Notes under the pieces: generated by a model
Told to the model about the DNA's origin: nothing
What the model saw: the letters and a program-made list of their open reading frames with translations, nothing else
The model's database searches: none
From: Chloroflexota bacterium
GTDB taxonomy: Bacteria > Chloroflexota > Anaerolineae > Aggregatilineales > Phototrophicaceae
Length of the DNA stretch: 64,000 bases
Direction: 5' to 3'
NCBI GenBank assembly: GCA_016223085.1
Contig: JACRPS010000003.1
Coordinates: forward strand, 1,174,274-1,238,273
Shown here: positions 1 through 64,000 of the stretch, piece after piece
Layout of the letters: each line of letters opens with the position of its first letter
Position numbering within the stretch: position 1 is the stretch's first letter
Translations under genes and position numbers: made by a program

Positions 1-1
1 C

Positions 2-439
2 GAACTCAACCGCACCTTCGTCACGCCGATTGACCGGGAAGACCTGTTCGCCCTGTCGCGCGCGATTGATGACGTGCTGGATTACGCTTACTCCACCACC
101 AGCGAAATGGACATCCTGAACGTTTCGCCGAACGATTACCTGAAGACGATGGCGGAACTGCTCCACAGCAGCGCCGAGGAGATCAACCTCGCCATCGAAC
201 GGCTGGAACGCCATCCCAACGTGGCTGGCGACCACGCCGTGCGCGTGAAAGCCATCGAAAACCGGATGGAAACGCTGTACGCCGAGGCGCTGGCGCATCT
301 GTTTGACGAACCCAAAGACCTCAAGGACGTGATCGCCATGCTGAAGCTGCGCGAAATCTACCGCCACATGTTCCACGCGGTTGGCAGCGCGGAGCAGGCC
401 GCCAACATCATCGGCGACATCGTAATTAAGTTCTTCTGA
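2..439 (+). CDS. DUF47 family (PhoU-like) protein, C-terminal part
   Basis: Open frame entering from the left edge; about 145 codons are visible and the start lies outside the window. The protein is all-helical, with PhoU-like heptads and the segment AIENRMETLYAEALAHLF followed by KLREIYRHMFHAVGSAEQ and a terminal NIIGDIVIKFF. This is the usual C-terminus of DUF47 proteins, which are normally encoded beside Pit-type low-affinity phosphate transporters and are thought to regulate them. A transporter gene may lie just outside, upstream or elsewhere. The stop TGA overlaps the next start by one base (TGATG), so the two genes are probably co-transcribed and translationally coupled. The family call is from sequence character only. 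Confidence 0.8.
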   Translation, partial: ELNRTFVTPIDREDLFALSRAIDDVLDYAYSTTSEMDILNVSPNDYLKTMAELLHSSAEEINLAIERLERHPNVAGDHAVRVKAIENRMETLYAEALAHLFDEPKDLKDVIAMLKLREIYRHMFHAVGSAEQAANIIGDIVIKFF

Positions 440-1362
440 TGGGAGGCTTTTCCCCCCACACCCGCGCCGCGCTGCAAGCCCTGTTGGTGACCTTCCTGTG
501 GTCAACCTCGTGGGTGATTATCAAACTCGGCCTGCGCGAGTCCATTCCCCCGCTCCTGTTTGCCGGTCTGCGCTACGGGCTGGCGTTTGTTATCCTGCTG
601 GCGTGGGTACTGCGCCGGACGGAACACCGCGCCGGGCTACGCGCGTTAAGCCGCCGTGATTGGCTGGCGCTGGCCGCGCTGGGCCTGATCTATTACACCG
701 TCACGCAGGGCACGCAGTTCCTGGCGTTAAAATACCTGCCCGCCGCGACTCTCAATCTGCTGCTGAGTTTCAGCGCCGTGCTGGTCGCGCTGCTGAGTCT
801 GGTCCTCCTGCGTGAAAAACCGGCACCGCTTCAGTGGGGCGGCCTCGGCCTGTCCCTGCTGGGCGCGCTGGTGTTTTTTGTCCCGGTTGCGCTGCCGGGT
901 GACATGCTGCTGGGTATGGGTATCGGTCTGGTGGGCGTGGCGACCAACGCCGTGTCGTCGCTGCTGGGGCGGTCGGTCAACCGGCAGGTGAAGCTGGCGC
1001 CGGTGGTGATTACGGTCGCCAGTATGGGCATCGGCGCGGCGGCGCTGCTGGCGGTCGCCATCACCACCGAAGGCTTTCCGCCACTGCGACCGGAAAGCTG
1101 GCTGATGATCGGCTGGCTGGCGGTCGTAAATACAGCCTTCGCCTTTACGCTGTGGAACGTAACTCTACGCACCCTGTCGGCGCTGGAATCCAGCATCATC
1201 AACAATGCCATGATGATCCAGATTCCGCTGCTGGCGTGGCTGTTCCTGGGCGAGGGCATGACGGCCAAACAGGTGATTGGGCTGGCGCTGGCCGCGCTGG
1301 GCATCCTGGCGGTGCAGCTCCGGCGGCTGCCGGTGGTCGGGCGCGTGCCGGTAAAATCGTAG
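439..1362 (+). CDS. EamA/DMT family transporter
   Basis: A 307-residue, very hydrophobic protein with about ten membrane segments in two repeated EamA halves (roughly residues 12-150 and 160-295). FLWSTSWVIIKLGLRESIPP at the N-terminus and NTAFAFTLWNVTLRTLSALE in the second half are typical of drug/metabolite exporters in this family. It probably exports a small metabolite or amino acid across the cytoplasmic membrane; the substrate cannot be read from sequence. The start is fixed by the one-base overlap with the upstream DUF47 gene. The stop codon TAG lies inside a palindromic repeat that begins three bases before the end, so the repeat inserted at, or forms, the end of the gene. Confidence 0.85.
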   Translation: MGGFSPHTRAALQALLVTFLWSTSWVIIKLGLRESIPPLLFAGLRYGLAFVILLAWVLRRTEHRAGLRALSRRDWLALAALGLIYYTVTQGTQFLALKYLPAATLNLLLSFSAVLVALLSLVLLREKPAPLQWGGLGLSLLGALVFFVPVALPGDMLLGMGIGLVGVATNAVSSLLGRSVNRQVKLAPVVITVASMGIGAAALLAVAITTEGFPPLRPESWLMIGWLAVVNTAFAFTLWNVTLRTLSALESSIINNAMMIQIPLLAWLFLGEGMTAKQVIGLALAALGILAVQLRRLPVVGRVPVKS

Positions 1363-1388
1363 GGGCGACCACACCCGGTCGCCCCTGC
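1359..1388. repeat. REP-like palindrome, copy 1
   Basis: Inverted repeat opening GTAGGGGCGACC and closing GGTCGCCCCTGC around a short centre. Its GTAG supplies the TAG stop of the EamA gene. Confidence 0.8.
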
Positions 1389-1413
1389 GAAAACAGCCGT
1401 TTACCGACCCCAG

Positions 1414-2367
1414 CTAGGCCCACATTTCCAGCGCGTCGGATGCGCCGGGGTCGTTGCTTTCGGCGCACATCTCCGTGAAGGCGAGATGGCGGAAGCCGAT
1501 GATGTTTTCATCCACCGCGCCAATGTAATGCACAATCCAGCCAAACACAAACAGGTTCAGGTTGTGGCCGGACTCGTGCTCCTCGTAATCGCCGGAGGCG
1601 CGGCGGTGAATGAAGCCGATGTTGCCCATGTTATAGGCCGTACCGGCGTAATTGAGGTTGCTACCGATGCCGCCGATCAGGAAAAAGGTGCCGGTGCTCC
1701 AGTTGGCTTCCGCCACTTTGCCCCGGATGCTGGAATGGCTGTTGGTCGGGTCGCCGCCGATACGGAACAGGTGGACGTTAAACGGCCAGCCGATAATCAG
1801 CCCGAACACGATGCTGATGACCAGCACCACCAGGCCGACGCCAACCACCGCCCACGACATTGGCGCGATCCAGCACAGCCAGCCGATGATGCCCTGGTAG
1901 ACCTCGCTCTGCGATACGTCGCCAATGCTGGAAATAAAGCCCAGTACAAACAGCACCAGCCCGATGATGATGCCCGCCGCATCGCTGCCGAAGGCCGGCG
2001 AGTAGATGTTAAACGCCAGCACGCCATTTAAGGCGCTGCCGATGCCGATCAGCAGGCCGCGCATGACGGCGGTGAAATCCGATTCCGAGCCGCTGTTCGA
2101 CTGGACCGAGATGGTGGTCACGATGTAGATAACAATGGTGGCGATTAGGACGATCAGTCCTGGCGCCCGCGTGAAGAAAAAGCCGAAGTAGCCGCCGATC
2201 AGGTTAAAGATGTTGCCATCGGCCCGGATGGGAACGATCAGGCCACCGCTGCCGGACGTCAGGACGTGAAGAAAAGCTACTAACACCACCCCGACCCCGG
2301 CTCCCCAGAACGCCGGACCAAACGATTTAATCCCCAACCGACCTAAACTAGTTGTCGTTTGCATCAC
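1414..2367 (-). CDS. polytopic membrane protein with C-terminal HExxH motif
   Basis: A 317-residue protein I cannot assign to a named family. It has about six membrane segments in residues 15-200 (for example GAGVGVVLVAFLHVL and GIIIGLVLFVLGFISSIG). A soluble C-terminal part carries GGIGSNLNYAGTAYNMGN and then HESGH at residues 264-268, an exact HExxH zinc-protease-type motif. A glutamate-rich tail follows (DENIIG, TEMCAESND), which could hold a third ligand. HExxH can occur by chance, so a metallopeptidase role is inference. Neighbours on both sides face away, so the gene is probably monocistronic. The start MMQTTTSLGRL directly precedes the first hydrophobic stretch. Confidence 0.7.
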   Translation of the reverse strand: MMQTTTSLGRLGIKSFGPAFWGAGVGVVLVAFLHVLTSGSGGLIVPIRADGNIFNLIGGYFGFFFTRAPGLIVLIATIVIYIVTTISVQSNSGSESDFTAVMRGLLIGIGSALNGVLAFNIYSPAFGSDAAGIIIGLVLFVLGFISSIGDVSQSEVYQGIIGWLCWIAPMSWAVVGVGLVVLVISIVFGLIIGWPFNVHLFRIGGDPTNSHSSIRGKVAEANWSTGTFFLIGGIGSNLNYAGTAYNMGNIGFIHRRASGDYEEHESGHNLNLFVFGWIVHYIGAVDENIIGFRHLAFTEMCAESNDPGASDALEMWA

Positions 2368-2525
2368 TTTACACCCCTCAACTCACTCCCGATAGGTCAA
2401 TTGTAATGACATTTCCGTTTTGTACTGCCGGGCCTGCTTAGTGAGGGTGTGACAGAGGTTTGACACGCCGGACCAAGCAGCAAAAATACCAGCCGGACGC
2501 TGGAAATCATCCGGCTGAACGAACG

Positions 2526-2550
2526 AAAAAAGCCACCTTCCAGGTGGCTT
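2526..2550 (-). terminator. Rho-independent terminator of the phn-type operon
   Basis: A perfect 9-bp stem (AAGCCACCT / AGGTGGCTT, 3-nt loop) followed on the minus strand by a T run. It lies about 155 bases past the last gene of the phnD-C-E set. The rest of the 2368-2704 gap holds only a short stretch of degenerate 7-bp-period repeat (aactgg/aactgt words at 2676-2703). Confidence 0.8.
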
Positions 2551-2704
2551 CGGCAAAGGCACAGTCAGCGTTTCAGCCTGCTTCCAGCCGGCTTACCTGC
2601 AAGCCTTCAGCCCCAGCCGTTGGTGATACCTTTACAAGTGATACGGGGGCGGCCATCTTACCGCCCTCACTGGGAACTGGAAACTGTCAACTGGTAGCTA
2701 CTCC

Positions 2705-4780
2705 CTAAATCACGCGCTCCCGTATCGAAGCACTTGCGTAGTCAAGGATGGAAACCACAATCGCAATCGCCAGCACGGCCACGCCGGCGTCACGGTAGCG
2801 CAGCAGGTTGATCTGCTGCTGGAGCAGGAAGCCCACGCCGCCGCCGCCGACAAAGCCGATGATGGTGGACATACGCACGTTGATGTCCCAGCGGTACATG
2901 GTGAAGGCGATGTACGGCGGGATGATCTGCGGCACGACGGCGTACATGATCGTCTGAATCCAGTTCGCGCCGGTGCTTTGCAGGGCTTCGATGGGGCCGG
3001 TGTCTATACTTTCGATCTGCTCCGAGTACAGCTTGCCGAGCGAGGCAATCGAGTGCAGCGTCAGCGCCAGCACGCCGGCAAACGGCCCGATGCCGACCCA
3101 GATCACAAACACCAGACCCATAATCAGCGGCTCAATCGAACGCAGCGCGTTTAAGACAGTGCGGGTGATGTTGTACAGGATTTCACCCAGCGGGAAGGCG
3201 GCCTTCGTGCCGGACAGCGCGCCCATGATGCCACCCAGCACCGCGCCGATCAGCAGCGTTTCCGCGATGTACAGCGGAATCCCCATCCCCAGCAGGTTAA
3301 CCGCCGGTTCCTGCGAGGGCAACGTCCCGGCAATCACAGCCTGGTCCACGCGCAGCAGCGCCGCCGTAAGGACAAACGCGGCAATTGAACCAATCCAGGA
3401 CAGCGCCGTGACGATGCTGCGGTTGGCCGTGCGCGGCGTTGTGCCGGTCAGCCGCCGGTACAGGCCGGGCAGCAGCCCGGAAGCCAGCGACGCCGCCGCA
3501 AACGGCGGTAGCAGACCGAGCCAGGCCGCCTGCATCCCGATCAGCCCGACGAGCGCCATCACAATCGCACCGGCGATTGCGCCCAGCACGCCGCCCAGCA
3601 CGTGCGCCGAGGTGGTATCCAGCTTTTTCAGCCCGTCCAGCGTCAGCGATGTGCCAACCGATGACAGCGCAAATGCCCCAGCAATGCCGGCGATCAGCGG
3701 GATGGTCAGCCGCATCAGTTCGCCGACCGTGCCCACGAAGTTCGATACATACCCCAGCACGCCGGTATCAAACAGCCGCCCGACCAGGATACCCAGGCCA
3801 CCGATCAGGCCAAACGCGAAGATGAATACCAGCGTCACCAGCAGCGTGTTCAGCGCCGCGCGAACACGCCCGCCGTTTTCAATCGTGGCTGTCGTGGCAG
3901 CGCGCGACGATGTAACTGCGCCGAACAGCAATAGCAGCGCCGCGCCGCTGGCGGTTGTTAGACCTGCCCCGCTGACCAGGTTTGCGCCCAGCGTTGCCAG
4001 CGGCGCCAGCAGGCGCGTGCCGATCACCCAGCCCACCGGCAGCAGCACGATACTCATCAGCAGATTGCCGAGGGACATCCGCACCGGACGCATCAGGTTA
4101 TGGGCGGCGAAGAAGCTGAGGATGGCCGAGGGGAGAATCGAAATCGAAGTGGCAATCAGCGCCAGGAAGATCGTTTCGATCATCTTCTCGATGACCAGCC
4201 CGGTCGTATTGCTCAGGCGCGGCAGCCCTACCGGGAAGCGCCCCTGCGCCTCGACGGCATGTGTCTGGTCGGCGCTGCCCCGGATGCGCGGCACTTCGAT
4301 CTGCACCGTAAACGTGCCATCGCCCTCCGTGATGAAGTTATCCCCTTCCACCCCGGCCACCTGCCGGATGCGCCGTTCGCCGGAATTATCTATCCAGTTG
4401 ATGCGCGCCAGCGAATCCGGGTAGAAGTTATAGCCCTGAACCGTCACCGTTTCGCCGCTGCGGGCGCAGGTTGGTGTGACGATGATGTACGGCTGGTCGC
4501 CGGTCTGCTGCGGCGCTTCCGCCGGCGGGGAACCATCCGCCGGGCAGTTCATCACAATCGGCGTGGTCGCGTTGATAATGCTGTAATCCTGCTCAAATAC
4601 GTTGGGCGAGAGCAGTTCACGCAGCGCGTTGCCGACGTTCTGCTGGCGAATCGGTTCCTGCGGACGGGCAAGGTTGATTTCCGTCACCGTCCAGCCATAG
4701 GAAAAGATGATAAAGCCCGCGGCAACGGCGATGATGATGAGCAGGCGGCGCAGCGCAAGCCGCGAAGGAGTCTGGTTCAT
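2705..4780 (-). CDS. phnE: phosphonate-type ABC transporter permease, enlarged
   Basis: Permease subunit of a phosphonate/phosphite-type importer. The C-terminal third is a normal inner-membrane permease domain with an EAA-like loop (EALQSTGANWIQTIMYAVVP) that would dock the ATPase. At 691 residues it is more than twice the usual PhnE length (about 270). After one N-terminal membrane segment (residues 12-30) comes an extracytoplasmic region of about 170 residues. This contains an Ig-like/TIG-like stretch, PTCARSGETVTVQGYNFYPD, and is followed by extra membrane segments before the canonical domain. The added outer domain could help present or sense substrate, but that is inference. It is last in the operon after phnD and phnC, 9 bases from phnC, and a terminator follows. 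Confidence 0.85.
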   Translation of the reverse strand: MNQTPSRLALRRLLIIIAVAAGFIIFSYGWTVTEINLARPQEPIRQQNVGNALRELLSPNVFEQDYSIINATTPIVMNCPADGSPPAEAPQQTGDQPYIIVTPTCARSGETVTVQGYNFYPDSLARINWIDNSGERRIRQVAGVEGDNFITEGDGTFTVQIEVPRIRGSADQTHAVEAQGRFPVGLPRLSNTTGLVIEKMIETIFLALIATSISILPSAILSFFAAHNLMRPVRMSLGNLLMSIVLLPVGWVIGTRLLAPLATLGANLVSGAGLTTASGAALLLLFGAVTSSRAATTATIENGGRVRAALNTLLVTLVFIFAFGLIGGLGILVGRLFDTGVLGYVSNFVGTVGELMRLTIPLIAGIAGAFALSSVGTSLTLDGLKKLDTTSAHVLGGVLGAIAGAIVMALVGLIGMQAAWLGLLPPFAAASLASGLLPGLYRRLTGTTPRTANRSIVTALSWIGSIAAFVLTAALLRVDQAVIAGTLPSQEPAVNLLGMGIPLYIAETLLIGAVLGGIMGALSGTKAAFPLGEILYNITRTVLNALRSIEPLIMGLVFVIWVGIGPFAGVLALTLHSIASLGKLYSEQIESIDTGPIEALQSTGANWIQTIMYAVVPQIIPPYIAFTMYRWDINVRMSTIIGFVGGGGVGFLLQQQINLLRYRDAGVAVLAIAIVVSILDYASASIRERVI

Positions 4781-4789
4781 GGGGCGCTC

Positions 4790-5548
4790 CTAATGGATTT
4801 CCACCTCAACGGCGTCTTCGCCGTAAATCTGTTTAAAGCGGTCGTTGTCAATCTCGCCGGGCAGGCCGTCGAATTCCAGCCTGCCATCCTTGAGCGCAAT
4901 CACCCGGTCGGAGTAGGCGCGCGCCAGGCTCAAAAAGTGCAGGCTGCACAGGATGGTGATGCCGTCTTCCTTGTTCAGCAGTTCCAGGTACTTCATCACG
5001 GAATGGGACGTGGCCGGGTCAAGGCTGGCGACCGGCTCGTCCGCCAGCATCAGTTCGGGATTCTGCATCAATGCCCTCGCAATACCCACTCGCTGCTGCT
5101 GCCCGCCGCTGAGCGAACTGGCACGCACATACGCCTTTTCCGGGATGCCCACCCGTTCCAGCGCGGCCAGCGCCCGCTCTTTCTCCGCACGCGGGAAGTA
5201 ATTGACCAGGCTGAACATCGGGTTAACGTACCCCAGCCGCCCCGACATGACATTGGTGATGACGCTCGACCGCCGTACCAGATTAAACTGCTGGAAGATC
5301 ATGCCAATCCTCCGCCGGATTTGCCGCAGTTCGTCGTCGGTTGCGGCGGTGATGTCCACCCCACGCCAGACGATGCGCCCTTCGGTGGGGTCAATCAGCC
5401 GGTTGATGCAGCGCAGCAGCGTGGACTTGCCCGACCCGCTGAGGCCGATGATCGAAACGAACTGGCCCTCCGGGATTTCCAGGTTGATCCTGTCCAGCGC
5501 CTTGAAGCCATTGTCGTAAATTTTGGTCAGGTTTTCGATAACGAGCAT
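4790..5548 (-). CDS. phnC: phosphonate-type ABC transporter ATP-binding protein
   Basis: A 252-residue ATPase with Walker A GLSGSGKST at residues 35-43, signature SLSGGQQQRVGIARAL, Walker B LMLADEPVASLDP and an H-loop (ILCSLHFLSLA). This is the PhnC-type layout. It powers uptake of a phosphonate, phosphite or related oxyanion together with the flanking binding protein and permease. I chose the start MLVIENLTKIY. The frame stays open 35 codons further upstream, but that extension is translated from the palindromic repeat at 5577-5604 and has no homology to ATPases. Nine bases separate it from the permease gene. Confidence 0.92.
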   Translation of the reverse strand: MLVIENLTKIYDNGFKALDRINLEIPEGQFVSIIGLSGSGKSTLLRCINRLIDPTEGRIVWRGVDITAATDDELRQIRRRIGMIFQQFNLVRRSSVITNVMSGRLGYVNPMFSLVNYFPRAEKERALAALERVGIPEKAYVRASSLSGGQQQRVGIARALMQNPELMLADEPVASLDPATSHSVMKYLELLNKEDGITILCSLHFLSLARAYSDRVIALKDGRLEFDGLPGEIDNDRFKQIYGEDAVEVEIH

Positions 5549-5576
5549 AAACCCTCGATGCGGAATGATAAGGGTT

Positions 5577-5604
5577 GTAGGGGCACGGCATGCCGTGCCC
5601 CTAC
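5577..5604. repeat. REP-like palindrome, copy 2
   Basis: GTAGGGGCACGGCA mirrored by TGCCGTGCCCCTAC, a perfect 14-bp inverted repeat lying just upstream of the phnC start. Confidence 0.85.
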
Positions 5605-5635
5605 GAACATTTATCGCACACGTGTATAAGAACAT

Positions 5636-5666
5636 AAAAAACGGACAGGGCATTAACCCTGTCCGT
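5636..5666 (-). terminator. terminator/attenuator between phnD and phnC
   Basis: A 10-bp stem (ACGGACAGGG / CCCTGTCCGT, 6-nt loop) followed on the minus strand by six T. It sits 35 bases after phnD and before phnC. It could partly terminate transcripts so that the binding protein is made in excess over the ATPase and permease, as in many ABC importers. Confidence 0.85.
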
Positions 5667-5701
5667 CAATCTTACCGCATTACTGCTGCCTAATCGAATG
5701 A

Positions 5702-6724
5702 TTAGCCGCCAAAAATGTCTTCTTCCGTCAGACCCAGAATCTCGAACTGCTTCCGCACCGGGTCATAGGCTTCGTTGGTGATCGGGGCGATGCCGCTCCA
5801 GCCATAGAAGTCCTCGCTGCCGATGGACTGCGCCCAGGCATCCGTCTGGGCAAAGGCATACAGCGCGTCCAGGATTTGCTGGCGCAGGTCGGCGGGGAAG
5901 TCCGGACCAAAGCTGAGCGTATCATTCGGGATTGGCTCGCTCAGGCGCAGAATCCGAACCTGGTCAATCACGTCCGGCGCAGTTTCACGGATGTTGCGCC
6001 GCGCGTCGAGAATCATCACATCGCCCACGTACAGTTCGCCGTCCTCGCCGATGCGCGATTCGTCCACCGTCAGGTCATACGGTTCGGGCAGGTCGCCGAT
6101 CTGCCAGGGCGCGCCGGGAAGCACCGGCGGGCTGTAGAAGGTCGTGCCGAAGTCAGCTTCGCCGCTGTACACCGCCTGCACCACCTGATTATGGCCGCCG
6201 GCTTCCACGCGCTCGCCGGGTTCAATGCCCACCGACTGGAGTTCGACCGAGGGCACCACGAAGCCGGAGGTCGAACCGGCATCCGGGTAGGCCCAGGATT
6301 TGCCGGCCAGATCGCCAAAGACGTAGATCGGGCTGTCGCGGCGCACGATGTAGGCGGTCCAGTAGACGTTCCAGCCACGCCGGACTGCCGCCGCCGCGAC
6401 TTCCACGCCGCAGCGATTGTTGGCGATGACGTAACCCGCCGCCGGGATGAAGCCCATCGAGCTACCGGGCGCGGCGCACATGGCCTCCACCGTCGCGGCG
6501 TAGGACGTGGGCACGGACACTTCAAAATTCAGGCCGGTCGCTTCTTTCAACGCCTCGGCCATAATTTCGCCGCCGGTCGTGATCGTCTGCGCCTCAACCG
6601 AGGGCACAAAGAACACCTGGATCGGGTTGCTTTCGCTGCCCAGGTCGCCCTGCGCCAGCACACCCTGGAACGACATGACGGCCACTAAAAGGATAAGAAA
6701 GGTAAAAATAGTTGTCCTGCGCAT
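5702..6724 (-). CDS. phnD: phosphate/phosphite/phosphonate ABC transporter substrate-binding protein
   Basis: A 340-residue PhnD-family binding protein. A Sec signal peptide (MRRTTIFTFLILLVAVMSF, cleavage after GVLA near residue 24) sends it across the membrane. The mature part shows family features: PIQVFFVPSVEAQTI at the first strand, AGKSWAYPDAGSTSGFVVPS in the ligand-binding loop, and VQAVYSGEADFGTTFYSPP. It is first in the phnD-C-E gene set and followed by a terminator hairpin. No catabolic phn genes are nearby, so the cargo (phosphonate, phosphite or another anion) is unknown. Confidence 0.9.
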   Translation of the reverse strand: MRRTTIFTFLILLVAVMSFQGVLAQGDLGSESNPIQVFFVPSVEAQTITTGGEIMAEALKEATGLNFEVSVPTSYAATVEAMCAAPGSSMGFIPAAGYVIANNRCGVEVAAAAVRRGWNVYWTAYIVRRDSPIYVFGDLAGKSWAYPDAGSTSGFVVPSVELQSVGIEPGERVEAGGHNQVVQAVYSGEADFGTTFYSPPVLPGAPWQIGDLPEPYDLTVDESRIGEDGELYVGDVMILDARRNIRETAPDVIDQVRILRLSEPIPNDTLSFGPDFPADLRQQILDALYAFAQTDAWAQSIGSEDFYGWSGIAPITNEAYDPVRKQFEILGLTEEDIFGG

Positions 6725-6862
6725 ATCTTCTCCTCTGTCAGCTAGATGGTTGATCGAAGAACCAGCTTTCGCCTGGAGTATAACGCAGTTTTTGCGGCGC
6801 GTCTGCTATTTCACGCAAATTTAAACAACGGCTGGCGCCGGCGGCTAGCCGATACAAACGTT

Positions 6863-6884
6863 GGGACACGGCATTTCGTGTCCC
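6863..6884. repeat. REP-like palindrome, degenerate copy
   Basis: GGGACACGGCATTTCGTGTCCC, trimmed of the outer GTA/TAC. First of several repeats in the gene-free stretch 6725-7264. Confidence 0.6.
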
Positions 6885-6933
6885 ATACCTACCTACAGCT
6901 TAATACCTATCCGTAAACCTCTTTTATCTGTCG

Positions 6934-6960
6934 GTAGGGGCACGGCAGCCGTGCCCCTAC
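6934..6960. repeat. REP-like palindrome
   Basis: GTAGGGGCACGGC mirrored by GCCGTGCCCCTAC. Lies in the 540-base gene-free stretch between phnD and the first protease gene, in which I see no ORF of coding character. Confidence 0.85.
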
Positions 6961-7084
6961 TTAGCCTTTTACAGCCAGACGTTAAAACGTCCGCCTACAG
7001 AAGTACCAAGCCCGCTGAAGGGGCTAATACCAGTTCGACCATCGGCTTCTTATGGTTAAATGAAAACTGACGCATAGATCTTTC

Positions 7085-7113
7085 GTAGGGGCGAACAGGC
7101 GGTTCGCCCCTAC
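7085..7113. repeat. REP-like palindrome
   Basis: GTAGGGGCGAAC...GGTTCGCCCCTAC with a mismatched centre. About 90 bases upstream, at 6972-6988, is a separate inverted motif, GACGTTAAAACGTC, similar to the one at 31314-31336. Confidence 0.8.
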
Positions 7114-7144
7114 ATTCTATGAATCTGTTTTTGGTCATCCATTA

Positions 7145-7206
7145 GTCCCTTTAGCTTAGCGGACTTGGTTTTCCAGAAAGCCCTGGGTTTGAACCCGGGG
7201 CGGCAC
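7145..7206 (+). other. tRNA-like relic (not a functional tRNA)
   Basis: Contains a D-arm-like TAGCTTAGCGGA, a TTTTCCAGA stretch resembling an anticodon loop, and a T-arm-like CTGGGTTTGAACCCGGGG. The acceptor ends do not pair, the T stem has a mismatch and the anticodon stem is poor, so I read it as a decayed tRNA fragment or a chance resemblance. Confidence 0.25.
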
Positions 7207-7225
7207 GACAGCAAGGTGTGACCCC

Positions 7226-7252
7226 AGGGACATGGTGACGCCATGTCTCTAC
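7226..7252. repeat. REP-like palindrome
   Basis: AGGGACATGGTG mirrored by CGCCATGTCTCTAC; same frame as the ACATGG-core copy at 27774. Confidence 0.65.
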
Positions 7253-7264
7253 TCACCGTCGAGT

Positions 7265-7879
7265 TTACACCGCAATTCGCTGCGTGCCGAGCGCGGCCTT
7301 CAAAAACCCCTTGACCGTGTGTACGGGGATGGCGAAGCCCACGTCGGGGCCGGTAATCATGGTGTTGATGCCCACCAGCCGCCCATCAGCGTCCACCACC
7401 GGCCCGCCGGAATGGCCGGGGCGCATGTGCAGGTCGAGCGCAAGCCACTCACGCCCCGGCTGCACCTGCCCGACTTCGGGAAGCTGCGCCCCGACGCCAA
7501 TGACCACACCGGACGTGACCGCGCCCAGCACGCCCCAGGGATGGCCGACCGCCATCACCCACTGGCCGGGCTTAAGCTGCCGCGAGTCGCCCAGTTCGAT
7601 GGTCGGCAGGCCGCTGGCTGGAACGGACAGCGCCGCCAGGTCCAGCGCCTCGTCGTAGGCAATCACGTCGGCGGGCAGACGGCGGCCATCCGGCAGCACC
7701 ACGTTCAGGCCGTGCCGCCCGCGCACCACATGCGCGTTGGTCACGATCAGACCATCGGCGTGCCAGATCGTGCCCGCACCCGCGCCACGCCCGTTCACGA
7801 TTTGCACCAGGCTGGCGCGCACCGCATCAATCGTATTCGCCAGCGCGTCGTTCAGTTGTTGTAGCAGATTGTTGTCCAT
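7265..7879 (-). CDS. trypsin-like serine protease (S1C, HtrA-like) without PDZ
   Basis: A 204-residue protein that is only a protease domain. The catalytic triad is readable as His50 (LIVTNAHVV), Asp80 (YDEALDLAALSV) and Ser157 (RPGHSGGPVV). There is no signal peptide or membrane segment, so unlike classical DegP it should act in the cytosol. There is no PDZ domain, unlike the longer paralogue immediately upstream in the same orientation (7929-8810); the two look like a tandem duplication. I set the start at MDNNLLQQLND, which has GAGGTG a few bases upstream. The longer open frame runs through the repeat at 7894-7921. Confidence 0.85.
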   Translation of the reverse strand: MDNNLLQQLNDALANTIDAVRASLVQIVNGRGAGAGTIWHADGLIVTNAHVVRGRHGLNVVLPDGRRLPADVIAYDEALDLAALSVPASGLPTIELGDSRQLKPGQWVMAVGHPWGVLGAVTSGVVIGVGAQLPEVGQVQPGREWLALDLHMRPGHSGGPVVDADGRLVGINTMITGPDVGFAIPVHTVKGFLKAALGTQRIAV

Positions 7880-7893
7880 ATTGCACCTCGTCT

Positions 7894-7921
7894 GTAGGGA
7901 CACGATAGATCGTGTCCCTAC
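7894..7921. repeat. REP-like palindrome
   Basis: GTAGGGACACGATA mirrored by GATCGTGTCCCTAC; lies between the two tandem protease genes. Confidence 0.85.
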
Positions 7922-7928
7922 ATTCCCT

Positions 7929-8810
7929 TTACGACCGCTCGCCCACCGCGACCTGCACGTCCTGCGTTTGCCCACCGCGAATAATGCGCACCGCGACCGT
8001 CTGGCCGATGCGCCCGCCGCCCAGTGACGATACCAGGTCTTCGCCGGTTTCCACGCGCTCGCCGTCTACCGCCACAATCGTATCGCCAAGGAACAGGCCG
8101 CCACGTTCAGCGGGGCTGTCCGGCTCGACCGACATCACCAGCACGCCGGTTTTCTGCCCAAGCTGCTCTGCCAGCGCGCCCGGCAGCTTGACCGGCTGCA
8201 CACCGACACCGAGATATCCCCGGCGCATCCGGCCATGCTGGAGCAGGCTGTCCGCCACGTAACGCAGCGTTGGCGTCTGCACCGCCAGACTGATGCCGCG
8301 CATCAGCCCGGACGTGTTCAGGCCGATGATTGCGCCGGTGACACTCACCAGCGGCCCGCCGGAAAAGCCGGGGTACATCACCACGTCGGTCTGGGCGAAA
8401 TACTGGTGGTCGTTCGGGCTGTGGCTGAGGGCACTGATAACCCCCAGCGTGGTCTGAAGCTGGTCGCCGGGACGCCCGACCGCCAGCGCCAGATGGCCGA
8501 CACGCACGGCGTCCGCGTCCGCCCAGGTGGGGACGGTCAGGCCGCCGGTTTCGGCGCGCAGCACCGCGACATCGCTGTTGGGGTCACGCCCGACGAGCGC
8601 GGCGCGGGCGCGGCTACCATCCGGCAGGCTGACACGGATGTTCTCATCATTTTCGACCACGTGGTGCGCGGTGATAATCAGGCCGTCCGCCGACCAGACG
8701 ATGCCGCTGGCGGGCATCCGGCGGCGCGCTTCCACCCGCACGATGCTGCTGCCGGCGGCCTGCACCGCCTCGGCCATCGCGTCCGATAGATTACGTAAAA
8801 TTTCGCTCAT
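7929..8810 (-). CDS. HtrA-like serine protease with one PDZ domain
   Basis: A 293-residue S1C protease. The triad is His50 (LIITAHHVV), Asp80 (NSDVAVL) and Ser150 (YPGFSGGPLV). A C-terminal PDZ domain spans about residues 195-290 (RRGYLGVGVQPVKLPGAL ... VLVMSVEPDSPAERGGLFLGD). As in the neighbour at 7265, no signal peptide or membrane anchor is seen, which suggests a cytosolic protein-quality role rather than a periplasmic one. The N-terminal region MSEILRNLSDAMAEAVQ matches the neighbour's MDNNLLQQLNDALANTI in character, supporting duplication. A palindromic repeat follows its stop. Confidence 0.88.
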   Translation of the reverse strand: MSEILRNLSDAMAEAVQAAGSSIVRVEARRRMPASGIVWSADGLIITAHHVVENDENIRVSLPDGSRARAALVGRDPNSDVAVLRAETGGLTVPTWADADAVRVGHLALAVGRPGDQLQTTLGVISALSHSPNDHQYFAQTDVVMYPGFSGGPLVSVTGAIIGLNTSGLMRGISLAVQTPTLRYVADSLLQHGRMRRGYLGVGVQPVKLPGALAEQLGQKTGVLVMSVEPDSPAERGGLFLGDTIVAVDGERVETGEDLVSSLGGGRIGQTVAVRIIRGGQTQDVQVAVGERS

Positions 8811-8841
8811 GCCGTTAGTTCCTCTCGCTTAAATGTGCGGT

Positions 8842-8869
8842 GTAGGGACACGATCTATCGTGTCCCTGC
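8842..8869. repeat. REP-like palindrome
   Basis: GTAGGGACACGATC / TATCGTGTCCCTGC, 32 bases upstream of the PDZ protease start. Confidence 0.85.
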
Positions 8870-8973
8870 CGAAGGTCATTCTCAGGTGCTTCAGGATGCG
8901 GTTATCTTCGCACACGGCGCGGGGGAATACATCACACGTTTGGTGAGGGGGAAACTAGCCGAAAGGATAGGGG

Positions 8974-10245
8974 CTACCGCCGCCGGTGATGCGCCAGCCA
9001 GTTGTGCATCACACGCTCAAACACACGCACCGCTGTGCTGAGACCGTCCTCGTCGCGGATTTTCTCGCCCAGCGCTGCCGCGCGCTGCCGCATGGCCGGG
9101 TCATCCAGCGCGGTGCGAAGGGCGCTTGCCAGACGCTCAGCAGTCAACCGGTGCTGCCAGATTGGTGCCGGCCCAACGCCCAATGCCTGCACCCGCCGCC
9201 CCCAGAATGGCTGGTCCGCTGTGAACGGCACGATCACATTCGGCATGCCAGCCCGCAGCGCCGCGCCGGTTGTCCCCGCCCCACCATGATGCACGACTGC
9301 CGCCAGGCGCGGGAACAACCAGTCATGCGGCGCTTCATCCAGCCGCAGCATCGTGCCGGGCAGTTCCTGCTGGCCCAGCCCGGCCCAGCCGCCGAGCAGA
9401 ATCCCGCGCTGTCCGGCTTGCGCCAGCGCGTCAACGACGGCGCGCGTCAGCCGTTCGATGTCTGTCGTGACGATGCTGCCAAAGCCGATGGATACCGGTG
9501 GTGGTCCGGCGGCCAGAAAGCGCGCCAGTTCCGGTGGCGGCTGCCAGTCCGCCGGCGTGTCAAGAAACCAGTAGCCGGTGACGTAAATGCTGTCCTGCCA
9601 GTCCGGCGGGGCAAGGACGTGGCGGCTGAAGCCGTACAGCGTCGGCGTGCGCGGCCTGTCCGATGGCCGAAACGGCCAGTGAATGTCCGGCAGGACATCG
9701 GGCGCGCGGCGTCTGATCCTGCGGAAGCCGTAGCGGTTAGCGAGCCAGAACGCCTGAATCAGCAGCGTGTGCGTCAGGCGGTTATACACGCCGCCGAGCC
9801 GCCACTGGGGCAGACCGGGATTGGGGACGTAGCGGGTGGGCGTGAACGTCGGGAAAATCTGCGCGGAAAAATCCGGCACGTTGCGCTCACGGGCGATTTC
9901 GTGGCCGAAGATCGTCGTAAAAAACGACGTAAAAATGGCGTCGGCGTCCTGGCACGCTTCGCGGGCGCAGCGCATCACGTCTACCGCAATCGGCAGCGCG
10001 TAATCCAGCATCACGCGCATGGTGCGGATCGGATCGTGCCCGGCTTTGTCCACCAGTCCGCCGATCAGCGCGACCGGGTCGCCCGGCAGCGCCGCGAACT
10101 CCAGACCGTTGTCCGTAACCAGCGATTCAAAGCGCTGCGGCGCGACCAGCCGCACGTCGTAGCCGGCCCGGCGGAAACCTTTGCCCAGCGCAACCGAGGG
10201 CTGCACGTCGCCGCGCGTGCCGATTACCAGGATGACGATTCTCAC
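8974..10245 (-). CDS. glycosyltransferase, MGT/UDP-glucuronosyltransferase type (GT1/GT28-like)
   Basis: A 423-residue GT-B fold enzyme. The N-terminus MRIVILVIGTRGDVQPSVAL is the classic acceptor-domain opening of sterol and macrolide glucosyltransferases. The C-terminal donor-binding domain has AAVVHHGGAGTTGAALRAGM and VPFTADQPFWGRRVQ, the nucleotide-sugar signature of the family. It likely glycosylates a lipid or hydrophobic secondary metabolite at the inner face of the membrane. The acceptor is unknown. The start ATG overlaps the upstream gene's stop by four bases, so it is co-translated with the small unknown protein at 10242. Confidence 0.88.
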   Translation of the reverse strand: MRIVILVIGTRGDVQPSVALGKGFRRAGYDVRLVAPQRFESLVTDNGLEFAALPGDPVALIGGLVDKAGHDPIRTMRVMLDYALPIAVDVMRCAREACQDADAIFTSFFTTIFGHEIARERNVPDFSAQIFPTFTPTRYVPNPGLPQWRLGGVYNRLTHTLLIQAFWLANRYGFRRIRRRAPDVLPDIHWPFRPSDRPRTPTLYGFSRHVLAPPDWQDSIYVTGYWFLDTPADWQPPPELARFLAAGPPPVSIGFGSIVTTDIERLTRAVVDALAQAGQRGILLGGWAGLGQQELPGTMLRLDEAPHDWLFPRLAAVVHHGGAGTTGAALRAGMPNVIVPFTADQPFWGRRVQALGVGPAPIWQHRLTAERLASALRTALDDPAMRQRAAALGEKIRDEDGLSTAVRVFERVMHNWLAHHRRR

Positions 10246-10661
10246 GCGACGACCTTATACGTCAGCAGATAATTCCCGCCCGCGCGCACAAACGAGATTG
10301 AAATGCTGCCGTGACCAGCATCGCGGATGGTGATGGGCGAGCGCCCCAAAAAATCGTCCCGCAAAAAATCCTCTTCCCATAATTCGAGGTAGGAACTGCC
10401 GTACAGGCCGGTGAACAGGAAGTCCCTGGGGTTATACGGCATCAGCATCTGCCAGCCGCGCGCGCCCAGCCGCCGTCCGTTGGCGAAGTCAAACTCGCTC
10501 ACCTGATGCTCGTGTATTGGGCGCGGGTGCATTTTGAGTTTGCCAGACTGCCAGATCATGCCGCCGTTCAGCTTAATCACCACGTCATCGCCGCCGTTTT
10601 CCTGCGCCTCGATACACTTGATGCCCAACAGTTGAACCGTGTACGTAGCCGATGCGACCAT
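10242..10661 (-). CDS. hypothetical protein, beta-rich, coupled to glycosyltransferase
   Basis: A 139-residue protein I do not recognise. Alternating hydrophobic strands (YTVQLLGIKCIEA, DDVVIKLNGGMIW, GSISISFVRAGGNYLLTYKV) suggest a small beta-sandwich, perhaps C2-like, but that is only a fold guess. No signal peptide or membrane segment. Its stop overlaps the glycosyltransferase start by four bases, so the two are probably translationally coupled and work on the same substrate or membrane. An AGAGGAAAAA stretch precedes the start. Confidence 0.7.
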   Translation of the reverse strand: MVASATYTVQLLGIKCIEAQENGGDDVVIKLNGGMIWQSGKLKMHPRPIHEHQVSEFDFANGRRLGARGWQMLMPYNPRDFLFTGLYGSSYLELWEEDFLRDDFLGRSPITIRDAGHGSISISFVRAGGNYLLTYKVVA

Positions 10662-10679
10662 AAATATTTTTCCTCTCTA

Positions 10680-10702
10680 CCGGCGCGGTCGGGCCGCGCC
10701 GG
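10680..10702 (-). other. GC-rich hairpin between genes
   Basis: Perfect 9-bp stem CCGGCGCGG / CCGCGCCGG with a 5-nt loop, between the transporter at 10724 and the gene at 10242. There is no T run on either side, so it is a weak terminator at best, or an mRNA-stability hairpin. Confidence 0.45.
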
Positions 10703-10723
10703 ATACAAGCCGTTTATCGTACA

Positions 10724-11191
10724 TCAGCGCGCCATCAGATAGCCGCCGGCCAGCAGCAGCAGCACCGCCACGACGCGGGCGGCGTCAACCGGACGGGTGG
10801 GCACACCCAACCAGCCAAAATGATCTACGACCAGACCAACCACGAGCTGACCGACAATAATCAGCGTGATGGAAACCGCAGCGCCCGCACGCGGCAGGGT
10901 GTGGTTGATGGTCAGGTACAGAATCAGGCCAAATGCGCCGGACGCCAGCATATACCAGGGCAAAACGCGCCACTCGCGGATGTTCTCGCCGCCGCGCGCG
11001 ACCAGCAGCAAAGCGGACAGCACCGCGCCGCTGACATGGACGATCAGGCTGCCGGCAGCGCCGCCGACGCGCTGCCCCATGGCACCGGCAATTGGCGATT
11101 GGATGCCAACAGCGATGCCGCCCATCACGCCGATGAGGATGGTGAACCACTGCTGCACGATAAACTCCCCCACGTTGGTTGAATCAATCAT
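10724..11191 (-). CDS. DMT family transporter, YdcZ/DUF606 type
   Basis: A 155-residue integral membrane protein with five predicted helices (WFTILIGVMGGIAVGIQSP, SLIVHVSGAVLSALLLVA, LASGAFGLILYLTINHTL, VSITLIIVGQLVVGLVVDHFG, VVAVLLLLAGGYLMAR). The GQLVVGLVVDHFGWLG segment and overall length are typical of the half-size YdcZ (DUF606) family, which works as a pair or homodimer to form a ten-helix carrier. Substrate unknown. It lies 28 bases from the aldolase-like gene upstream in the same direction, so the two may share a transcript. Confidence 0.85.
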   Translation of the reverse strand: MIDSTNVGEFIVQQWFTILIGVMGGIAVGIQSPIAGAMGQRVGGAAGSLIVHVSGAVLSALLLVARGGENIREWRVLPWYMLASGAFGLILYLTINHTLPRAGAAVSITLIIVGQLVVGLVVDHFGWLGVPTRPVDAARVVAVLLLLAGGYLMAR

Positions 11192-11219
11192 TGAGTCAGG
11201 CTGCCGGTATTGTCGCCGC

Positions 11220-12263
11220 TTACCACACCTTTCCGCGGGCGGCTACTGCCCACGACACTTCGATTTCACCGTTCCGCACGCCGTACAGCCGGTCGTGCAG
11301 ATTCGTCACCACACAGGTATGTACCGGGATGACATGCACCCGGTCGCCAATCACGGGACGATCGTCACACGCGCTCAAATCCACGTAGCCGTGTTCTTCA
11401 TTCAGCTTGTAAATACGCGCGTCAGGATATTCCAGGATAAAGCCGTACAGGCCGTCTACCGTTTCGCTTGCCAGCGTCTTGCTGCCGCTGTCGAGGATGG
11501 CGCGGTCGGTAGTCGGGCGGCTGACGACGGTTGCCATCACCGCCATCGCGCAGTCGTCCAGCGCCGTCCAGCCCTTGCACACCGTTGCCCAGTCGTTAAA
11601 CACATAGGTGCCGACGCGCAGTTCGGTCAGTTCCGGTAGCTCGTGCGCGTGGCGCGCCGCGCCCGTCCCGCCGCCGCTGACCACGTCCACGCCGATACCG
11701 GCGCGGCTGAGGCGCTCAATCGCTTCCTGCAAGACCGGGCGCATCACCGGATTGCTGGGGTACAGCAGCAGCCCGGCGAAATGCAGATTGGGGTCGGCGT
11801 CAATTTTTTTCGCCAGCGCCACCACGTCGTCCAGCGCCGCGCCGGCGCGCTGAATGTCGGTGGCCAGTTCGATCAGCACGCGAATACTAATGTCATTGGC
11901 GCGGGCGGCATCCGCCAGTCCGGCGACTACGGTGGGATGGTCGGCAGACACGGTGACGCGGTTGTACAGCGCCAGATCGGCCAGCCGGGCAGTCTTGCGC
12001 GCGCCGACAATGTTGTAGGGAATCTGGATGTCGTTGATGCCCGCGCTGCTGAACACCTCGGCTTCGCTCACCTTCTGGCAGGCGATACCAACCGCGCCCG
12101 CTTCAAGTTGCAGCCGGGCGATGGCCGGGATTTTGTGCGTTTTGATGTGGGGGCGGAAGGCGAGGCCGCGCTCGTTGCAAAAGACCTGCATCCGGGCGAT
12201 GTTGTGTTCCATCCGGTCGAGGTCAATCAGGACGCTGGGGGTTTCCAGTTCGTCAACGTGCAT
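11220..12263 (-). CDS. PLP-dependent D-threonine aldolase / D-serine dehydratase-like enzyme
   Basis: A 347-residue fold-III PLP enzyme (alanine-racemase-type barrel). N-terminal ETPSVLIDLDRMEHNI and RPHIKTHK (residues 37-44, containing the PLP-binding lysine) are the family hallmarks, as are VLIELATDIQRAG and VVSGGGTGAARHAHELPELTELRVGTYVF further on. The C-terminal HVIPVHTCVVTNLHD supplies the His-x-Cys pair expected for the metal site of D-threonine aldolase and D-serine dehydratase. It probably cleaves or dehydrates a D-beta-hydroxy amino acid in the cytosol. The start MHVDELETPS is preferred; the upstream extension is translated from a degenerate repeat at 12290. Confidence 0.85.
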   Translation of the reverse strand: MHVDELETPSVLIDLDRMEHNIARMQVFCNERGLAFRPHIKTHKIPAIARLQLEAGAVGIACQKVSEAEVFSSAGINDIQIPYNIVGARKTARLADLALYNRVTVSADHPTVVAGLADAARANDISIRVLIELATDIQRAGAALDDVVALAKKIDADPNLHFAGLLLYPSNPVMRPVLQEAIERLSRAGIGVDVVSGGGTGAARHAHELPELTELRVGTYVFNDWATVCKGWTALDDCAMAVMATVVSRPTTDRAILDSGSKTLASETVDGLYGFILEYPDARIYKLNEEHGYVDLSACDDRPVIGDRVHVIPVHTCVVTNLHDRLYGVRNGEIEVSWAVAARGKVW

Positions 12264-12289
12264 CGGGGGCGCTCCAGAATCAAAACACC

Positions 12290-12313
12290 GTACGAACACG
12301 ATTTTTCGTGTCC
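12290..12313. repeat. REP-like palindrome, degenerate
   Basis: GTACGAACACGA / TTCGTGTCCGT; outer arms mutated. It creates a spurious N-terminal extension of the aldolase-like frame. Confidence 0.5.
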
Positions 12314-12361
12314 GTTCCATGTCCGTACAAAGTATGACCTGAAACGATTAAAGCCGCAACG

Positions 12362-13049
12362 TCAGGCGTTGACCTCGACGCGGAAGACACGCGGGCCGGT
12401 CGGACGGTCGGCATAGGGGCTGCCGCCCGCCGGTTCCAGCGACACGCCGAAGGCCCGGTATTCCGAGACCGGCTTGTCCAGCGGCACGACGATGTAATTT
12501 TCCCCCTGTGTATTGGCGAAACGGAACAGACCGCCGCTGCGCGCGCCGGCTTCATCCACCAGCCACAACTGGAAGGTCTGGTCACTGCCAATGGCAGGCA
12601 GATTTTCGACGCGGATCACTGCCTCGCGCCCGTCAGGACCCGCCACCAGTTCGCCGGTGGTGTCCGGCTGCCGCCAGCAGCAGCGCCGCGAACAGTACCA
12701 CCAGCGCCGCCGCCATACCCAGCATCAACGGAATCCAGTCCCGGCGCAGCATGGGCCGGGGCAGCGTCGGCGGGATTAAAGCCGGACGTGGTTCATCTGC
12801 TGCTGACGTTTTTGCCGTTTCACCGCGCTGCTCGTTCAGGCGGCGGCGCAAATCTGCCTGGAGATGGGACGGCGCGGGCTGTGCCGGCGCGGCCAACGGT
12901 AGCCACTCCACCAACTCCCGGTACTCCTTCAGCAGCCGCTGGGCTTCGGGGTCGGTTGGCAGCCAGGCTTCGACCGCCGCGCGCTCATCCTCGTCCAATG
13001 CCCCCAGCGCGTAGGCGGGTATCCGTTCCAGCAGTTCCTCACGATTCAT
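12362..13049 (-). pseudogene. anti-sigma factor (RskA type), frameshifted
   Basis: Two overlapping frames together make one anti-sigma factor. The first (13049-12633) has the N-terminal cytosolic sigma-binding part (MNREELLERIPAYALGALDE, typical of RskA-like proteins, no zinc ligands) and one membrane helix (LMLGMAAALVVLFAALLLAAA), then runs into an artificial tail GHHRRTGGGS. The second frame (12646-12362) has the RskA extracytoplasmic domain (IRVENLPAIGSDQTFQLWLVDEAG). The switch is one base, just after the membrane helix. The linker normally found between helix and domain also appears short, so a deletion is possible. Located directly downstream of the ECF sigma gene, its expected partner. 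If the break is real, the sigma factor would be partly or fully released. Confidence 0.75.
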
Positions 13050-13136
13050 GATCGGACTGGACAGTCACTTTCTTGTGTCTTGGGGATGAGCCAGCAACGC
13101 CACTCATCCCTTATCCCTCGTTACTGAGTATTACGT

Positions 13137-13742
13137 CTAATCGTCGGCACTCGGTTTTACGGGCGCGTCCGCCAGCCAAATCTGGCGCAGCTTCTGCATC
13201 CCCAGCCGGATGCGGGTTTTGACCGTCCCCAGCGGCAAATCAAGCTGCTCCGCGATGTCGGAGTGCGTCATGCCGTAAAAATAGGCCAGCTCGATCAGGT
13301 CGCGCTGCTCCGGCTGAAGCTGGCCGAGTGCCGATTTTAAGGTGCGGCGCAGGTCGGCGCTACCATCCGTCGCCAGGGTATTTTCCCACAAAACCGGGTC
13401 TTCATCCATGAACAACAGCCCGGTTCGGGGTTCACGCCGCTGCTGGTGGCGAAAGTGGTCAATCGCCAGCCGCCGGGCAACAGTCAGCAGCCAGGTGACA
13501 AAGCGCCCTTTGTCGGGGTCAAAGGTGAAGGCTTTGTTCCAGATGCGTAAAAAGGTATCCTGGGTGACTTCTTCGGCGGCCATGCGGTCGTTCAGAATCC
13601 GGTACGCCACCGAATAGACCAGCGACGCATAACGGGTATGCAGCGTCAGCAACGCTTCTTCATCCCCGGTCTGGATTTGCTGCAGCAGCTTCAATTCCGG
13701 TACTGGATTCATAATATCCGGTGGGAGCAACTGATCAGTCAT
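13137..13742 (-). CDS. ECF-family RNA polymerase sigma factor
   Basis: About 201 residues with region 2 (TLHTRYASLVYSVAYRILND ... EEVTQDTFLRIWNKA, and TWLLTVARRLAIDHFR) and region 4 (QPEQRDLIELAYFYGMTHSD ... LPLGTVKTRIRLGMQKLR). The SigK-like character matches the RskA-type anti-sigma gene 87 bases downstream. It directs transcription of a stress or envelope regulon; targets are not in evidence here. Start uncertain: MTDQLLPPDI is used, but two further in-frame starts lie up to 25 codons upstream, and none has a clear ribosome site. Confidence 0.9.
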   Translation of the reverse strand: MTDQLLPPDIMNPVPELKLLQQIQTGDEEALLTLHTRYASLVYSVAYRILNDRMAAEEVTQDTFLRIWNKAFTFDPDKGRFVTWLLTVARRLAIDHFRHQQRREPRTGLLFMDEDPVLWENTLATDGSADLRRTLKSALGQLQPEQRDLIELAYFYGMTHSDIAEQLDLPLGTVKTRIRLGMQKLRQIWLADAPVKPSADD

Positions 13743-13922
13743 CACTATAACATATCGCTGGCTCATCGTCGTCTGACAGTCAGTATGGCCGCAGACGATG
13801 GGCGGAGTCCAGTTCAAAACCTGCTCATTTGGTAGCCACTTCGCGGCAAATCGGGCCGGTTTGCCCGGCAGCGCCCGTGCGGGTAAAACTGCGGCTGCGC
13901 AGTGTCCTTGATATACATATCG

Positions 13923-14003
13923 TTCCAGGTTACGACATTGGTTTTAGCCAAGACTTGAGGACGGCTTAAGAAGGTGAAGTTGCCCCAATCTTTGGGGCTT
14001 TTT
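13923..14003 (+). ncRNA. candidate small RNA or leader with its own terminator
   Basis: A plus-strand terminator at 13982 has no plus-strand gene before it; the neighbour on the left is transcribed the other way. The roughly 80 bases before it contain a small hairpin (TTGG TTTTAG CCAA near 13952) and no ORF with a ribosome site. A TATACA element at 13912 could be a -10, but I see no good -35. It is either a short RNA or an attenuated leader for the gene starting at 14081. The rest of the 13743-14080 gap shows nothing clear. Confidence 0.35.
13982..14003 (+). terminator. orphan Rho-independent terminator
   Basis: Seven-bp stem GCCCCAA / TTGGGGC with a 3-nt loop, followed by five T on the plus strand. 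Confidence 0.75.
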
Positions 14004-14080
14004 CGACCCGTTTTACAGCCCGATTTTCACGCCCCCCTCATCTTTTACGATTATAGTTGCTGCAATCACTGAAAGGAAAA

Positions 14081-14665
14081 ATGATGATGGCGTTACTCCT
14101 GTTTGTCATTGGCGCTGTTTTGTACTATACGATGCGCTTTAATCTTGGCGGTGTGCAAACCCAGGGGCGGCACGTGCGCGCCGCCGGTATGATGCTGATG
14201 TTCCCGGCGATCTTCACCTTCCTGCTCAGTTTTATCGCCGGTCTGCTGTTTGCGTCCAGCGAGAGCGCGATTGTATCCGTCTTCCGCGTGATGGCAGCTT
14301 TTGAACTGGTGGCGATGGTCGCAGGGGTTGCAGTGGCCTACATCCTGATCGCCAACCCTCGGAACGCGCCGCGCCTGCCCGGCATCCTCGGCGACATCCA
14401 GCGCGACCGGCAGAGCAGCGCGCCACAGCCGCCGGTCCCTTACATCCGCAGCCAACCGGAGCGCGCCGCGCCACCGCGTGAACAGTTCCCGGCGATTTTG
14501 ACGGTGCAGCAGGCGGCGCAGTACATGCAGGTCAGCGAAGCGGAGATTGTGGGCCTGATCGAAGCCAGCAAGCTGGCGGCGGCGCGCATCAACTACAATT
14601 ACCGCATTGCGCGGTCGAACCTCGATGATCTGCTGGCGGAGCGTGAAACAGCACAAAATCCGTAG
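14081..14665 (+). CDS. membrane protein with C-terminal excisionase-type HTH domain
   Basis: A 194-residue protein with three hydrophobic helices in residues 1-90 (MMMALLLFVIGAVLYYTM, MMLMFPAIFTFLLSFIAGLL, MAAFELVAMVAGVAVAYILI) and a Pro-rich linker. The C-terminal domain is of the MerR/excisionase type (ILTVQQAAQYMQVSEAEIVG ... NYRIARSNLDDLLAERE). A membrane-anchored helix-turn-helix could be a one-component sensor, but such domains also bind proteins. The ATG at 14081 is preferred because GAAAGGA lies just upstream. The stop TAG falls in a partial palindromic repeat. Confidence 0.75.
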   Translation: MMMALLLFVIGAVLYYTMRFNLGGVQTQGRHVRAAGMMLMFPAIFTFLLSFIAGLLFASSESAIVSVFRVMAAFELVAMVAGVAVAYILIANPRNAPRLPGILGDIQRDRQSSAPQPPVPYIRSQPERAAPPREQFPAILTVQQAAQYMQVSEAEIVGLIEASKLAAARINYNYRIARSNLDDLLAERETAQNP

Positions 14666-14676
14666 GGACACGTGAC
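14662..14676. repeat. REP half-element
   Basis: Left arm only (GTAGGGACACGTG). Its TAG is the stop codon of the membrane HTH gene, the same arrangement as at 1359. Confidence 0.55.
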
Positions 14677-14680
14677 CGGT

Positions 14681-14710
14681 TAGACCAAAGCCAGCGGCGG
14701 GGCGTATAAT
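14681..14710 (+). promoter_or_regulatory. promoter of the DUF983 gene
   Basis: TAGACC (4/6 of a -35), an 18-base spacer ending GCGGGGCG, and a perfect TATAAT at 14705-14710. The TATAAT overlaps an apparent upstream ATG (14709), which argues that the real start is the GTG at 14751. Confidence 0.65.
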
Positions 14711-14750
14711 GGGATACGTCCCGCTTTTGATTCGGGGAAGCGAGTTTAAC

Positions 14751-15155
14751 GTGAGTCAACTGTTCCGTACCCTCCACAAGCTGCTGCTTGGCCTGTTCCT
14801 GCGCTGCCCCAACTGCGGGCGCGGGCGCATGTTTCGCGGCCTGTTTCACATGGAGCCAACCTGCCCCTACTGCGGCGTACGCTACGAACGCCAGTCCGGC
14901 GAGTCCATCGGCGGCACGCTGATTAACCTGTGCGTGGCGGAGGTGCTGTCGGTCGGCGGTTACTTCATCTCGCAGGCGATCTGGAATCCGCCGCTGGAAT
15001 TCCAGTTGATCTTCTGGGTCACGTTTAATATCGTGTTTATCGTGCTGTTTTACCGCCACGCGCGTGGCCTGTGGGTCAGCATCGCCTATCTGACCGGCGG
15101 CGTTTACCCCGACCCCGATTACGAACAGCAGTACGCGCGGCGAGAGGGAAAATAA
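14751..15155 (+). CDS. DUF983 family membrane protein
   Basis: A 134-residue protein. Two CxxC pairs, CPNCGRGRMF and CPYCGVRYERQSGES, form a small zinc-ribbon-like head and are followed by two or three membrane helices (GGTLINLCVAEVLSVGGYFI, FQLIFWVTFNIVFIVLFY). This is the DUF983 layout; the family often sits with respiratory or cytochrome oxidase genes but has no firm role. GTG at 14751 (VSQLFRTLHKLLLGL) is taken as the start because an upstream ATG is inside the promoter's TATAAT. Confidence 0.85.
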   Translation: MSQLFRTLHKLLLGLFLRCPNCGRGRMFRGLFHMEPTCPYCGVRYERQSGESIGGTLINLCVAEVLSVGGYFISQAIWNPPLEFQLIFWVTFNIVFIVLFYRHARGLWVSIAYLTGGVYPDPDYEQQYARREGK

Positions 15156-15164
15156 GCGGTTATT

Positions 15165-15480
15165 ATGGCAGACCTAGTAGCGATACAAGCAGCAGTAGCG
15201 CGAGGGGATTATCAGTATTCTATCCATGCGGTGAAGCGAACCATCGAACGGCATATCAGCCGGACAGAGATTGAGCAGGCAATTGCCAGAGCCGAGATTA
15301 TCGAAGATTATCCAGAAGACAAGTACGGGCCGAGTTGTCTGTTATATGGAGATACCGACGAAGGCCACGCGCTCCCATATTCAGGCTAGCCTTCCGCCAA
15401 ATGTCAAAATCATTACTTTGTACGAACCTGACTCAGTAGAATGGGAAAATAATCGAGTGAGGAAACAGCGAAATGAATAA
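15165..15480 (+). pseudogene. DUF4258 toxin-like gene, frameshifted
   Basis: The first frame reads MADLVAIQAAVARGDYQYSI ... YPEDKYGPSCLLYGD and breaks after EGHAL. One base later the frame continues HIQASLPPNVKIITLYEPD to NNRVRKQRNE. Joined, this is a complete DUF4258 protein of about 104 residues, a RelE/BrnT-like fold found in toxin-antitoxin loci. A single extra C in a CCC run near 15375 explains the break. It overlaps the YgiT gene by eight bases, so the pair was an operon. If the slip is a sequencing error the toxin is intact. Confidence 0.75.
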
Positions 15481-15709
15481 AGCATGTATTCTATGTCATG
15501 GGCAGTTAAAACCAACCGTTACCACTTATACCCAGGAGTATGAGGGAGGTTTTATTTTGATTGAAAACGTACCTGCCTGGGAATGTGAACAGTGCGGAGA
15601 AACCTATTTCGACCCCGATGTGGTCGAACGGCTGCAAAATCTGATTTGGTCTGGAGCAGAGCCGGTTCGCATGATTCAAACGCCAGTTTATGATTTGAAC
15701 AGGACTTGA
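15473..15709 (+). CDS. YgiT-type zinc-finger antitoxin-like protein
   Basis: A 78-residue protein with two CxxC motifs (CILCHGQL and CEQCGETYFD), spaced as in the MqsA/YgiT N-terminal zinc domain, followed by VVERLQNLIWSG. There is no C-terminal DNA-binding domain as in full MqsA. Such proteins accompany DUF4258 toxins and probably neutralise them in the cytosol. Start ATG lies inside the end of the toxin frame, giving translational coupling. Confidence 0.82.
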   Translation: MNKACILCHGQLKPTVTTYTQEYEGGFILIENVPAWECEQCGETYFDPDVVERLQNLIWSGAEPVRMIQTPVYDLNRT

Positions 15710-15739
15710 CGGATTGCGCTTCTGGAGAATGTAAGCATT

Positions 15740-15955
15740 ATGAAGATTAAATACAGCCGCGACGTAGACATTCTGACTCTGGAACTCGATACCGAAGCGC
15801 CCATCAGCCACGCCGAGCATGTGGGGCAAACAATCGTGCACGTGAGTCCCAGTCATGAGCCGGTGCTGGTGGAAATCCTGCAAGCGCGGGAGTTTGTCAG
15901 CGCGCTGGTTGAAGCTGTCACGCAACCGGATGCAACGCCGGCGGTTACGCCATGA
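15740..15955 (+). CDS. DUF2283 family protein
   Basis: A 71-residue protein opening MKIKYSRDVDILTLELDT, the signature of DUF2283. The family is small, all-beta, and often found beside DUF4258 genes as a candidate antitoxin component. It follows the YgiT gene by 30 bases and overlaps the biotin carboxylase start by four bases (ATGA). The C-terminal tail VTQPDATPAVTP is low-complexity. Its role in the trio is inferred from context. Confidence 0.8.
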   Translation: MKIKYSRDVDILTLELDTEAPISHAEHVGQTIVHVSPSHEPVLVEILQAREFVSALVEAVTQPDATPAVTP

Positions 15956-17460
15956 ATCTCACCAAATGCCTGATCGCCAACCGGGGCGAAATCGCCGTTC
16001 GTATCATCCGTGCCTGCCGCGAACTGGGTATCCGCGCGGTTGCCGTCTATTCCGACGTAGACGCCAACGCGCGGCACGTCCAGCTTGCCGACGAAGCCTA
16101 CCCCATTGGCGCGGCCAGCCCTGCCGCAAGCTACCTGAACGTGGCGAAACTGCTTGACGTGGCGCGGGCGTCCGGCTGCGACTGCGTACATCCCGGCTAC
16201 GGCTTCCTGTCGGAAGCGGAACACTTCGCCCAGGCGGTGCTGGACGCCGGGCTGACGTGGGTCGGGCCGGGGCCGGATGCCATCCGCCTGATGGGCGTGA
16301 AGACCGAAGCGCGGGCGCTGATACAGCCGGCAGGCGTGCCGCTGGTGCCGGGTTTCCAGGCCGACGACGCCGACGACAACGCTTTTGTGGATGCCGCCGT
16401 GCGCATCGGCTATCCAGTGATGGTGAAGGCGGCGGGCGGGGGCGGCGGCAAGGGTATCCGCGTGGTGTATGACCCGGCCAAACTGCCGGAGGCGCTGGCA
16501 GGCGCGCGCCACGAAGCGCAGCACGCCTTCGGCGACCCGCGCCTGTTCCTGGAAAAGTACATCGAAACGGCGCGACACGTTGAAATTCAGGTACTGGCGG
16601 ACGGGCACGGCCACACGCTTCACCTGTTCGAGCGCGAATGCAGCGCCCAACGCCGCCACCAGAAAATCGTCGAGGAGTCGCCGTCGCCGCTGCTGACGCC
16701 GGAGCTGCGGCAGCGTATGGGCGCGGCGGCTGTCGAAGCGGCACGCGCCGTCGGTTACACCAACGCCGGGACGGTTGAGTTTATCGCCACGCCGGGCGGC
16801 GACTTTTATTTTCTGGAGATGAATACGCGCCTACAGGTCGAGCATCCGGTGACGGAGATGGTCACCGGGCTGGACATCGTGAAGCTGCAATTCCGCATTG
16901 CCGCCGGCGAACCGCTGCCGTTCGCGCAGGACGATGTGCGCCAGCGCGGCCACGCCATCGAATGCCGCATCTATGCCGAAGACCCACGTAACGGCTTTTT
17001 GCCCGCGATTGGCCGGGTGCTGAAGTTCACGCCGCCGGAAGGGCCGGGCATCCGCGTGGATTCCGGCATCCAGTCGGGCGACAGCATCAGCCTGCACTAC
17101 GACCCGATGATCGCCAAAGTGATCGTGTACGACGCCAGCCGCGAGGCGGCGATTAACCGGATGCACGAGGCGCTCAACCGCACCGTCATCCTGGGCACGA
17201 CCACTAACATCCCGTTTCTGCGGGCGTTGCTGGCGCATCCCACGTTTCTCGCCGGCGAGGTGGATACGCGCTTCGTGGACACGCACCTGAACGACCTGCT
17301 GCCGGACACGCCGCCCCTGCCGGACGCGGCCCTGATCGCGGCGGCGCTCGGCGATTTGCACCAGAACCAGCGCGTAGGGGCGAACCGCCGGTTCGCCCCT
17401 CCCGACAACGACGCTGTTTCCCCCTGGTCGCGCGCCGACCGCTTCCGTACCGGCGGCTGA
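15952..17460 (+). CDS. accC: acetyl-CoA carboxylase-type biotin carboxylase
   Basis: A 502-residue ATP-grasp enzyme that carboxylates biotin on its carrier protein. NLTKCLIANRGEIAVRIIRA opens the preATP-grasp domain; KAAGGGGGKGIRVVYD is the glycine-rich ATP loop; HRHQ-like QRRHQKIVEESPSP and EMNTRLQVEHPVTEMVTG carry catalytic and metal residues; RVDSGIQSGDSISLHYDPMI closes the carboxylase C-domain. The last ~28 residues are not native: a palindromic repeat at 17374 is translated in frame as VGANRRFAPP, and an unrelated tail follows. The core is intact, so the enzyme should work. Its likely partner is the biotin carrier at 18748. The carboxyltransferase subunits are not in the window, so acetyl-CoA versus another acyl-CoA is open. 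Confidence 0.9.
   Translation: MNLTKCLIANRGEIAVRIIRACRELGIRAVAVYSDVDANARHVQLADEAYPIGAASPAASYLNVAKLLDVARASGCDCVHPGYGFLSEAEHFAQAVLDAGLTWVGPGPDAIRLMGVKTEARALIQPAGVPLVPGFQADDADDNAFVDAAVRIGYPVMVKAAGGGGGKGIRVVYDPAKLPEALAGARHEAQHAFGDPRLFLEKYIETARHVEIQVLADGHGHTLHLFERECSAQRRHQKIVEESPSPLLTPELRQRMGAAAVEAARAVGYTNAGTVEFIATPGGDFYFLEMNTRLQVEHPVTEMVTGLDIVKLQFRIAAGEPLPFAQDDVRQRGHAIECRIYAEDPRNGFLPAIGRVLKFTPPEGPGIRVDSGIQSGDSISLHYDPMIAKVIVYDASREAAINRMHEALNRTVILGTTTNIPFLRALLAHPTFLAGEVDTRFVDTHLNDLLPDTPPLPDAALIAAALGDLHQNQRVGANRRFAPPDNDAVSPWSRADRFRTGG
17374..17400. repeat. REP-like palindrome inside accC
   Basis: GTAGGGGCGAACCGC / CGGTTCGCCCCT, read in frame at the C-terminus of the biotin carboxylase. Confidence 0.85.
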
Positions 17461-17509
17461 CGCGAATGATCGAAGGTTGTTTGCGGACCTGGCGCGCCGT
17501 GTCTCTGGC

Positions 17510-17533
17510 GGACACGGCATGCCGTGTCCCTAC
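17510..17533. repeat. REP-like palindrome
   Basis: GGACACGGCA / TGCCGTGTCCCTAC, between accC and the membrane protein gene. Confidence 0.75.
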
Positions 17534-17576
17534 GGAGGTTCTTTTTTGACTATTTCGCTCAACAACCACTGAACCC

Positions 17577-18737
17577 ATGACTCAGCACTCAGCACTCAGC
17601 ACTCGGAACTCGGAACTCGGAACTCGGAACTTCCCCCTCTCCCCCTGGCAGGTCGCGCTGGCGCTGGCGGTTGTGTACCTGGCCGTGATTCTCGTCGCCA
17701 ACGGCGGTGACTGGAAAACGTTTGTCACCATTGGCGACTGCTGGTCAAGCTGCGTTGGCAACCGCCGCTGTCCGCCCGGCACGACCAACGGCTATGACGG
17801 ACAGTATGCCTATTCGATTGCCCGCAACCCGGCCAACGCCGCGCCCTGTCTGGACGTACCCGCCTACCGCTACCAGCGGATTCTGCTGCCGCTGCTGGGG
17901 CGGGCGCTGGCGTTCGGCAATCCTGACTGGATTCCGGCGGCGTTTGTGGTTATCAATCTGGCCGCGCTGGCGGTCGGGGTTGCGCTGCTGGAAAAGCTGT
18001 TGGCGGCGCAGCGCGTCAGCCGGTGGTACGCGCTGGTCTACGGGCTGTTTGTGGGTATCTTCATGAGCGTGCGCCTGAGCACGACCGAGCCGCTGGCCTA
18101 CGGGTTGGTCATCGCCGGCATCTGGTTCGGCCAGCGCGGGCGCTTCGGCTGGCAGGCGCTGGCGCTGCTGGCAGCGGCCTTCGCTAAGGAGATGGCGCTG
18201 ACGTTTGTCGCCGGCTACCTGCTGTTTTACGCGCTGGAACGCTGCTGGCGGCGCGCCGTGTGGCTGGCGCTGGCCATCGGCGTGCCGTTTGCGCTGTGGC
18301 AACTGGCACTATTCGGCTGGCTGGGCGCGTTTGGCGTGGGTTCGGGCGGCGGCGGCAACTCGCCGTTTGAGATCATCCCGTTTAACGGCTTCTGGCGCAC
18401 CGCTTACGACCCGACCGGCAGCCTGCCCGCCTTCCTGCTGCTCAGCCTGTTTGTCGTGCCCGGCGTGATCGTGCCCGCCGCCTGGGGCGTCTGGGCGGCG
18501 GCGCGCGACCTGTGGCGCGGGCGACGGCATCCCTACACCTGCCTGCTGCTGGTTAACGCCGCGCTGATGGCGTTCATCCCATTTTCAACCTACCGCGAGC
18601 CATTGGGGATCCTGCGGGTGATGGCCGGGCTGGTGCTGGCGCATCTGCTGTATGCCGCGCTGCGCCATCCTCGCCGTCGTCCGCTGGTCTATAGTCCGCT
18701 GTGGCTGGCGCTCTCGTTTTATTTGGTGGCCGGATGA
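17577..18737 (+). CDS. polytopic membrane protein, unknown (AZOBR_p60025-like character)
   Basis: A 386-residue protein with eight to ten hydrophobic helices. Between the first two is an extracytoplasmic loop with CWSSCVGNRRCPPG and GYDGQYAYSIARNP, followed by PAYRYQRILLPLLG. The DGQYAY...YRYQRIL pattern resembles bacterial membrane proteins related to GT-C glycosyltransferases, but I cannot name a function. Residues 1-18 come from the tandem repeat, so the true start may be further in (near SPWQVALALAVV) with a non-ATG codon. It separates accC from the biotin carrier, an unusual neighbour for that pair. Confidence 0.7.
   Translation: MTQHSALSTRNSELGTRNFPLSPWQVALALAVVYLAVILVANGGDWKTFVTIGDCWSSCVGNRRCPPGTTNGYDGQYAYSIARNPANAAPCLDVPAYRYQRILLPLLGRALAFGNPDWIPAAFVVINLAALAVGVALLEKLLAAQRVSRWYALVYGLFVGIFMSVRLSTTEPLAYGLVIAGIWFGQRGRFGWQALALLAAAFAKEMALTFVAGYLLFYALERCWRRAVWLALAIGVPFALWQLALFGWLGAFGVGSGGGGNSPFEIIPFNGFWRTAYDPTGSLPAFLLLSLFVVPGVIVPAAWGVWAAARDLWRGRRHPYTCLLLVNAALMAFIPFSTYREPLGILRVMAGLVLAHLLYAALRHPRRRPLVYSPLWLALSFYLVAG
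17579..17632. repeat. tandem 7-bp repeats
   Basis: Three ACTCAGC units followed by four ACTCGGA units. Seven-base period, degenerate to a second word midway. It lies at the apparent 5' end of the next gene and would encode its first ~18 residues. Confidence 0.8.
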
Positions 18738-18747
18738 AAGGTTCGCC

Positions 18748-19233
18748 ATGATCTTCACTTACGACCATAATGGCCAGACCGTCACCCTCACGCTGGACCA
18801 GCAGCCGGACGGCAGCTACCACGCCGTCATTGGCGACCGGACGTACACAGTGCAGGCGCAGCCCCTCAACGAAGGTGGTTGGCTGCTGGCGCTGGGCCGC
18901 CAGCGGTTCGTGGTCTACAGCGCGGTCGAGGGTAACACCCGCTTCCTGAGCCTGGAGGGGCAGGATTATACGCTGACCGTCCCCGACACCCGCGCTGCGC
19001 GCCGCCAACGCTCTGCCGGTGGGGGCGACCTGACGGCGCAGATGCCGGGGCAGGTGGTGGACGTGCTGGTGAACGAAGGCGATACCGTCGAGCGCGGGCA
19101 AACGCTGGTGATTCTGGAAGCGATGAAGATGGAAATCCGCGTGGCCGCGCCCGCCGCTGGCCGCGTCAAACGTCTGCTGGCGCGCAAAGGCGAGGTGGTC
19201 GAACGCGGCCAACTGCTGGTGGAGATCGAGTGA
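18748..19233 (+). CDS. accB: biotin carboxyl carrier protein
   Basis: A 161-residue protein. The C-terminal biotinyl domain (about residues 93-161) has LTAQMPGQVVDVLVNEGDTV and EAMKMEI with Lys127 as the biotin site. The N-terminal half is an unrelated beta-rich region seen in carriers of methylcrotonyl/propionyl-type carboxylases. ATG at 18748 is used; it lies 11 bases after the membrane protein stop. It carries carboxybiotin from the biotin carboxylase at 15952 to a carboxyltransferase encoded elsewhere. The accB symbol is by function and the exact enzyme is unknown. Confidence 0.85.
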   Translation: MIFTYDHNGQTVTLTLDQQPDGSYHAVIGDRTYTVQAQPLNEGGWLLALGRQRFVVYSAVEGNTRFLSLEGQDYTLTVPDTRAARRQRSAGGGDLTAQMPGQVVDVLVNEGDTVERGQTLVILEAMKMEIRVAAPAAGRVKRLLARKGEVVERGQLLVEIE

Positions 19234-19236
19234 GGG

Positions 19237-19269
19237 TTGGCAGTTGCCAGTTGTCAGTTTCCAGTTAGT
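19237..19269. repeat. degenerate 7-bp repeats (cagttgc type)
   Basis: Successive units ggCAGTTGC-CAGTTGT-CAGTTTC-CAGTTAG with a 7-base period, ending in the palindromic repeat that follows. Confidence 0.75.
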
Positions 19270-19295
19270 ATGGACACGATATATCGTGTCCATAC
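19268..19295. repeat. REP-like palindrome next to RAYT
   Basis: GTATGGACACGATA / TATCGTGTCCATAC, a perfect 14-bp inverted repeat placed two bases past the stop of the RAYT pseudogene, where REPs usually flank these transposases. Confidence 0.85.
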
Positions 19296-19297
19296 AA

Positions 19298-19887
19298 TTA
19301 TAACCCTGGGATTCCGCTGCCGGCATCCGAATAAAACGTATCCTCCTGCCAGCGCGCCGGATTGGTTTGGATGTACTGCCGGATTTGATACAAGGATTCC
19401 TCGCTGCGGACAATGTGGTCGTGATACCGGCCCTGCCACACGCAGAAGTGGTCTGTCTGCAACAGACGATTAATCTGGCGTGTGACCGCCGCCTTATAGG
19501 TGCGGACAACCGTCGCCAGCGACCCCGCTACAGGATGGGCGAAAGCTTCGCACGGCGGGTCGTCAGGGACATGGGATGTAGGAACAGGGGGCTGTAGGGA
19601 CACGATATATCGTGTCCCTACAGATGCGCGATTGATCACACAAGACCGTGTACGTGATTGGGCATGACCACAAAAACATCCGGTTCGAGGTGCGAAAAAT
19701 GGTGAGGCAGCGTTTCCCAACTCGTTTGCGCGATGCAGCCCAGGGTGTTTAGCCGCATTTGCCCGTCAACCACACTGCCAAACAGGTTCAGGCGGTCATG
19801 GGTACAAATCGTGACAAAGTATGTGCCATCCTGAGCATAGTTGTAGCCAGGAAGTCACGGTGATTTGCGGTAGGGTACACCCGACAT
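19298..19887 (-). pseudogene. REP-associated tyrosine transposase (RAYT, Y1/IS200-like), decayed
   Basis: Reading the minus strand from 19887: MSGVPYRKSP, an in-frame TGA where relatives have an amino acid, then YNYAQDGTYFVTICTHDRL, LNTLGCIAQTSWETLPHHF and DVFVVMPNHVHGLV. The HVH is the HUH metal-binding motif of Y1 transposases. Then comes a one-base frameshift, the palindrome at 19594 read as GTRYIVSLQ, and the C-terminal part SLATVVRTYKAAVTRQINRL, FCVWQGRYHDHIVRSEESL, YIQTNPARW. About 195 codons in total, full length for a RAYT but broken by a nonsense codon and a frameshift. It is bounded by the REP at 19268 and is the obvious candidate mobiliser of the REP family in this window. No intact copy is present here. 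Confidence 0.85.
19594..19621. repeat. REP-like palindrome inside the RAYT pseudogene
   Basis: GTAGGGACACGATA / TATCGTGTCCCTAC, in the variable linker between the HUH motif and the C-terminal helix. Confidence 0.85.
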
Positions 19888-19907
19888 GTACAGGTCTCTA
19901 CATAATG

Positions 19908-21512
19908 CTACCGCCACGCCAGCGGGAGCGCGAACCGCCGGTTCGTCACCTTGCCGTCCACCACGTCCGCGCCGGTGAACCAGGTCGTAGTGATGCCGGT
20001 GTCCGGGTTGATGACGACGGTGTTCAGGTACGGCGGCTCCTTGGCATCGGCGGGAATCTGCCAGTCGGTCACGGCGATCTGGCCGTCCGGCATGACCACC
20101 AACCACTGAGCGAAGCGCCCGCGTGCGACCCGGTTGCTGCTGCCGGTGCTGAGGTCTATGCTAATGAGCGAATTATCTGCGCCAAGGAACGCGCCGCCCA
20201 TGATTGTGTACAGGCGCCGGCCATCCGGCGCAAACGCCAGCGCCGAGAACACGTCCCCCCGGCTGCCCGCCGGCAGCGTGATCGGCGCGACGGTCGGATT
20301 TGCCAGATCAAGCACAGTGAGCGTGTTATCGTTATTGGGCGACGTGACGACCAGTGCCAGCCAGCGGCCATCCGGCGAAAACTGCGGGAACACATTGGCC
20401 GCGCCGCTGAAGTTCGGCAGCACCGCCTGCCGTTCGATCACGTCGCTGACGGTAAGATCGGCCAGATTAACCGCCTTGACGCCCGCGGTATAGGCCGTCA
20501 CGCCATCGGGGATGGTGAAATAGGCGCGGCTGCCATCGCGCGCAAAGAAGATATCGTTGGTACGGGCAAACGGCACAAACGCGCCCACCTGGAAGTCACT
20601 GGCAGCCAGCGTGGCGCTGCCTTCTGCCGGGTTGATGGCGTAAAGCTGCCACTGGGTGCGGCTGTCGCCACCTTTGCACCGCTGCCCCATCACCACCAGA
20701 TAGCGCGCGTTCGGCGCGGCAGCAAGCTGCCCGCTGACAAAGCGGCAGTCCGGTCCAGACGGGCGCAGCGTCACCACCTCGCGCCGGGCGCTACCATCCC
20801 AGACGGTGATGGCGGCCTCGTCAGCTTCGTTGCGGTCGTTGGTGTAAAAACTGATGTAGGCTACGCCGCCGGGTATCAGCTCGAAGGCCGTTGCGTTTTC
20901 GCCGTTAAACACCGGCTGCGCTGTACCTGTATCCACCACGCGCAGGAAGCCATCAGCAAATTCGCTCTGCGCCGCGCCGGGTTCATAGGCGATATACGCC
21001 AGCCAGCGGCCATCCGGCGAAAACTCCACCCTGCCCCCGCCCAGACACGTCAGCGCCGGCACCGCCTCAATCTGCACCGGCGCGCTGAAGCCGCTTTGCA
21101 GGTACAGCGCGCCATTGTCATCCCCCGCGTAAAATGCCAGTACCGAACCATCGGGCGAGGTGGCGCAGACTGCCAGCCGGGTGGCGGGCGCGGGCACGTC
21201 AAACAGGGGTGTCACCGTGCCATCTTCGCTGAGAAGCGCGATCTGCCCCGGCTGCTCCGGCGTAGGCCGGTCGGGAGCAGCGCCGCTCCACACCAGCAGG
21301 GAATACGCGGGCGCGGGCTGCGCCGTCTGCTCTGCCATGACCTGCGCTGCCTGCGCCGCGTCAGGCGGAAGTTTCTCCGCTGTCGAAGCGTTCGACCGGG
21401 GCGCCGTTCCTGCGGCTATGGCAATGACAACCAGCACAACGAGAAACAGAAATAACCCTTTTACGACCGATGATTTCTTTTCAGGAAGGGACGACTTGAT
21501 GGCGATGTTCAT
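19908..21512 (-). CDS. membrane-anchored TolB/WD40-like beta-propeller protein
   Basis: A 534-residue protein with one N-terminal membrane anchor (GLFLFLVVLVVIAIAAG, about residues 19-35) and a large outer domain. At least four blades carry the TolB-type SPDG motif: TSPDGSVLAFYAG, FSPDGRWLAYIAY, FSPDGRWLALVV and FAPDGRRLYTIMG. No catalytic motif is visible, so a scaffold, binding or sensor role is likely, outside the cell. The start MNIAIKSSL is chosen for its GAGG eight bases upstream. Monocistronic in appearance, next to the RAYT remnant. Confidence 0.82.
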   Translation of the reverse strand: MNIAIKSSLPEKKSSVVKGLFLFLVVLVVIAIAAGTAPRSNASTAEKLPPDAAQAAQVMAEQTAQPAPAYSLLVWSGAAPDRPTPEQPGQIALLSEDGTVTPLFDVPAPATRLAVCATSPDGSVLAFYAGDDNGALYLQSGFSAPVQIEAVPALTCLGGGRVEFSPDGRWLAYIAYEPGAAQSEFADGFLRVVDTGTAQPVFNGENATAFELIPGGVAYISFYTNDRNEADEAAITVWDGSARREVVTLRPSGPDCRFVSGQLAAAPNARYLVVMGQRCKGGDSRTQWQLYAINPAEGSATLAASDFQVGAFVPFARTNDIFFARDGSRAYFTIPDGVTAYTAGVKAVNLADLTVSDVIERQAVLPNFSGAANVFPQFSPDGRWLALVVTSPNNDNTLTVLDLANPTVAPITLPAGSRGDVFSALAFAPDGRRLYTIMGGAFLGADNSLISIDLSTGSSNRVARGRFAQWLVVMPDGQIAVTDWQIPADAKEPPYLNTVVINPDTGITTTWFTGADVVDGKVTNRRFALPLAWR

Positions 21513-21614
21513 GAAAAAACCTCGCTTGGTAAAGCGCACTGTCTACTCTCACTATAATTATTTATACGATAATGTCCCGTAGTACCTTAAGGCCAGCTTC
21601 ATGACGTGGAATCG

Positions 21615-21643
21615 GTAGGGGCGAACCGCCGGTTCGCCCCTAC
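21615..21643. repeat. REP-like palindrome
   Basis: GTAGGGGCGAACCGC / CGGTTCGCCCCTAC; the most common core in this window. Confidence 0.88.
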
Positions 21644-21663
21644 GATGATCGTCCTCACCGCCA

Positions 21664-23292
21664 TCATCCCAGCAGGCAGGCCGCGCGGTTGCCGCCCAGC
21701 TTCGCGCCATCCAGCACCAGGGTGGTCAGGAAACCGGCGGAAACGAGCAGTTGGTCGTTGGCATCGGCCTTGAGCTGCCGCGCGGCAGGCATGGTGCGCT
21801 CCGTGCCGCCGGCGTACAGTTGAAGCTGGTTGAGGAGCGTGCCATCCGCCGTATCAAACACATTCAGCATCCCATCCACGTCCAGCGTATACAGCAGGCA
21901 GCCGCGCCCGATTGCCATCAGCGGGGGAAGATACGCCGGTGCGACCGGGTAGGTCACGCGCCAGCGCAGCGTGCCATCCGCTGCCAGCGACAGCAGCGTT
22001 CTGCCGGAATCGCCCACAAACAGATAGGTGTTGCCGAGGATGTCGGCTGCCAGCGCCGCCGCTCGTCCCGGTGGTGGGGTGACCGTCGCCAGCGTATGGT
22101 TCTCGCCGGCGGTCAGGCGCTTCAATGTTTTACCATCCAGCACCAGCCAACTTTCGTCCGCCAGCGGCGCGGCCACCGGTGGCGCATCCAGCTTCCGTTC
22201 ATCCACGACCTGTCCGGCGGCATCCACCAGCCGCCAGGTGACGCCGCTGCTCGCCCGCACGGCATAGGCGATCTGCTGGCCGTTGGTTTCCAGCAGCGTG
22301 ATCCGGTCGGCGGTGTCACCCGGCAGCATCCACAGCGGGTTCCCGGCGGCATCATAGGCCGCCAGATCGCCATCCGCAGCCGCGAACACCAGCGTTTCCC
22401 CCACGACCTGGAACGGCAGTTCCGGCCCCGGTACTGTCCAGATGGCGCTGTAGCGGCCACTGTCCAGCACCATCACCTGCCCGCTGCGGGTGTGCGCGGC
22501 GACGCGATTGTTGGGCAGCGCCGCCAGCGCGTTGACTACGCCGTCCGCTTCGATGCGCCACAGCGTCTGGCCGGGCGGCAGAACCCCGGCGATCACGTTG
22601 CTACTGGCAATGACGTACTGGCCGTTGTCCAGCCGCACGGGGGGCACACTGGGCACCAGTTCGAACGAGGCGTAGCTGATGAAGGCCGGCGTCAGGCGGG
22701 CGCGCCACAGCGCCGTGAAGTCCAGCGGGTTGAACCAGCCTTCCTGCAGCGGATTGCCGGTGACGTAACCCGGCCCGCCATCATTCGGCAGAAAGTCGCG
22801 GATTTCGTAATGCAGGTGCGGCCTCCCGCGCGACGGCCAGCCGACCACGCCCAGCACGTCACCGCGTTCCACGCAGCGACCCACGCTGGGAAACAGAATC
22901 GTGTCGGTCTGCTCCATGTGGCCGTACAGGCTGTAGGCGATGCTGCCGTCCGGGAAAGTGTGTTCAACGATAACAACACCCTTTTCCGTATCCCAGCCCT
23001 GGATGTCGGCATAGGTGACACGCCCGCGTGCCGCCGCCACCACCGGCTCACCCCAACGGTCGAAGCCGATGTCTACGCCGGTATGATTGCCACCAAAGCG
23101 CGGACGATACAGCGAAAAATCGTCGTATCCCTGCACCAGTTTGTCCAGCGGGAAATCAATCGCATCCACCACGCCGCAGGGGGCGAGGCTGGTATTTTGT
23201 GCAAGGGCGGGAAATTCAACTGCCAGGAGCGCCAGGAACGCCAAGAAAATAAAAAGCCCAATTCGCATTGGCCAGAACACCGTTGATCTCAT
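21664..23292 (-). CDS. M23 (LytM-type) peptidase with C-terminal beta-propeller
   Basis: A 542-residue secreted protein. A signal peptide (IGLFIFLAFLALLAVEFPALAQ) is followed by a metallopeptidase domain (about residues 50-190) with GNHTGVDIGFD and GRPHLHYEI, the HxxxD and HxH zinc ligands of lysostaphin-type cell-wall endopeptidases. Residues ~210-540 form a PQQ-like propeller (GQTLWRIEADGVVNALAALP, TYPVAPAYLPPLMAIGRG). The combination suggests a wall hydrolase carrying a binding propeller. Two in-frame starts (MRST or MRIG) are possible. A GCCAAG-type repeat overlaps the signal-peptide coding region. Confidence 0.85.
   Translation of the reverse strand: MRSTVFWPMRIGLFIFLAFLALLAVEFPALAQNTSLAPCGVVDAIDFPLDKLVQGYDDFSLYRPRFGGNHTGVDIGFDRWGEPVVAAARGRVTYADIQGWDTEKGVVIVEHTFPDGSIAYSLYGHMEQTDTILFPSVGRCVERGDVLGVVGWPSRGRPHLHYEIRDFLPNDGGPGYVTGNPLQEGWFNPLDFTALWRARLTPAFISYASFELVPSVPPVRLDNGQYVIASSNVIAGVLPPGQTLWRIEADGVVNALAALPNNRVAAHTRSGQVMVLDSGRYSAIWTVPGPELPFQVVGETLVFAAADGDLAAYDAAGNPLWMLPGDTADRITLLETNGQQIAYAVRASSGVTWRLVDAAGQVVDERKLDAPPVAAPLADESWLVLDGKTLKRLTAGENHTLATVTPPPGRAAALAADILGNTYLFVGDSGRTLLSLAADGTLRWRVTYPVAPAYLPPLMAIGRGCLLYTLDVDGMLNVFDTADGTLLNQLQLYAGGTERTMPAARQLKADANDQLLVSAGFLTTLVLDGAKLGGNRAACLLG
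23219..23251. repeat. GCCAGG/GCCAAG periodic repeat
   Basis: ctGCCAGGAGC-GCCAGGAAC-GCCAAGAAA, a 9-base period; the same words recur at 45893-45966. It overlaps the start of the M23 peptidase gene. Confidence 0.6.
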
Positions 23293-23389
23293 TCAGTTGT
23301 GTCTATTATACGGGGCGCGCGCCATGGGGACAGGTCGGGAAAGGGGGATTTGTGGTACAATACAACAAAATGAGCTTGAGATAACGGCT

Positions 23390-23656
23390 ATGGCACGCTT
23401 GGAATTTGAAACCCTGGTGGAAAACGGCATTATCCACCTACCCGAAACGATTACCGACCAATTATCAGACGGGGCAGTCGTGCGCGTTGCTATCACGCCG
23501 GTACACCAGCAGTCGGGCGAAGATGCCTGGAACAGCGTGGTCGAGTTCGTGAAGCGCCGCACGGCCCGGAATACCCCCACCGCTCCGTATACATGGGGGC
23601 GTGACGATGCTTACGAACATTTAGAAAAGACCGATGACTCCCACCGCCCTCGTTGA
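23390..23656 (+). CDS. antitoxin-like protein (AbrB-like start) of a PIN pair
   Basis: An 88-residue protein opening MARLEFETLVENGIIHLPET, which is typical of small beta-barrel antitoxins that precede PIN toxins. It continues ITDQLSDGAVVRVAITPVHQ and ends with a basic helix (VVEFVKRRTARN) and a Pro/Trp-rich tail that could wrap the toxin. A promoter-like GTGGTACAAT lies just before it at about 23353. It overlaps the start of the PIN gene by 23 bases, so the two were co-translated. Confidence 0.72.
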   Translation: MARLEFETLVENGIIHLPETITDQLSDGAVVRVAITPVHQQSGEDAWNSVVEFVKRRTARNTPTAPYTWGRDDAYEHLEKTDDSHRPR

Positions 23657-24101
23657 TACCAACATTCTCGTATACCTCTATGAACGTCATGATGCCCAAC
23701 GTCAGGCAAAAGCGTTGGCTGTTTTATCGGGGGCTTCGTGAAGCCTCTGCCGGATTTCTCAGTGTCAAAACACTCTCAGAGTTTTTGTGGTTGTTCGGCG
23801 TATTCCTGATGCCCTAACAACCGCCGAGGCTGTAACTGAACTCGAAAAACACGCGGCTGCTTGGCCTATTCTGGATTTAACCCCATTAATCGTCGTTGAG
23901 GCTGCGCGTTGTGTTCGTGACTATGGCTTTTCGTACTGGGACGCTCAAATCTGGGCGACGACGAAGCTACACCGGCTAAACGCTGTTTTCACGGAGGATA
24001 TGAATGTAGGCAGTGCAATCGAAGGTGTTGCTATCGTGAATCCACTCCTGGATTCATTTGATCTAAATGCCTGGCTGCTCAGTTCTCCAAGTAGCCAATA
24101 A
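23634..24101 (+). pseudogene. PIN-domain toxin (VapC-like), double frameshift
   Basis: Starts MTPTALVDTNILVYLYERHD, the PIN strand with its first acidic residue (VDTN). The frame is lost at a GGGGG run near 23731, continues in the next frame as EASAGFLSVKTLSEF, is lost again at a TTTTT run near 23785, and ends in the third stretch: RRIPDALTTAEAVTELEKHA ... YGFSYWDAQIWATTKL with the acidic YWDAQ, then FTEDMNVGSAI. One extra G and one missing T would restore a complete ~155-residue PIN ribonuclease with all acidic positions. Both slips are in five-base homopolymers. Confidence 0.78.
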
Positions 24102-24128
24102 CGTGGATCCAGCGCGTTATCCCCGGAA

Positions 24129-24572
24129 TTACCCCATCGTCGCCAGATAATCATTCAGATATTGCTGCACCTCGGCCTCGTCGAGAAAGCCGAACCAGCG
24201 CTGCACGATGTTACCCTGCGCATCCACCAGCGCGTACTGCGACCGCTGCACCAGGTTAAACTGCTGGCGGATGCCAAGCGTTTCCGGTTTATCAATATCG
24301 AGCTTGATGAAATCCACGCGATCACCGAACTGCTGGGCCAGCCCATCCACGATGGGGGCATTGCGCTGGCAGGTCGTTCACCAGTGGGCGAAGGAGTCGA
24401 GGAACTGGGGGCGTCCGGTCTGGCCGACCAGTGTGATGTCTTCTGTCGGTTGGGTTGACGCGCCCGCGTTTGTATCGGGCGCTGGAGAGACCGTTGGGGT
24501 AGCGGTCGCTGCCCCGCAGGCTGCCAGCAGCCCGACCAACGCGATTAACAGTAAACGCCAGACCGTTTGCAA
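24129..24572 (-). CDS. thioredoxin-like lipoprotein with in-frame TGA at the CxxC: candidate selenoprotein
   Basis: Two collinear frames on the minus strand are separated only by one TGA (24380-24378). Before it are a lipoprotein signal (LLLIALVGLLAAC, lipobox Cys19) and a Thr/Pro linker, then GRPQFLDSFAHW. After it are TTCQRNAPIVDGLAQQFGD, VDFIKLDIDKPETLGI and QRSQYALVDAQGNIVQRWFG. Aligned on the fold, the TGA (codon 65) replaces the first Cys of the CxxC active site, giving U-T-T-C. A hairpin matching bacterial SECIS rules follows. Both sides are in the same frame and no other lesion is present, so selenocysteine insertion fits better than decay, but a simple nonsense mutation is possible. 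Start: TTG at 24572 with GAGG eight bases upstream; the frame is open to 24722. The mature protein should be membrane-tethered outside, as a thiol oxidoreductase. Confidence 0.65.
24337..24370 (-). promoter_or_regulatory. candidate bacterial SECIS element
   Basis: Directly after the TGA, nucleotides +8 to +12 (GCCAG) pair with +37 to +41 (CTGGC). Nucleotides +22 to +27 (CCCATC) pair with +31 to +36 (GATGGG), leaving a GTG apical loop whose first base is 28 nt from the TGA. Known bacterial SECIS elements have a small apical loop with a G among its first bases, about 16-37 nt after UGA, so this fits. Its folding has not been computed. Confidence 0.5.
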
Positions 24573-24733
24573 CCGATTTGCCTCAATCCAGAAAAACAGT
24601 AAGAAGTGAAAAAACAGTAGACGGTGAAACGCCAACTGCATCTTTTCTACCGGATTTTTTGTACGGTGAGATGAATGGAAGATTGGTATTTGATGAAAGT
24701 GGCGCGGTTGCCGGAGGTTCATACCTCTGACGA

Positions 24734-24757
24734 AACAAAAAGCCCGCTGAAGCGGGC
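24734..24757 (-). terminator. terminator after cofE
   Basis: Six-bp stem GCCCGC / GCGGGC with TGAA loop, followed on the minus strand by five T; 91 bases past the cofE stop. Confidence 0.8.
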
Positions 24758-24847
24758 ATCCATACCACCCTGACCACTGCCTGCTTCAGCATGCGTTTGT
24801 GGTTCAGCCACAGGCTTGAGTCTGTCGTGTTGCTTCGCTGGCACTGC

Positions 24848-25684
24848 CTACCGCACCGGCTCAACCTTGTGACCGTTAACGGCGGTGGTTTCCCGTACAT
24901 CTTCCAGCCGCCCGGCGGTGAGCGACTGCACGTAGATACACAGGCGCCAGTCAATCGCCACGTCGTCCACGTCCAGCTCAAAATCGCCCAGTTCCACGCC
25001 GGTGTTGCGGACAACGGCAAACGGCGTTGCTTCGTCCCGCTCGCCCATCACCAACTGCGCGCACTGGCAGATGGAGTCGGCGATGCCGCGCTGCGTGACC
25101 TGCATCGGATTACCAAACAGATCGCGCTTGCCGCGCTCATCCTGTATCGGCTTAAAGCCCGCTGTCGCCAGCGCCACGCCGGACGTGCCCAATCGCCCCG
25201 GCATTAGCCAGCTATCGGTGAGAATCACTCCCGCGTCCACTCCCAGCCGGTCACGCAGCGCCCGCCGGATGTCCGCTGCCGTGTGGTACGGCTGCTCCGG
25301 GAACAGCACCGCCAGGCCATTGGGGATATTGGAGCGATCAATGCCGGCGTTAGGCGACAGGATACCATCCTTGTACGTCAGCAAAAAGCCGGGGATGCCG
25401 CCAAAGATATGGTCGGCTTCCTGCACCACCAACTGCGCCATTTTTGGATTCATGCTGTAGCGTTCCGCCAGTTCCGCCGCGAACGGCGTCACTTCGATGC
25501 TGTCCAGGCTGATGACGCGCCCCTGGCTGATGGCGGTGTATTTGCTGGAGATCGCCAGCACATCACCATCCTGTAGCTGCTCACCGGCAGCAGCAGCGGC
25601 TTCCATAAAGGTGGCAATCAGGTCAAATGCCGACTGCTGCACCGGCGCGGGAACGGGGATGACAACAAGCGGTTGACGGGACAT
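24848..25684 (-). CDS. cofE: coenzyme F420-0:L-glutamate ligase
   Basis: A 278-residue CofE. It adds glutamates to F420-0 using GTP in the cytosol. Family motifs include QDGDVLAISSKYTAISQGRV, IPGFLLTYKDGILSPNAGID, NGLAVLFPEQPYHTAADIRR, VILTDSWLMPGRLGTSGVA and GFKPIQDERGKRDLFGNPM. It lacks the C-terminal FMN-binding domain of the fused FbiB type. No other F420 gene is in the window. The gene stands alone with its own terminator, and its presence implies the organism makes F420. Confidence 0.92.
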   Translation of the reverse strand: MSRQPLVVIPVPAPVQQSAFDLIATFMEAAAAAGEQLQDGDVLAISSKYTAISQGRVISLDSIEVTPFAAELAERYSMNPKMAQLVVQEADHIFGGIPGFLLTYKDGILSPNAGIDRSNIPNGLAVLFPEQPYHTAADIRRALRDRLGVDAGVILTDSWLMPGRLGTSGVALATAGFKPIQDERGKRDLFGNPMQVTQRGIADSICQCAQLVMGERDEATPFAVVRNTGVELGDFELDVDDVAIDWRLCIYVQSLTAGRLEDVRETTAVNGHKVEPVR

Positions 25685-25812
25685 GAACGGTGCGTCCTTG
25701 ATCTGCTTCCGAGACGATTCATGCTACCACTGCCACCGGTGCAATACCAGTGTCAGTCAGCCCGAATCCGGCGGTAATTCCTAACTTTGCGCCATGCTGA
25801 TGTGGGCTGCGG

Positions 25813-26595
25813 CTACGGCGCGCTTTCCCACACCGGCAGCGCGGTGCAGTCGGAGTCCAGCCGCAGATACTGGCCGTCCAGCCAGCCTTCCACATCCTCG
25901 TACCGCGCCAGCCACCAGCTTGAATCGGCAGTCCGTCCGTAAACTGCGACTGTCGTGTTATAGGGGATAGTCAGCAAGATCGGTGTGTCGGCGGTTGGCG
26001 CTGCCCGCAGATTCAGGTTGTAGAGTGTGACTGCCGTACAGGGGATTGGCTGTGTTGGTGACGGCGTTGGGGTGCGCGTGGCAAAGGCCGGGCGGGTTGG
26101 CGTCGCGGTCGGGCGCGGGGTGTGGGTGGCCGTTGGCATAGCGGTGACGGATGGCACGGGTGACCGCGCCAGTGTGGCCGTCACCAGCAGAGTCGGGGTA
26201 ACGGTCGGCAGCTTAAACGGCGTCGGCGTCACCAGCAGCGCGGTTGCTGAGGCGGGCACGGTCAGCGTGGACAGCGCGAGCAGCGCCGCCACACCCAGGC
26301 TGAGCAGGCCGCGCGAGCCTTTCAGGCGTTCCGGTCTGCGCAGTTCAAGTACTGCCGCTACCAGCCCGACCATGCCGAGCAGCGCCGCTAACGCCCGCGC
26401 GGCGTCGCGCACTGGCGCGATGTCGTGGCCGTTCAGCAGCCCGGCGACCAGCGCCACCAGCGGCAGCAGCGCCGCCAGGAATGCCAGCAGCGTGTGCCAG
26501 AAGCCAATCCGGGGCGCGCGGCGTATCGTTTGCAGCAGCGTATTCAGCGCGAACAGTAGCCCGAAAAGTCCACCAGTGACGAGCAGCAGCAACAC
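25813..26595 (-). CDS. membrane protein with surface SH3-like domain
   Basis: A 260-residue protein with four hydrophobic helices in residues 1-125. A Thr/Pro-rich linker follows (ATHTPRPTATPTRPAFATRT), then a C-terminal bacterial SH3-like domain (LYNLNLRAAPTADTPILLTI, VAVYGRTADSSWWLARYEDV, EGWLDGQYLRL). SH3b domains commonly bind cell-wall or surface polymers; here it would be held outside by the membrane part. The TPT linker is a style shared with other proteins in this window. Flanking genes are not in an obvious operon with it. Confidence 0.75.
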   Translation of the reverse strand: MLLLLVTGGLFGLLFALNTLLQTIRRAPRIGFWHTLLAFLAALLPLVALVAGLLNGHDIAPVRDAARALAALLGMVGLVAAVLELRRPERLKGSRGLLSLGVAALLALSTLTVPASATALLVTPTPFKLPTVTPTLLVTATLARSPVPSVTAMPTATHTPRPTATPTRPAFATRTPTPSPTQPIPCTAVTLYNLNLRAAPTADTPILLTIPYNTTVAVYGRTADSSWWLARYEDVEGWLDGQYLRLDSDCTALPVWESAP

Positions 26596-26786
26596 GCACC
26601 CTCCGTGACCGATTTCACAAGGGGATTATGCGACGCTCCAGGGCGGCTTGTCCAGCGGCAGCCGCAAATCATCATCCGCTTCTCATGCAGGGCGATTCTG
26701 CGGGTACAATAGAGGTTAAGGCGCGCTGCCCCCTTCATCCCCTCGCCCCACAACAGTCAAAAGTACCTGATGAAAAGGAGTGGTTT

Positions 26787-27775
26787 ATGTCCCGCAAATG
26801 GTGTTTGTTGCTGCTGGTGATTCTGCTGGCGGTTGCTGCGCCGGTCGCCGCGCAGGAAACGCGCCCGGTTATCGTGGATACCGATATGGTGACGGACGAC
26901 TGGATGGCGATTCTGCTGATCTTAAACGACCCGGCTTTTTCAGTGAAGGCGATCACCGTGACGGGCACGGGCTTCGCGTACTGTGATGCCGGTGTAGAGG
27001 TGGCGCTGGGACTGCTGGCCCTGACCGGCTACGGCGACGTGCCGGTAAGCTGCTGGACAGAAAAACCCCTGATGGGTGACAACGCCCCACCAGCGGAATG
27101 GAGAACCAGCATGGAAACGGTCGAAGCGCTGGGTTTACCGGCAGGTGGCGAACCGGCAGAGCAGAATGCAGTCGAACTGTTCACGGCAACGGTGGAAAAC
27201 TCACCGGAGCCGATCACCGTGCTGGCGCTGGGGCCACTGACCAACGTCGGCGCGGCGCTGGGGCCAAGCCGGCGCTGGTAGACAAGATCGAGATGATTTA
27301 TGTCATGGGCGGCGCGGTGGACGTGCCCGGATCGGGCGTTAGCGACGAGAACACCACCGCCGAATGGAACATCTACTGCGACCCGCACGCGGCGCGGCTG
27401 GTGTTTGAGTCCGGCGCGCCGATTACGCTCGTGCCGCTGGATGCCACCAACGATGTGCCGGTGACAGTAGAGTTTATGCAGAAGCTGGAAGCCAGCCAGA
27501 CTACACCGGAAGCGCAGTTTGTGTACAAAGCCCTGTCCGGCAATATGGGATCCATCGAGTCCGGCGGCTACTATTTCTGGGACCCGCTGGCCGCTGCCGT
27601 GATGGTGGACGAAAGCCTCGTCACGCTGACGCCCCGCGAGGTGACGGTAGTGGATACCCCCGGCGCGGACAATGGCCGCACCAAGCCGGTGGGCAACGGG
27701 CCGGAAATCCGCGTCGCGACCGCGCCCGACGGTGCAGCGTTTGAACAGTTGTTTATTGAGGGGCTGAATCGATAG
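26787..27775 (+). pseudogene. secreted inosine/uridine-type nucleoside hydrolase, frameshifted
   Basis: The first frame has a signal peptide (KWCLLLLVILLAVAAPVAAQ) and the metal-binding IVDTDMVTDDWMAILLIL, the DxDxxxDD motif of IUNH enzymes, then PITVLALGPLTNVGAAL. It hits TAG at about 27281. One base away the second frame carries on: KIEMIYVMGGAVDVPGSG, AEWNIYCDPHAARLVFES, ITLVPLDATNDVP and FWDPLAAAVM. Restoring one G to the GGGG run near 27262 yields a complete ~329-residue hydrolase that would cleave ribonucleosides outside the cell. AAAGGAG six bases before ATG 26787 fixes the start. The stop codon touches a palindromic repeat. Confidence 0.78.
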
Positions 27776-27797
27776 AGACATGGCGGCGCCATGTCCC
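27774..27797. repeat. REP-like palindrome
   Basis: GAGACATGGCG / CGCCATGTCCC, overlapping the stop codon of the nucleoside hydrolase. Confidence 0.7.
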
Positions 27798-27811
27798 GTT
27801 TAAGATAACCC

Positions 27812-27839
27812 GCAGGGGCGCACGGCGGTGCGCCCCTAC
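27812..27839. repeat. REP-like palindrome
   Basis: GCAGGGGCGCACGG / CGGTGCGCCCCTAC, 15 bases from the preceding copy and 13 from the nrfA stop. Confidence 0.8.
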
Positions 27840-27851
27840 CTATCGTCTAAA

Positions 27852-29174
27852 CTAACTCCCCGCCGGCTGGCTGACCTGCTCCTGCGACTGGATGCCCAGC
27901 AGCACGGCGCTCAACTGCGCCTGGCGCGCCAGATCACGGCAGTCGGCCAGCACGCGCGCCGCTTCCTGCGGGCTGTGGAAGCCGGTGCTGTTTTCCGACG
28001 AGATAAAGTCCCAGCGCATCTGGGCGACGCGATGAAGCTGCCGCGCTTCCGCCAACTGTTCGTCGGTCGCGCCTGCTGCCTTCGCCGCCACAATCGCGTC
28101 CATCGCATCCAGCAGCGCCGCTTCGCTGGCGTGCAGCAGTTCAGCGGTTTTATTCTGGATATCCACCACGCGGTTGTAGAGTTCGTCTTCGTCCACGTTG
28201 TGGCACGTCTGGCACGACGCGCTGATGTTCTTCAGCGGGCTGCGCAGCCAGTGGTCGCTGACCTTGACACTGCCGACGCGGGTGTATGGCATGTGGCAGT
28301 CGGCGCAGGCCACGCCGGAACGGGCATGGATGCCGGTGGTGTACAGCTCGTATTCCGGGTGCTGCATCTTCAGCATCGGCGCGCCGGTTTCCGCATGGTC
28401 CCAGTCCTTGAAGCCGATTTCGGTGTAATAGGCTTCGATGCTGTCAATCGTCAGACCCTTGTCCCAGGGGAAGGTGAGGACTTTGTTATCGCCGGCGAAG
28501 TAATATTCCACGTGGCACTGGGCGCAGACATACGTCCGCATCTCCTGGCGCGTCGCTTTGGTTACGTCAATGCCGCGCTCGGCCATTGCGTTGACAAAGG
28601 CCGGGCGTGTCAGGCGCAGTTCCATCGTCTGGGGGTCGTGGCAGTCGTTGCAGGACGTGCCGGTGTGCAGGTTCTCTTTCAGTTCGTTGTAGGGCGTGCG
28701 GTTAAATGCTTCCCAGCCCATTTCCTTAATCAGCACCGGCGCTTCGGCAGCATGGCAGTTGGCGCACGCGCCCGGCTGTTCCTTCACGACAATGCGCTGC
28801 GTCTCAAGCTGGTCCTGCAGCATGTAGTAGTGCCCGCGCTCCTCGTTGTGGTCCTTGCTGAAGGCGTAGCCGGCCCACAGCCGCACCATCGCCGGCGTCC
28901 GTTCCAACTTGCTGTAGGGTTCGCTGCCACCGTAAGGCGTCGCGCCGCTGTTCTCGGCGGTGCGCTGGAACATCTCGTACTGCACCGGGAAGTTCTGCCC
29001 CCACACGGCGGGGTCAATGGTATCTTCCGGGATTTCAACCACTTTCAGCGGCGACTGTTTCGCTTCCGCCTGCCGTTCGCTGATGTTTACCAGCAGCGCC
29101 GCCACGCCGGCGGTCAGCACCACCGCGCCAACGAAGATGATAACGTAAATGAGCAACTGTCGTGTTCTGGTCAT
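27852..29174 (-). CDS. nrfA: ammonia-forming cytochrome c nitrite reductase, catalytic subunit
   Basis: A 440-residue pentaheme enzyme reducing nitrite to ammonium outside the membrane. Five heme sites are readable: CANCH (137-141), CNDCH (175-179), CAQCH (217-221), CADCH (290-294) and CQTCH (321-325). Catalytic Tyr224 lies in CHVEYYF and His272 in KMQHPEYE; RLWAGYAFSKD holds the active-site region. The first, catalytic heme uses CxxCH instead of the classical CxxCK, a variant known from some NrfA lineages. An uncleaved N-terminal helix (LLIYVIIFVGAVVLTAGVAAL) may anchor it. It follows nrfH by 74 bases in the order crp/fnr-nrfH-nrfA. Confidence 0.94.
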   Translation of the reverse strand: MTRTRQLLIYVIIFVGAVVLTAGVAALLVNISERQAEAKQSPLKVVEIPEDTIDPAVWGQNFPVQYEMFQRTAENSGATPYGGSEPYSKLERTPAMVRLWAGYAFSKDHNEERGHYYMLQDQLETQRIVVKEQPGACANCHAAEAPVLIKEMGWEAFNRTPYNELKENLHTGTSCNDCHDPQTMELRLTRPAFVNAMAERGIDVTKATRQEMRTYVCAQCHVEYYFAGDNKVLTFPWDKGLTIDSIEAYYTEIGFKDWDHAETGAPMLKMQHPEYELYTTGIHARSGVACADCHMPYTRVGSVKVSDHWLRSPLKNISASCQTCHNVDEDELYNRVVDIQNKTAELLHASEAALLDAMDAIVAAKAAGATDEQLAEARQLHRVAQMRWDFISSENSTGFHSPQEAARVLADCRDLARQAQLSAVLLGIQSQEQVSQPAGS

Positions 29175-29202
29175 AAGCGATTCCCCCTTTGAAAACAGCC
29201 TG

Positions 29203-29252
29203 TCACCAGTAGCTGGCAGTTTTTTGGCTACTGGCTACGAGCTACCAGTTAT
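29203..29252. repeat. degenerate 7-bp-type repeats between nrfH and nrfA
   Basis: Words such as ccagtag, ctggcag, ctactgg, ctaccagt in both orientations; the same family as at 19237 and 42936. Confidence 0.5.
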
Positions 29253-29731
29253 GGCAGATTGCGATTCTCATGGCCGACGTTGCCATGACACTCCACGCAG
29301 CGGCGTGTCTGGTCGTCGTGATAGCCGTAGACCTGGCTCACCAGCCCGGCATGGCAGTTGATGCAGTTACCCTGCACGATGTCCGCGTTGAAGTCCTTCG
29401 CGTGGATCGTCGCCGGGTAATCGCCGGTGGTGAAGGCCAGACTGTGATTAAACCCGTTAAGCGCCTTGGTCGTCCACTTGCCGATAAAATCGTGCGGCAT
29501 GTGGCAGTCGTTGCACACGGCCACGTTTTTGTGGCTGCCCCGGTTCCAGGCATCGAACTGGTCGCGCATGATGTGGCAGTTGACACAGGCGTAAGGGTCG
29601 TCCGAAAGGTAAGCGGTGCCTTTGGCATACGTCAGGGTAAATACGCCCAACCCGAACAGCACGCCCAGCGCCAGCGCGACCGCGCCGCCGAAAAAGAGCG
29701 GGCTTGATCGGGAACGGACCAACCGCAGCAT
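29249..29731 (-). CDS. nrfH: cytochrome c nitrite reductase small subunit
   Basis: A 160-residue NapC/NirT-family tetraheme quinol dehydrogenase that passes electrons from the quinol pool to NrfA. One N-terminal membrane helix (LFFGGAVALALGVLFGLGVF) is followed by four heme sites: CVNCH, CNDCH, CINCH and CVECH. CVNCHIMRDQFDAWNRGSH is the characteristic first-heme region. The start MLRLVRSRSS is preferred because GGAGGG lies seven bases upstream; an in-frame start 11 codons earlier has no such site. It is preceded by an FNR-like box. Confidence 0.93.
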   Translation of the reverse strand: MLRLVRSRSSPLFFGGAVALALGVLFGLGVFTLTYAKGTAYLSDDPYACVNCHIMRDQFDAWNRGSHKNVAVCNDCHMPHDFIGKWTTKALNGFNHSLAFTTGDYPATIHAKDFNADIVQGNCINCHAGLVSQVYGYHDDQTRRCVECHGNVGHENRNLP

Positions 29732-29832
29732 AGGGTATCCCTCCGTAAACGTATAAAACCGCACCGCCAGCCGGACAGCCGGCTGCGGTCGGGTATATGC
29801 TTCCAGATTAACACAGGATGAGAAGCAAAAAA

Positions 29833-29846
29833 TTGATCTTCGTCAA
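29833..29846 (-). promoter_or_regulatory. FNR/CRP-type operator upstream of nrfHA
   Basis: TTGATCTTCGTCAA, one base from the FNR consensus TTGAT-N4-ATCAA. It is centred about 108 bases before the nrfH start and overlaps the end of the crp/fnr-like gene, the likely regulator. Confidence 0.6.
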
Positions 29847-30556
29847 TTTTGCGGGGCGATCACCCGGTTTTCCGCAATATTGGACAGGCCATCGTAATCC
29901 AGAATGTCAATATGTTTGTGCCCGCAGGAAACCAGCCGCTGCCTGCACCACTGTGTCAGCGTGCGGTTGACCGTTTCGACCGTCGTGCCGGTGAACTCCG
30001 CCAGATCGCGTTGGGTGATGGGCACATCCAGCGAGATAATGCTGCCGTCGCTGCGGCCAAATTTCTTGCTGAGGTGCAGCAGCGCCCGCGCCAGCCGGCG
30101 GTCAACCTTTTCGGCGGCCATCTGGCGGATGCGCGCGTGCGCCTCGTGGACGTGCGCCGTCAGCAGATCAATCACCAGCAGGCCAAAATCCGGGCAGGAT
30201 TGAATCATGCGGCGGGTATCCTGTCCGTCAACCGCGTACACCACGCTGTCGTGAATCGCTTCGATCTGGGTAGGATGGGGATAGCTGCCGGAAATCGCCA
30301 GCAGGCCAAAGATGTCGCCCGGCCCGTAAATCTTGAGCGATACCCCCTGACCATCCGGCGTGTATTCGACCAGCCGCACACCGCCGCGCTGGACAATATA
30401 AAACGAGTGTATCACGTCGCCCTGGTGCAGAATCACGTCCTGGGGTTTGAGGTGGTAGACGCGGGCGATGCTGCTTAAGGCCTGAATGATGCTGAGATCA
30501 ACCTGTTGCAGCGCGGGAACGGTTTGCAGGTCAGCGACCGCTTGCTGTTGAATCAT
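29843..30556 (-). CDS. Crp/Fnr family transcription regulator
   Basis: A 237-residue regulator. The cyclic-nucleotide-type beta-roll (residues ~20-130: VILHQGDVIHSFYIVQRGGV, VSLKIYGPGDIFGLLAI) is followed by a dimer helix and an HTH_Crp domain (PITQRDLAEFTGTTVETVNR, with TLTQW as recognition helix). No N-terminal cysteine cluster, so it is not an Fe-S FNR; a heme/NO (DNR-like) or other signal is more likely. It lies directly upstream of nrfH-nrfA in the same direction, with an FNR-type palindrome at its 3' end, so it probably controls that operon in response to nitrite, NO or low oxygen. Start MIQQQAVADL is chosen over a longer frame. Confidence 0.88.
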   Translation of the reverse strand: MIQQQAVADLQTVPALQQVDLSIIQALSSIARVYHLKPQDVILHQGDVIHSFYIVQRGGVRLVEYTPDGQGVSLKIYGPGDIFGLLAISGSYPHPTQIEAIHDSVVYAVDGQDTRRMIQSCPDFGLLVIDLLTAHVHEAHARIRQMAAEKVDRRLARALLHLSKKFGRSDGSIISLDVPITQRDLAEFTGTTVETVNRTLTQWCRQRLVSCGHKHIDILDYDGLSNIAENRVIAPQN

Positions 30557-30661
30557 GAAGTGGCATCCATGTGTGGTTGGGTCAATGGTTATTGTACCAC
30601 GACTGCGGTGCAAGGCACGAAGATTGGAACGGGGAATGGTGAATGGTGAGGATATACCTGT

Positions 30662-30689
30662 GTAGGGACACGCTATAGCGTGTCCCTAC
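30662..30689. repeat. REP-like palindrome
   Basis: GTAGGGACACGCTA / TAGCGTGTCCCTAC, perfect 14-bp inverted repeat with a CGCTATAGCG core. Confidence 0.88.
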
Positions 30690-30757
30690 ATGATCGCAAT
30701 TTTCCCCACTCCCGGCGCGAATATAGGAACAAGTCACCGATATGCCCCTGCCAGCGA

Positions 30758-31246
30758 TCACGCCAGCTTGTAACCGAACTTCCGCAGCAGACTTTTGCGC
30801 CAGTTGATGCCCTCGTCGTCTTCAATGCCTTTGCTCTTAAACCCGTCAATCACGCCGAGGATGCCGCGCCCCTGCCCGGTTTCTGCCACGATCACCTGCG
30901 TTGGATTGGCGGTAGCGCAGAAGACGCGGGCGACTTCCGGCACATTTTTAATCGCGTTGAGGACATTGATCGGGTAAAAGCCTTCCGCCAGAAAAACGAT
31001 GAAACAATGCCCGGCGGAAAGCGCCAGCGCGTTCTGTTTCGCCAGTTCGATCATCGCGTCGTCGGTGCCGCTCCAGCGCACCAGACACGCGCCAGAGGCT
31101 TCGCAGAAAGCGAGGCCGAAGCGGATGCCCGGCACGGCGCTCACCAGTGCCTCGTGAATGTCCTCAACCGTCTTGATAAAATGGCTCTGCCCCAGAATAA
31201 AATTGGTCGCTTCCGGCTTCTCGATGGTAACGGTAGTCAGTTCCAT
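30758..31246 (-). CDS. adenosine-specific kinase family protein (DUF355)
   Basis: A 162-residue protein. NFILGQSHFIKTVEDIHEAL, FGLAFCEASGACLVRWSGTD, LSAGHCFIVFLAEGFYPINV and ETGQGRGILGVIDG are the conserved blocks of the DUF355 family, whose archaeal structures bind adenosine/AMP. Its activity in bacteria is not well established, so kinase should be read as a family name. MELTTVTIEKP is taken as the start. It lies alone between a repeat and the GH3 gene. No membrane segment. Confidence 0.85.
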   Translation of the reverse strand: MELTTVTIEKPEATNFILGQSHFIKTVEDIHEALVSAVPGIRFGLAFCEASGACLVRWSGTDDAMIELAKQNALALSAGHCFIVFLAEGFYPINVLNAIKNVPEVARVFCATANPTQVIVAETGQGRGILGVIDGFKSKGIEDDEGINWRKSLLRKFGYKLA

Positions 31247-31313
31247 GTGGCTATCCCCCATGCTTCACGATTACATGGCTATAGGATACCCATAAGCGCC
31301 GGATTTTGCAGTC

Positions 31314-31336
31314 GCTGGACGTTCAAAACGTCCAGC
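31314..31336. repeat. inverted repeat GCTGGACGTT
   Basis: Perfect 10-bp stem GCTGGACGTT / AACGTCCAGC with CAA loop, two bases past the GH3 stop. It may act as a weak terminator for the sugar operon; no T run. A related GACGTTAAAACGTC occurs at 6972. Confidence 0.6.
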
Positions 31337-31338
31337 TA

Positions 31339-33672
31339 TTATTCCACCGTCGCCCGGCTGGTGAACACCTTCTCGACCGGCGCGGCCTCGCCGACGATCT
31401 CAAACGCACCGGTCAGCCGGATGTCCGCCGATGACGCGCCGACCATCACCTCGACTATGCCGGGTTCGACCACAAACTGCATCTCGCGGTTGTAGAAGCC
31501 AAGCAGATTCACGGGCAGTTCAAAAATCACGGTGCTGGTTTCGCCGGGTTGAAGCGTGACACGCTTAAAGCCCTTGAGTTCCTTCACCGGGCGGGTGACG
31601 CTGGCCGACGGCACGTTCACGTAAAGCTGCACCACTTCGTCACCGGCGCGGAGGCCGCTGTTACGCACGTCGGCGCGGATGGTAACAGTATCGCCGGCAC
31701 GCGCCTGAGCCGCTTCCACGCGCAGATTGGCGTATTCAAAGCGCGTGTAGCTCAGGCCGTAACCAAACGGGTACAGCGGCTTGCTGCTGGTTTCCACGTA
31801 GTCGCCCTTCCAGTGCGACCGCCCGCCGGACGGCTTGTGCCCGTAATACACCGGCACCTGCCCCACGTCCACCGGGAAACTGATCGGCAGCCTGCCGCCC
31901 GGATTCACGTCGCCAAACAGCACGTCGGCAATCGCGCCAGAACCTTCCTCGCCGGGGAACCACGCTTCCAGAATGGCCGGAAGATCCCGCGCCATCCAGC
32001 CAAGCGTCACCGGCCTGCCGGTCAGCAGCACCAGCACCACCGGCTTACCTGTGTCGTAAATGGCTTTGACCAGTTCCGCCTGTACGCCCGGCAGGTCGAG
32101 TTCGGCGCGGTCGCGCGCTTCGCCGGAGGTACACTCGTCGGTGAGGCCGGCCTTGTCACCCATCACCAGCACCGCCACGTCCGACTGTTTCGCCGCGTTG
32201 ACCGCCTCCGCAAATCCGGCGCGGGAGGTGCCACGCACGTCGCAGCCCTGCGCGTAACGCACGGTCGTATTCGGTGATACCGCTTGTCTGATCGCCTCCA
32301 GCACGCTGACGACCCTGATAAAATCCTTCATTTCCGCGATACCGTCCGGCAGCGTCGAGCCAAGCGGATTGCTGCGCTGCATTTCCAGCAGTGTTTCGAT
32401 GTGCGCCGGATACGAGTAGTCGCCAAACAGGTGGCGCACCTGATCGGCATTCGGGCCGATGACCGCAATCGAGCCGATGTCTTGCTTCAGCGGCAGCAGG
32501 TCGCCGTCGTTTTTCAGCAGCACGACGGACTTCCGCGCGATTTCCCGCGCCAGTTGGCGCTGCGGCAGCGTATCAAACGCGACCACGCCAGCGTCCACGA
32601 ACGGGTTTTCAAACAGTCCCAACGCGATCTTCTGTCCCAGTACGCGGCGCACCGCCACGTCCACCAGCGATTCGCGCACCAGCCCGCGCTGCACCGCCTC
32701 CCGCAGCGGGTCGCCGTAGCAGTCGGTGCCGGGCAGTTCCACGTCAATCCCGGCTTCCAGCGCCAGCCGCGCCGCTTCGGCCTTATCCCGCGCCAGCCGG
32801 TGATACTCTTTCAGCATGTTAATGGCGAAGTAATCCGACAGTACCGTACCGTCGAAGCCCCACTCGTTGCGCAGAATGTCGGTCAGCAGTTCGCGGGAAC
32901 TGCCACACGGTACGCCATCGAGTTCGTGGTAGGCATTCATCACCGAGCCGAGGCCGGCTTCCTTCACCGCCGCCTCGAACGTGTACAGGTAAACTTCGCG
33001 CAGTTCGCGCGGCGGGATGTGCGCCGGCGCCCAGTTCATGCCGCCTTCGGACATGCTGTAACCGACAAAGTGTTTGGCGGTGGCGACAACGCCGGTTTTT
33101 AAATCCGTGCCCTGCAAGCCCTTCACATAGCTGATGCCCATCTGCGCCACCAGATACGGGTCTTCGCCAAAGGTTTCTTCCACGCGTCCCCAGCGCGCAT
33201 CCCGCGCCACGTCAATCACCGGCGCGAGGGCATGGTGCGCGCCAACAGAACGCATCTGCTCGCGAATGACGTTGGTCATCGCCTGCACCAGTTCCGGCTC
33301 CCACGTACTGGCAACGCCGATGGCCTGCGGGAACACCGTCGCGCCGTAGGCCATGTAGCCGGCGCAGCATTCCTCGTGAATCACGGCGGGGATTTTCAGG
33401 CGGGTGCTGTCCAGCAGATACCGTTGGATGGTGTTCGCCAGTTCGGCGGCCTGGCGCGGTTGGACGTTGCTCGCGCCGCCCAGCCGCGTTACCTGGCCGA
33501 TGCCGTGCGCCATCAACCGCTGCGCTTTCTCCGGCGAAAAGATGATGCCATCCAGCACTTCGTACACCCAGAAACTACCCAACTGGGCGATTTTTTCGTC
33601 CAGCGTCATTTGCGACAGCAGATCAGCTACACGCTCCTCAACCGAGCGTGCCGAATCAAGATAAACGGACAT
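31339..33672 (-). CDS. beta-glucosidase, glycoside hydrolase family 3
   Basis: A 777-residue GH3 enzyme that removes terminal beta-linked glucose (or xylose) from oligosaccharides. N-terminal barrel: VAQMGISYVKGLQG, ATAKHFVGYSMSEGGMNWAP, and EWGFDGTVLSDYFAI with the nucleophile Asp in SDY. The C-terminal domain has SVVLLKNDGDLLPLKQDI, and a fibronectin-III-like end domain (GDTVTIRADVRNSGLRAGDE). No signal peptide, so it should work inside the cell on sugars imported by the ABC system encoded just upstream. AAGGAG seven bases before MSVYLDSARS sets the start. Last gene of the LacI-controlled operon. Confidence 0.93.
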   Translation of the reverse strand: MSVYLDSARSVEERVADLLSQMTLDEKIAQLGSFWVYEVLDGIIFSPEKAQRLMAHGIGQVTRLGGASNVQPRQAAELANTIQRYLLDSTRLKIPAVIHEECCAGYMAYGATVFPQAIGVASTWEPELVQAMTNVIREQMRSVGAHHALAPVIDVARDARWGRVEETFGEDPYLVAQMGISYVKGLQGTDLKTGVVATAKHFVGYSMSEGGMNWAPAHIPPRELREVYLYTFEAAVKEAGLGSVMNAYHELDGVPCGSSRELLTDILRNEWGFDGTVLSDYFAINMLKEYHRLARDKAEAARLALEAGIDVELPGTDCYGDPLREAVQRGLVRESLVDVAVRRVLGQKIALGLFENPFVDAGVVAFDTLPQRQLAREIARKSVVLLKNDGDLLPLKQDIGSIAVIGPNADQVRHLFGDYSYPAHIETLLEMQRSNPLGSTLPDGIAEMKDFIRVVSVLEAIRQAVSPNTTVRYAQGCDVRGTSRAGFAEAVNAAKQSDVAVLVMGDKAGLTDECTSGEARDRAELDLPGVQAELVKAIYDTGKPVVLVLLTGRPVTLGWMARDLPAILEAWFPGEEGSGAIADVLFGDVNPGGRLPISFPVDVGQVPVYYGHKPSGGRSHWKGDYVETSSKPLYPFGYGLSYTRFEYANLRVEAAQARAGDTVTIRADVRNSGLRAGDEVVQLYVNVPSASVTRPVKELKGFKRVTLQPGETSTVIFELPVNLLGFYNREMQFVVEPGIVEVMVGASSADIRLTGAFEIVGEAAPVEKVFTSRATVE

Positions 33673-33697
33673 GAGATGACTCCTTGTCAATAGACCG

Positions 33698-34534
33698 CTA
33701 TTTCAGCGCGCCGGCCATGATGCCCTTAATCACACGCTCCTGGCCGACGATATAGATCAGCACCAGCGGCAGCGCCGAGAGTGTCAGCACGGCCATAATC
33801 GCCGGGATGTTCATCGAATATTCGCCCTGGTATTCCCAGATTGCCAACGGCAGCGGGCGGTATTCCGGCGACGTAATCAGCACAAACGCAAACACAAATT
33901 CATTCCACAGCGCGACAGCATTGTAGATCGCCAGCGTCGCCAGCCCCGGCGTGGACAGCGGCAGAATCACGCGCCAGAAGGTGAGCATCGGGCCGCTGCC
34001 GTCAATGCGCGCCGCTTCTTCCAGTTCGCGCGGGATGGCGCGCATAAACTCCGTCAGGATAAAGATGGACAGCGGCAGGTTAAACGCCACATATGGCCCC
34101 AGCAGCGCCCACAGCGAATCATACAGGCCGATCTGCTTGGTCAGCAGGTAGACCGGAATCAGCGTGACGTGCAGCGGTATCACCAGCCCGGCGACGATCA
34201 GCCCGAACAGCGGGCGGTTGAGGCGGAACGGGATGCGCGCGAAGACGTAAGAGGCCATCGCGCTGAACAGCAGAATCAGCGCGACCGATACCGCCACGAC
34301 GATGACGCTGTTCGACAGGTAGCGGAAGAACGTGCCGCGCGTCAGCACATCCTGGAAGTTTTCCAGCGAGGCGGCTTTGGGGAAGTCAAACACCGAGCCG
34401 CCGGAGAACAGTTCGAACCGGCCTTTGAAGCCGGTCATCGCCATGAAGTAAAACGGCATCCCGGCAATCACTAGCCACACCAGCGCGAAGATAAACACGG
34501 CGGCGCGTCCCGGCAGATATTTTAAAGTTGCCAT
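33698..34534 (-). CDS. sugar ABC transporter permease, MalG type
   Basis: A 278-residue permease with six helices; the EAA loop REELEEAARIDGSGPMLTFW-like segment (PRELEEAARIDGSGPMLTF) docks the ATPase. Companion of the MalF-type permease, whose stop is two bases upstream of this start. GGAGG seven bases before ATG 34534 fixes the start; a GTG two codons earlier is too close to the ribosome site. No ATPase (MsiK/MalK) gene lies in the cluster, so a shared one elsewhere must power it. Cargo is probably a beta-glucoside, given the GH3 partner. Confidence 0.92.
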   Translation of the reverse strand: MATLKYLPGRAAVFIFALVWLVIAGMPFYFMAMTGFKGRFELFSGGSVFDFPKAASLENFQDVLTRGTFFRYLSNSVIVVAVSVALILLFSAMASYVFARIPFRLNRPLFGLIVAGLVIPLHVTLIPVYLLTKQIGLYDSLWALLGPYVAFNLPLSIFILTEFMRAIPRELEEAARIDGSGPMLTFWRVILPLSTPGLATLAIYNAVALWNEFVFAFVLITSPEYRPLPLAIWEYQGEYSMNIPAIMAVLTLSALPLVLIYIVGQERVIKGIMAGALK

Positions 34535-34536
34535 CG

Positions 34537-35478
34537 TCACACCTCCGTCTCAAAGCGCCGGGTGAGGAACAGCGACGCCAGCGCGATCACCATGACGATG
34601 ATAAACAGCGCCGACGCGACGGTGCTGCCGTAACCCATCTCAAACGAGGGGAAGGCTTTTTTGTACATGTACGTCGCCATCAGTTCGGAGGCATTGCTGG
34701 GGCCACCTTCGGTCATCACCCAGATCAGGTCAAAATATTTGAGCGACCCGATCAGTGACAGGATGACCGCCGTCCGCAGCGTGCCGCGCACCAGCGGCAG
34801 GGCGATGAAGCGGTAATACTGCGGCTGGTTCGCGCCGTCAATCAGCGCCGCGTCGCGCAGTTCTTCGGAAATGCCGTTCAGCGCCGCCAGGAACAGAATC
34901 ATGTAAAACGGTGTGTACTGCCAGCAGATGACGGCGATCACGGCGACCAGCGCCAGGTTGGGTTCGCCCAGCCAGCTTTGCCCTTCCAGCCCGACACCCT
35001 TCAAAAACTGGTTGATGAGGCCAAACGAAGGGTCGTAAATGTATTTAAACAGGATGCCGATGGCAACCGAGGACATCAGCATCGGGAAAAAGTAAACCGT
35101 CTTAAAAATCCTGTAGATCAACCGCCGTCCGGCGCGCTCCAGCATGATCGCCAGCAGCATCCCCAGCGGCATCTGGATAGCGATGGACAGCACGACTACG
35201 ACCAGGTTATTGCCAAACGCCCGCCAGAAGATTTGATCCTGCAGCAGCCGCGTCCAGTTGTCGAGGCCGATGGGCGTGCGGACCGGGTCAATGCCGTTCC
35301 ACTTGTACAGGCTTAACTCGAAGGACGAAATGATCGGCCAGACAACAAACACGGTCATAAAAAAGACCGTCGGTAGCAGAAACAGGATGATCGTCAGCGT
35401 ATATTCGTTCCACTGAAACCACGCCCTACGCCGGGCAGTTTTCAGGGTTACGGCGTCCTGGGACGCTACGGATGCCAT
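34537..35478 (-). CDS. sugar ABC transporter permease, MalF type
   Basis: A 313-residue permease with six to seven helices (TIILFLLPTVFFMTVFVVWP at the N-terminus) and an EAA loop (SEELRDAALIDGANQPQYYR). It forms the channel with the MalG-type subunit downstream. Separated from the binding-protein gene by 75 bases that hold a palindromic repeat, a common place for mRNA-stabilising hairpins that raise binding-protein levels. Confidence 0.92.
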   Translation of the reverse strand: MASVASQDAVTLKTARRRAWFQWNEYTLTIILFLLPTVFFMTVFVVWPIISSFELSLYKWNGIDPVRTPIGLDNWTRLLQDQIFWRAFGNNLVVVVLSIAIQMPLGMLLAIMLERAGRRLIYRIFKTVYFFPMLMSSVAIGILFKYIYDPSFGLINQFLKGVGLEGQSWLGEPNLALVAVIAVICWQYTPFYMILFLAALNGISEELRDAALIDGANQPQYYRFIALPLVRGTLRTAVILSLIGSLKYFDLIWVMTEGGPSNASELMATYMYKKAFPSFEMGYGSTVASALFIIVMVIALASLFLTRRFETEV

Positions 35479-35510
35479 GCGTATGTCTCCTTGAACCGGG
35501 GACGGGCGAA

Positions 35511-35539
35511 GTAGGGGCGAACCGGCGGTTCGCCCCTAC
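35511..35539. repeat. REP-like palindrome inside the sugar operon
   Basis: GTAGGGGCGAACCGG / CGGTTCGCCCCTAC, between binding protein and MalF-type permease genes. Confidence 0.85.
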
Positions 35540-35553
35540 GGGTACACAATTAC

Positions 35554-36831
35554 TTACTTGCCGAAGAACTTGACGGCGGCTTCTTCGTGGCGTTTGGCCG
35601 CTTCTTCGGGGGTGATTTCCTTACCGAACAGGGCCTGCATGGCATCCTTGTGGACTTCACCCAGTTCCGGCGGCAGATACTGGTCGTACCACAACTGCAC
35701 GCTTTCGGCATTCTCCACCAGCTCAACCACCTGCTTCAGAACCGGGTCTTCGATCATTTCCGTCACGCCGACCACCGGCGGGATACGCCCGGCTTCGACA
35801 CGCAGCGCAACCGACTCGTCGTCAATGAGATAGGTAATCATCTCAAAGGCTTCATCCGGGTTGGCGCAGGTTGAGGAGATGTGATAGTAGTTGTCGCCCA
35901 CCGTGTCAACAACGTTGGTCGGGCTGCCCTCGTCGCCTTCCACCGCCGGGAAGGGGAAGATACCGAGCTTGTTTTCGTAGAAGTCGGGGTTTTCGGCCTT
36001 GTAAGTGCTGATCTGCCACGACCCCATCAGTTCCATCGCGGCCTGGTCGGCGTACATCGGCATCCGGGACTGGCCGGTGTCGTAGTCGAGGCCGTTAAAG
36101 CCCTCGATGAACGCGCCCATGTCCACCAGTTCCTGCACCATTTCGCCGGCCTGCACGAATACCGGGTCTTCAAAGCTTCCGCCGGTGCGGTTGGCCGCCG
36201 AGGCAAACACTTCCGGCCCGCCCAGGCGGTCTACCAGGTACATGTAATACATCGAGGACGTCCATTTGGTCTTGTTCGCCAGCGAGAACGGCACCACGCC
36301 GTTGTCAATCAGCGTCTGCGCGACCGACCTGAGTTCTTCCCAGGTGGTCGGCGGGGTCAGGTTGTACTGGGCGAATACGTCCTTGTTGTAATAAATCACC
36401 GCGACGGCGGTATTCTCCACCGGCACGCCGTAGATTTTGCCGTCGAACGTCACGTTGGAGAGCGACGCGGGCACGAACCGATCATTGTAGTTGTCGGCTT
36501 CCATGTACGGGGTCAGGTCAATCACCTGCCCGGCCTGCACGTATTCGTACAGCGGGCCACCGCCCCATGACGGGAAGACACACGGGGGGTCGCCCGCGCC
36601 CATCGCCGTGCGGATGCGCGTCTTGTACGGATCGTTCTGCATGGCGACGACTTCCACTGTCACGCCGGGGTTGTCCGCCATATAACGGTCTACCGCCTGC
36701 TGAATCAGTTCCGGGCCGGGGTCGGTGTTCTGGATGTGCCAGAAGGTGATGGTCTTGGCGTCCTGCGCCAGCGCGGGCACGCTGACGATCAACAGCGCCA
36801 GGACAAGGGTGAGAAACCAGTATTTACGCAT
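35554..36831 (-). CDS. sugar ABC transporter substrate-binding protein
   Basis: A 425-residue family-1 solute-binding protein. Signal peptide MRKYWFLTLVLALLIVSVPA with cleavage after ALA; mature part TITFWHIQNTDPGPELIQ and NPGVTVEVVAMQNDPYKTRI as in maltose/oligosaccharide binders, and AMELMGSWQISTYKAENPDF in the hinge region. AAGGAG precedes ATG 36831. First transport gene of the operon after lacI; with the GH3 enzyme it points to beta-gluco-oligosaccharides. Confidence 0.92.
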   Translation of the reverse strand: MRKYWFLTLVLALLIVSVPALAQDAKTITFWHIQNTDPGPELIQQAVDRYMADNPGVTVEVVAMQNDPYKTRIRTAMGAGDPPCVFPSWGGGPLYEYVQAGQVIDLTPYMEADNYNDRFVPASLSNVTFDGKIYGVPVENTAVAVIYYNKDVFAQYNLTPPTTWEELRSVAQTLIDNGVVPFSLANKTKWTSSMYYMYLVDRLGGPEVFASAANRTGGSFEDPVFVQAGEMVQELVDMGAFIEGFNGLDYDTGQSRMPMYADQAAMELMGSWQISTYKAENPDFYENKLGIFPFPAVEGDEGSPTNVVDTVGDNYYHISSTCANPDEAFEMITYLIDDESVALRVEAGRIPPVVGVTEMIEDPVLKQVVELVENAESVQLWYDQYLPPELGEVHKDAMQALFGKEITPEEAAKRHEEAAVKFFGK

Positions 36832-36908
36832 GACAAACACTCCTTCTTTTGGTAACAGTTGGGCAGTTTATGTGTCTGTGCCGATCTATCGTGTCTCGTT
36901 GCGTCCGG

Positions 36909-37988
36909 TCAAACTCCTTTCGTTTCGGCGGTCGTACTCGGAAAGCGGCGCGAGAAATGCGCCGGAGGCTGGCAGGAATCCCGGATGACCAGTTCGGTCG
37001 GCAAAACCACCATGTCAGCGGGCTGCGCCGGGTTTTCAATCGCCTGAAGCAGCAGCCGGGCAGCAGTTCGTCCCATCTCGATCAACGGCTGGCGCACGGT
37101 TGTCAGCGGCGGGTGCATGTAGGATGCCTGGGGTACGTCATCAAAACCGACGACAGACAAATCCTTCGGGATACGGATGCCCCGGCTGCGGGCTACGTCA
37201 TAAACCGCAAAAGCCATCAAATCGTTGGCGGCAAAAATCGCGGTTGGGGGCTGCGGCAAATCCAGCAGCGCAGTGGCGGCGGCATAACCGGAACGATACT
37301 GGTAGTCGCCAGCCTGCACCAGCGCGGGGTCAAACGATAGGTTGCAGGCGGCCAGCGCCGCCCGATAGGCGTCCAGCCGTTCCGCCGCGCTGACAAAGTC
37401 GTGCCTGCCGCCGATGAAGCCGATGCGCCGGTGCCCCAGTTCGATCAGACACTGCATCACATCAACCGCGCCCTGCCGGCTGGTAGTCGTCACTACAGGA
37501 CTGTAACCATCGTGCTGCTGGTGATCGGACAGGATGACGTAGGGATAGTTCCGGTCGCGCAACTGCCGCAGATAGGGCGTTGGGCCAAGCGGAATGAGCA
37601 TCAGCACGCCGTCGGCCAGGCCGTGCGTCAGGAGATCAACGTAAACGGCCTCTTTATGGTGGTGGCCGTGCGTGGTGTGCAGCGCCAGTTCGTAACCGGC
37701 GGTCGCCAGTTCTTCATCAATACTCTGGACAATCTGTGCGGTGTAGGGATTGCCGAGATCGTGAACCACCAGCCCGACCATCTGCGAGCGCCCGCCCGCC
37801 AGGCTGCGCGCTTGCAGATTGACGGTGTAACCCAGCCGTTCCATTGCGTCCAGTACGCGCCGGCGTTTATCCGGGTGGACGTGGCGGTAGTCGTTTAAGA
37901 CGCGCGAAACGGTGGAGTAGGAGACGCCGGCTTCCCGCGCGACATCTTTGATCGTGGCGCTGCGCGGCCTGCCGGGTTTATCGCTCAT
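36909..37988 (-). CDS. LacI family transcription regulator
   Basis: A 359-residue repressor. The N-terminal HTH, TIKDVAREAGVSYSTVSRVL, is followed by the hinge GYTVNLQARSLAGGRSQMVG and a periplasmic-binding-protein-like sugar domain (GLVVHDLGNPYTAQIVQS ... VVGFDDVPQASYMHPPLTTV). GGAG six bases before ATG 37988 sets the start. It sits at the head of the sugar ABC-GH3 cluster in the same direction, and two LacI-type operators lie 66-112 bases upstream of it, so it probably represses its own operon until the sugar is present. Confidence 0.93.
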   Translation of the reverse strand: MSDKPGRPRSATIKDVAREAGVSYSTVSRVLNDYRHVHPDKRRRVLDAMERLGYTVNLQARSLAGGRSQMVGLVVHDLGNPYTAQIVQSIDEELATAGYELALHTTHGHHHKEAVYVDLLTHGLADGVLMLIPLGPTPYLRQLRDRNYPYVILSDHQQHDGYSPVVTTTSRQGAVDVMQCLIELGHRRIGFIGGRHDFVSAAERLDAYRAALAACNLSFDPALVQAGDYQYRSGYAAATALLDLPQPPTAIFAANDLMAFAVYDVARSRGIRIPKDLSVVGFDDVPQASYMHPPLTTVRQPLIEMGRTAARLLLQAIENPAQPADMVVLPTELVIRDSCQPPAHFSRRFPSTTAETKGV

Positions 37989-38053
37989 ACGACGCTCCGG
38001 CAAAAACGGAAACAGCAGTGCGGGTTAATGAAGCAGGCATTTTTTAAGTCATT

Positions 38054-38069
38054 TTGCAAACGTTTTCAA
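38054..38069 (-). promoter_or_regulatory. LacI-type operator 1
   Basis: TTGCAAACGTTTTCAA, near-palindromic about the central CG typical of LacI-family sites. Confidence 0.7.
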
Positions 38070-38084
38070 GTAGTGTAACGCCGT

Positions 38085-38100
38085 TTGCAAACGTTGTCAA
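38085..38100 (-). promoter_or_regulatory. LacI-type operator 2
   Basis: TTGCAAACGTTGTCAA, differing in one base from operator 1 and 31 bp away centre to centre, about three helical turns, so two dimers could bind the same DNA face. Confidence 0.7.
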
Positions 38101-38146
38101 TTAAAGACAAGGTAAAGGACGCGAGTCTAACAGTACTGGATACAAA

Positions 38147-38172
38147 AGCAAAAGGCCGCCTTGCAGGCGGCC
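38147..38172 (-). terminator. terminator after the small gene at 38231
   Basis: Seven-bp stem GGCCGCC / GGCGGCC, TTGCA loop, followed on the minus strand by TTTTGCTTTTG. It insulates the LacI operators from the upstream gene. Confidence 0.8.
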
Positions 38173-38230
38173 AAAGCATCAAAGCTGTGTCTGACTGAAT
38201 TTCGGTTGAACCTCAACCCCGGTACGCTGC

Positions 38231-38623
38231 TTACGTCCAGGCTTCTTTCGTCTGGCTCGCCGGCGCTGCAACTCGGGGGCGGATGGTTTTCACCGGTAGC
38301 GTGGGTTTGTTTTTGCTCAGGTGCGCCACACGCAGGCCCTGCTCGGCGATCAGCCGCTCGACATACGGGTTGCCCAGTACGGGCATCGCCATCGTGTCGT
38401 CGCCCCGCGACAGTTCAAAATGATAGATGTTGATGCGGCGCGAACCGCCCTGCCAGCGCCGTTCCAGCAGCACGATATCACTGGCCTGCCAGCCCAGGTA
38501 AAGCGCGGTCGCCAGCGCATCGCCGCCGGCATAATACTCGGATTGGGGCTGCCAGTGCCGGTAAATATCGCCGATATCTTCTTCGATGGCGAAAAGCCAT
38601 CCGTTATGGGTATATTCTGACAT
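38231..38623 (-). CDS. hypothetical protein, paralogue A
   Basis: A 130-residue protein I do not recognise. It shares a clear pattern with the protein at 39707: R-HW-P-SE-Y-GGDAL-TAL--GWQ, then E--W--G-R---VY-F-L-R, then TM-MPV--NPYV-R. Highly charged, no membrane part, with a longer basic C-terminal tail than its paralogue (PTLPVKTIRPRVAAPASQTK). The two genes flank a histone-deacetylase-family gene. It ends in a terminator. Confidence 0.78.
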   Translation of the reverse strand: MSEYTHNGWLFAIEEDIGDIYRHWQPQSEYYAGGDALATALYLGWQASDIVLLERRWQGGSRRINIYHFELSRGDDTMAMPVLGNPYVERLIAEQGLRVAHLSKNKPTLPVKTIRPRVAAPASQTKEAWT

Positions 38624-38814
38624 AGTAGCCGCCCTTTACCGAACTATTTTTCGTAAAACCGGGAAACGGTGGTGTAGCGGATGGTACAGTGTGGAATTAC
38701 GAACGAACGTATCCTATAGAGTTAGAAAAATCATACACCGATTCGGGTTAAAATGGATTGGCGAATGTGCACAAGGAAATCTTAATTTTTCATGAAATTT
38801 CTTTAACCTGACCG

Positions 38815-39723
38815 ATGAAGGCCTTCTATACCGATCAGTTTGTCCTGCCGCTGCCGCCCGACCACCGCTTCCCAATGCGCAAGTATAGCCTGCTGCGGGA
38901 GCGCGTGCTGGAGGCCGGCGTGGTGGCGCCGGATGATTTACTCATTCCCGACGCTGCCAGTGATGAACAAATCCTGCGCGCCCATGACGGGGCTTATCTG
39001 GAGCGGGTGAAAACCGGGACGCTGACAGCGGCGGAAATCCGGCGCATCGGCTTTCCCTGGTCGCCGGGAATGGTCGAACGGTCGCGGCGCTCGTCCGGCG
39101 GCACCATCGGCGCCTGCCGGTTTGCACTGGTAGAGGGCGCGGTGGTGAACCTGGCCGGCGGCACGCACCACGCCCATCGCGATTACGGCGCGGGCTACTG
39201 TGTCTTTAACGACACGGCGATTGCCGCCCGCGCCATGCAGGCGGAAGGCCGCGCCCGCCGCGTGATTATCCTCGACTGTGACGTGCATCAGGGGGATGGC
39301 ACGGCCTCGATCCTCGCCGGCGATTCCAGCATCTTCACCTTCTCAATTCACGGCGCGAAGAACTTCCCGTTCCACAAGGCGATCAGCGATCTGGATATCG
39401 AACTGGACGACGGAACAGGCGACAGCGAATACCTGTCGCTGCTGGAAGAAGGCGCGCAGCGGGCGCTGGCGCTGGCGAGCGCCGACCTGGCGATTTATCT
39501 GGCGGGGGCTGACCCCTACGAAGGCGACCGGCTGGGGCGGCTGAAGCTAACGATGGCCGGGCTGGAACAGCGCGACCGGCTCATCTTCGACCTGTGCCGC
39601 CGCTGGGGCCTGCCGGTGGCGGTGGTCATGGCGGGCGGTTATGCCCGCCGGGTGGAAGACGTAGCGGCGATTCACCTGCAAACGGTGCGACTGGCCGCCG
39701 CTTACGCTAACGGCTGGGTCTAA
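38815..39723 (+). CDS. histone deacetylase family (acetylpolyamine/acetoin-type amidohydrolase)
   Basis: A 302-residue zinc deacetylase. VNLAGGTHHAHRDYGAGYCV contains the paired active-site histidines, and ILDCDVHQGDGTASIL the Asp-x-His zinc ligands; LAGADPYEGDRLGRLKLTM holds the second ligand Asp. FNDTAIAARAM and VVMAGGYARRVEDV are also conserved. Short, single-domain class, so a cytosolic small-molecule or lysine deacetylase; substrate unknown. Transcribed alone on the plus strand; its end overlaps the convergent gene at 39707 by 17 bases. Confidence 0.9.
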   Translation: MKAFYTDQFVLPLPPDHRFPMRKYSLLRERVLEAGVVAPDDLLIPDAASDEQILRAHDGAYLERVKTGTLTAAEIRRIGFPWSPGMVERSRRSSGGTIGACRFALVEGAVVNLAGGTHHAHRDYGAGYCVFNDTAIAARAMQAEGRARRVIILDCDVHQGDGTASILAGDSSIFTFSIHGAKNFPFHKAISDLDIELDDGTGDSEYLSLLEEGAQRALALASADLAIYLAGADPYEGDRLGRLKLTMAGLEQRDRLIFDLCRRWGLPVAVVMAGGYARRVEDVAAIHLQTVRLAAAYANGWV

Positions 39724-40051
39724 AGCGGCTGCTGGCTTCCGGGTCGTGGGCTTCGGCGGGAACGAGCGTGGCCGGCATTTCCCGCACAATGCGGTTGACG
39801 TAAGGATTGCGGATGACCGGCATCACCATCGTTTCGCCGTTGCGGGTGAGTTTGAAGCGGTAGACCAGCACGCTGCGAACGCCCGCCAGCCAGTATTCCT
39901 CAAACTCCACTTCCTGATGAAGCTGCCAGCCGTTTTCCAGCGCCGTAAACAGGGCATCGCCGCCGGTGTACTTCTCCGACTCCGGATGCCAGTGCCGGAT
40001 CATATCCATATAGGCGTAGTGCCAGTTGCCGATGTTGGTTTCGAGTTCCAT
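39707..40051 (-). CDS. hypothetical protein, paralogue B
   Basis: A 114-residue protein homologous over most of its length to the one at 38231 (MIRHWHPESEKYTGGDALFT, GWQLHQEVEFEEYW, RVYRF-like VYRFKLTRNGETMVMPVIRN). Function unknown. Its last 17 bases overlap the end of the convergent deacetylase gene, so the tail PEASSRFRPSR is coded opposite the deacetylase C-terminus. The shared HW and GGDAL motifs suggest a small conserved fold. Confidence 0.75.
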   Translation of the reverse strand: MELETNIGNWHYAYMDMIRHWHPESEKYTGGDALFTALENGWQLHQEVEFEEYWLAGVRSVLVYRFKLTRNGETMVMPVIRNPYVNRIVREMPATLVPAEAHDPEASSRFRPSR

Positions 40052-40208
40052 GGCGCTGTTCCATTATCGCTGTAAAACGGATAAAAAGCTAACCCTCAAA
40101 GATTAAACAGCCAACAACCTGACTTGAAGGTTTTATCCATTCTAACGATTTGTTGCGAGACCTACAACCGTCCGGTTGACCCATTTCCGGCAGGGTTTCT
40201 GGCCTAAA

Positions 40209-40236
40209 TTGCCGGAACGAGGGCGGGGGGTATAAT
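40209..40236 (+). promoter_or_regulatory. promoter of asnS
   Basis: TTGCCG (4/6 of -35), a 16-base spacer ending GGCGGGGGG, TATAAT at 40231-40236. Same G-run plus TATAAT layout as the promoter at 14681. Confidence 0.65.
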
Positions 40237-40276
40237 TGGGCGCATCCCTTTCATTTTTCAGCAAGGATAACGTTTC

Positions 40277-41614
40277 GTGGCAACCATCATCAACATCCGC
40301 GACATCGCCCGGTACGAGGGGCAGGAAGTTACCCTGCGCGGCTGGGTCTATAACCGCACGGACAAGGGCAAGCTGCAATTTATCCAACTGCGCGACGGCA
40401 CCGGCATCGCTCAGTGTGTGGCCTTCAGGAAGGAGATGGCCGAAGCGGAATTTGAGATCGCCAGCAAGCTGACCCAGGAATCATCCATCATTGTCACCGG
40501 CGCGGTGCGGAAGGACGACCGCGCGCCTGGCATCCCCGGCGGCTACGAGCTGGGCATCAAAAGCCTGCAACTGATACAGATGGCCGACGAGTATCCAATC
40601 ACGCCGAAAGAACACGGCGTTGAATTCCTGATGGACAACCGCCACCTGTGGCTGCGATCATCGCGCCAGTGGGCAATTTTGCGGGTGCGGGCCACCATCG
40701 TACGCGAAATTCGCAACTGGCTGGACGATCACGGCTACCTGCTGGTAGACACGCCGATCATCACGCCGGCGGCAGGCGAGGACACCACCACGCTGTTCAG
40801 CATTGACTACTTTGGCGAACCGGCCTTCCTGGCGCAGACCGGCCAGCTGTACAACGAGGCGAACATGGCTGCGTTTGGCAAGGTGTACTGCTTCGGCCCG
40901 ACCTTCCGCGCCGAGAAGTCCAAAACGCGCCGGCATCTGATGGAATTCTGGATGCTGGAGCCGGAGATGGCGTTTTTCTCGCTGGAAGACCTGATGGAGA
41001 TGGAGGAACAGTTCATCAGCCACATCGTCCAGACGGTGCTGGAAAAACACCAGCCGGAACTGAAAATCCTCGAACGCGATACCAGCCGGCTGGAAAACGT
41101 GCTTCCGCCCTTCCCCCGCATCAGCTACGACGAAGCGGTGGAACGCCTGAACAAACGCGCTGCCGAGATCAAAGACCCGGAATACCGCGCCCAGGTCGAG
41201 ATCGAGTGGGGCACGGACTTCGGCAGCCCGCACGAAACCGAACTGACGCAGATGTTTGACAAGCCGGTTTTTGTCTATAACTTCCCGTCGGTGTTTAAGG
41301 CGTTTTACATGCAGCCGGTGGAAGGCCGCCCGGAGGTGTGCCGCAGCGTGGATTTGCTCGCGCCGGAAGGCTACGGCGAAATCACCGGCGGCAGCGAGCG
41401 TATCTGGGATCAGGCTTTGCTGGAAAAGCGCGTGGCACAGATGGGCATTGGCCGCGAGGCGTATGCCTGGTATCTCGACCTGCGGCGCTTCGGTAGCGTG
41501 CCACACGCCGGCTTCGGCCTGGGGCTGGAGCGCACCGTCGCCTGGATTTGCGGCCTGCCGCACATCCGCGAGACGATTCCGTATGCGCGGATGCTCAACC
41601 GCAAGTATCCGTAA
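40277..41614 (+). CDS. asnS: asparaginyl-tRNA synthetase
   Basis: A 445-residue class IIb synthetase charging tRNA-Asn. The N-terminal OB-fold has [20 protein letters not shown]; motif 2 is [20 protein letters not shown]; motif 3 is [40 protein letters not shown] and the AsnRS-specific [15 protein letters not shown] separate it from AspRS. The start is GTG with AAGGA ten bases upstream and a good promoter before it. A direct route to Asn-tRNA is implied. A palindromic repeat follows the stop. Confidence 0.95.
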
Positions 41615-41624
41615 CCATAAACAA

Positions 41625-41652
41625 GAGGGGCGAACCGCCGGTTCGCCCCTAC
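41625..41652. repeat. REP-like palindrome
   Basis: GAGGGGCGAACCGC / CGGTTCGCCCCTAC, ten bases after the asnS stop. Confidence 0.85.
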
Positions 41653-41677
41653 TCATCTCACCTATTTAATTTTTGGC

Positions 41678-42172
41678 TTACCCCGTCACCGGTGTTTTGG
41701 CCGGCAGCATCGGCCCCAGGATACGCTCCATCGCCATCGTGTGGCTGCATACTGCCCGGCTGCGGAAGAAATCGCAGTCGCAGTGCCAGCGCGACTCATC
41801 GTGGCCGAAATGGTGGTCGTTGTTGTTCCCGTGGAAGGTTACATCAAAGGCTTTGATCTGGATGCGGTCGCGTTCATCGGCATATCGTTTGGCTTTTTCC
41901 ACGTCGCTGACGACGTTCTGGCCGGGAGCGTAGGGCAGCGGCGCGCGCTTGAGCATCGGGCGCATCACTTTTTCCAGCGCCATCACGTGCGGGCAAATCT
42001 TGTGGCTGCGGAAGCCGGGGCAGGTGCAGTTCCAGCCGTGCCCGTTCAGGGACGTTTCATAGGTATTGTTATCACCCCGGAATTCGACGTTGAGCGCGTT
42101 GAAAGTGATACGCTGCGGTTCTTCAGCGTAACGTCTCGCCTTTTCGATTTTGCCGATCATGCCGTAATCCAT
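41678..42172 (-). CDS. tandem SWIM zinc-finger protein
   Basis: A 164-residue protein made of two copies of one ~75-residue unit. Each has KA-RYA-E--RI---A--V-F-G-NN, then a SWIM-type finger: WNCTCPGFRSHKICPHVMAL in the first, WHCDCDFFRSRAVCSHTMAM in the second (CxC...CxH). SWIM fingers bind DNA, RNA or proteins. There is no attached SWI/SNF helicase or transposase domain, which is the usual company of this finger, so this is a stand-alone double finger. It is preceded by a structured leader with its own promoter and terminator hairpin (42210-42353). AAGGAG lies before its start. Confidence 0.82.
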   Translation of the reverse strand: MDYGMIGKIEKARRYAEEPQRITFNALNVEFRGDNNTYETSLNGHGWNCTCPGFRSHKICPHVMALEKVMRPMLKRAPLPYAPGQNVVSDVEKAKRYADERDRIQIKAFDVTFHGNNNDHHFGHDESRWHCDCDFFRSRAVCSHTMAMERILGPMLPAKTPVTG

Positions 42173-42209
42173 TGACCGAACTCCTTTATACTATTCCTGG
42201 ATAGATATG

Positions 42210-42250
42210 AAAAAACGCGCGGTCGGGACAGCACTCCAAACCGCGCGTTT
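42210..42250 (-). terminator. terminator/attenuator in the leader of the SWIM gene
   Basis: Eleven-bp stem AAACGCGCGGT / ACCGCGCGTTT with a 16-nt loop, followed on the minus strand by six T. It lies after a promoter and before the SWIM gene, where an attenuator is expected. Confidence 0.75.
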
Positions 42251-42318
42251 AGGTGTCACAATATGGGGTTGGCAGGACAATTCTCATGGCAGCACTTACT
42301 TTCTCCATGTGCCAACAT
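42210..42318 (-). ncRNA. structured leader RNA or small RNA
   Basis: Transcript of about 110 nt predicted from a strong promoter to the terminator. On the minus strand, GTTGGCA pairs with TGCCAAC and encloses CATGG pairing with CCATG, a nested stem before the terminator hairpin. It matches no riboswitch I know. It may control read-through into the SWIM gene or be a free RNA. Confidence 0.5.
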
Positions 42319-42324
42319 ATGTAC

Positions 42325-42353
42325 AGTTTAAGCAGGTTTTAACCGAATGTCAA
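42325..42353 (-). promoter_or_regulatory. strong sigma-70-type promoter of the leader RNA
   Basis: Perfect TTGACA, 17-base spacer, TAAACT (-10, 4/6) on the minus strand. Confidence 0.7.
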
Positions 42354-42401
42354 ATGAGATAAGGTTAGCATCATCCTCAGGTTAAAGGAGCTTTGTCATC
42401 A

Positions 42402-42914
42402 ATGGGCGCACAGGAACACCGCGAGAAAGCCGGTCATGGGCCGGTGACGGTCGCTATCGTCACTGTCAGCGATACCCGCACGCCGGATACTGACCAGAAC
42501 CGCCAGTATATCGAAGCGCGCATGGCAGAACTCGGCCACGTCGTTGCGGCTTACCGGCTGATTAAGGATGAACCCGACCAGGTGGCTGCCGTGCTGGACG
42601 AACTGGCCGCTATGCCGGGCGTACAGTTGATCCTGTTTAACGGCGGGACGGGTATCAGCCCGCGCGATACGACCTATGACGTGGTGAGCCGGATGCTGGA
42701 AAAGACGCTGCCCGGCTTCGGCGAACTATTCCGGCTGCTGAGCTTCCAGGAAGTCGGCGCGGCGGCCATGTTCAGCCGGGCGACGGCGGGCGTTTACCGG
42801 GGAACACTGGTGTTCTCCATGCCGGGCAGCCCGAACGCCGTGCAGGTAGCGCTGGAAAAGCTGATTATCCCCGAAATCAACCATCTGGCGTGGGAAATCG
42901 CCAGAAAAAGTTGA
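42402..42914 (+). CDS. molybdenum cofactor biosynthesis protein MoaB/MogA family
   Basis: A 170-residue MoCF-domain protein that adenylylates molybdopterin in the molybdenum cofactor pathway. [20 protein letters not shown] opens the fold; [20 protein letters not shown] and [20 protein letters not shown] are the MPT-binding GGTG and PGSP loops. AAAGGAG lies 11 bases before ATG 42402; an in-frame TTG nearer to it is less likely. No other moa/moe gene is in the window. Faces away from the SWIM gene. Confidence 0.9.
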
Positions 42915-42935
42915 TTAAGCAAAGACACAGAAAAA

Positions 42936-42995
42936 GTTGCCAGTTGCCGGTTTCCGGTTTTTTTCTGGTAGCCGATAACTGACAACTGGTAACTT
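42936..42995. repeat. degenerate 7-bp repeats forming an inverted array
   Basis: gttgccagttgccggtttcc on one side and gataactgacaactggtaac on the other, so the array could fold back on itself. Fills most of the gap between the MoaB-type gene and the YggT gene. Confidence 0.65.
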
Positions 42996-43110
42996 CTTTT
43001 CCGTTATAGATCGGTTTATAAGAACGGTCTCCAACATTCCCTTAACGCTATTCTTGCGTCCGCTGTGGCATCATGCGCGGTATGAGGAGAAGAATTGGAG
43101 GTACAGTATT

Positions 43111-43557
43111 ATGGCACAGCAGCCAGATATTGACCCGGTTGACCGCCGCGAACAGGTGCGGGTGGACCGGTCGCCCGGTGGCGCGGTTCGCCGCCAGCGC
43201 GTGGTGCGGGACGAAGGCGCGGAACGCCAGAACACTATCGCCCGCATCAACCAGATCATCTGGATTATCTTCGGCATCATCATCGGCCTGATCGCCTTCC
43301 GCATCGTGCTACGGCTGATTGTCGCCAACCCCGAAGCCACGTTTGCCCAGTTTGTCTATTCGGTAACGGATGTGTTTCTGTGGCCGTTTTTTGGCCTGAC
43401 CGCCACGCCAACCACAACCACCGGCGTCGCCTTTGAGGTATCATCCGTGATTGCGATGGTGGTGTACGCGCTGGCGGCGTGGGTGCTGACACTGCTGGTA
43501 CGGGCGCTGTTCAGCAAGACCAGCGTGCGCAAGGTGGAAACCTACGAAAGCGAGTGA
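43111..43557 (+). CDS. YggT family membrane protein
   Basis: A 148-residue protein with a charged cytosolic N-terminus (DPVDRREQVRVDRSPGGAVR) and two YggT helices: IIWIIFGIIIGLIAFRIVLR with VTDVFLWPFFGL between, and SSVIAMVVYALAAWVLTLLV. YggT proteins are linked to membrane organisation and osmotic tolerance. GGAGG nine bases before ATG 43111 sets the start. A terminator hairpin follows. Confidence 0.85.
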   Translation: MAQQPDIDPVDRREQVRVDRSPGGAVRRQRVVRDEGAERQNTIARINQIIWIIFGIIIGLIAFRIVLRLIVANPEATFAQFVYSVTDVFLWPFFGLTATPTTTTGVAFEVSSVIAMVVYALAAWVLTLLVRALFSKTSVRKVETYESE

Positions 43558-43585
43558 CGGTTCCACCGCTCACAAAAAAAACACA

Positions 43586-43617
43586 GGGCGACTCATCGGT
43601 CGCCCCGGTCGTTTTTT
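43586..43617 (+). terminator. terminator after YggT gene
   Basis: Seven-bp stem GGGCGAC / GTCGCCC followed, after six bases, by six T on the plus strand. Confidence 0.6.
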
Positions 43618-43620
43618 CGG

Positions 43621-43648
43621 GTAGGGACGAGGCGTGCCTCGTCCCTAC
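43621..43648. repeat. REP-like palindrome
   Basis: GTAGGGACGAGGCG / TGCCTCGTCCCTAC; a CGAGGC core seen only once in the window. Confidence 0.85.
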
Positions 43649-43674
43649 GCATTTGTCATCCACCGGGCGTGTTA

Positions 43675-44430
43675 TTACTGCCCGCTGATCGAGAACGTCA
43701 CGGTCACGTTGACGGTCACGTTAATCTGGCCGGGGGTGATCTGCGGGCCAGCGCCGCCCAGCCCCGCCATCGCTGCGTCGAAGATCGGGCCGGGCACGCC
43801 GCCGAACGTTTCGTTGACGATGATCGGCTCACCCAGCGTCACGCCGAGGGCCTCCGCCAGGTTCTGCGCGCGGTTGCGGGCATTCTCGACCGCCTTCACG
43901 CGGGCTTCCTGTTCCAGTCCGCTGGTGTCCGCGATGCCAAAGCTGAGGCTGTTCACGCTGGTCGCGCCCGCGTTCAGTCCGGCCTGGATCACATCGCTGA
44001 CCTTGCTGATGTCGCGGACGGTCACATTCAGCATGTTGTTGACGCGGTAATTGCGCTCACCGGTGGACGCGCCGGTCTGCGGGTCAAACCGGTCTTCCGG
44101 GTAGACGTTGAAGCTGATCGTCTGAATATCCTCCAGCGCCACGCCGGTCGCCTGGATCGCTTCAATCAGCGCCTGCATGGTGCTGTTCGCCTGTGACACC
44201 GCTTCGCTGATGTTGGCGTTCACCGTATCCACGCCCAGGTTGATGTACGCCACGTCCGGGGTGCCGCTGGCCTGCCCCGCGCCACTGACGGTAATCGAAT
44301 TGGTGGGCAGCAGACTTCCCGGCTGCGGTACCTGGGCGAAGGCCGGGCCGCCCGCCACCGACAGTAGCACCAGGACGGCCAGGATGACCAGTCCGGCGGT
44401 GCTGAAGACTCTTGCGTTCAACCTACTCAT
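43675..44430 (-). CDS. SIMPL domain (DUF541) secreted protein
   Basis: A 251-residue protein. N-terminal signal (FSTAGLVILAVLVLLSVAGGPAFA) then the SIMPL domain: ITVSGAGQASGTPDVAYINL, SQANSTMQALIEAIQATGVA, YRVNNMLNVTVRDISKVSDV and ENARNRAQNLAEALGVTLGE. Periplasmic or surface SIMPL proteins form ring oligomers and have been tied to oxidative stress (BP26/YggE). Monocistronic in appearance; function here not set. Confidence 0.88.
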   Translation of the reverse strand: MSRLNARVFSTAGLVILAVLVLLSVAGGPAFAQVPQPGSLLPTNSITVSGAGQASGTPDVAYINLGVDTVNANISEAVSQANSTMQALIEAIQATGVALEDIQTISFNVYPEDRFDPQTGASTGERNYRVNNMLNVTVRDISKVSDVIQAGLNAGATSVNSLSFGIADTSGLEQEARVKAVENARNRAQNLAEALGVTLGEPIIVNETFGGVPGPIFDAAMAGLGGAGPQITPGQINVTVNVTVTFSISGQ

Positions 44431-44629
44431 CTCGGAACCTCCTCTGTTATCACATCGCTCGCGCCCATTTTACGGCGCGCATCTATAAGACGTGTTAACT
44501 GCTGAGAATGTTCCCTACGGCTGCCCTACGCTTTACCGAAGTTACCAGGTTGCCAGTTAGGCTTTGTGCCAGCAATGACTCGCCTGCCAAATTTCTGGAA
44601 GCCGAAAACCGGTAACAGGAAACTGTCTC

Positions 44630-45166
44630 TCAGCGATAGTGGTTGCGCGCCAGTTGGCGCACCCAGCCATGCTGAATCGCGCGGGCTTCCTCGATGGACA
44701 CAAACGCGTCCGGCTGCACCTCGCGCACGGTTTGCAGTACGTCGCTGATGTCACGGCGGGCGATCACGCTGCGAAGCATAATCACCATACCGTCGCGGCC
44801 TTCACCGACGCTCTCCGTGACGCCGAAGCCACGTTCCCGCAGCGCCGTCGCCAGATGGTGGCCGTGCGCCTGCGTGATGATGGTGGCGATCACGTAGCTG
44901 GTGATAAAACGCGACTCGATTGCCATGCCAACGTAGCCGCCAATCGAAAAACCGAGACAGTAGGCCAGCAGGTTAAAGATGTTGGACAGGTCGCTTACAA
45001 CATTGGCGAAAACAATCGCAAAAATAAGCGCCTCGATGAACGCCAGCACCGCCGCCAGAAACCGCTGACCGCGGGTGATAAGGATGACCCGCACCGTGCC
45101 GATCGCGTTATTCAGGATACGCAGGCCAAACAGAAAGATGGCGAAGGCCAGACCTTCGAGCGTCAT
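44630..45166 (-). CDS. UPF0316 / DUF5698-DUF2179 membrane protein
   Basis: A 178-residue protein. Three N-terminal helices (LAFAIFLFGLRILNNAIGTV, FLAAVLAFIEALIFAIVFAN, LLAYCLGFSIGGYVGMAIES) match UPF0316, and a C-terminal cytosolic ferredoxin-like DUF2179 domain follows (GHHLATALRERGFGVTESVG ... MLRSVIARRDISDVLQTV). The DUF2179 fold is related to a c-di-AMP-binding family, but no ligand is proven for this type. It begins 12 bases past the gene at 45179 in the same direction, so the two are likely co-transcribed. Confidence 0.85.
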   Translation of the reverse strand: MTLEGLAFAIFLFGLRILNNAIGTVRVILITRGQRFLAAVLAFIEALIFAIVFANVVSDLSNIFNLLAYCLGFSIGGYVGMAIESRFITSYVIATIITQAHGHHLATALRERGFGVTESVGEGRDGMVIMLRSVIARRDISDVLQTVREVQPDAFVSIEEARAIQHGWVRQLARNHYR

Positions 45167-45178
45167 TGTAACCTCAAT

Positions 45179-45865
45179 CTAGATGATGCCCAGTTCGCTG
45201 AACTGGGGGAAGCCGCCCCAGCGAATGAACCAGATCAGGAACAATATCGAAGCGATCAAGTGGGCGGCGGTAAAAAATGTCGTCAGCGGCTGCTGCCGGA
45301 ACTGTCCCCGCCAGCGCAGCAGCCCCAGCGCAGTGACGATGAGCGCAAACGGCAGTCCCAGCGGCACGGTGCCGGCCTCGATGAAGATGATGAAATAAAC
45401 GATCCCGTAAATCAGGCCGGCAATCTGTTCCAGCCGGATGGACGCCGGGGCGAAACGGCGTCGCGTCTGCCGCCACAGCAGCAGCGCCGTCAGGCCAACA
45501 ATGCCAATATGCCACAGGTAGTGGCTAAGGACTTCATCGTAGAAGTGAGTCAGCCGGTAAACATCCGTTTCGGTCGCGTCCTGTAACAGGTGGCCGATGG
45601 AATTGGCGCTGAGGTGCATCCCCTGCCCCTCCACCCAGGCCGCCGCCAGCACCAGAAACAGGAGGGTTTCACGGGTGGAGGGGGGTTCATCCAGCCGGAA
45701 CAGCAGCCAGTACAGCGGCAGCAGAACCAGCGGCGTGAGCAAATCCACCACGTCGCCAGTCTTCATCAGCGGGTATGGGCCAAACGGCTGGCTGAGCAGC
45801 GCCGGCGCGATCAGCAGCACGGCAAACGCGATGGCAAACAGCAAAATCAGGCGCGATAAACGCAT
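45179..45865 (-). CDS. seven-helix membrane protein, unknown
   Basis: A 228-residue protein with about seven hydrophobic helices (LILLFAIAFAVLLIAPALLS at the N-terminus, IGIVGLTALLLWRQTRRRF mid-protein, TTFFTAAHLIASILFLIWFI at the end). Acid/His clusters lie in loops: EGQGMHLSANSIGH, YRLTHFYDEVLSHYLWHIG. The repeated histidines facing the same side suggest a metal- or heme-binding membrane enzyme, but I do not recognise a family. Start MRLSRLIL is chosen; the longer frame runs into a GCCAAG-type repeat. Confidence 0.72.
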   Translation of the reverse strand: MRLSRLILLFAIAFAVLLIAPALLSQPFGPYPLMKTGDVVDLLTPLVLLPLYWLLFRLDEPPSTRETLLFLVLAAAWVEGQGMHLSANSIGHLLQDATETDVYRLTHFYDEVLSHYLWHIGIVGLTALLLWRQTRRRFAPASIRLEQIAGLIYGIVYFIIFIEAGTVPLGLPFALIVTALGLLRWRGQFRQQPLTTFFTAAHLIASILFLIWFIRWGGFPQFSELGII

Positions 45866-45892
45866 GTTTGTATCCTCAAGAATGAATATAAA

Positions 45893-45966
45893 CCGCCAAG
45901 ACGTAAAGGACGCCAAGATTATTTCTATCAGAATTTCCTGGCGCTCCTGGCGCATTGGCGGTTCGT
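45893..45966. repeat. GCCAAG/TTGGCG periodic repeat
   Basis: ccGCCAAGAC-gtaaaGGAC-GCCAAG on one side and cctGGCGCTCC-tGGCGCATT-GGCGG on the other, an inverted pair of ~9-base-period arrays. Related to 23219-23251. Confidence 0.6.
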
Positions 45967-45978
45967 TAAATAGAACTT

Positions 45979-47427
45979 TTAATACGCGCCATGCCCCAGC
46001 AGCACACGCGGCAGCGTCATCATCAGGATTTGCGCGTCCAGTTTCACCGACCAGTTTTCGATGTAATAAATATCGAGCAGGCACATCTCGTCAAACGGCA
46101 CGTCGCTGCGCCCGTTGATCTGCCACAGGCCAGTCATGCCGGGCAGGGTTTGCAGCCGCTGCATATGCCAGGGGTCGTACAGTTTCACCTCGTCCGGCGT
46201 GGGCGGGCGCGGCCCGACCAGACTCATCTGTCCCAACAGCACGTTGATCAGGTTCGGCAGTTCATCCAGGCTGGTGCTGCGCAGAAAGCGCCCGACGCGG
46301 GTCACGCGCGGGTCATTCTTGAACTTGGGGTGGCGCGGGTCTTCCTGCGTTTCGCGGATAAGCTGCGCCCGCAGCACATCCGCGTTGGGAATCATGCTGC
46401 GGAACTTCACCATCTCAAATGGCTGGCCGTTGCGCCCGATGCGTTTCTGCCGGTAAAAGACCGGCCCCGGCCCTTCCAGCCGGATTGCCAGCGCGATCAG
46501 CGCGAACAGCAGCGCGATCACGGGGGACGCCAGCACGATCAGGCCGAGGTCGAGGATACGCTTCACCACGTAACCCCGGTTGGAGAATTGCACGCCGCCG
46601 GTCACGCCCAGCAAGGGAATACCGTCCAGGTTTTCGACATGCACCTGGCGCAAATTCAACTGGAACACATCCGGCACCACCCGCACCTCCGCGCCGGCGC
46701 GTTTGCTGGTCTGCACCAGTTCCAGTATCCGGTCGTGCTGCGCCCAGGGCAGCGTGATAACCACCAGATCAACCACGTTGCTGCGGATCGTCTGGCGCAG
46801 ATTTTTGAGGCCACCCAGCCCCTTCACCCGCCCCAGGTCCACGCTCGCCAGTTCGGCGTCGTCGTCCACGTAGCCGACCGGCTGGTAGCCCAGTTCCTTC
46901 CGGGCGATCATGGTGCGCAGCACCGCCTTACCCACGTCACCAGCGCCGACCACCAGCACGCGCTGAACGCCAATCCCTTTCGAGCGCAGGTGGGCCTGCA
47001 CGATGCGCCGCGCGGCACGCACGCCGGCCAGCAGGATGATGGTGATAATGGCGACATATACCAGCATCAACCGGCTGAACACCAGCGGCTGGAACACAAA
47101 ATACATCCCCAGCACCACCACCGTCGCGTTGGTGACGCCGTTAAAGACGCTGTACACTTCCTCCATCCAGGAGCGCCCACGGATGCTTTTGTACAGGCCG
47201 CTGCCCTGGTAGTTCAGCACCAGCAGAAAACCAAACACGGCGGCATAGGGCAGATATGGTCCAAACGGGGCGCGGTTGACCTCAAACACCTGGCGGATGA
47301 GCTGCAATTCGTAGCGCATGTAATAAGCAATGGCGAAGGCAACAAATACCAGCGCGAAATCCAGCAGCGGCCAGAAGCCCCTGGGCATATATACACTGCG
47401 GCGTGGTGGTAACGGTTCGTTTGCCAT
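45979..47427 (-). CDS. exopolysaccharide-initiating polyprenyl glycosylphosphotransferase
   Basis: A 482-residue WbaP/WcaJ-type enzyme that transfers a sugar-1-phosphate to undecaprenyl phosphate, the first step in making a polysaccharide unit. Four N-terminal helices; a Rossmann-like middle (VQRVLVVGAGDVGKAVLRTM); a fifth helix (LDLGLIVLASPVIALLFALI) leading to the catalytic domain with YRQKRIGRNGQPFEMVKFRS, STSLDELPNLINVLLGQMSL, VGPRPPTPDEVKLY and PGMTGLWQINGRSDVPFDEM. It precedes, in the same direction, no further EPS genes; the GT4 enzyme at 47935 is upstream. Confidence 0.92.
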   Translation of the reverse strand: MANEPLPPRRSVYMPRGFWPLLDFALVFVAFAIAYYMRYELQLIRQVFEVNRAPFGPYLPYAAVFGFLLVLNYQGSGLYKSIRGRSWMEEVYSVFNGVTNATVVVLGMYFVFQPLVFSRLMLVYVAIITIILLAGVRAARRIVQAHLRSKGIGVQRVLVVGAGDVGKAVLRTMIARKELGYQPVGYVDDDAELASVDLGRVKGLGGLKNLRQTIRSNVVDLVVITLPWAQHDRILELVQTSKRAGAEVRVVPDVFQLNLRQVHVENLDGIPLLGVTGGVQFSNRGYVVKRILDLGLIVLASPVIALLFALIALAIRLEGPGPVFYRQKRIGRNGQPFEMVKFRSMIPNADVLRAQLIRETQEDPRHPKFKNDPRVTRVGRFLRSTSLDELPNLINVLLGQMSLVGPRPPTPDEVKLYDPWHMQRLQTLPGMTGLWQINGRSDVPFDEMCLLDIYYIENWSVKLDAQILMMTLPRVLLGHGAY

Positions 47428-47448
47428 TGATTGTCTTAAACCAATACT

Positions 47449-47922
47449 CTACGCAACCCGGTTTTTCTGCAATTCAAGCAGGTGCCGGTACTGCCACTCC
47501 CGTTCGCGGACGGTGGCCGCATCATCCTCGTCGGCGGTGGCGGCATCCCGGACAGCAGTGGCGGCATAAATGGCGGCAGCGATGGCATGAGCGGGAACAT
47601 GGGCGGTTGCTACTGCTTGCCCGGCGGCGCGGGCCGCCGAGTGCGCCGGCCTGCCCTCTGGCGCTTCACGGGCTGCCGCGTGCGCTGCGAGCGAAGCGCC
47701 GCGTATATCGGCCATCCTGAACACACCGGTTCGCGCCCATGCCCGGCAGGCTTCAATCGCCTGTCGGGGCCGGCTGTCGGTGGGATACTGTTCCTCATAA
47801 TATGGCAGCACCCGTTCCGCGCAGTCCGCCGCCCAGATCGCTAACGTGGTGTGGTCGGTTGTGCGCGCCAAATCGGCGATGGTCTGGTCAAGTGCCGTCA
47901 CCGCCATTTTGCGTTTTTTCAT
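47449..47922 (-). CDS. putative immunity protein (Imm-5-like)
   Basis: A 157-residue, Ala-rich helical protein. LAIWAADCAERVLPYYEEQY, PRQAIEACRAWARTGVFRMA, AALAAHAAAREA-like ASLAAHAAAREAPEGRP and AARAAGQAVATAHVPAHAIA are the pattern of proteins annotated as putative immunity proteins next to polymorphic toxins. No toxin gene is nearby, so it is either an orphan immunity gene or the family has another job. It lies 12 bases from the GT4 gene and 21 from the EPS transferase, all in one direction. Confidence 0.75.
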   Translation of the reverse strand: MKKRKMAVTALDQTIADLARTTDHTTLAIWAADCAERVLPYYEEQYPTDSRPRQAIEACRAWARTGVFRMADIRGASLAAHAAAREAPEGRPAHSAARAAGQAVATAHVPAHAIAAAIYAATAVRDAATADEDDAATVREREWQYRHLLELQKNRVA

Positions 47923-47934
47923 CAGGGCCTACCT

Positions 47935-49059
47935 CTACGACGATAACGCCTTCCGGTAACTCGCCAGCGTTTGCCGCGCCGTGTCGTCCCAGCGATAGCG
48001 CGCCGCCTCGTGGAAACCCTGCTGGCGGGCGGCCTCGCGCCAGTCGGCGTCTACCAGCGCGCGGCGCAGGGCTTGCGTCCAGGCAGCGACATCGGTCGGC
48101 GGCAGGCGCATCCCGGCAGCGCCGGCCACCTCCGGCAGCGATGACACATCCGAAACGATCACCGGCGTGCCGCAGGCCATCGCCTCCAGCACCGGCAAGC
48201 CGAAGCCCTCAAACACCGAGGGATAGATAAAGACCTCGGCACTATTGTACCAGAGGGGCAGGTCTTCCACAGGGATAAAGCCCGGCAGGTGAACGTCGTC
48301 CGCCAGATCGTAACGTGCAATCGCCGCAAAAATCGCGTCGTAATCCCAGCCTTTGCCGCCGCCCAGCACCAGCGGCAGGCGTTCACCGCGTGGCAATGCG
48401 GCGTAGGCGGTCAGCAGCGTTGGCAGGTTTTTGCGGGGTTCGAGCGTGCCGACAAACAGCCAGAAGCGCGGCGGCAGCCCCTGCTGCCGGCGGAAGGCCG
48501 CCACCTGCTCTGGCGGAAGCGGTCGGTAACGTGCCGTGTCATAACCGGGCGCGGCCACGTCAATTTTATCGCTGGCAATGCCAAGCGAAACGTGAAGATC
48601 GCGGGCGGTGCTGTGCGAGATGGCGATGACCCGCCGGGCGCAGCGGCACGACAGCGCCGTGAACAGCCGCAGATACAGGCGGCGCGAGGCCGGCAATACC
48701 TGCGGATAGTGGATAAAACTCAGGTCGTAGACGGTGACGACGCTGGGCACCGGCAGCGCCAGCGGCGCTACAAACGCCAGCGCGTGGTACAGGTCAAAAT
48801 CGCGCAACTGCCCCGGTTGGGCGACCTGTTCCCACAGGATGCGACGCAGCGGCGACTCCGTGCTCCAGCGTGACGGGCGCACGTCCAGTCCGTCAAACCG
48901 GGCGTCGCTGCCCGCGCCGACCAGCACCGTAAAGCGCCAGTCGTCGGGTGCGTTCCGGCGCAGGTGCGCCAGCAGGCCATAGATATAACCGTGAATCCCG
49001 GCGGTGCGGTAGCCGGCCTGCCGGGCGAGTAAATGCGCGTTTAAGCCAACGTGTATCAT
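47935..49059 (-). CDS. glycosyltransferase family 4 (group 1)
   Basis: A 374-residue GT-B retaining glycosyltransferase. LNAHLLARQAGYRTAGIHGY at the N-terminus; FVGTLEPRKNLPTLLTAYAA opens the donor domain; EVFIYPSVFEGFGLPVLEAM gives the conserved E-x7-E motif; MACGTPVIVSDVSSLPEVAG follows. It adds a sugar from a nucleotide donor, probably to the polyprenyl-linked intermediate made by the transferase at 45979. First in the GT4-immunity-EPS gene run. Confidence 0.92.
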   Translation of the reverse strand: MIHVGLNAHLLARQAGYRTAGIHGYIYGLLAHLRRNAPDDWRFTVLVGAGSDARFDGLDVRPSRWSTESPLRRILWEQVAQPGQLRDFDLYHALAFVAPLALPVPSVVTVYDLSFIHYPQVLPASRRLYLRLFTALSCRCARRVIAISHSTARDLHVSLGIASDKIDVAAPGYDTARYRPLPPEQVAAFRRQQGLPPRFWLFVGTLEPRKNLPTLLTAYAALPRGERLPLVLGGGKGWDYDAIFAAIARYDLADDVHLPGFIPVEDLPLWYNSAEVFIYPSVFEGFGLPVLEAMACGTPVIVSDVSSLPEVAGAAGMRLPPTDVAAWTQALRRALVDADWREAARQQGFHEAARYRWDDTARQTLASYRKALSS

Positions 49060-49105
49060 AAGCGGCGATTATAACCGATGGGCGTGGCGACGGCTTAATT
49101 CCGCT

Positions 49106-50524
49106 TTACAGCTTCAAAAATCGCTCTGCCAGGCGGTTGATCGCTTCCTCGTAAAATTCCGGCAGCAGCGTGATGGCGTTATGGCTGGCGATCTCGCGGA
49201 TGTCGTCTGGCAGCGTGCCTTCTTCGAGGCGAAAGCCATCGGCCAGGAGTGGGATGATAACCTTTTTCCGCGCCAGCGCGTGCCGGATTTCCCGGCGCAC
49301 CCAGTCCGATTCAAGTGTATCCGGCGTAAGGATGGGCACGAAGTAGTCGCAGCGGTCAATCGTCGTTTCGATGATCTCCGCAAAGCGCCCTTCGTTGATG
49401 TCATCCACGTCAATAAACACGTTGGCGCCCCGGCCCTGCAAGCTCTGGGCGATGCTGCGCGCCTGCGCCCAGCTTGACCCACGCCGGTAGCTGATAAACA
49501 CCAGCGGCTTTTTGCGGTCCGTGACAGACGGCAACGCGGCGGGCACGCGGCGGCGGGCGATCACCACCCCGGCCACCAGCGCCAGCACCACAGCGCCAGC
49601 AACGACCGGCAGCCAGGGCGGCAGACCCGCCGGGGGGTTGACCTCAATCTGGAACGGGTACTGCGTGCCGTCCAGCGACAGGATTTCAAGCTGGCCGTCC
49701 AGGTTGCGCTGCGTAATCCACAGTTCCAGGCGCAGATTTTGCAGGCCACGCGCGTCCTGGCGGGGGAAGATCGTCCATTCCCAGGTGGTGCGGCGGGACG
49801 TGACCAGTCTGGCGCGGCTGCGGTCATAACCGCTGTCGCAGCCGTCAAAGCTGCGCTCGCTGCAAAACAGCGACGCGCCCATGCGCTCGTAGACCGGCAC
49901 ACCGGAATCGGTGAGCAGCGGCGCGCCTGCCGTCGGAATGCCCTCGCTGACGGAAGTCGCGCGGGGAACAGGCGTGCCGCGTCCGCCGGTCGGCGTAGGC
50001 GTGATGTAGAAGTTGTCAAGGTTCAGTTCCAGCCGCACCAGCGCGCTTTCCGGGTAGCGGGCGGCGCGGGGGGCGTAAATCTGCACCGTGCCGTCACCGA
50101 TGATCTCGCCGGAAACATCGCTGCGGATCAGCAGCGCCGCGTCCGCGACTTTCACCGCTGTTTCGACAGGTGTGGATGTGAATTCTTCTTCGGCGGCCTC
50201 GACACCGCCAGCGGGTTCGCCGGGCTGTAGGGTTGGCACGATACCGAGGTCTCTGGGGGTTGATACATGCTCGGTCTGCGCGGTTGCCGTCAGGCCGGCG
50301 GGCGGTTCGATTTGCGGCAGTGGGGCCGGGCGCGTGGACGTGGGCAGCCGCGTCGGTGTCAACCGTTGCACGGGCGTCGCCGTAACATTCAGCGCCGAAC
50401 TCACATCGGAGAACACGTTGCCGATGGCCGGAGCAGTCAGCGACAGCGTAAGCGTCATGATGACCAGCGCCAGCACCAGCAACCCGGCCACAGCCGCCAC
50501 GACAATAAGCGTTCGCCTTCGCAT
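49106..50524 (-). CDS. membrane-anchored TIR-domain protein with outer sensor region
   Basis: A 472-residue protein with receptor topology. An N-terminal membrane helix (LIVVAAVAGLLVLALVIMTL, about 5-30); a ~270-residue outer region with Thr/Pro stretches and two beta-rich parts (VADAALLIRSDVSGEIIGDG; TWEWTIFPRQDARGLQNLRL; QLEILSLDGTQYPFQI); a second helix near 303-323 (VVAGAVVLALVAGVVIA); and a cytosolic TIR domain (338-472) with KKPLVFISYRRGSSWAQARS, VFIDVDDINEGRFAEI and SDWVRREI, where Glu412 fits the catalytic Glu of NAD-cleaving TIRs. It could sense a surface signal and hydrolyse NAD or act by TIR assembly. No known antiphage partner gene is adjacent. Confidence 0.82.
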   Translation of the reverse strand: MRRRTLIVVAAVAGLLVLALVIMTLTLSLTAPAIGNVFSDVSSALNVTATPVQRLTPTRLPTSTRPAPLPQIEPPAGLTATAQTEHVSTPRDLGIVPTLQPGEPAGGVEAAEEEFTSTPVETAVKVADAALLIRSDVSGEIIGDGTVQIYAPRAARYPESALVRLELNLDNFYITPTPTGGRGTPVPRATSVSEGIPTAGAPLLTDSGVPVYERMGASLFCSERSFDGCDSGYDRSRARLVTSRRTTWEWTIFPRQDARGLQNLRLELWITQRNLDGQLEILSLDGTQYPFQIEVNPPAGLPPWLPVVAGAVVLALVAGVVIARRRVPAALPSVTDRKKPLVFISYRRGSSWAQARSIAQSLQGRGANVFIDVDDINEGRFAEIIETTIDRCDYFVPILTPDTLESDWVRREIRHALARKKVIIPLLADGFRLEEGTLPDDIREIASHNAITLLPEFYEEAINRLAERFLKL

Positions 50525-50587
50525 ACCGCCCCTCCACCACTCGCCGGAACAGAGTGTACCGCTGACTGCGGCGCGAGGCTACTGTGG

Positions 50588-51115
50588 TCAGGCGGTTGCG
50601 GCGGGGATGATGTAACGGCTGCGGAAATCCCGGTCGTTCATGTGGTAAGGCTCGCCCTGCACGCCGACGCACAACCAGCGTCCGGGGGGGATGAGCACCG
50701 GACGCTGGCTCTCCAGCGACTGCACGTACAGGTTGCGGGTAAGCTGCTGCGCCCAGACACCCACAGCCTTGTAATACGGGCGGCAGCCATGCGCGATCAA
50801 AAACGTTTCGATGGGGTTCGGCGTCCAGTCGGGTTCGTCCCAGCGGCGGTAATTCTGGCGGAACAGGTCGCGTTTGACCGGCCAGTGATTATAATCGTCA
50901 AGCTGGTTGTGGAACGTATCGCCGGGGTCATAAATCATAATATCCCCCTCGCCGGCGACCAGCACTTCCAGCGTCAGTTCCACATCTACCGATGTTTCCA
51001 GCATCTTCGCCATCACCAGCCGTTTACGAACGGCATAATACTGGAAATTCGCCGCCAGTAACTCCGCTTCCGTCCAATCACGCTGCTTTAAAACTCGTAT
51101 TGTCCGCGTCGCCAA
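50588..51115 (-). CDS. hypothetical protein
   Basis: A 175-residue soluble protein I do not recognise. It has an Asp/Tyr/Trp-rich middle (YDPGDTFHNQLDDYNHWPVK, LFRQNYRRWDEPDWTPNPIE) and a C-terminal VLIPPGRWLCVGVQGEPYHM. The look is of a small beta-barrel with an acidic pocket. The start is TTG (residue 1 of ATRTIRVLKQRDW) without a strong ribosome site, so the true start could be an internal ATG (RLVMAKMLE). No operon partner. Confidence 0.65.
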   Translation of the reverse strand: MATRTIRVLKQRDWTEAELLAANFQYYAVRKRLVMAKMLETSVDVELTLEVLVAGEGDIMIYDPGDTFHNQLDDYNHWPVKRDLFRQNYRRWDEPDWTPNPIETFLIAHGCRPYYKAVGVWAQQLTRNLYVQSLESQRPVLIPPGRWLCVGVQGEPYHMNDRDFRSRYIIPAATA

Positions 51116-51269
51116 GGCTACCCCTCCGCTGCTCCTGCCCTCATCATGTCATGATATTGCAGACCACGCTCGGACACCGGGTTATAGTTTTTTTACCTGA
51201 GCAAAATTCCGTTACACTTTATAGTAAATAACTCAAGCGTTCCTTGCGCCAGTTTCAGACGAGTTGAAC

Positions 51270-52058
51270 CTAGAACTGAAAGGTTATAACATCCAGCAGC
51301 ACCAGCGCGACAACCACCCAGGTCAGCAGATTGGCGATGATGCCCCATTTCCAGTTGCGACTGGCGATAAGAAACAGTGTAGGAACCACGCTCCAGAACA
51401 GGAAATAGGGGGAGATGCACAGGGATGCCAGTGTGCCATACAGGGGGTCGGCGCGGCGGTAAGCCAACCACAGCAGCGGCGGCACCAGCGGCAGCGTGTA
51501 CGGAAAGAGCGAGAAGGTGGCAACCTCTGCCAGCCGCACATTAAAGGTCGTGAGGTAGCCCATAAAGCCGGGGAACAGCAGCAGCAGCAGGCTACCGATG
51601 ACCAGGAACGGGCCAAACACGCGGGCGTAGGCCTGCCAGCTTTTGCCTTTCAACCGGCCCAGCAGGCTGACCAGTACCAGCGCGCCCGCCTGCGGTTTGA
51701 CGGTCAGCAGAAAAGGCGACAGCGAATTGGCGCCCAGCACACCCAGCAGCACCATCCAGTCCAGGTTGCCGTAGACACACAGATAAATGAAGGGGAAGGT
51801 CAGGCCGACGATGGCAATCAGGTAAGGTTTCCGCACTTTCCAGGCGGCATAAACCAGCGCCAGAACGGGAAGTACCGCCCCGATCACCACGGCCAGCGAG
51901 TGCGGCAGCAGACCAACCGGCGCCAGCATAAAAAACGTCCAGGGCGGATTGACAATGTAAACCGATTGGTACGGGTCGACACCGCGCAGGAGAAGTTCGA
52001 TAGCGGGTAAAAAATATTGCACCCAATCGGTTTTTAACATCGTTTGCTTCACTCCCAT
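51270..52058 (-). CDS. GT87-like (DUF2029) membrane protein, short
   Basis: A 262-residue, almost wholly hydrophobic protein with seven to eight helices. DWVQYFLPAIELLLRGVDPY and NPPWTFFMLAPVGLLP resemble the loop that carries catalytic acids in GT-C/GT87 mannosyltransferases, and YGNLDWMVLLGVLG is also familiar. Those enzymes are usually ~400 residues, so this is either a short variant or lacks its N-terminal helices. Divergent from the phosphatase gene that starts at 52151. Start is uncertain between ATG 52058 and 52040. Confidence 0.65.
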   Translation of the reverse strand: MGVKQTMLKTDWVQYFLPAIELLLRGVDPYQSVYIVNPPWTFFMLAPVGLLPHSLAVVIGAVLPVLALVYAAWKVRKPYLIAIVGLTFPFIYLCVYGNLDWMVLLGVLGANSLSPFLLTVKPQAGALVLVSLLGRLKGKSWQAYARVFGPFLVIGSLLLLLFPGFMGYLTTFNVRLAEVATFSLFPYTLPLVPPLLWLAYRRADPLYGTLASLCISPYFLFWSVVPTLFLIASRNWKWGIIANLLTWVVVALVLLDVITFQF

Positions 52059-52150
52059 TGGCGGTTTACATTCTTTATTGTAGGCGGGAATGTTCAGGGC
52101 GCGGCTTGAGGTTGCGACACAATGAGTTTCAAACAGAAAGGATTGATGTT

Positions 52151-53836
52151 ATGGCAACAAAACGTTTCTGGCTCATGATTGGGATTTTTGTGTTAACCGG
52201 CGGGCTGGCTGCCGCGCAGCCGGAGACAACGCTGCCCAACGGCGTCGCTGCCGGGGACGTGACGCAGACAACGGCGGTGCTGTGGACGCGCAGCAGCGAA
52301 ACCGGCACGGTGACGTTTGAAGTGGCCGCCGATGCCGACTTCGACAGCATCATGCAGACGGTGACCGCCGACGTGACCGACCCGCTGCTACCGGTGAAGG
52401 TCGCCATAGACGGCTTGTCACCGGCGACGCAGTACAGCTACCGCGCGACCGATGCCGCCGGCAACAGCGCGGCTGGTACGTTCCGCACGCCGGCGGAAGC
52501 CGGCACGATAGCGGGGCTGCGCTTTGGCGTGTCTGGCGACTGGCGCGGCGAACTGGCGCCCTACCCATCGGTGCGGAATGCCGACGAGCGCGACCTGGAT
52601 TTCTTCGTGCTGCACGGCGATACCATCTACGCCGATTACCCGTCGCCGGACGTGCCAATCGGGCAGGCGACGACGGTTGAAGACTACCGCCGCAAGCACA
52701 ACGAGGTTTACGCGGAGCGCCAGGGTCTAAACACACTGGCCGACCTGCGCGCCTCGACCGCCGTGCTGGCGACCATTGACGACCATGAAGTGACCAACGA
52801 TTTCGCCGGCGGCGCGCCGCCGTCATCCGACCCGCGTTTTGGCAGCAGCGAGGCGGAATTTATCAACGATACCGACCTGTACGAAACCGGCTTGCAGGTG
52901 TTCCAGGAATATAACCCGCTGCGCGACGAGTTCTACAGTGATACCGGCGACCCGCGCACGGCGGAGGAGCGCAAGCTGTACCGCTACCAGACGTATGGCA
53001 GCGACGCCGCCGTGTTCCTGCTGGACGCGCGGTCATTCCGTGACGAGGAAATCCCGAATCCCGCCGAATTTACGGCGGAAACAACGACGGCCATGATCGC
53101 CAAAACGTACCAGCCGGGGCGGACGATGCTGGGCGCGGTACAGCTTGAGGAACTGAAAGCCGACCTGCTGGACGCGCAGGAACAGGGTGTGACGTGGAAA
53201 TTTATCCTCGTGCCCGAACCGGCGCAGAACCTCGGCCCGCTGAACGCCGGCGACCGCTTTGAAGGTTACGCTGCCGAACGCGCCGATCTGCTGAAGTTCA
53301 TCGTTGAGAACGACATCCGCAACGTCGTGTTCATCGCGGCAGACATTCACGGCACGCTGGTTAACGATCTGACCTATGCCGAAACGCCGGGCGGGGAACA
53401 GATCAGCACCGACCTGTGGGAGATCAGCACCGGCGCGGTGGCGTTCGACGCGCCGTTTGGCCCCACGGTGGTCGCGCTGGCGGCGGGCCTGGGCTTTATC
53501 ACGCCGCAGCAGCGGGCGCTGTACAACGTCGCGCCGCCCGCGCTCAAGGAACAGTTCATGAGCGAGTTGATTAACGGGCAGATCGAGCCGTTTGGCTATA
53601 ACCCGATTGGGCTGGACGGTTCGCCGGTGGCGGCAGAACTGGTCAGCGGTGGGTATCTGGCGACCAGCAGTTTTGGCTGGACGGAGTTTGAGATCAACGC
53701 CGACACACAGCAGCTTCGCGTGACGACTTACGGCATCCCGGCCTACACGCAGCGCCAGGTGCTGGACGACCCGGCCAAAATCGCGGCGCTGGAACCGGCG
53801 GTGTTGAGCGAGTTCACGGTAGAGGCGAAAAGGTAA
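52151..53836 (+). CDS. phoD: PhoD-family alkaline phosphatase/phosphodiesterase
   Basis: A 561-residue secreted metallophosphoesterase. Signal peptide RFWLMIGIFVLTGGLAAAQ; an N-terminal beta-sandwich (LPNGVAAGDVTQTTAVLWTR); then the metal-site motifs RFGVSGDWRGELAP, DFFVLHGDTIYADYPS, ATIDDHEVTNDFAGG, YQTYGSDAAVFLLDARSFRD and FIAADIHG. It hydrolyses phosphate esters outside the cell and would release phosphate for the Pit/DUF47 system whose end lies at the left edge. AAAGGA precedes ATG 52151 by nine bases. Single-gene unit. Confidence 0.92.
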   Translation: MATKRFWLMIGIFVLTGGLAAAQPETTLPNGVAAGDVTQTTAVLWTRSSETGTVTFEVAADADFDSIMQTVTADVTDPLLPVKVAIDGLSPATQYSYRATDAAGNSAAGTFRTPAEAGTIAGLRFGVSGDWRGELAPYPSVRNADERDLDFFVLHGDTIYADYPSPDVPIGQATTVEDYRRKHNEVYAERQGLNTLADLRASTAVLATIDDHEVTNDFAGGAPPSSDPRFGSSEAEFINDTDLYETGLQVFQEYNPLRDEFYSDTGDPRTAEERKLYRYQTYGSDAAVFLLDARSFRDEEIPNPAEFTAETTTAMIAKTYQPGRTMLGAVQLEELKADLLDAQEQGVTWKFILVPEPAQNLGPLNAGDRFEGYAAERADLLKFIVENDIRNVVFIAADIHGTLVNDLTYAETPGGEQISTDLWEISTGAVAFDAPFGPTVVALAAGLGFITPQQRALYNVAPPALKEQFMSELINGQIEPFGYNPIGLDGSPVAAELVSGGYLATSSFGWTEFEINADTQQLRVTTYGIPAYTQRQVLDDPAKIAALEPAVLSEFTVEAKR

Positions 53837-53862
53837 TTACCAGTTACCGGTTGCCAGTTGCC
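53836..53862. repeat. degenerate 7-bp repeats
   Basis: attACCAGTT-ACCGGTT-GCCAGTT-GCCAG directly after the phoD stop, 7-base period. Confidence 0.65.
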
Positions 53863-53897
53863 AGAAGGGGCAGATCGCAGGATCCTCCTTGTCAACG

Positions 53898-54815
53898 TCA
53901 GGGCGTGGGTGGTCTCCACGCCCAACCATCCTGGAAGCGCGTGAAGACATCCCAGCCGAGGCGGCGGTAAAAGCGCCCCGCGCCCGCCGCTTCGTCGTCG
54001 GCAGCACACGACAGGACAATACGGTCACAGCCGGCCAGCCGCAGCCAGGCCGCCGCGTGCTGCACCAGCCATGTCCCGATACCCCGCCCCCGCCATGTTT
54101 CCTGAATAAAAATCTCACCCAGTTCCGCCCAGCCGCGCAGCGTTGGCAGCGCGCCGCCCTCGGTGAGATCGGTGACACACTCGCAGAAGCCAAGCGGCTG
54201 GTCGTCCATCCAGGCGGTAAAGCCAACACCCCACAGGCTGCGCACGGTTCGTTTGAACACCAGTCCATCTACCGGCGAGGAAACGGGTGCTGGAATATCG
54301 CGTAACCACCCACCGTAAAGCGCCTCGCTGCGTTCAGGCAGCGGTTCATAACCGGCCTGTGTAAACACCTGGTGCAGATGCGGCCACACGTCGGGGATGC
54401 CGATCATCAGGGGCGCCGGCAGGTGGCTGTCCCAGGCGAAGATACGGGGTGCGTTCCACCACCTCATCTGCTCATGCACGGCCTCCAGCAGCGCCAATGC
54501 TTCGTTTAGATGTTCGTTCCAGGCCAGCAGCCATGCTACATCACCCGCGCCCCGATAATCCACCCCAACCCCTTCACCCGTGCCATAACGCAGCAGATGG
54601 GCAGCAGCAATAACGCGCTGTTGCTCGACAGCCACCAGCGTTTGACGTTCGGCCACCCAGGGATCAATGATCGGCTGATGCGGGTTACGGTGTAGATTCT
54701 GTTCGATATAAGCGGCGGGCAGTGTCCAGCCGGGGACAACCGCGCTCAAGTGACGGTTAACCAGCCGCTGCACTCCGGGCAAATGGTCGGCGTGGTAGGG
54801 TTCGATGACTATCAT
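53898..54815 (-). CDS. GNAT family N-acetyltransferase, two-domain
   Basis: A 305-residue protein, about twice a single GNAT domain. The C-terminal half has ELGEIFIQETWRGRGIGTWL (the acetyl-CoA loop R/Q-x-x-G-x-G/A) and AAAWLRLAGCDRIVLSCAAD. The N-terminal half has GNAT-like strands (MIVIEPYHADHLPGVQRLVN, LVAVEQQRVIAAAHLLRYGT) but a weaker acetyl-CoA loop, so it may be a substrate-binding GNAT. Acetyl acceptor unknown. Four bases from the stop of the kinase-like gene at 54820, same direction, so likely co-transcribed after it. Confidence 0.85.
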   Translation of the reverse strand: MIVIEPYHADHLPGVQRLVNRHLSAVVPGWTLPAAYIEQNLHRNPHQPIIDPWVAERQTLVAVEQQRVIAAAHLLRYGTGEGVGVDYRGAGDVAWLLAWNEHLNEALALLEAVHEQMRWWNAPRIFAWDSHLPAPLMIGIPDVWPHLHQVFTQAGYEPLPERSEALYGGWLRDIPAPVSSPVDGLVFKRTVRSLWGVGFTAWMDDQPLGFCECVTDLTEGGALPTLRGWAELGEIFIQETWRGRGIGTWLVQHAAAWLRLAGCDRIVLSCAADDEAAGAGRFYRRLGWDVFTRFQDGWAWRPPTP

Positions 54816-54819
54816 CTGG

Positions 54820-57800
54820 CTACCGCAGGCTGATTTTCCAGCCCGTCACACTGACGATGACGCCGCCGCTCTTGACGTACAGCGTCGGCAGCAGCGGCGC
54901 GTCGGGCCGGGTGAACGGGATGGCCGGGCCAATCTGCTCGCCATCGAAAAAGACGGTGACGCTGCCGGTGTCCGGGCTGCGGTCGAGCCGGATGCGGGCG
55001 ACGACCACGCTGACGGCGCGCTGGCTGACGGTGGACACGTCCGTACCGATACGCTGCCCCAGGTTAATCACGCCCGGCTGTGCCATCTGTACGTGCAGCC
55101 CTGCCGACTGGGCGGGGTTGTCGGCATTTTGCAGCAGCGCGCCAAAATAGACCGGTTCGGTCTGCAACAACTGCGGATTAAACGATAGCAGGGTCAGTTC
55201 CACTTCCATACGAGTCAGGCGCGCGGCGGCGTTGTTACCGTAAAAGGTGTTCAGGACATCGGCAGGCAGGCGGACGGTCACGGCGTCGTCCTCGCCCGGT
55301 TCGCCAGAGCCGAGCCGCCAGTAGGCGCTGCCAATCGTCTGCACCAGCGAAAAATCGTCGGCAGACCAGGGGTAGTCCGGCAGCCGTTCCAGCAGCGCCA
55401 GCACGTCCTGCTGCCCCTGCAACCCCTGCGGCGGTAGCGTAGCGGTCGGCGTATTGGTCGCGGTTGGCGTGCTGGTGGCGGTATAGGTGGCCGACGGTGT
55501 ATACGTCAGCGTCGGCGTGGAAGTCGGGCTGGGCGTCCAGGTGGTGGTTGGCGCGGGCAGGGTTGCCAGCAGTTCCGGCACGGGCTGCGACGGACGCAGC
55601 GTCGGCGTGATGAGGTCCATCGGCAGCAGCGTCGGCGTCACCCGCCCCGGGTCGAGTGTGTCGGTTGGCGCGGGGGTGTAGGTGCTGGTGGCCTGCAGGG
55701 GCGCTACGCCCTGCGCCCCTACGGTTTGCGTGTTCGAGTCCGGGGTATCGGTCAGCGTCAGCACCACGCCGGGTGCGCCACCGTTCAACGCCCCGCTGGC
55801 GGCCAGCCCGGCCAGCGCCAGCAGCACCACCGCGGCAGCGATCACCGCCAGCAGCGGCAGCCGCAGCCGCCCGCGTCCGCGCTCCGGCGCGTCATCGGCG
55901 TAGCGCGAACCGCGATAGTCGGTTTCCGGCACGTCTACGTCTTCAGCCAGGCGTGGTGTGGGTTCATCGGTCGGCGGCGCGGGGAATTCCGGCGCGTGTT
56001 CGGTCAGGTCATACCAGTGGCGGTACAGCGGATAGGCCGGGTGGCGATCAATAAACATGGCGCGGAAAAGCTGGTTAAAGCGGTTGAGCTTTTCGCTGCG
56101 CCGGATGGTGTTATCGGCATACACTGACAGGAACGATTCGTAAGTATCGCGCCAGCCGCGCACGGTGGCCGCGTAGGCTTCGCCCAGCAGGCGCGTGGTG
56201 ACTTCGACCATGCGCCGCAGCGCCACCCGAATCGTATCCACCGGCTTATCCGGGCGCTGATCAATCACCTGCTGCATCTGGCGCGCCAGCACGTGCAGTT
56301 CGGCGGCGGCGGCCTGCAATTCCATCATCCAGGCGCGGTACTCGGTCAGCGTGATGCTGGCGGCCTGTTCGACTTCGTTGATGGCGTTCAGTACGTTGTC
56401 CAGCTTAATCCCGGCGGGGCGGAATTCGCCGTCCGACCAGTCGCGCAGGGCAGCTTCGAGTTCACGGATGCTGTGAATGCCTGCCGCCAGTACTTTGGCC
56501 TGCGGATTATCTTCCAGCGCCTTACGGGTGTTTGCCAGCAGCGGCAGCGCGTGCGAACCGTTCACCCGATTCAGAACCGCTGCCGCTTCCAGCAGGTCGC
56601 GCCGCCGCGAGATAAATTCGTCCAGGGCGCGGGTCAGCGGGTGGCGCTGGCCGAGTTCCGCCATCGTCTTCACCGCCGCTTGCAGCCAGAAGTCGGCATC
56701 GTCCAGATTGCCGTCGTGGGCGTCGAGCGTGCCGAGCAGAATGTAATGGACAAACAGCAGCCGTAGCGCGGCGGAACTGCTCCGCGCGTACAGGTCAACC
56801 AGCCCTTTGCTCATGGCGCGCAGGTAGGTTTCCTTGCTGGGCATTTGCGAGGAAAAATTTTCCCGCAGCGTGTTTTCCGGCTCGGTGTACAGCCCTTCGA
56901 TGGTCGCCAGCGCGGCCTGCGTGCCCTTTACGTTCTGTACGCCGCTGCGCTCCATCCAGCCGCGCGCCACTTCCGTCAGCCGGCTGAGGCGCTGCGCCGC
57001 GAACCGCTGCGGGTCGGTGCGGGCGATTTCGACGGCCTGCTGCCCCAGACGTTCGGCGTCCTGCAGGCGCCCTCGGTCAAACGCTTCCCAACCGTCGGCC
57101 AGCGCGCGCCCCAAACCGCCGTACAGCGTGTGCCGTTCGACGTAGGCGGCGTTGGTGACGACGGTGCGAAGCTGGTTGAGCCAGCCGGCCAGCGTGGGGC
57201 TGATGGTCGCGACGGCATCGGTCGCTTCCGCCAGCGCCGTGATCGCGCCGTAGCGGTCGCCCTGCACCGTATCATCGGCGTAGCGCCGCCACGCCTGAAC
57301 ACCGTCTTCCAGCCCCGTGACCATGCCGATCAGCATTTCGTCAAACAGCCGTTCGGTGAACGGCAGCAGATCGCGGCGCGACTCGACCAGCCAGATTTCG
57401 AGATCAGAGCCGTCGGCAGCGGGGACGTAGGTCTGGTACGAGCCAAGCAGTTCGTACAGGCCGTTCAGCATCCGGGCGACCGCATCCCAGGCCGGATTCA
57501 TCGGGTCAATGGCGCGGCTGCTGTCGAGCGCGTTCATGGCGTCGCGCGGGCTGGCGGTGGCCTGCCGTCCAATGACGTGCATGTTATCGGCCAGCGCCAT
57601 CGCGGCGTTCAGGGCGCGGTCGAGTGCGGATACCGGCAGCCGCGACTCCGGCAGGTTGAAACGCTCATTCGTCTTTTCGAGAATTGTGCCGAGGGCAGTC
57701 AGCGCATCCACGATGGCGCGGCAGCCGTCGCGCAGTTCGATCAGACTGGACGTGTTCGGCGTGGAGACTCGTTCCAGCCGGGCATCCACCTCGTTTAACA

Positions 57801-59184
57801 CCGCACGCGCTTCCGTAACCGGCAGCCCTTCCGCCGCCAGCGAGGCCAGCGCCGTTTGCAGGCGGTACAGGTTGGGGCGCAGCAGCAGCAGGTCAGGCGT
57901 ATGCGCGGCAATACGCTCCGCCAGCAGCCATTGCAGTGGTCGGGAATAATCGTCGTCGCTGACCATCAGCAGGTGCGCGGCGCGGGCGTTTTCGCGCTCA
58001 AACACCAGCGCAATCGCGTCCAGCACTACCGGTGAGGCATTGCGCGCGCCTTCAACGCCGGGCGGCGGCTGGTGCAGCAGCGTCGCCAGATCAAGCAGCA
58101 GGTCAATCAGGGCGCGCATCTCCGCCCGCGCCCGTTCGCGCAGTTCGGACAGCAGGCCAACGGCGCGTCCCCAGTTGGCGCTGTCCATGTAAATCCGCAC
58201 CGCGTCCAGGTCAGCGGCGACTTCCAGATCGTGCAACCGCGCCAGGATTTCGCTGTAGGCGACGCGCGCCGGAGGGAAGCCGGGGTCCAGCGCCAGCGCC
58301 GGCTGGAGCGTTTCCAGCAGGCCGTTTAACTCGTCCTTGCTGCGGTTGTGGCGCAGCCGGTCGGACACGCGGCCCAGAATGGCGTTGCGTTCGCGTTCCA
58401 GCGGGTCGCGGTAGTCCGCCAGCGCCTTCCGCAGTTCGGCAATCGTCTTGTAGCGGTAGCGCACGTTGGGGTGCGCCGCCTTGCTGACGATGGCCTGCAG
58501 GCGCGGCGGCACGCGCTCCTCGTCCATACCAAAATCGAGCGAAAAATCTTCCCCGGCGTCGCGGGGAATTTCCGGACGGCTGCCGCCGGTGAGGATAAAA
58601 TACAACAGTTCACCCACCTGGAATACGTCACTCTGGCGGCTGATACCCTGCGGCGTCACGTCGTCGCCTTCGAGAAAGACGGCGTTGCCCCAGTCAATCA
58701 CCTTCAGCCGGTAACTGTCCCGGTCCCAAAACAGATGTTTCGCGTCCACGTCGTTATACACAATGTCACGGGTATGCGCCGCCTGCAGCAGATCGAGCAG
58801 GTTGTCCGCGATCACCAGCAGTTCGAGTTCTGGCATTCGCTCGCCGCGCTGCGCCAGTTCGCGCACCAGATCGGCCACGATCATGCCCTGACCGCGCTCC
58901 ATGACGATGTACTGGTGGGCAGTACCGCCGACGAGGAACTGCCCACCGCCCAGCAATGTCGTCGCTACTGGATGTCCTGCCAGCCGCATCAGCGCCTTGC
59001 GCTCGTTGAGGATGCTCACTTCCTGCCCGGCGCGAATCGGCGGCGCGTCGTTAGGCGCAGGACGTTTAATCACCACCGGGCGGTCACGGTCCTGCGTATC
59101 CACCGCGCGCAGGGTTTCGCCGGAGCGCCCGCGCGGGTAGATGTAATCGTAGCGGTAGCGGTTGTCAAACAGGCTGTCGGCCAT
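54820..59184 (-). CDS. very large kinase-like receptor with helical repeats and surface domain
   Basis: A 1454-residue protein. Residues 1-~285: protein-kinase fold with ATP-anchoring Lys40 (PVVIKRP) and D145 in IVYNDVDAKHLFW in place of HRDxKxxN. The HRD+2 Lys is Asp and the catalytic-loop Asn is His150; the DFG motif is DWG (164-166). Residues ~290-1110: long helical array, TPR-like in feel. One membrane helix near 1137-1160 (LLAVIAAAVVLLALAGLAAS). Outside: a Thr/Pro linker that includes in-frame repeat-derived VGAQGVAPLQ, and a beta-sandwich C-terminal domain (VTVRLPADVLNTFYGNNAAA ... VTVFFDGEQIGPAIPF). It could signal from surface to cytosol, as an active divergent kinase or a scaffold. 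A GNAT gene follows four bases later. Confidence 0.8.
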   Translation of the reverse strand: MADSLFDNRYRYDYIYPRGRSGETLRAVDTQDRDRPVVIKRPAPNDAPPIRAGQEVSILNERKALMRLAGHPVATTLLGGGQFLVGGTAHQYIVMERGQGMIVADLVRELAQRGERMPELELLVIADNLLDLLQAAHTRDIVYNDVDAKHLFWDRDSYRLKVIDWGNAVFLEGDDVTPQGISRQSDVFQVGELLYFILTGGSRPEIPRDAGEDFSLDFGMDEERVPPRLQAIVSKAAHPNVRYRYKTIAELRKALADYRDPLERERNAILGRVSDRLRHNRSKDELNGLLETLQPALALDPGFPPARVAYSEILARLHDLEVAADLDAVRIYMDSANWGRAVGLLSELRERARAEMRALIDLLLDLATLLHQPPPGVEGARNASPVVLDAIALVFERENARAAHLLMVSDDDYSRPLQWLLAERIAAHTPDLLLLRPNLYRLQTALASLAAEGLPVTEARAVLNEVDARLERVSTPNTSSLIELRDGCRAIVDALTALGTILEKTNERFNLPESRLPVSALDRALNAAMALADNMHVIGRQATASPRDAMNALDSSRAIDPMNPAWDAVARMLNGLYELLGSYQTYVPAADGSDLEIWLVESRRDLLPFTERLFDEMLIGMVTGLEDGVQAWRRYADDTVQGDRYGAITALAEATDAVATISPTLAGWLNQLRTVVTNAAYVERHTLYGGLGRALADGWEAFDRGRLQDAERLGQQAVEIARTDPQRFAAQRLSRLTEVARGWMERSGVQNVKGTQAALATIEGLYTEPENTLRENFSSQMPSKETYLRAMSKGLVDLYARSSSAALRLLFVHYILLGTLDAHDGNLDDADFWLQAAVKTMAELGQRHPLTRALDEFISRRRDLLEAAAVLNRVNGSHALPLLANTRKALEDNPQAKVLAAGIHSIRELEAALRDWSDGEFRPAGIKLDNVLNAINEVEQAASITLTEYRAWMMELQAAAAELHVLARQMQQVIDQRPDKPVDTIRVALRRMVEVTTRLLGEAYAATVRGWRDTYESFLSVYADNTIRRSEKLNRFNQLFRAMFIDRHPAYPLYRHWYDLTEHAPEFPAPPTDEPTPRLAEDVDVPETDYRGSRYADDAPERGRGRLRLPLLAVIAAAVVLLALAGLAASGALNGGAPGVVLTLTDTPDSNTQTVGAQGVAPLQATSTYTPAPTDTLDPGRVTPTLLPMDLITPTLRPSQPVPELLATLPAPTTTWTPSPTSTPTLTYTPSATYTATSTPTATNTPTATLPPQGLQGQQDVLALLERLPDYPWSADDFSLVQTIGSAYWRLGSGEPGEDDAVTVRLPADVLNTFYGNNAAARLTRMEVELTLLSFNPQLLQTEPVYFGALLQNADNPAQSAGLHVQMAQPGVINLGQRIGTDVSTVSQRAVSVVVARIRLDRSPDTGSVTVFFDGEQIGPAIPFTRPDAPLLPTLYVKSGGVIVSVTGWKISLR
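55695..55722. repeat. REP-like palindrome inside the kinase-like gene
   Basis: GCAGGGGCGCTACG / CTGCGCCCCTAC, read in frame as VGAQGVAPLQ in the Thr/Pro linker of the kinase-like receptor, where it does no harm. Confidence 0.8.
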
Positions 59185-59202
59185 CGGTCATTAACTTTCG
59201 GA

Positions 59203-59252
59203 GGTAGTTACCAGTTATCAGTTGTCAGTTATCAGTTGCCAGTTGTCAGTAA
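59203..59252. repeat. degenerate 7-bp repeats (cagttat/cagttgc)
   Basis: Seven successive units from tagttACCAGTTATCAGTT to CCAGTTGTCAGT, 7-base period, just upstream of the kinase-like gene start. Confidence 0.8.
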
Positions 59253-59275
59253 AAGAAGGAATGATACAGGTTATT

Positions 59276-59322
59276 GGACTAAAGACTATTGACTGAAGAC
59301 TGTAGACTGATGACTGTACCGT
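59276..59322. repeat. degenerate 7-bp repeats (gactNNN)
   Basis: Units GACTAAA, GACTATT, GACTGAA, GACTGTA, GACTGAT, GACTGTA. A different word from the neighbouring array but the same 7-base period. Confidence 0.8.
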
Positions 59323-59428
59323 AATTGTACGCGACCCGAACGCCCGTGCAAAGTTCTTAAGCGGGGTTTATTGACGCTCACCCTGTTATAAAGGTACTAT
59401 TAGATCAAAGAGTGCTAGGGTAAAGCGT

Positions 59429-59974
59429 ATGGCAAGCGAGCTTAAACGGAATTACCGGTATCTGGACACGGACGACGACCGCCGCCAACTGATCGAGGAC
59501 ATCCGGCGGGTGCGCCGCGACCTGCTGCGCGTGGCTGACCTGGTGCCGGAGGCCAAATGGTACGAACCGCGCTATCACGGCTGGTCACTGGCGGCCATGC
59601 TCGGCCACCTGCAATTGATGGACACACTGTCCCTGCGCGCCATGCAACTGGCGCTGGTCGGCGTGCGGCTTCCCATCTCGGCAACGCTGCTCAACCGTTT
59701 CAACGACCTGTCGGCGCGGGTGTTTAAGGGACGTATTGTGCCCACCACCCGGCGCGGTATCGAGCGCAACGAGGCGCGCATCACCGATTTTATCCTGCGC
59801 CTGCCGATGGAACGCTTCACGCGGACGGTATATCACCCGGCGCTGGGCACATACCTGACGCTGGAACAGGCGATGCAGGAATTCTTTTATTATCACTGGC
59901 TGGGCCACTTGCAGACCATCCGGCAGGCGGAAGATATTTTTTACGAGCCGCCCGGCAAAAGTGGCGAGGTATGA
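59429..59974 (+). CDS. DinB-like protein
   Basis: A 181-residue four-helix protein. LVPEAKWYEPRYHGWSLAAM, GHLQLMDTLSLRAMQLALVG and TLEQAMQEFFYYHWLGHLQT place the three His residues typical of DinB/YfiT metal-binding bundles. DinB-like proteins are often thiol-S-transferases (bacillithiol or other) acting in the cytosol. It has a start at 59429 and no tight partner. A 7-bp repeat array begins right at its stop. Confidence 0.82.
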   Translation: MASELKRNYRYLDTDDDRRQLIEDIRRVRRDLLRVADLVPEAKWYEPRYHGWSLAAMLGHLQLMDTLSLRAMQLALVGVRLPISATLLNRFNDLSARVFKGRIVPTTRRGIERNEARITDFILRLPMERFTRTVYHPALGTYLTLEQAMQEFFYYHWLGHLQTIRQAEDIFYEPPGKSGEV

Positions 59975-60112
59975 GGTACGAGGGATGAGTGAAAAGGGGT
60001 GAGTTTAGGATTTGCCTCAACTGCACACAGGCGTTCGATGCTATGTAGACTGGGTGAACAAGTGCTGAGTTTCCGCCTTTACTCATACCCCATACCTCAT
60101 ACCTCATTACTA
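59968..60112. repeat. two 7-bp repeat arrays around a spacer
   Basis: Left: GAGGTAT-GAGGTAC-GAGGGAT-GAG. Right (60080-60111): ATACCCC-ATACCTC-ATACCTC-ATT. The right array is the reverse complement word of the left, so the 145 bases could form a long hairpin. Confidence 0.7.
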
Positions 60113-60564
60113 TGAAAGTTGTGCTGCAACGAGTATCGCGCGGGAGCGTGACGGTCGAGGAGCGGGTTGTCGGCGCGGTAGAACGCGGCTTCGTGGCGCT
60201 GGTTGGCGTGACGCACAACGATACGCGAGCGGAAGCCGATCTGCTGGCGAAAAAGACGGCCAACCTGCGCGTGTTTGAGGACGCCGACGGCAAAATGAAC
60301 CTGTCCGCGCTGGACGTAGGCGCGGGCGTGCTGGTCATTTCGCAGTTCACGCTGTACGCCGACAGCCGCAAGGGACGCCGCCCCAGCTTCACCGATGCCG
60401 CCCGCCCGGAAGTGGCCGCGCCGCTGGTCGAATATTACGCGGAGCGCCTGCGGGCGGAGGGGATTCAGCGTGTGGAAAACGGCGTCTTCGGCGCGATGAT
60501 GCAGGTCGAAATCCACAACGACGGCCCGGTGACGATCATGCTGGACAGTGATGAGATGAAGTAG
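60112..60564 (+). CDS. dtd: D-aminoacyl-tRNA deacylase
   Basis: A 150-residue DTD. It frees D-amino acids (and Gly from tRNA-Ala) from tRNA. Opening [20 protein letters not shown], the catalytic [20 protein letters not shown] (SQFTL) and the C-terminal NDGPVTIML (NxGPVT) are exact family hallmarks. Complete, with an ATG start right after the 7-bp repeat array. The next gene begins within two bases to 44 bases downstream, so an operon is likely. Confidence 0.95.
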
Positions 60565-60607
60565 AATGTGGAAAGTAAAAGAGGAAGAAGGGTGGGTTGA
60601 AGACAGA

Positions 60608-61000
60608 ATGACTGTTGAGACAAGCGAAGCGTTTGAAAAGGTACTTGAAAATTTCGACCCTGCTATTCAGGAACTGGCGCGAGCGACCCGTGCTTTGATT
60701 TATGATGTCCTGCCGCAGACAGTGGAAGTGGTGTGGGTACAGCAAAAAACAGCAGGATACGGCACGGGGCCGAAAAAGATGTCCGAGCATTTTTCCTGGA
60801 TTGCCCCGGCCAAGAAACACGTAGTTTTTGGCTTTTATTACGGCGCGGAACTTCCCGACCCCGACCATTTGCTCGAAGGCACGGGTAAACTGCTGCGCCA
60901 CGTAAAAATCCGCTCGCTGGATGATTTACACCGGCCCGGCGTCCGCCGGCTGCTGGAAGTGGCGATCAGGCATCGTGTGCCGCCGCCAAAGACCGAGTAG
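60608..61000 (+). CDS. DUF1801 family protein
   Basis: About 130 residues: FDPAIQELARATRALIYDVL, VEVVWVQQKTAGYGTGPKKM, FSWIAPAKKHVVFGFYYGAE and HVKIRSLDDLHRPGVRRLLE are conserved features of DUF1801, a small mixed alpha/beta family of unknown function related in shape to YdhG/YdeI. The start is uncertain: ATG at 60566, which is two bases past the dtd stop, is also in frame and would add 14 charged residues. Neither start has a clear ribosome site. Confidence 0.8.
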   Translation: MTVETSEAFEKVLENFDPAIQELARATRALIYDVLPQTVEVVWVQQKTAGYGTGPKKMSEHFSWIAPAKKHVVFGFYYGAELPDPDHLLEGTGKLLRHVKIRSLDDLHRPGVRRLLEVAIRHRVPPPKTE

Positions 61001-61022
61001 AGATGTCCTTGAGGTGAACGTC

Positions 61023-61568
61023 GTGTTCCCTGATCTGGAAACCGAACGGCTGCGGCTGCGCGGTTTGGAACTGGCAGACGCGCCGATTGTGCAGAAGTTG
61101 GCGGGCGACCCGGCCATCGCCGCGACCACGCTGACAATTCCACACCCCTACACACTTGACGCGGCGGAAGCGTGGATAACAGCGATGCACCAGGAATTTA
61201 AACGCGGCGAAAACTTCGTGTTTGCGCTGGTTGGCAAAGCCGGTGGCGCGTTTATCGGCGTGATGGAAATCAGCCCGCAGCCGGAACACCAGCGGGCGGA
61301 ACTGGGTTACTGGATTGCCAGGCCGTACTGGGGACAGGGCTACGCGACCGAAGCGGCGCGGCGGTTGATTCGCTTTGGCTTTGAGGAATTGAAGCTGAAC
61401 CGCATCTACGCCACTTATTTCACGCACAACCCGGCTTCGGCGCGGGTAATGCAGAAGGCTGGCATGACGTTCGAGGGCATCCTGCGCCAGCACGTTGTCA
61501 AGAACGGCGTGTATGTTGACCTGGGAGTGTACAGCCTGCTGCGGGGGGAGTATGACCAGAAACCATAA
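61023..61568 (+). CDS. RimJ/RimL-type GNAT acetyltransferase
   Basis: A 181-residue single GNAT domain. LETERLRLRGLELADAPIVQ opens as in RimJ/RimL enzymes; IGVMEISPQPEHQRAELGYW, YWGQGYATEAARRLIRFGFE (the acetyl-CoA loop) and LNRIYATYFTHNPASARVMQ follow. It likely acetylates the N-terminus of a protein or an amino-group metabolite. GTG at 61023 with GAGG eight bases upstream is preferred to longer frames. A palindromic repeat starts at the base after the stop. Confidence 0.9.
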   Translation: MFPDLETERLRLRGLELADAPIVQKLAGDPAIAATTLTIPHPYTLDAAEAWITAMHQEFKRGENFVFALVGKAGGAFIGVMEISPQPEHQRAELGYWIARPYWGQGYATEAARRLIRFGFEELKLNRIYATYFTHNPASARVMQKAGMTFEGILRQHVVKNGVYVDLGVYSLLRGEYDQKP

Positions 61569-61590
61569 GGATACGATATATCGTATCCCC
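61569..61590. repeat. REP-like palindrome
   Basis: GGATACGATA / TATCGTATCCCC, starting at the base after the GNAT stop codon. Confidence 0.75.
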
Positions 61591-61600
61591 AAAATGCCTG

Positions 61601-61640
61601 ATAAAAAAGCGGGCGGCCTCAGAAAACTGAGGCCGCCGCT
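61601..61640 (-). terminator. strong terminator of the 61.7-kb RNA unit
   Basis: Eleven-bp stem GGCGGCCTCAG / CTGAGGCCGCC (AAAA loop on the plus strand), extended outward with one bulge, followed on the minus strand by six T. Confidence 0.88.
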
Positions 61641-61710
61641 TGCCTTCAAACTAGCGGGTGGGAGCGCCAACCTCTAACAGAAAGCGCACCCGAAGGTGTG
61701 GTCTGACTAA

Positions 61711-61743
61711 TTAGAGGTTAACCTCCACCATAGTCTCGTACAC
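61711..61743 (-). CDS. 10-codon leader-type ORF
   Basis: GTG start with an ideal ribosome site (AAAGGAGG, seven bases away), encoding MYETMVEVNL followed by TAA. The strength of the ribosome site and its possible pairing with the RNA downstream suggest a translated regulatory peptide or translation-coupled switch. No codon run (such as Trp or His) hints at amino-acid attenuation. Confidence 0.45.
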   Translation of the reverse strand: MYETMVEVNL

Positions 61744-61778
61744 TAGACCACCTCCTTTCACTAATTGACGATGGCTTC

Positions 61779-61807
61779 ATGCTATCACCATTTTCGTGAC
61801 GGGTCAA
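61779..61807 (-). promoter_or_regulatory. promoter of the 61.7-kb RNA unit
   Basis: TTGACC (5/6 of -35), exactly 17-base spacer, TAGCAT (-10, 4/6) on the minus strand. Confidence 0.65.
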
Positions 61808-61828
61808 ATTAAAAGTTGCTTACAGTCG

Positions 61829-61856
61829 GTAGGGGCGCACAGCCGTGCACCCCTAC
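61829..61856. repeat. REP-like palindrome
   Basis: GTAGGGGCGCACAG / CCGTGCACCCCTAC, one mismatch; lies upstream of the RNA unit's promoter and downstream of the LysM gene. Confidence 0.8.
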
Positions 61857-61867
61857 GAGTTATGTGT

Positions 61868-62731
61868 TTACGGAATGACGAGCACCTGCCCCGCGTAAAT
61901 CAGGTTGGCGTTCCACAGGTTGTTGGCGGTGATGATTGCCTGCGGGCTGACACCAAAGCGGCGGGCGATGGAATAAACCCCGTCGCCCTGCTGGACGGTG
62001 TAATAACGCGGCGCGGGCGGCGGGCCGGCGGGGATGACCAACCGCTGCCCGGCATAGATCGCGTTCGGGTTAAAGATGTTGTTGGCGGAGGCCAACGCCG
62101 CCCAGGTCGTGCCATAACGCGCTGCAATCGAGGCCAGCGTTTCACCTGGCTGGACGATATGGACGCCGCCAGAAGCAGGCGGCGGGTTCGTGGGCGGCGG
62201 GGTTGTCGTGCCGCCGCGAATCAGCAACTGCTGCCCGGCATAGATAAAGTTGGGGTTTGCCAGATTGTTGAGCGAAGCCAGGGCCTGCCAGGTCGTGCCA
62301 TAGCGCGCAGCGATGTTTTTCAGCGTTTCGCCGGCGCGCACGGTATGGTACAGCGGGGTATTGGGCGGCGGCACGCCAGGACTGGTCGGCGGCACGGGTG
62401 TCGTCCAGGTGATCGGCAGGCTGTCCAGCGTCGCGTAGGAGCGCAGGTACAGGTAGTTCACCCAGCCGACCTGGGCATTGGGCAGCCGCACCTGCACCCA
62501 GGTTGTGCCAGTGGCACGCCCCAGCAGAATCACTTCGGTGTTATACGGCACGCTGGTGATGGCAGGATAAGCGATGCTCGGCCCGGTGCGGACATTGAGC
62601 CGGCCCGTGTTAATGGCTGCCAGCGTCCCGGCCTGGGCGGACACCTCGAAGGCCGGGATAGCGCACAGCAGCGCCAGGGTGAGAATCAAAAGAAACAGAC
62701 GAGTCGGTGACAGAAACGTTTTCCCGGTCAT
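61868..62731 (-). CDS. secreted SH3-LysM(3) cell-wall-binding protein
   Basis: A 287-residue protein. Signal peptide (LFLLILTLALLCAIPAFEVS), an SH3b domain (INTGRLNVRTGPSIAYPAIT ... WVQVRLPNAQVGWVNYLYLR, about 38-105), then three LysM repeats: YHTVRAGETLKNIAARYGTT (~128-172), HIVQPGETLASIAARYGTTW (~190-235) and YYTVQQGDGVYSIARRFGVS (~243-287). Pro-rich linkers separate them. No catalytic domain, so it is a peptidoglycan-binding surface protein, perhaps a scaffold. Divergent from rsmA. Confidence 0.9.
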   Translation of the reverse strand: MTGKTFLSPTRLFLLILTLALLCAIPAFEVSAQAGTLAAINTGRLNVRTGPSIAYPAITSVPYNTEVILLGRATGTTWVQVRLPNAQVGWVNYLYLRSYATLDSLPITWTTPVPPTSPGVPPPNTPLYHTVRAGETLKNIAARYGTTWQALASLNNLANPNFIYAGQQLLIRGGTTTPPPTNPPPASGGVHIVQPGETLASIAARYGTTWAALASANNIFNPNAIYAGQRLVIPAGPPPAPRYYTVQQGDGVYSIARRFGVSPQAIITANNLWNANLIYAGQVLVIP

Positions 62732-62841
62732 TCGAAAATATCCTGTTTATCCACTAAACTAAGTTATGATAAGTTTACCGCCAGGGGGTTTTATTCGCCA
62801 CTCCACTCCTGAGGTTGCTGAACCAGAACGAGGCACAACTT

Positions 62842-63666
62842 ATGAAACCCAGATCGCTGCTGGAAGAACACGACATCAGCCCGAAAAAAAGCCTGGGGCA
62901 GAATTTCCTGCACGACCCGAACACGCTGGAAAAAATCATAACGACAGCGGAACTGATGCCAGACGACGTGGTGCTGGAGATCGGCGCGGGCACAGGGCTG
63001 CTGACCGAACGGCTGGCGCAGGCCGTGCGGCGCGTGGTGGCGGTGGAGGTGGACGAACGGCTGAAGCCCATTCTCGACCAGGTGATCGCGCCCTTCCCAA
63101 ACGTCACCGTGATCTACCAGGATTTTCTGACGGTCAACGTGGCCGATCTGTTTAAGCCAGAGCCATACATCGTCGTGGCGAACGTGCCCTATTACATCAC
63201 CAGCGCCATCCTGCGCCACCTGCTGGAAACCGATCACCGCCCGCAGCGGCTGGTGCTGACGGTGCAGGAAGAAGTGGCGGAACGGCTGGTGGCGCAGCCG
63301 GACGACATGAGTATTCTATCCGTCAGCGTGCAGTTTTACGGCAGGCCGCAGATCGCCACCCGGCTGAACCGCGCCGTGTTCTGGCCGCGCCCGGATGTAG
63401 ACAGCGCGGTGGTGCGGATTGACACCTATGACCAGCCGCCGGTGGACGTGCCGGACGAAAAGACCTTTTTCCGCGTGGTGCGGGCCGGCTTCGGGCAGAA
63501 GCGCAAGCAGCTAAAAAATTCGATCAGCGCCGGGCTGGGGCTGAAGGCGGAGGACGCCGCCGCACTGCTGGTGTCCGCTGGCATTGAACCGCGCCGCCGC
63601 GCCGAAACGCTGGCGCTGGCAGAATGGGCGGCGCTGGCGCGGGCCTACGCGGGATGGCAGCAGTAA
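62842..63666 (+). CDS. rsmA: 16S rRNA (adenine1518-N6/adenine1519-N6)-dimethyltransferase
   Basis: A 274-residue KsgA/RsmA enzyme that dimethylates two adjacent adenines near the 3' end of 16S rRNA using SAM. PKKSLGQNFLHDPNTLEKII is the signature start; VLEIGAGTGLLTERLAQAVR the SAM site; YIVVANVPYYITSAILRHLL contains the catalytic NVPYY; QFYGRPQIATRLNRAVFWPRP-like FWPRPDVDSAVVRI closes the domain. ATG 62842 with GAGG eight bases upstream is chosen over an in-frame TTG. Probably co-transcribed with the membrane protein starting two bases after its stop. Confidence 0.95.
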   Translation: MKPRSLLEEHDISPKKSLGQNFLHDPNTLEKIITTAELMPDDVVLEIGAGTGLLTERLAQAVRRVVAVEVDERLKPILDQVIAPFPNVTVIYQDFLTVNVADLFKPEPYIVVANVPYYITSAILRHLLETDHRPQRLVLTVQEEVAERLVAQPDDMSILSVSVQFYGRPQIATRLNRAVFWPRPDVDSAVVRIDTYDQPPVDVPDEKTFFRVVRAGFGQKRKQLKNSISAGLGLKAEDAAALLVSAGIEPRRRAETLALAEWAALARAYAGWQQ

Positions 63667-63668
63667 GA

Positions 63669-64000
63669 TGGAATTCCGCCGCTATCTGGCAGCCGCTGCC
63701 ATCATCCTGCTGCCGCTGGCAGCCACGCAACTCCTGCTCACCACCGTGCTTAAGACCAACATCACTCACCTCATCCCCGCCTGGAGTGACGAGGTGGTTT
63801 ACTGGCACAGCGCCCTCACCTTCCAGCACGCCGGCTTCAACGGCGGGTATTACACCTTTGCCGAACTGCCCGCCCGCGCCGGCTTTTCCCACTTCGACAC
63901 TCATGGCCAGGATGTACCTCATTCAGTATACGCCAGCTTTGCGCGGGCAAGACTTGAGGCTGGAACTGGGACGCAACATCGGGGCGGTTTTCACGTATAC
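63669..64000 (+). CDS. membrane protein, N-terminal part (cut by window edge)
   Basis: ATG two bases after the rsmA stop. The first ~70 residues read MEFRRYLAAAAIILLPLAAT, one membrane helix, then an outer segment IPAWSDEVVYWHSALTFQHA and GYYTFAELPARAGFSHFDTHG. The DEVVYW...THG pattern resembles GT-C-type or PMT-like membrane glycosyltransferases, where an acidic pair in the first loop is catalytic. After THGQD the reading becomes less convincing (a different frame shows GWNWDATSGRF), so a frameshift near 63935 is possible. The rest lies beyond the window. Confidence 0.6.

Follow-up and report, generated by a model that had tools for sequence, protein, structure and literature searches.

We identified a gene on the minus strand, at positions 24572–24129 of the 64,000-nucleotide stretch of Chloroflexota DNA analyzed here (the window), whose in-frame UGA codon is very probably decoded as selenocysteine (Sec). 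Read with its homologues, the gene starts at TTG, ends at a TAA stop (24131–24129) and encodes 147 residues, with Sec as residue 65 (TGA at 24380–24378). The product is predicted, from a structure model and sequence patterns, to be a lipid-anchored lipoprotein with a thioredoxin fold that lacks the usual cis-proline, and it probably serves a redox function in the cell envelope. The computational support comprises the equivalence of TGA and Cys codons among homologues, the presence of Sec machinery, a covarying hairpin behind the TGA, selection on the downstream part of the gene and the predicted fold; from these we infer decoding in vivo, cell-envelope location and redox activity.

The frame from 24572 to 24129 contains a single internal stop, the TGA at 24380–24378, and thioredoxin-like sequence flanks it on either side, as an earlier sequence-only reading of two frames parted only by this codon had described. 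The TGA occupies the first position of a UxxC redox motif, W-U-T-T-C, in which the resolving cysteine, Cys68, is encoded by TGC at 24371–24369. A GAGG sequence at 24584–24581, 8 nt 5′ of the TTG start, may act as the ribosome-binding site. The N-terminus (24572–24516) has the pattern of a lipoprotein signal peptide, a hydrophobic stretch followed by the lipobox LAAC with Cys19 at 24518–24516, and 22 of 30 homologues have a strict lipobox pattern 5′ of the redox motif. A linker rich in Thr, Pro and Ala connects this signal to the thioredoxin domain.

Most of the thioredoxin-fold domain extends from Sec to the C-terminus (24380–24132), as judged by Pfam and the structure model. The read-through product matches the Pfam Thioredoxin family (PF00085) with 33.6 bits against a cut-off of 23.5. 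Its seven NCBIfam matches, none of them to a selenoprotein model, all fall under their cut-offs, including the thioredoxin equivalog TIGR01068 (46.3 bits against 96.8). An AlphaFold2 model based on the window protein together with six Cys homologues reached a mean pLDDT of 84.4, with values of at least 90 in every ten-residue block of residues 41–140, and its nearest solved structures in the PDB are thioredoxins. This seven-row model supersedes a poor fold of the single sequence without an alignment (pLDDT 48.3). A search of plasmids with the window protein returned four records at 28–32% identity, three of them annotated trxA.

To our knowledge, a cis-proline facing the redox motif is nearly universal in thioredoxins. 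In the alignment, the corresponding position of the window protein is Ser111 (24242–24240), and the same column holds Ser in 16 and Ala in 3 of the 19 rows of its clade. The remaining 11 rows of the family have Pro in this column, as do all 30 rows of a sister family with a UxxU motif, described below.

To place the TGA among relatives, we searched 61 genomes (the own genome and 60 others) at E 0.001. Matches occurred in all 61, mostly to ordinary thioredoxin-like proteins, and the best locus per genome was laid out and read for 30 genomes. The first motif position is TGA in 21 of these homologues, TGC in 5 and TGT in 4, which bears out the earlier placement of the TGA at the nucleophilic Cys; in one of the TGA rows (L035, genome G025), the second motif position is TGA as well. 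All nine relatives without TGA have Cys at the Sec column, and their frame runs on unbroken. Further matches were listed, some with TGA, for example in G051, G052 and G056. A wider search covered 301 genomes of the phylum, with 13 first-look candidates scored per genome, and gave matches at E 1e-18 in eight, namely the own genome and seven others of the same class. The seven new loci comprise five with TGA and a hairpin and two with Cys.

These comparisons bear on whether the TGA is a true stop, arising from a nonsense mutation or a sequencing error, in a pseudogene like the frame-shifted gene nearby. The neighboring nucleoside hydrolase does carry a frame change, so that the earlier remark on broken genes nearby holds for the one case examined. 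Against this reading, TGA stands at the same column in 20 other genomes, which makes a sequencing error untenable as its source, and the downstream frames of close TGA relatives are intact. The part of the gene behind the motif is under purifying selection (dN/dS 0.04–0.31 in the 11 pairs computed). Decay of the gene in relatives, raised earlier as a concern, is thus not what the intact, selected frames show, and with the covarying hairpin and the selA association described below, a pseudogene is extremely improbable.

The own genome (6.03 Mb in 37 contigs, with the window within contig C12) encodes the machinery for Sec decoding. A search for selA, selB, selD and tRNA-Sec, which the sequence-only reading had proposed, found all four: SelA (554.7 bits), SelB (373) and SelD (368) score above their cut-offs, and the tRNA-Sec match of 73 bits is also called tRNA-SeC, with anticodon tca, by ARAGORN. 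Another above-cut-off tRNA-Sec match in this genome (L002) is a tRNA-Ser according to ARAGORN. The SelD gene itself has an in-frame TGA, in SLAACAGU. SelB and tRNA-Sec were examined in the own genome and 13 relatives of the 61-genome set. Among the 13 relatives, only G012, G025 and G038 combine SelB above cut-off with an ARAGORN tRNA-SeC; the ten lacking both include eight Cys genomes without selA. The 11 above-cut-off tRNA-Sec matches in these relatives divide into three called tRNA-SeC by ARAGORN (68–75 bits) and eight called tRNA-Ser (47–57 bits).

The form of the gene follows the machinery. SelA scores above cut-off in 40 of the 61 genomes, and it is present in all 21 TGA genomes compared with one of nine Cys genomes (Fisher's p = 1.5e-6). 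The sole Cys genome with selA, G038, is a distant relative at the level of the order and has the full Sec machinery. Related genomes are not independent in Fisher's test; a count of independent contrasts on a tree of both families used the 47 of 60 rows with a known selA state. In the majority of draws, six contrasts favored the association, none opposed it and one was neutral; the median p was 0.03.

We also considered whether the UGA specifies a standard amino acid, through codon reassignment or general readthrough, with no involvement of selenium. In favor of this reading, the frame is open on either side of the TGA. However, TGA is the terminal stop of 6 of the 15 ORFs listed in the window and is therefore not a reassigned codon here, the nine relatives without TGA uniformly have Cys, and both the hairpin and selA track the TGA. 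Such decoding is accordingly very unlikely, and Sec remains the preferred reading of the codon.

Behind the TGA, at 24356–24342, lies a hairpin of the bacterial SECIS type, with a 6-bp stem (CCCATC/GATGGG) and a GTG loop; 27 nt separate the TGA from the loop, which begins at the 28th nucleotide, as noticed before. Its calculated energy is −11.5 kcal/mol. Published limits for bacterial SECIS elements, as given in the available portion of PMC13188914, are a loop of 3–9 nt, a stem of 4–16 bp, a G as the first or second nucleotide of the loop, a spacing of 16–37 nt and an energy of −7.5 kcal/mol or lower. We applied these values in our own implementation, and the window hairpin falls within them. 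The same limits are passed by 394 of the 1787 TGA triplets on both strands of the window (22%) and by 24% of the TGC and TGT triplets tried. At such a pass rate for TGA triplets, a hairpin seen in a single sequence says little, and it is covariation that carries weight.

The inner helix covaries among homologues. Across 20 distinct TGA rows, 95.8% of the cells in alignment columns 24–29 and 35–40 are paired, 16 cells have changed on both sides, and the G and T of the loop are invariant. The covariation score in TGA rows is 0.438 compared with 0.165 for shuffled alignments, with none of 500 shuffles as high and the best slid version at 0.125. In the nine Cys rows, only 44.4% of the cells of the same helix are paired and no cell has changed on both sides. 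Over seven codons, the hairpins of all 21 TGA rows are more stable than those of all nine Cys rows (U = 0, p = 2e-5). Compared with synonymous recodings of the same codons, 16 of 21 TGA rows fall within the lowest 5%, as does one of nine Cys rows (G037); the hairpin is not exceptional at this level in the other five TGA rows. The published limits are passed by 19 of 21 TGA rows versus one of nine Cys rows. The TGA rows that fail are G008 and G041, while G057 passes only through a different hairpin, as does the single Cys row, G009. An outer 5-bp stem that had been proposed earlier (24370–24366 with 24341–24337) is not conserved: 53% of its cells are paired, and its covariation of 0.176 hardly differs from the shuffled 0.166. 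A search of Rfam over 24200–24500 gave two weak lncRNA matches only, far under their gathering scores.

The loop of this hairpin also contains an in-frame GTG at 24350, which could serve as a start codon. The locus would then make a short lipoprotein that stops at the UGA and, as a second product, a protein comprising the thioredoxin half. This arrangement is highly improbable, as the GTG coincides with the hairpin loop, the second product would be without an active site, and the frame is continuous in Cys relatives. The earlier proposal of a UGA decoded as Sec therefore stands, supported by the machinery, the TGA/Cys column, the selA association and the covarying hairpin.

For the decoding and reaction we propose the following scheme. 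SelA would make Sec-tRNA and SelB would bring it to the ribosome. There, the short hairpin, a bacterial SECIS element that begins some 21 nt past the UGA, would cause this codon to be read as Sec, the nucleophile of the UxxC motif. In the cell envelope, the selenol of Sec65 would most likely attack disulfides or other oxidized sulfur species, and Cys68 would then resolve the mixed bond.

The own genome also encodes a paralogue outside the window (L084, C9:24383–24751, minus strand), a lipoprotein with the motif D-P-U-G-P-U, two in-frame TGAs and one SECIS-like hairpin. A second copy of a thioredoxin-like lipoprotein gene was listed in this genome at C29:210119–210469, with two TGAs. A search for this sister family in 151 genomes of the order at E 1e-12 gave matches in 33. 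Of 30 sister loci read, one per genome, 27 have UxxU, two UxxC and one CxxC, and the sole CxxC locus belongs to G003, a genome without selA. The sister hairpin lies at the same offset as that of the window family and covaries (0.246 compared with 0.115 shuffled, 0 of 500 shuffles as high). In the UxxU genes, the spacing from UGA to loop is 26–27 nt for the first codon and 17–18 nt for the second, the two UGAs being nine bases apart, and both spacings are within the published SECIS range. Measured from the first UGA, the SECIS limits are passed by 24 of 29 sister TGA rows, among them G006 with a different hairpin. An exception to the association with the machinery is G024, which has a UxxU gene (L092, C1:819076–819423) but no SelA or SelB above cut-off; its best tRNA-Sec match reaches 47.1 bits against a cut-off of 47, and ARAGORN calls it a tRNA-Ser. 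A recent loss or an assembly gap is a possible explanation. The UxxU sisters thus pose the question whether one bacterial SECIS is enough for two UGAs nine bases apart.

To follow the exchange of Sec and Cys, we built a tree of 60 rows from 99 columns, with the motif columns masked and the root placed between the two families; 17 of its 57 inner branches were drawn open. The minimum number of changes is eight, and with Sec at the root all eight are from Sec to Cys. Seven of them fall on lineages without detected selA: G016; G004, G009 and G015 together; G029; G037; G042; G044; and, among the sisters, G003. The remaining change is that of G038, a genome with selA. The first three, from the same family of genomes, are the safest, since the distant rows are possibly not orthologues. 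Rooting the tree with more distant Cys thioredoxins may give Cys as the deepest state.

Two Cys forms retain a hairpin. In G016 (L024, C26:34958–35413), a 5-bp stem and a GT loop persist behind the TGC, as expected for a recent replacement, and in G412 (L132, C11:33655–34062), a Cys form from the wider search, the hairpin is strong. These SECIS-like stems are possibly remnants; remnant structures in some Cys forms are described in the accessible parts of PMC1794560 and PMC13188914. The same portions of these two papers call replacement of Sec by Cys rare and mostly confined to FdhA and SelD. Taken jointly, our observations incline us to view the window gene and the UxxU lipoproteins as an envelope selenium redox system of the order. 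One SECIS would decode two UGAs to give a diselenide-type thioredoxin, and reversion to Cys would have occurred repeatedly, mostly where Sec decoding is gone, contrary to the view that such replacement is rare in bacteria outside FdhA and SelD.

Thioredoxin-like selenoproteins with UxxC are already known as a kind. Those of PF00085 are tabulated as experimentally verified in Table 1 of PMC13188914, and as far as the consulted part of that source describes them, they resemble the window protein in scoring above the PF00085 cut-off, in having Sec first in UxxC and in having a bacterial SECIS just behind the UGA. The window protein differs from them in its lipoprotein signal and lipobox, its low TIGR01068 score and the Ser or Ala that takes the place of the cis-Pro throughout the 19 rows of its clade. 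The same source, in the part available, lists other thioredoxin-fold disulfide-exchange selenoproteins with UxxC, thiol-disulfide isomerase-like proteins (cd02966), a family that may overlap with that of the window protein, and thiol:disulfide interchange proteins (PF13098), to which the window protein has no match at E 0.001. It also lists families alike in redox motif type, the Prx-like thiol:disulfide oxidoreductases (PF00578, UxxC/UxxU) and Redoxin (PF08534, UxxC). The window protein matches Redoxin weakly, with 23 bits, under the cut-off of 26.6, and no match to PF00578 was listed at E 0.001 for it or for four further proteins scanned. The envelope thiol-disulfide oxidoreductases TlpA, ResA and DsbE likewise have a membrane-anchored thioredoxin fold. 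The window protein shows weak NCBIfam matches to all three, but at 20.9–29.7 bits against cut-offs of 123–230.

The selenoprotein lists, as far as their accessible parts extend, include UxxC thioredoxins, and UxxU in Prx-like families, mercuric reductase and FmdB (PMC13188914, PMC9312934, PMC1794560, PMC2398784, PMC12013277). We did not find the lipoprotein subfamily or its UxxU sister described in the accessible parts of open-licence full texts on selenoproteins, UxxU, Chloroflexota/Anaerolineae, lipoproteins and SECIS elements; they may be known elsewhere. A standard gene caller would truncate the window gene at the UGA and take it for a broken one, and its correct reading reveals a selenoprotein subfamily, present in uncultured relatives, without any NCBIfam model above cut-off. 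The set of close relatives permits comparison of Sec and Cys forms, of intact and decayed SECIS elements and of kept and lost Sec machinery.

The conserved upstream neighbor on the same strand (25684–24848) encodes CofE, coenzyme F420-0:L-glutamate ligase (183.3 bits, cut-off 180.65). Of 11 regions compared, 7 have this gene next to the homologue, and the Cys genomes G015 and G016 retain it; it hints at nothing specific about function. Further along the window, the inosine-uridine nucleoside hydrolase gene (26787–27775) has its halves in different frames, the first stopping at about 27281 and the second carrying the profile on. A nitrite reductase pair follows at 27852–29728, with NrfH above cut-off and an NrfA-like cytochrome under its cut-offs. 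In other genomes, the loci L051 (G014:C5:173764–174045) and L052 (G011:C126:9109–9489) represent another candidate thioredoxin-like selenoprotein, with an N-terminal hydrophobic stretch and the motifs NYULAC and QYULGC.
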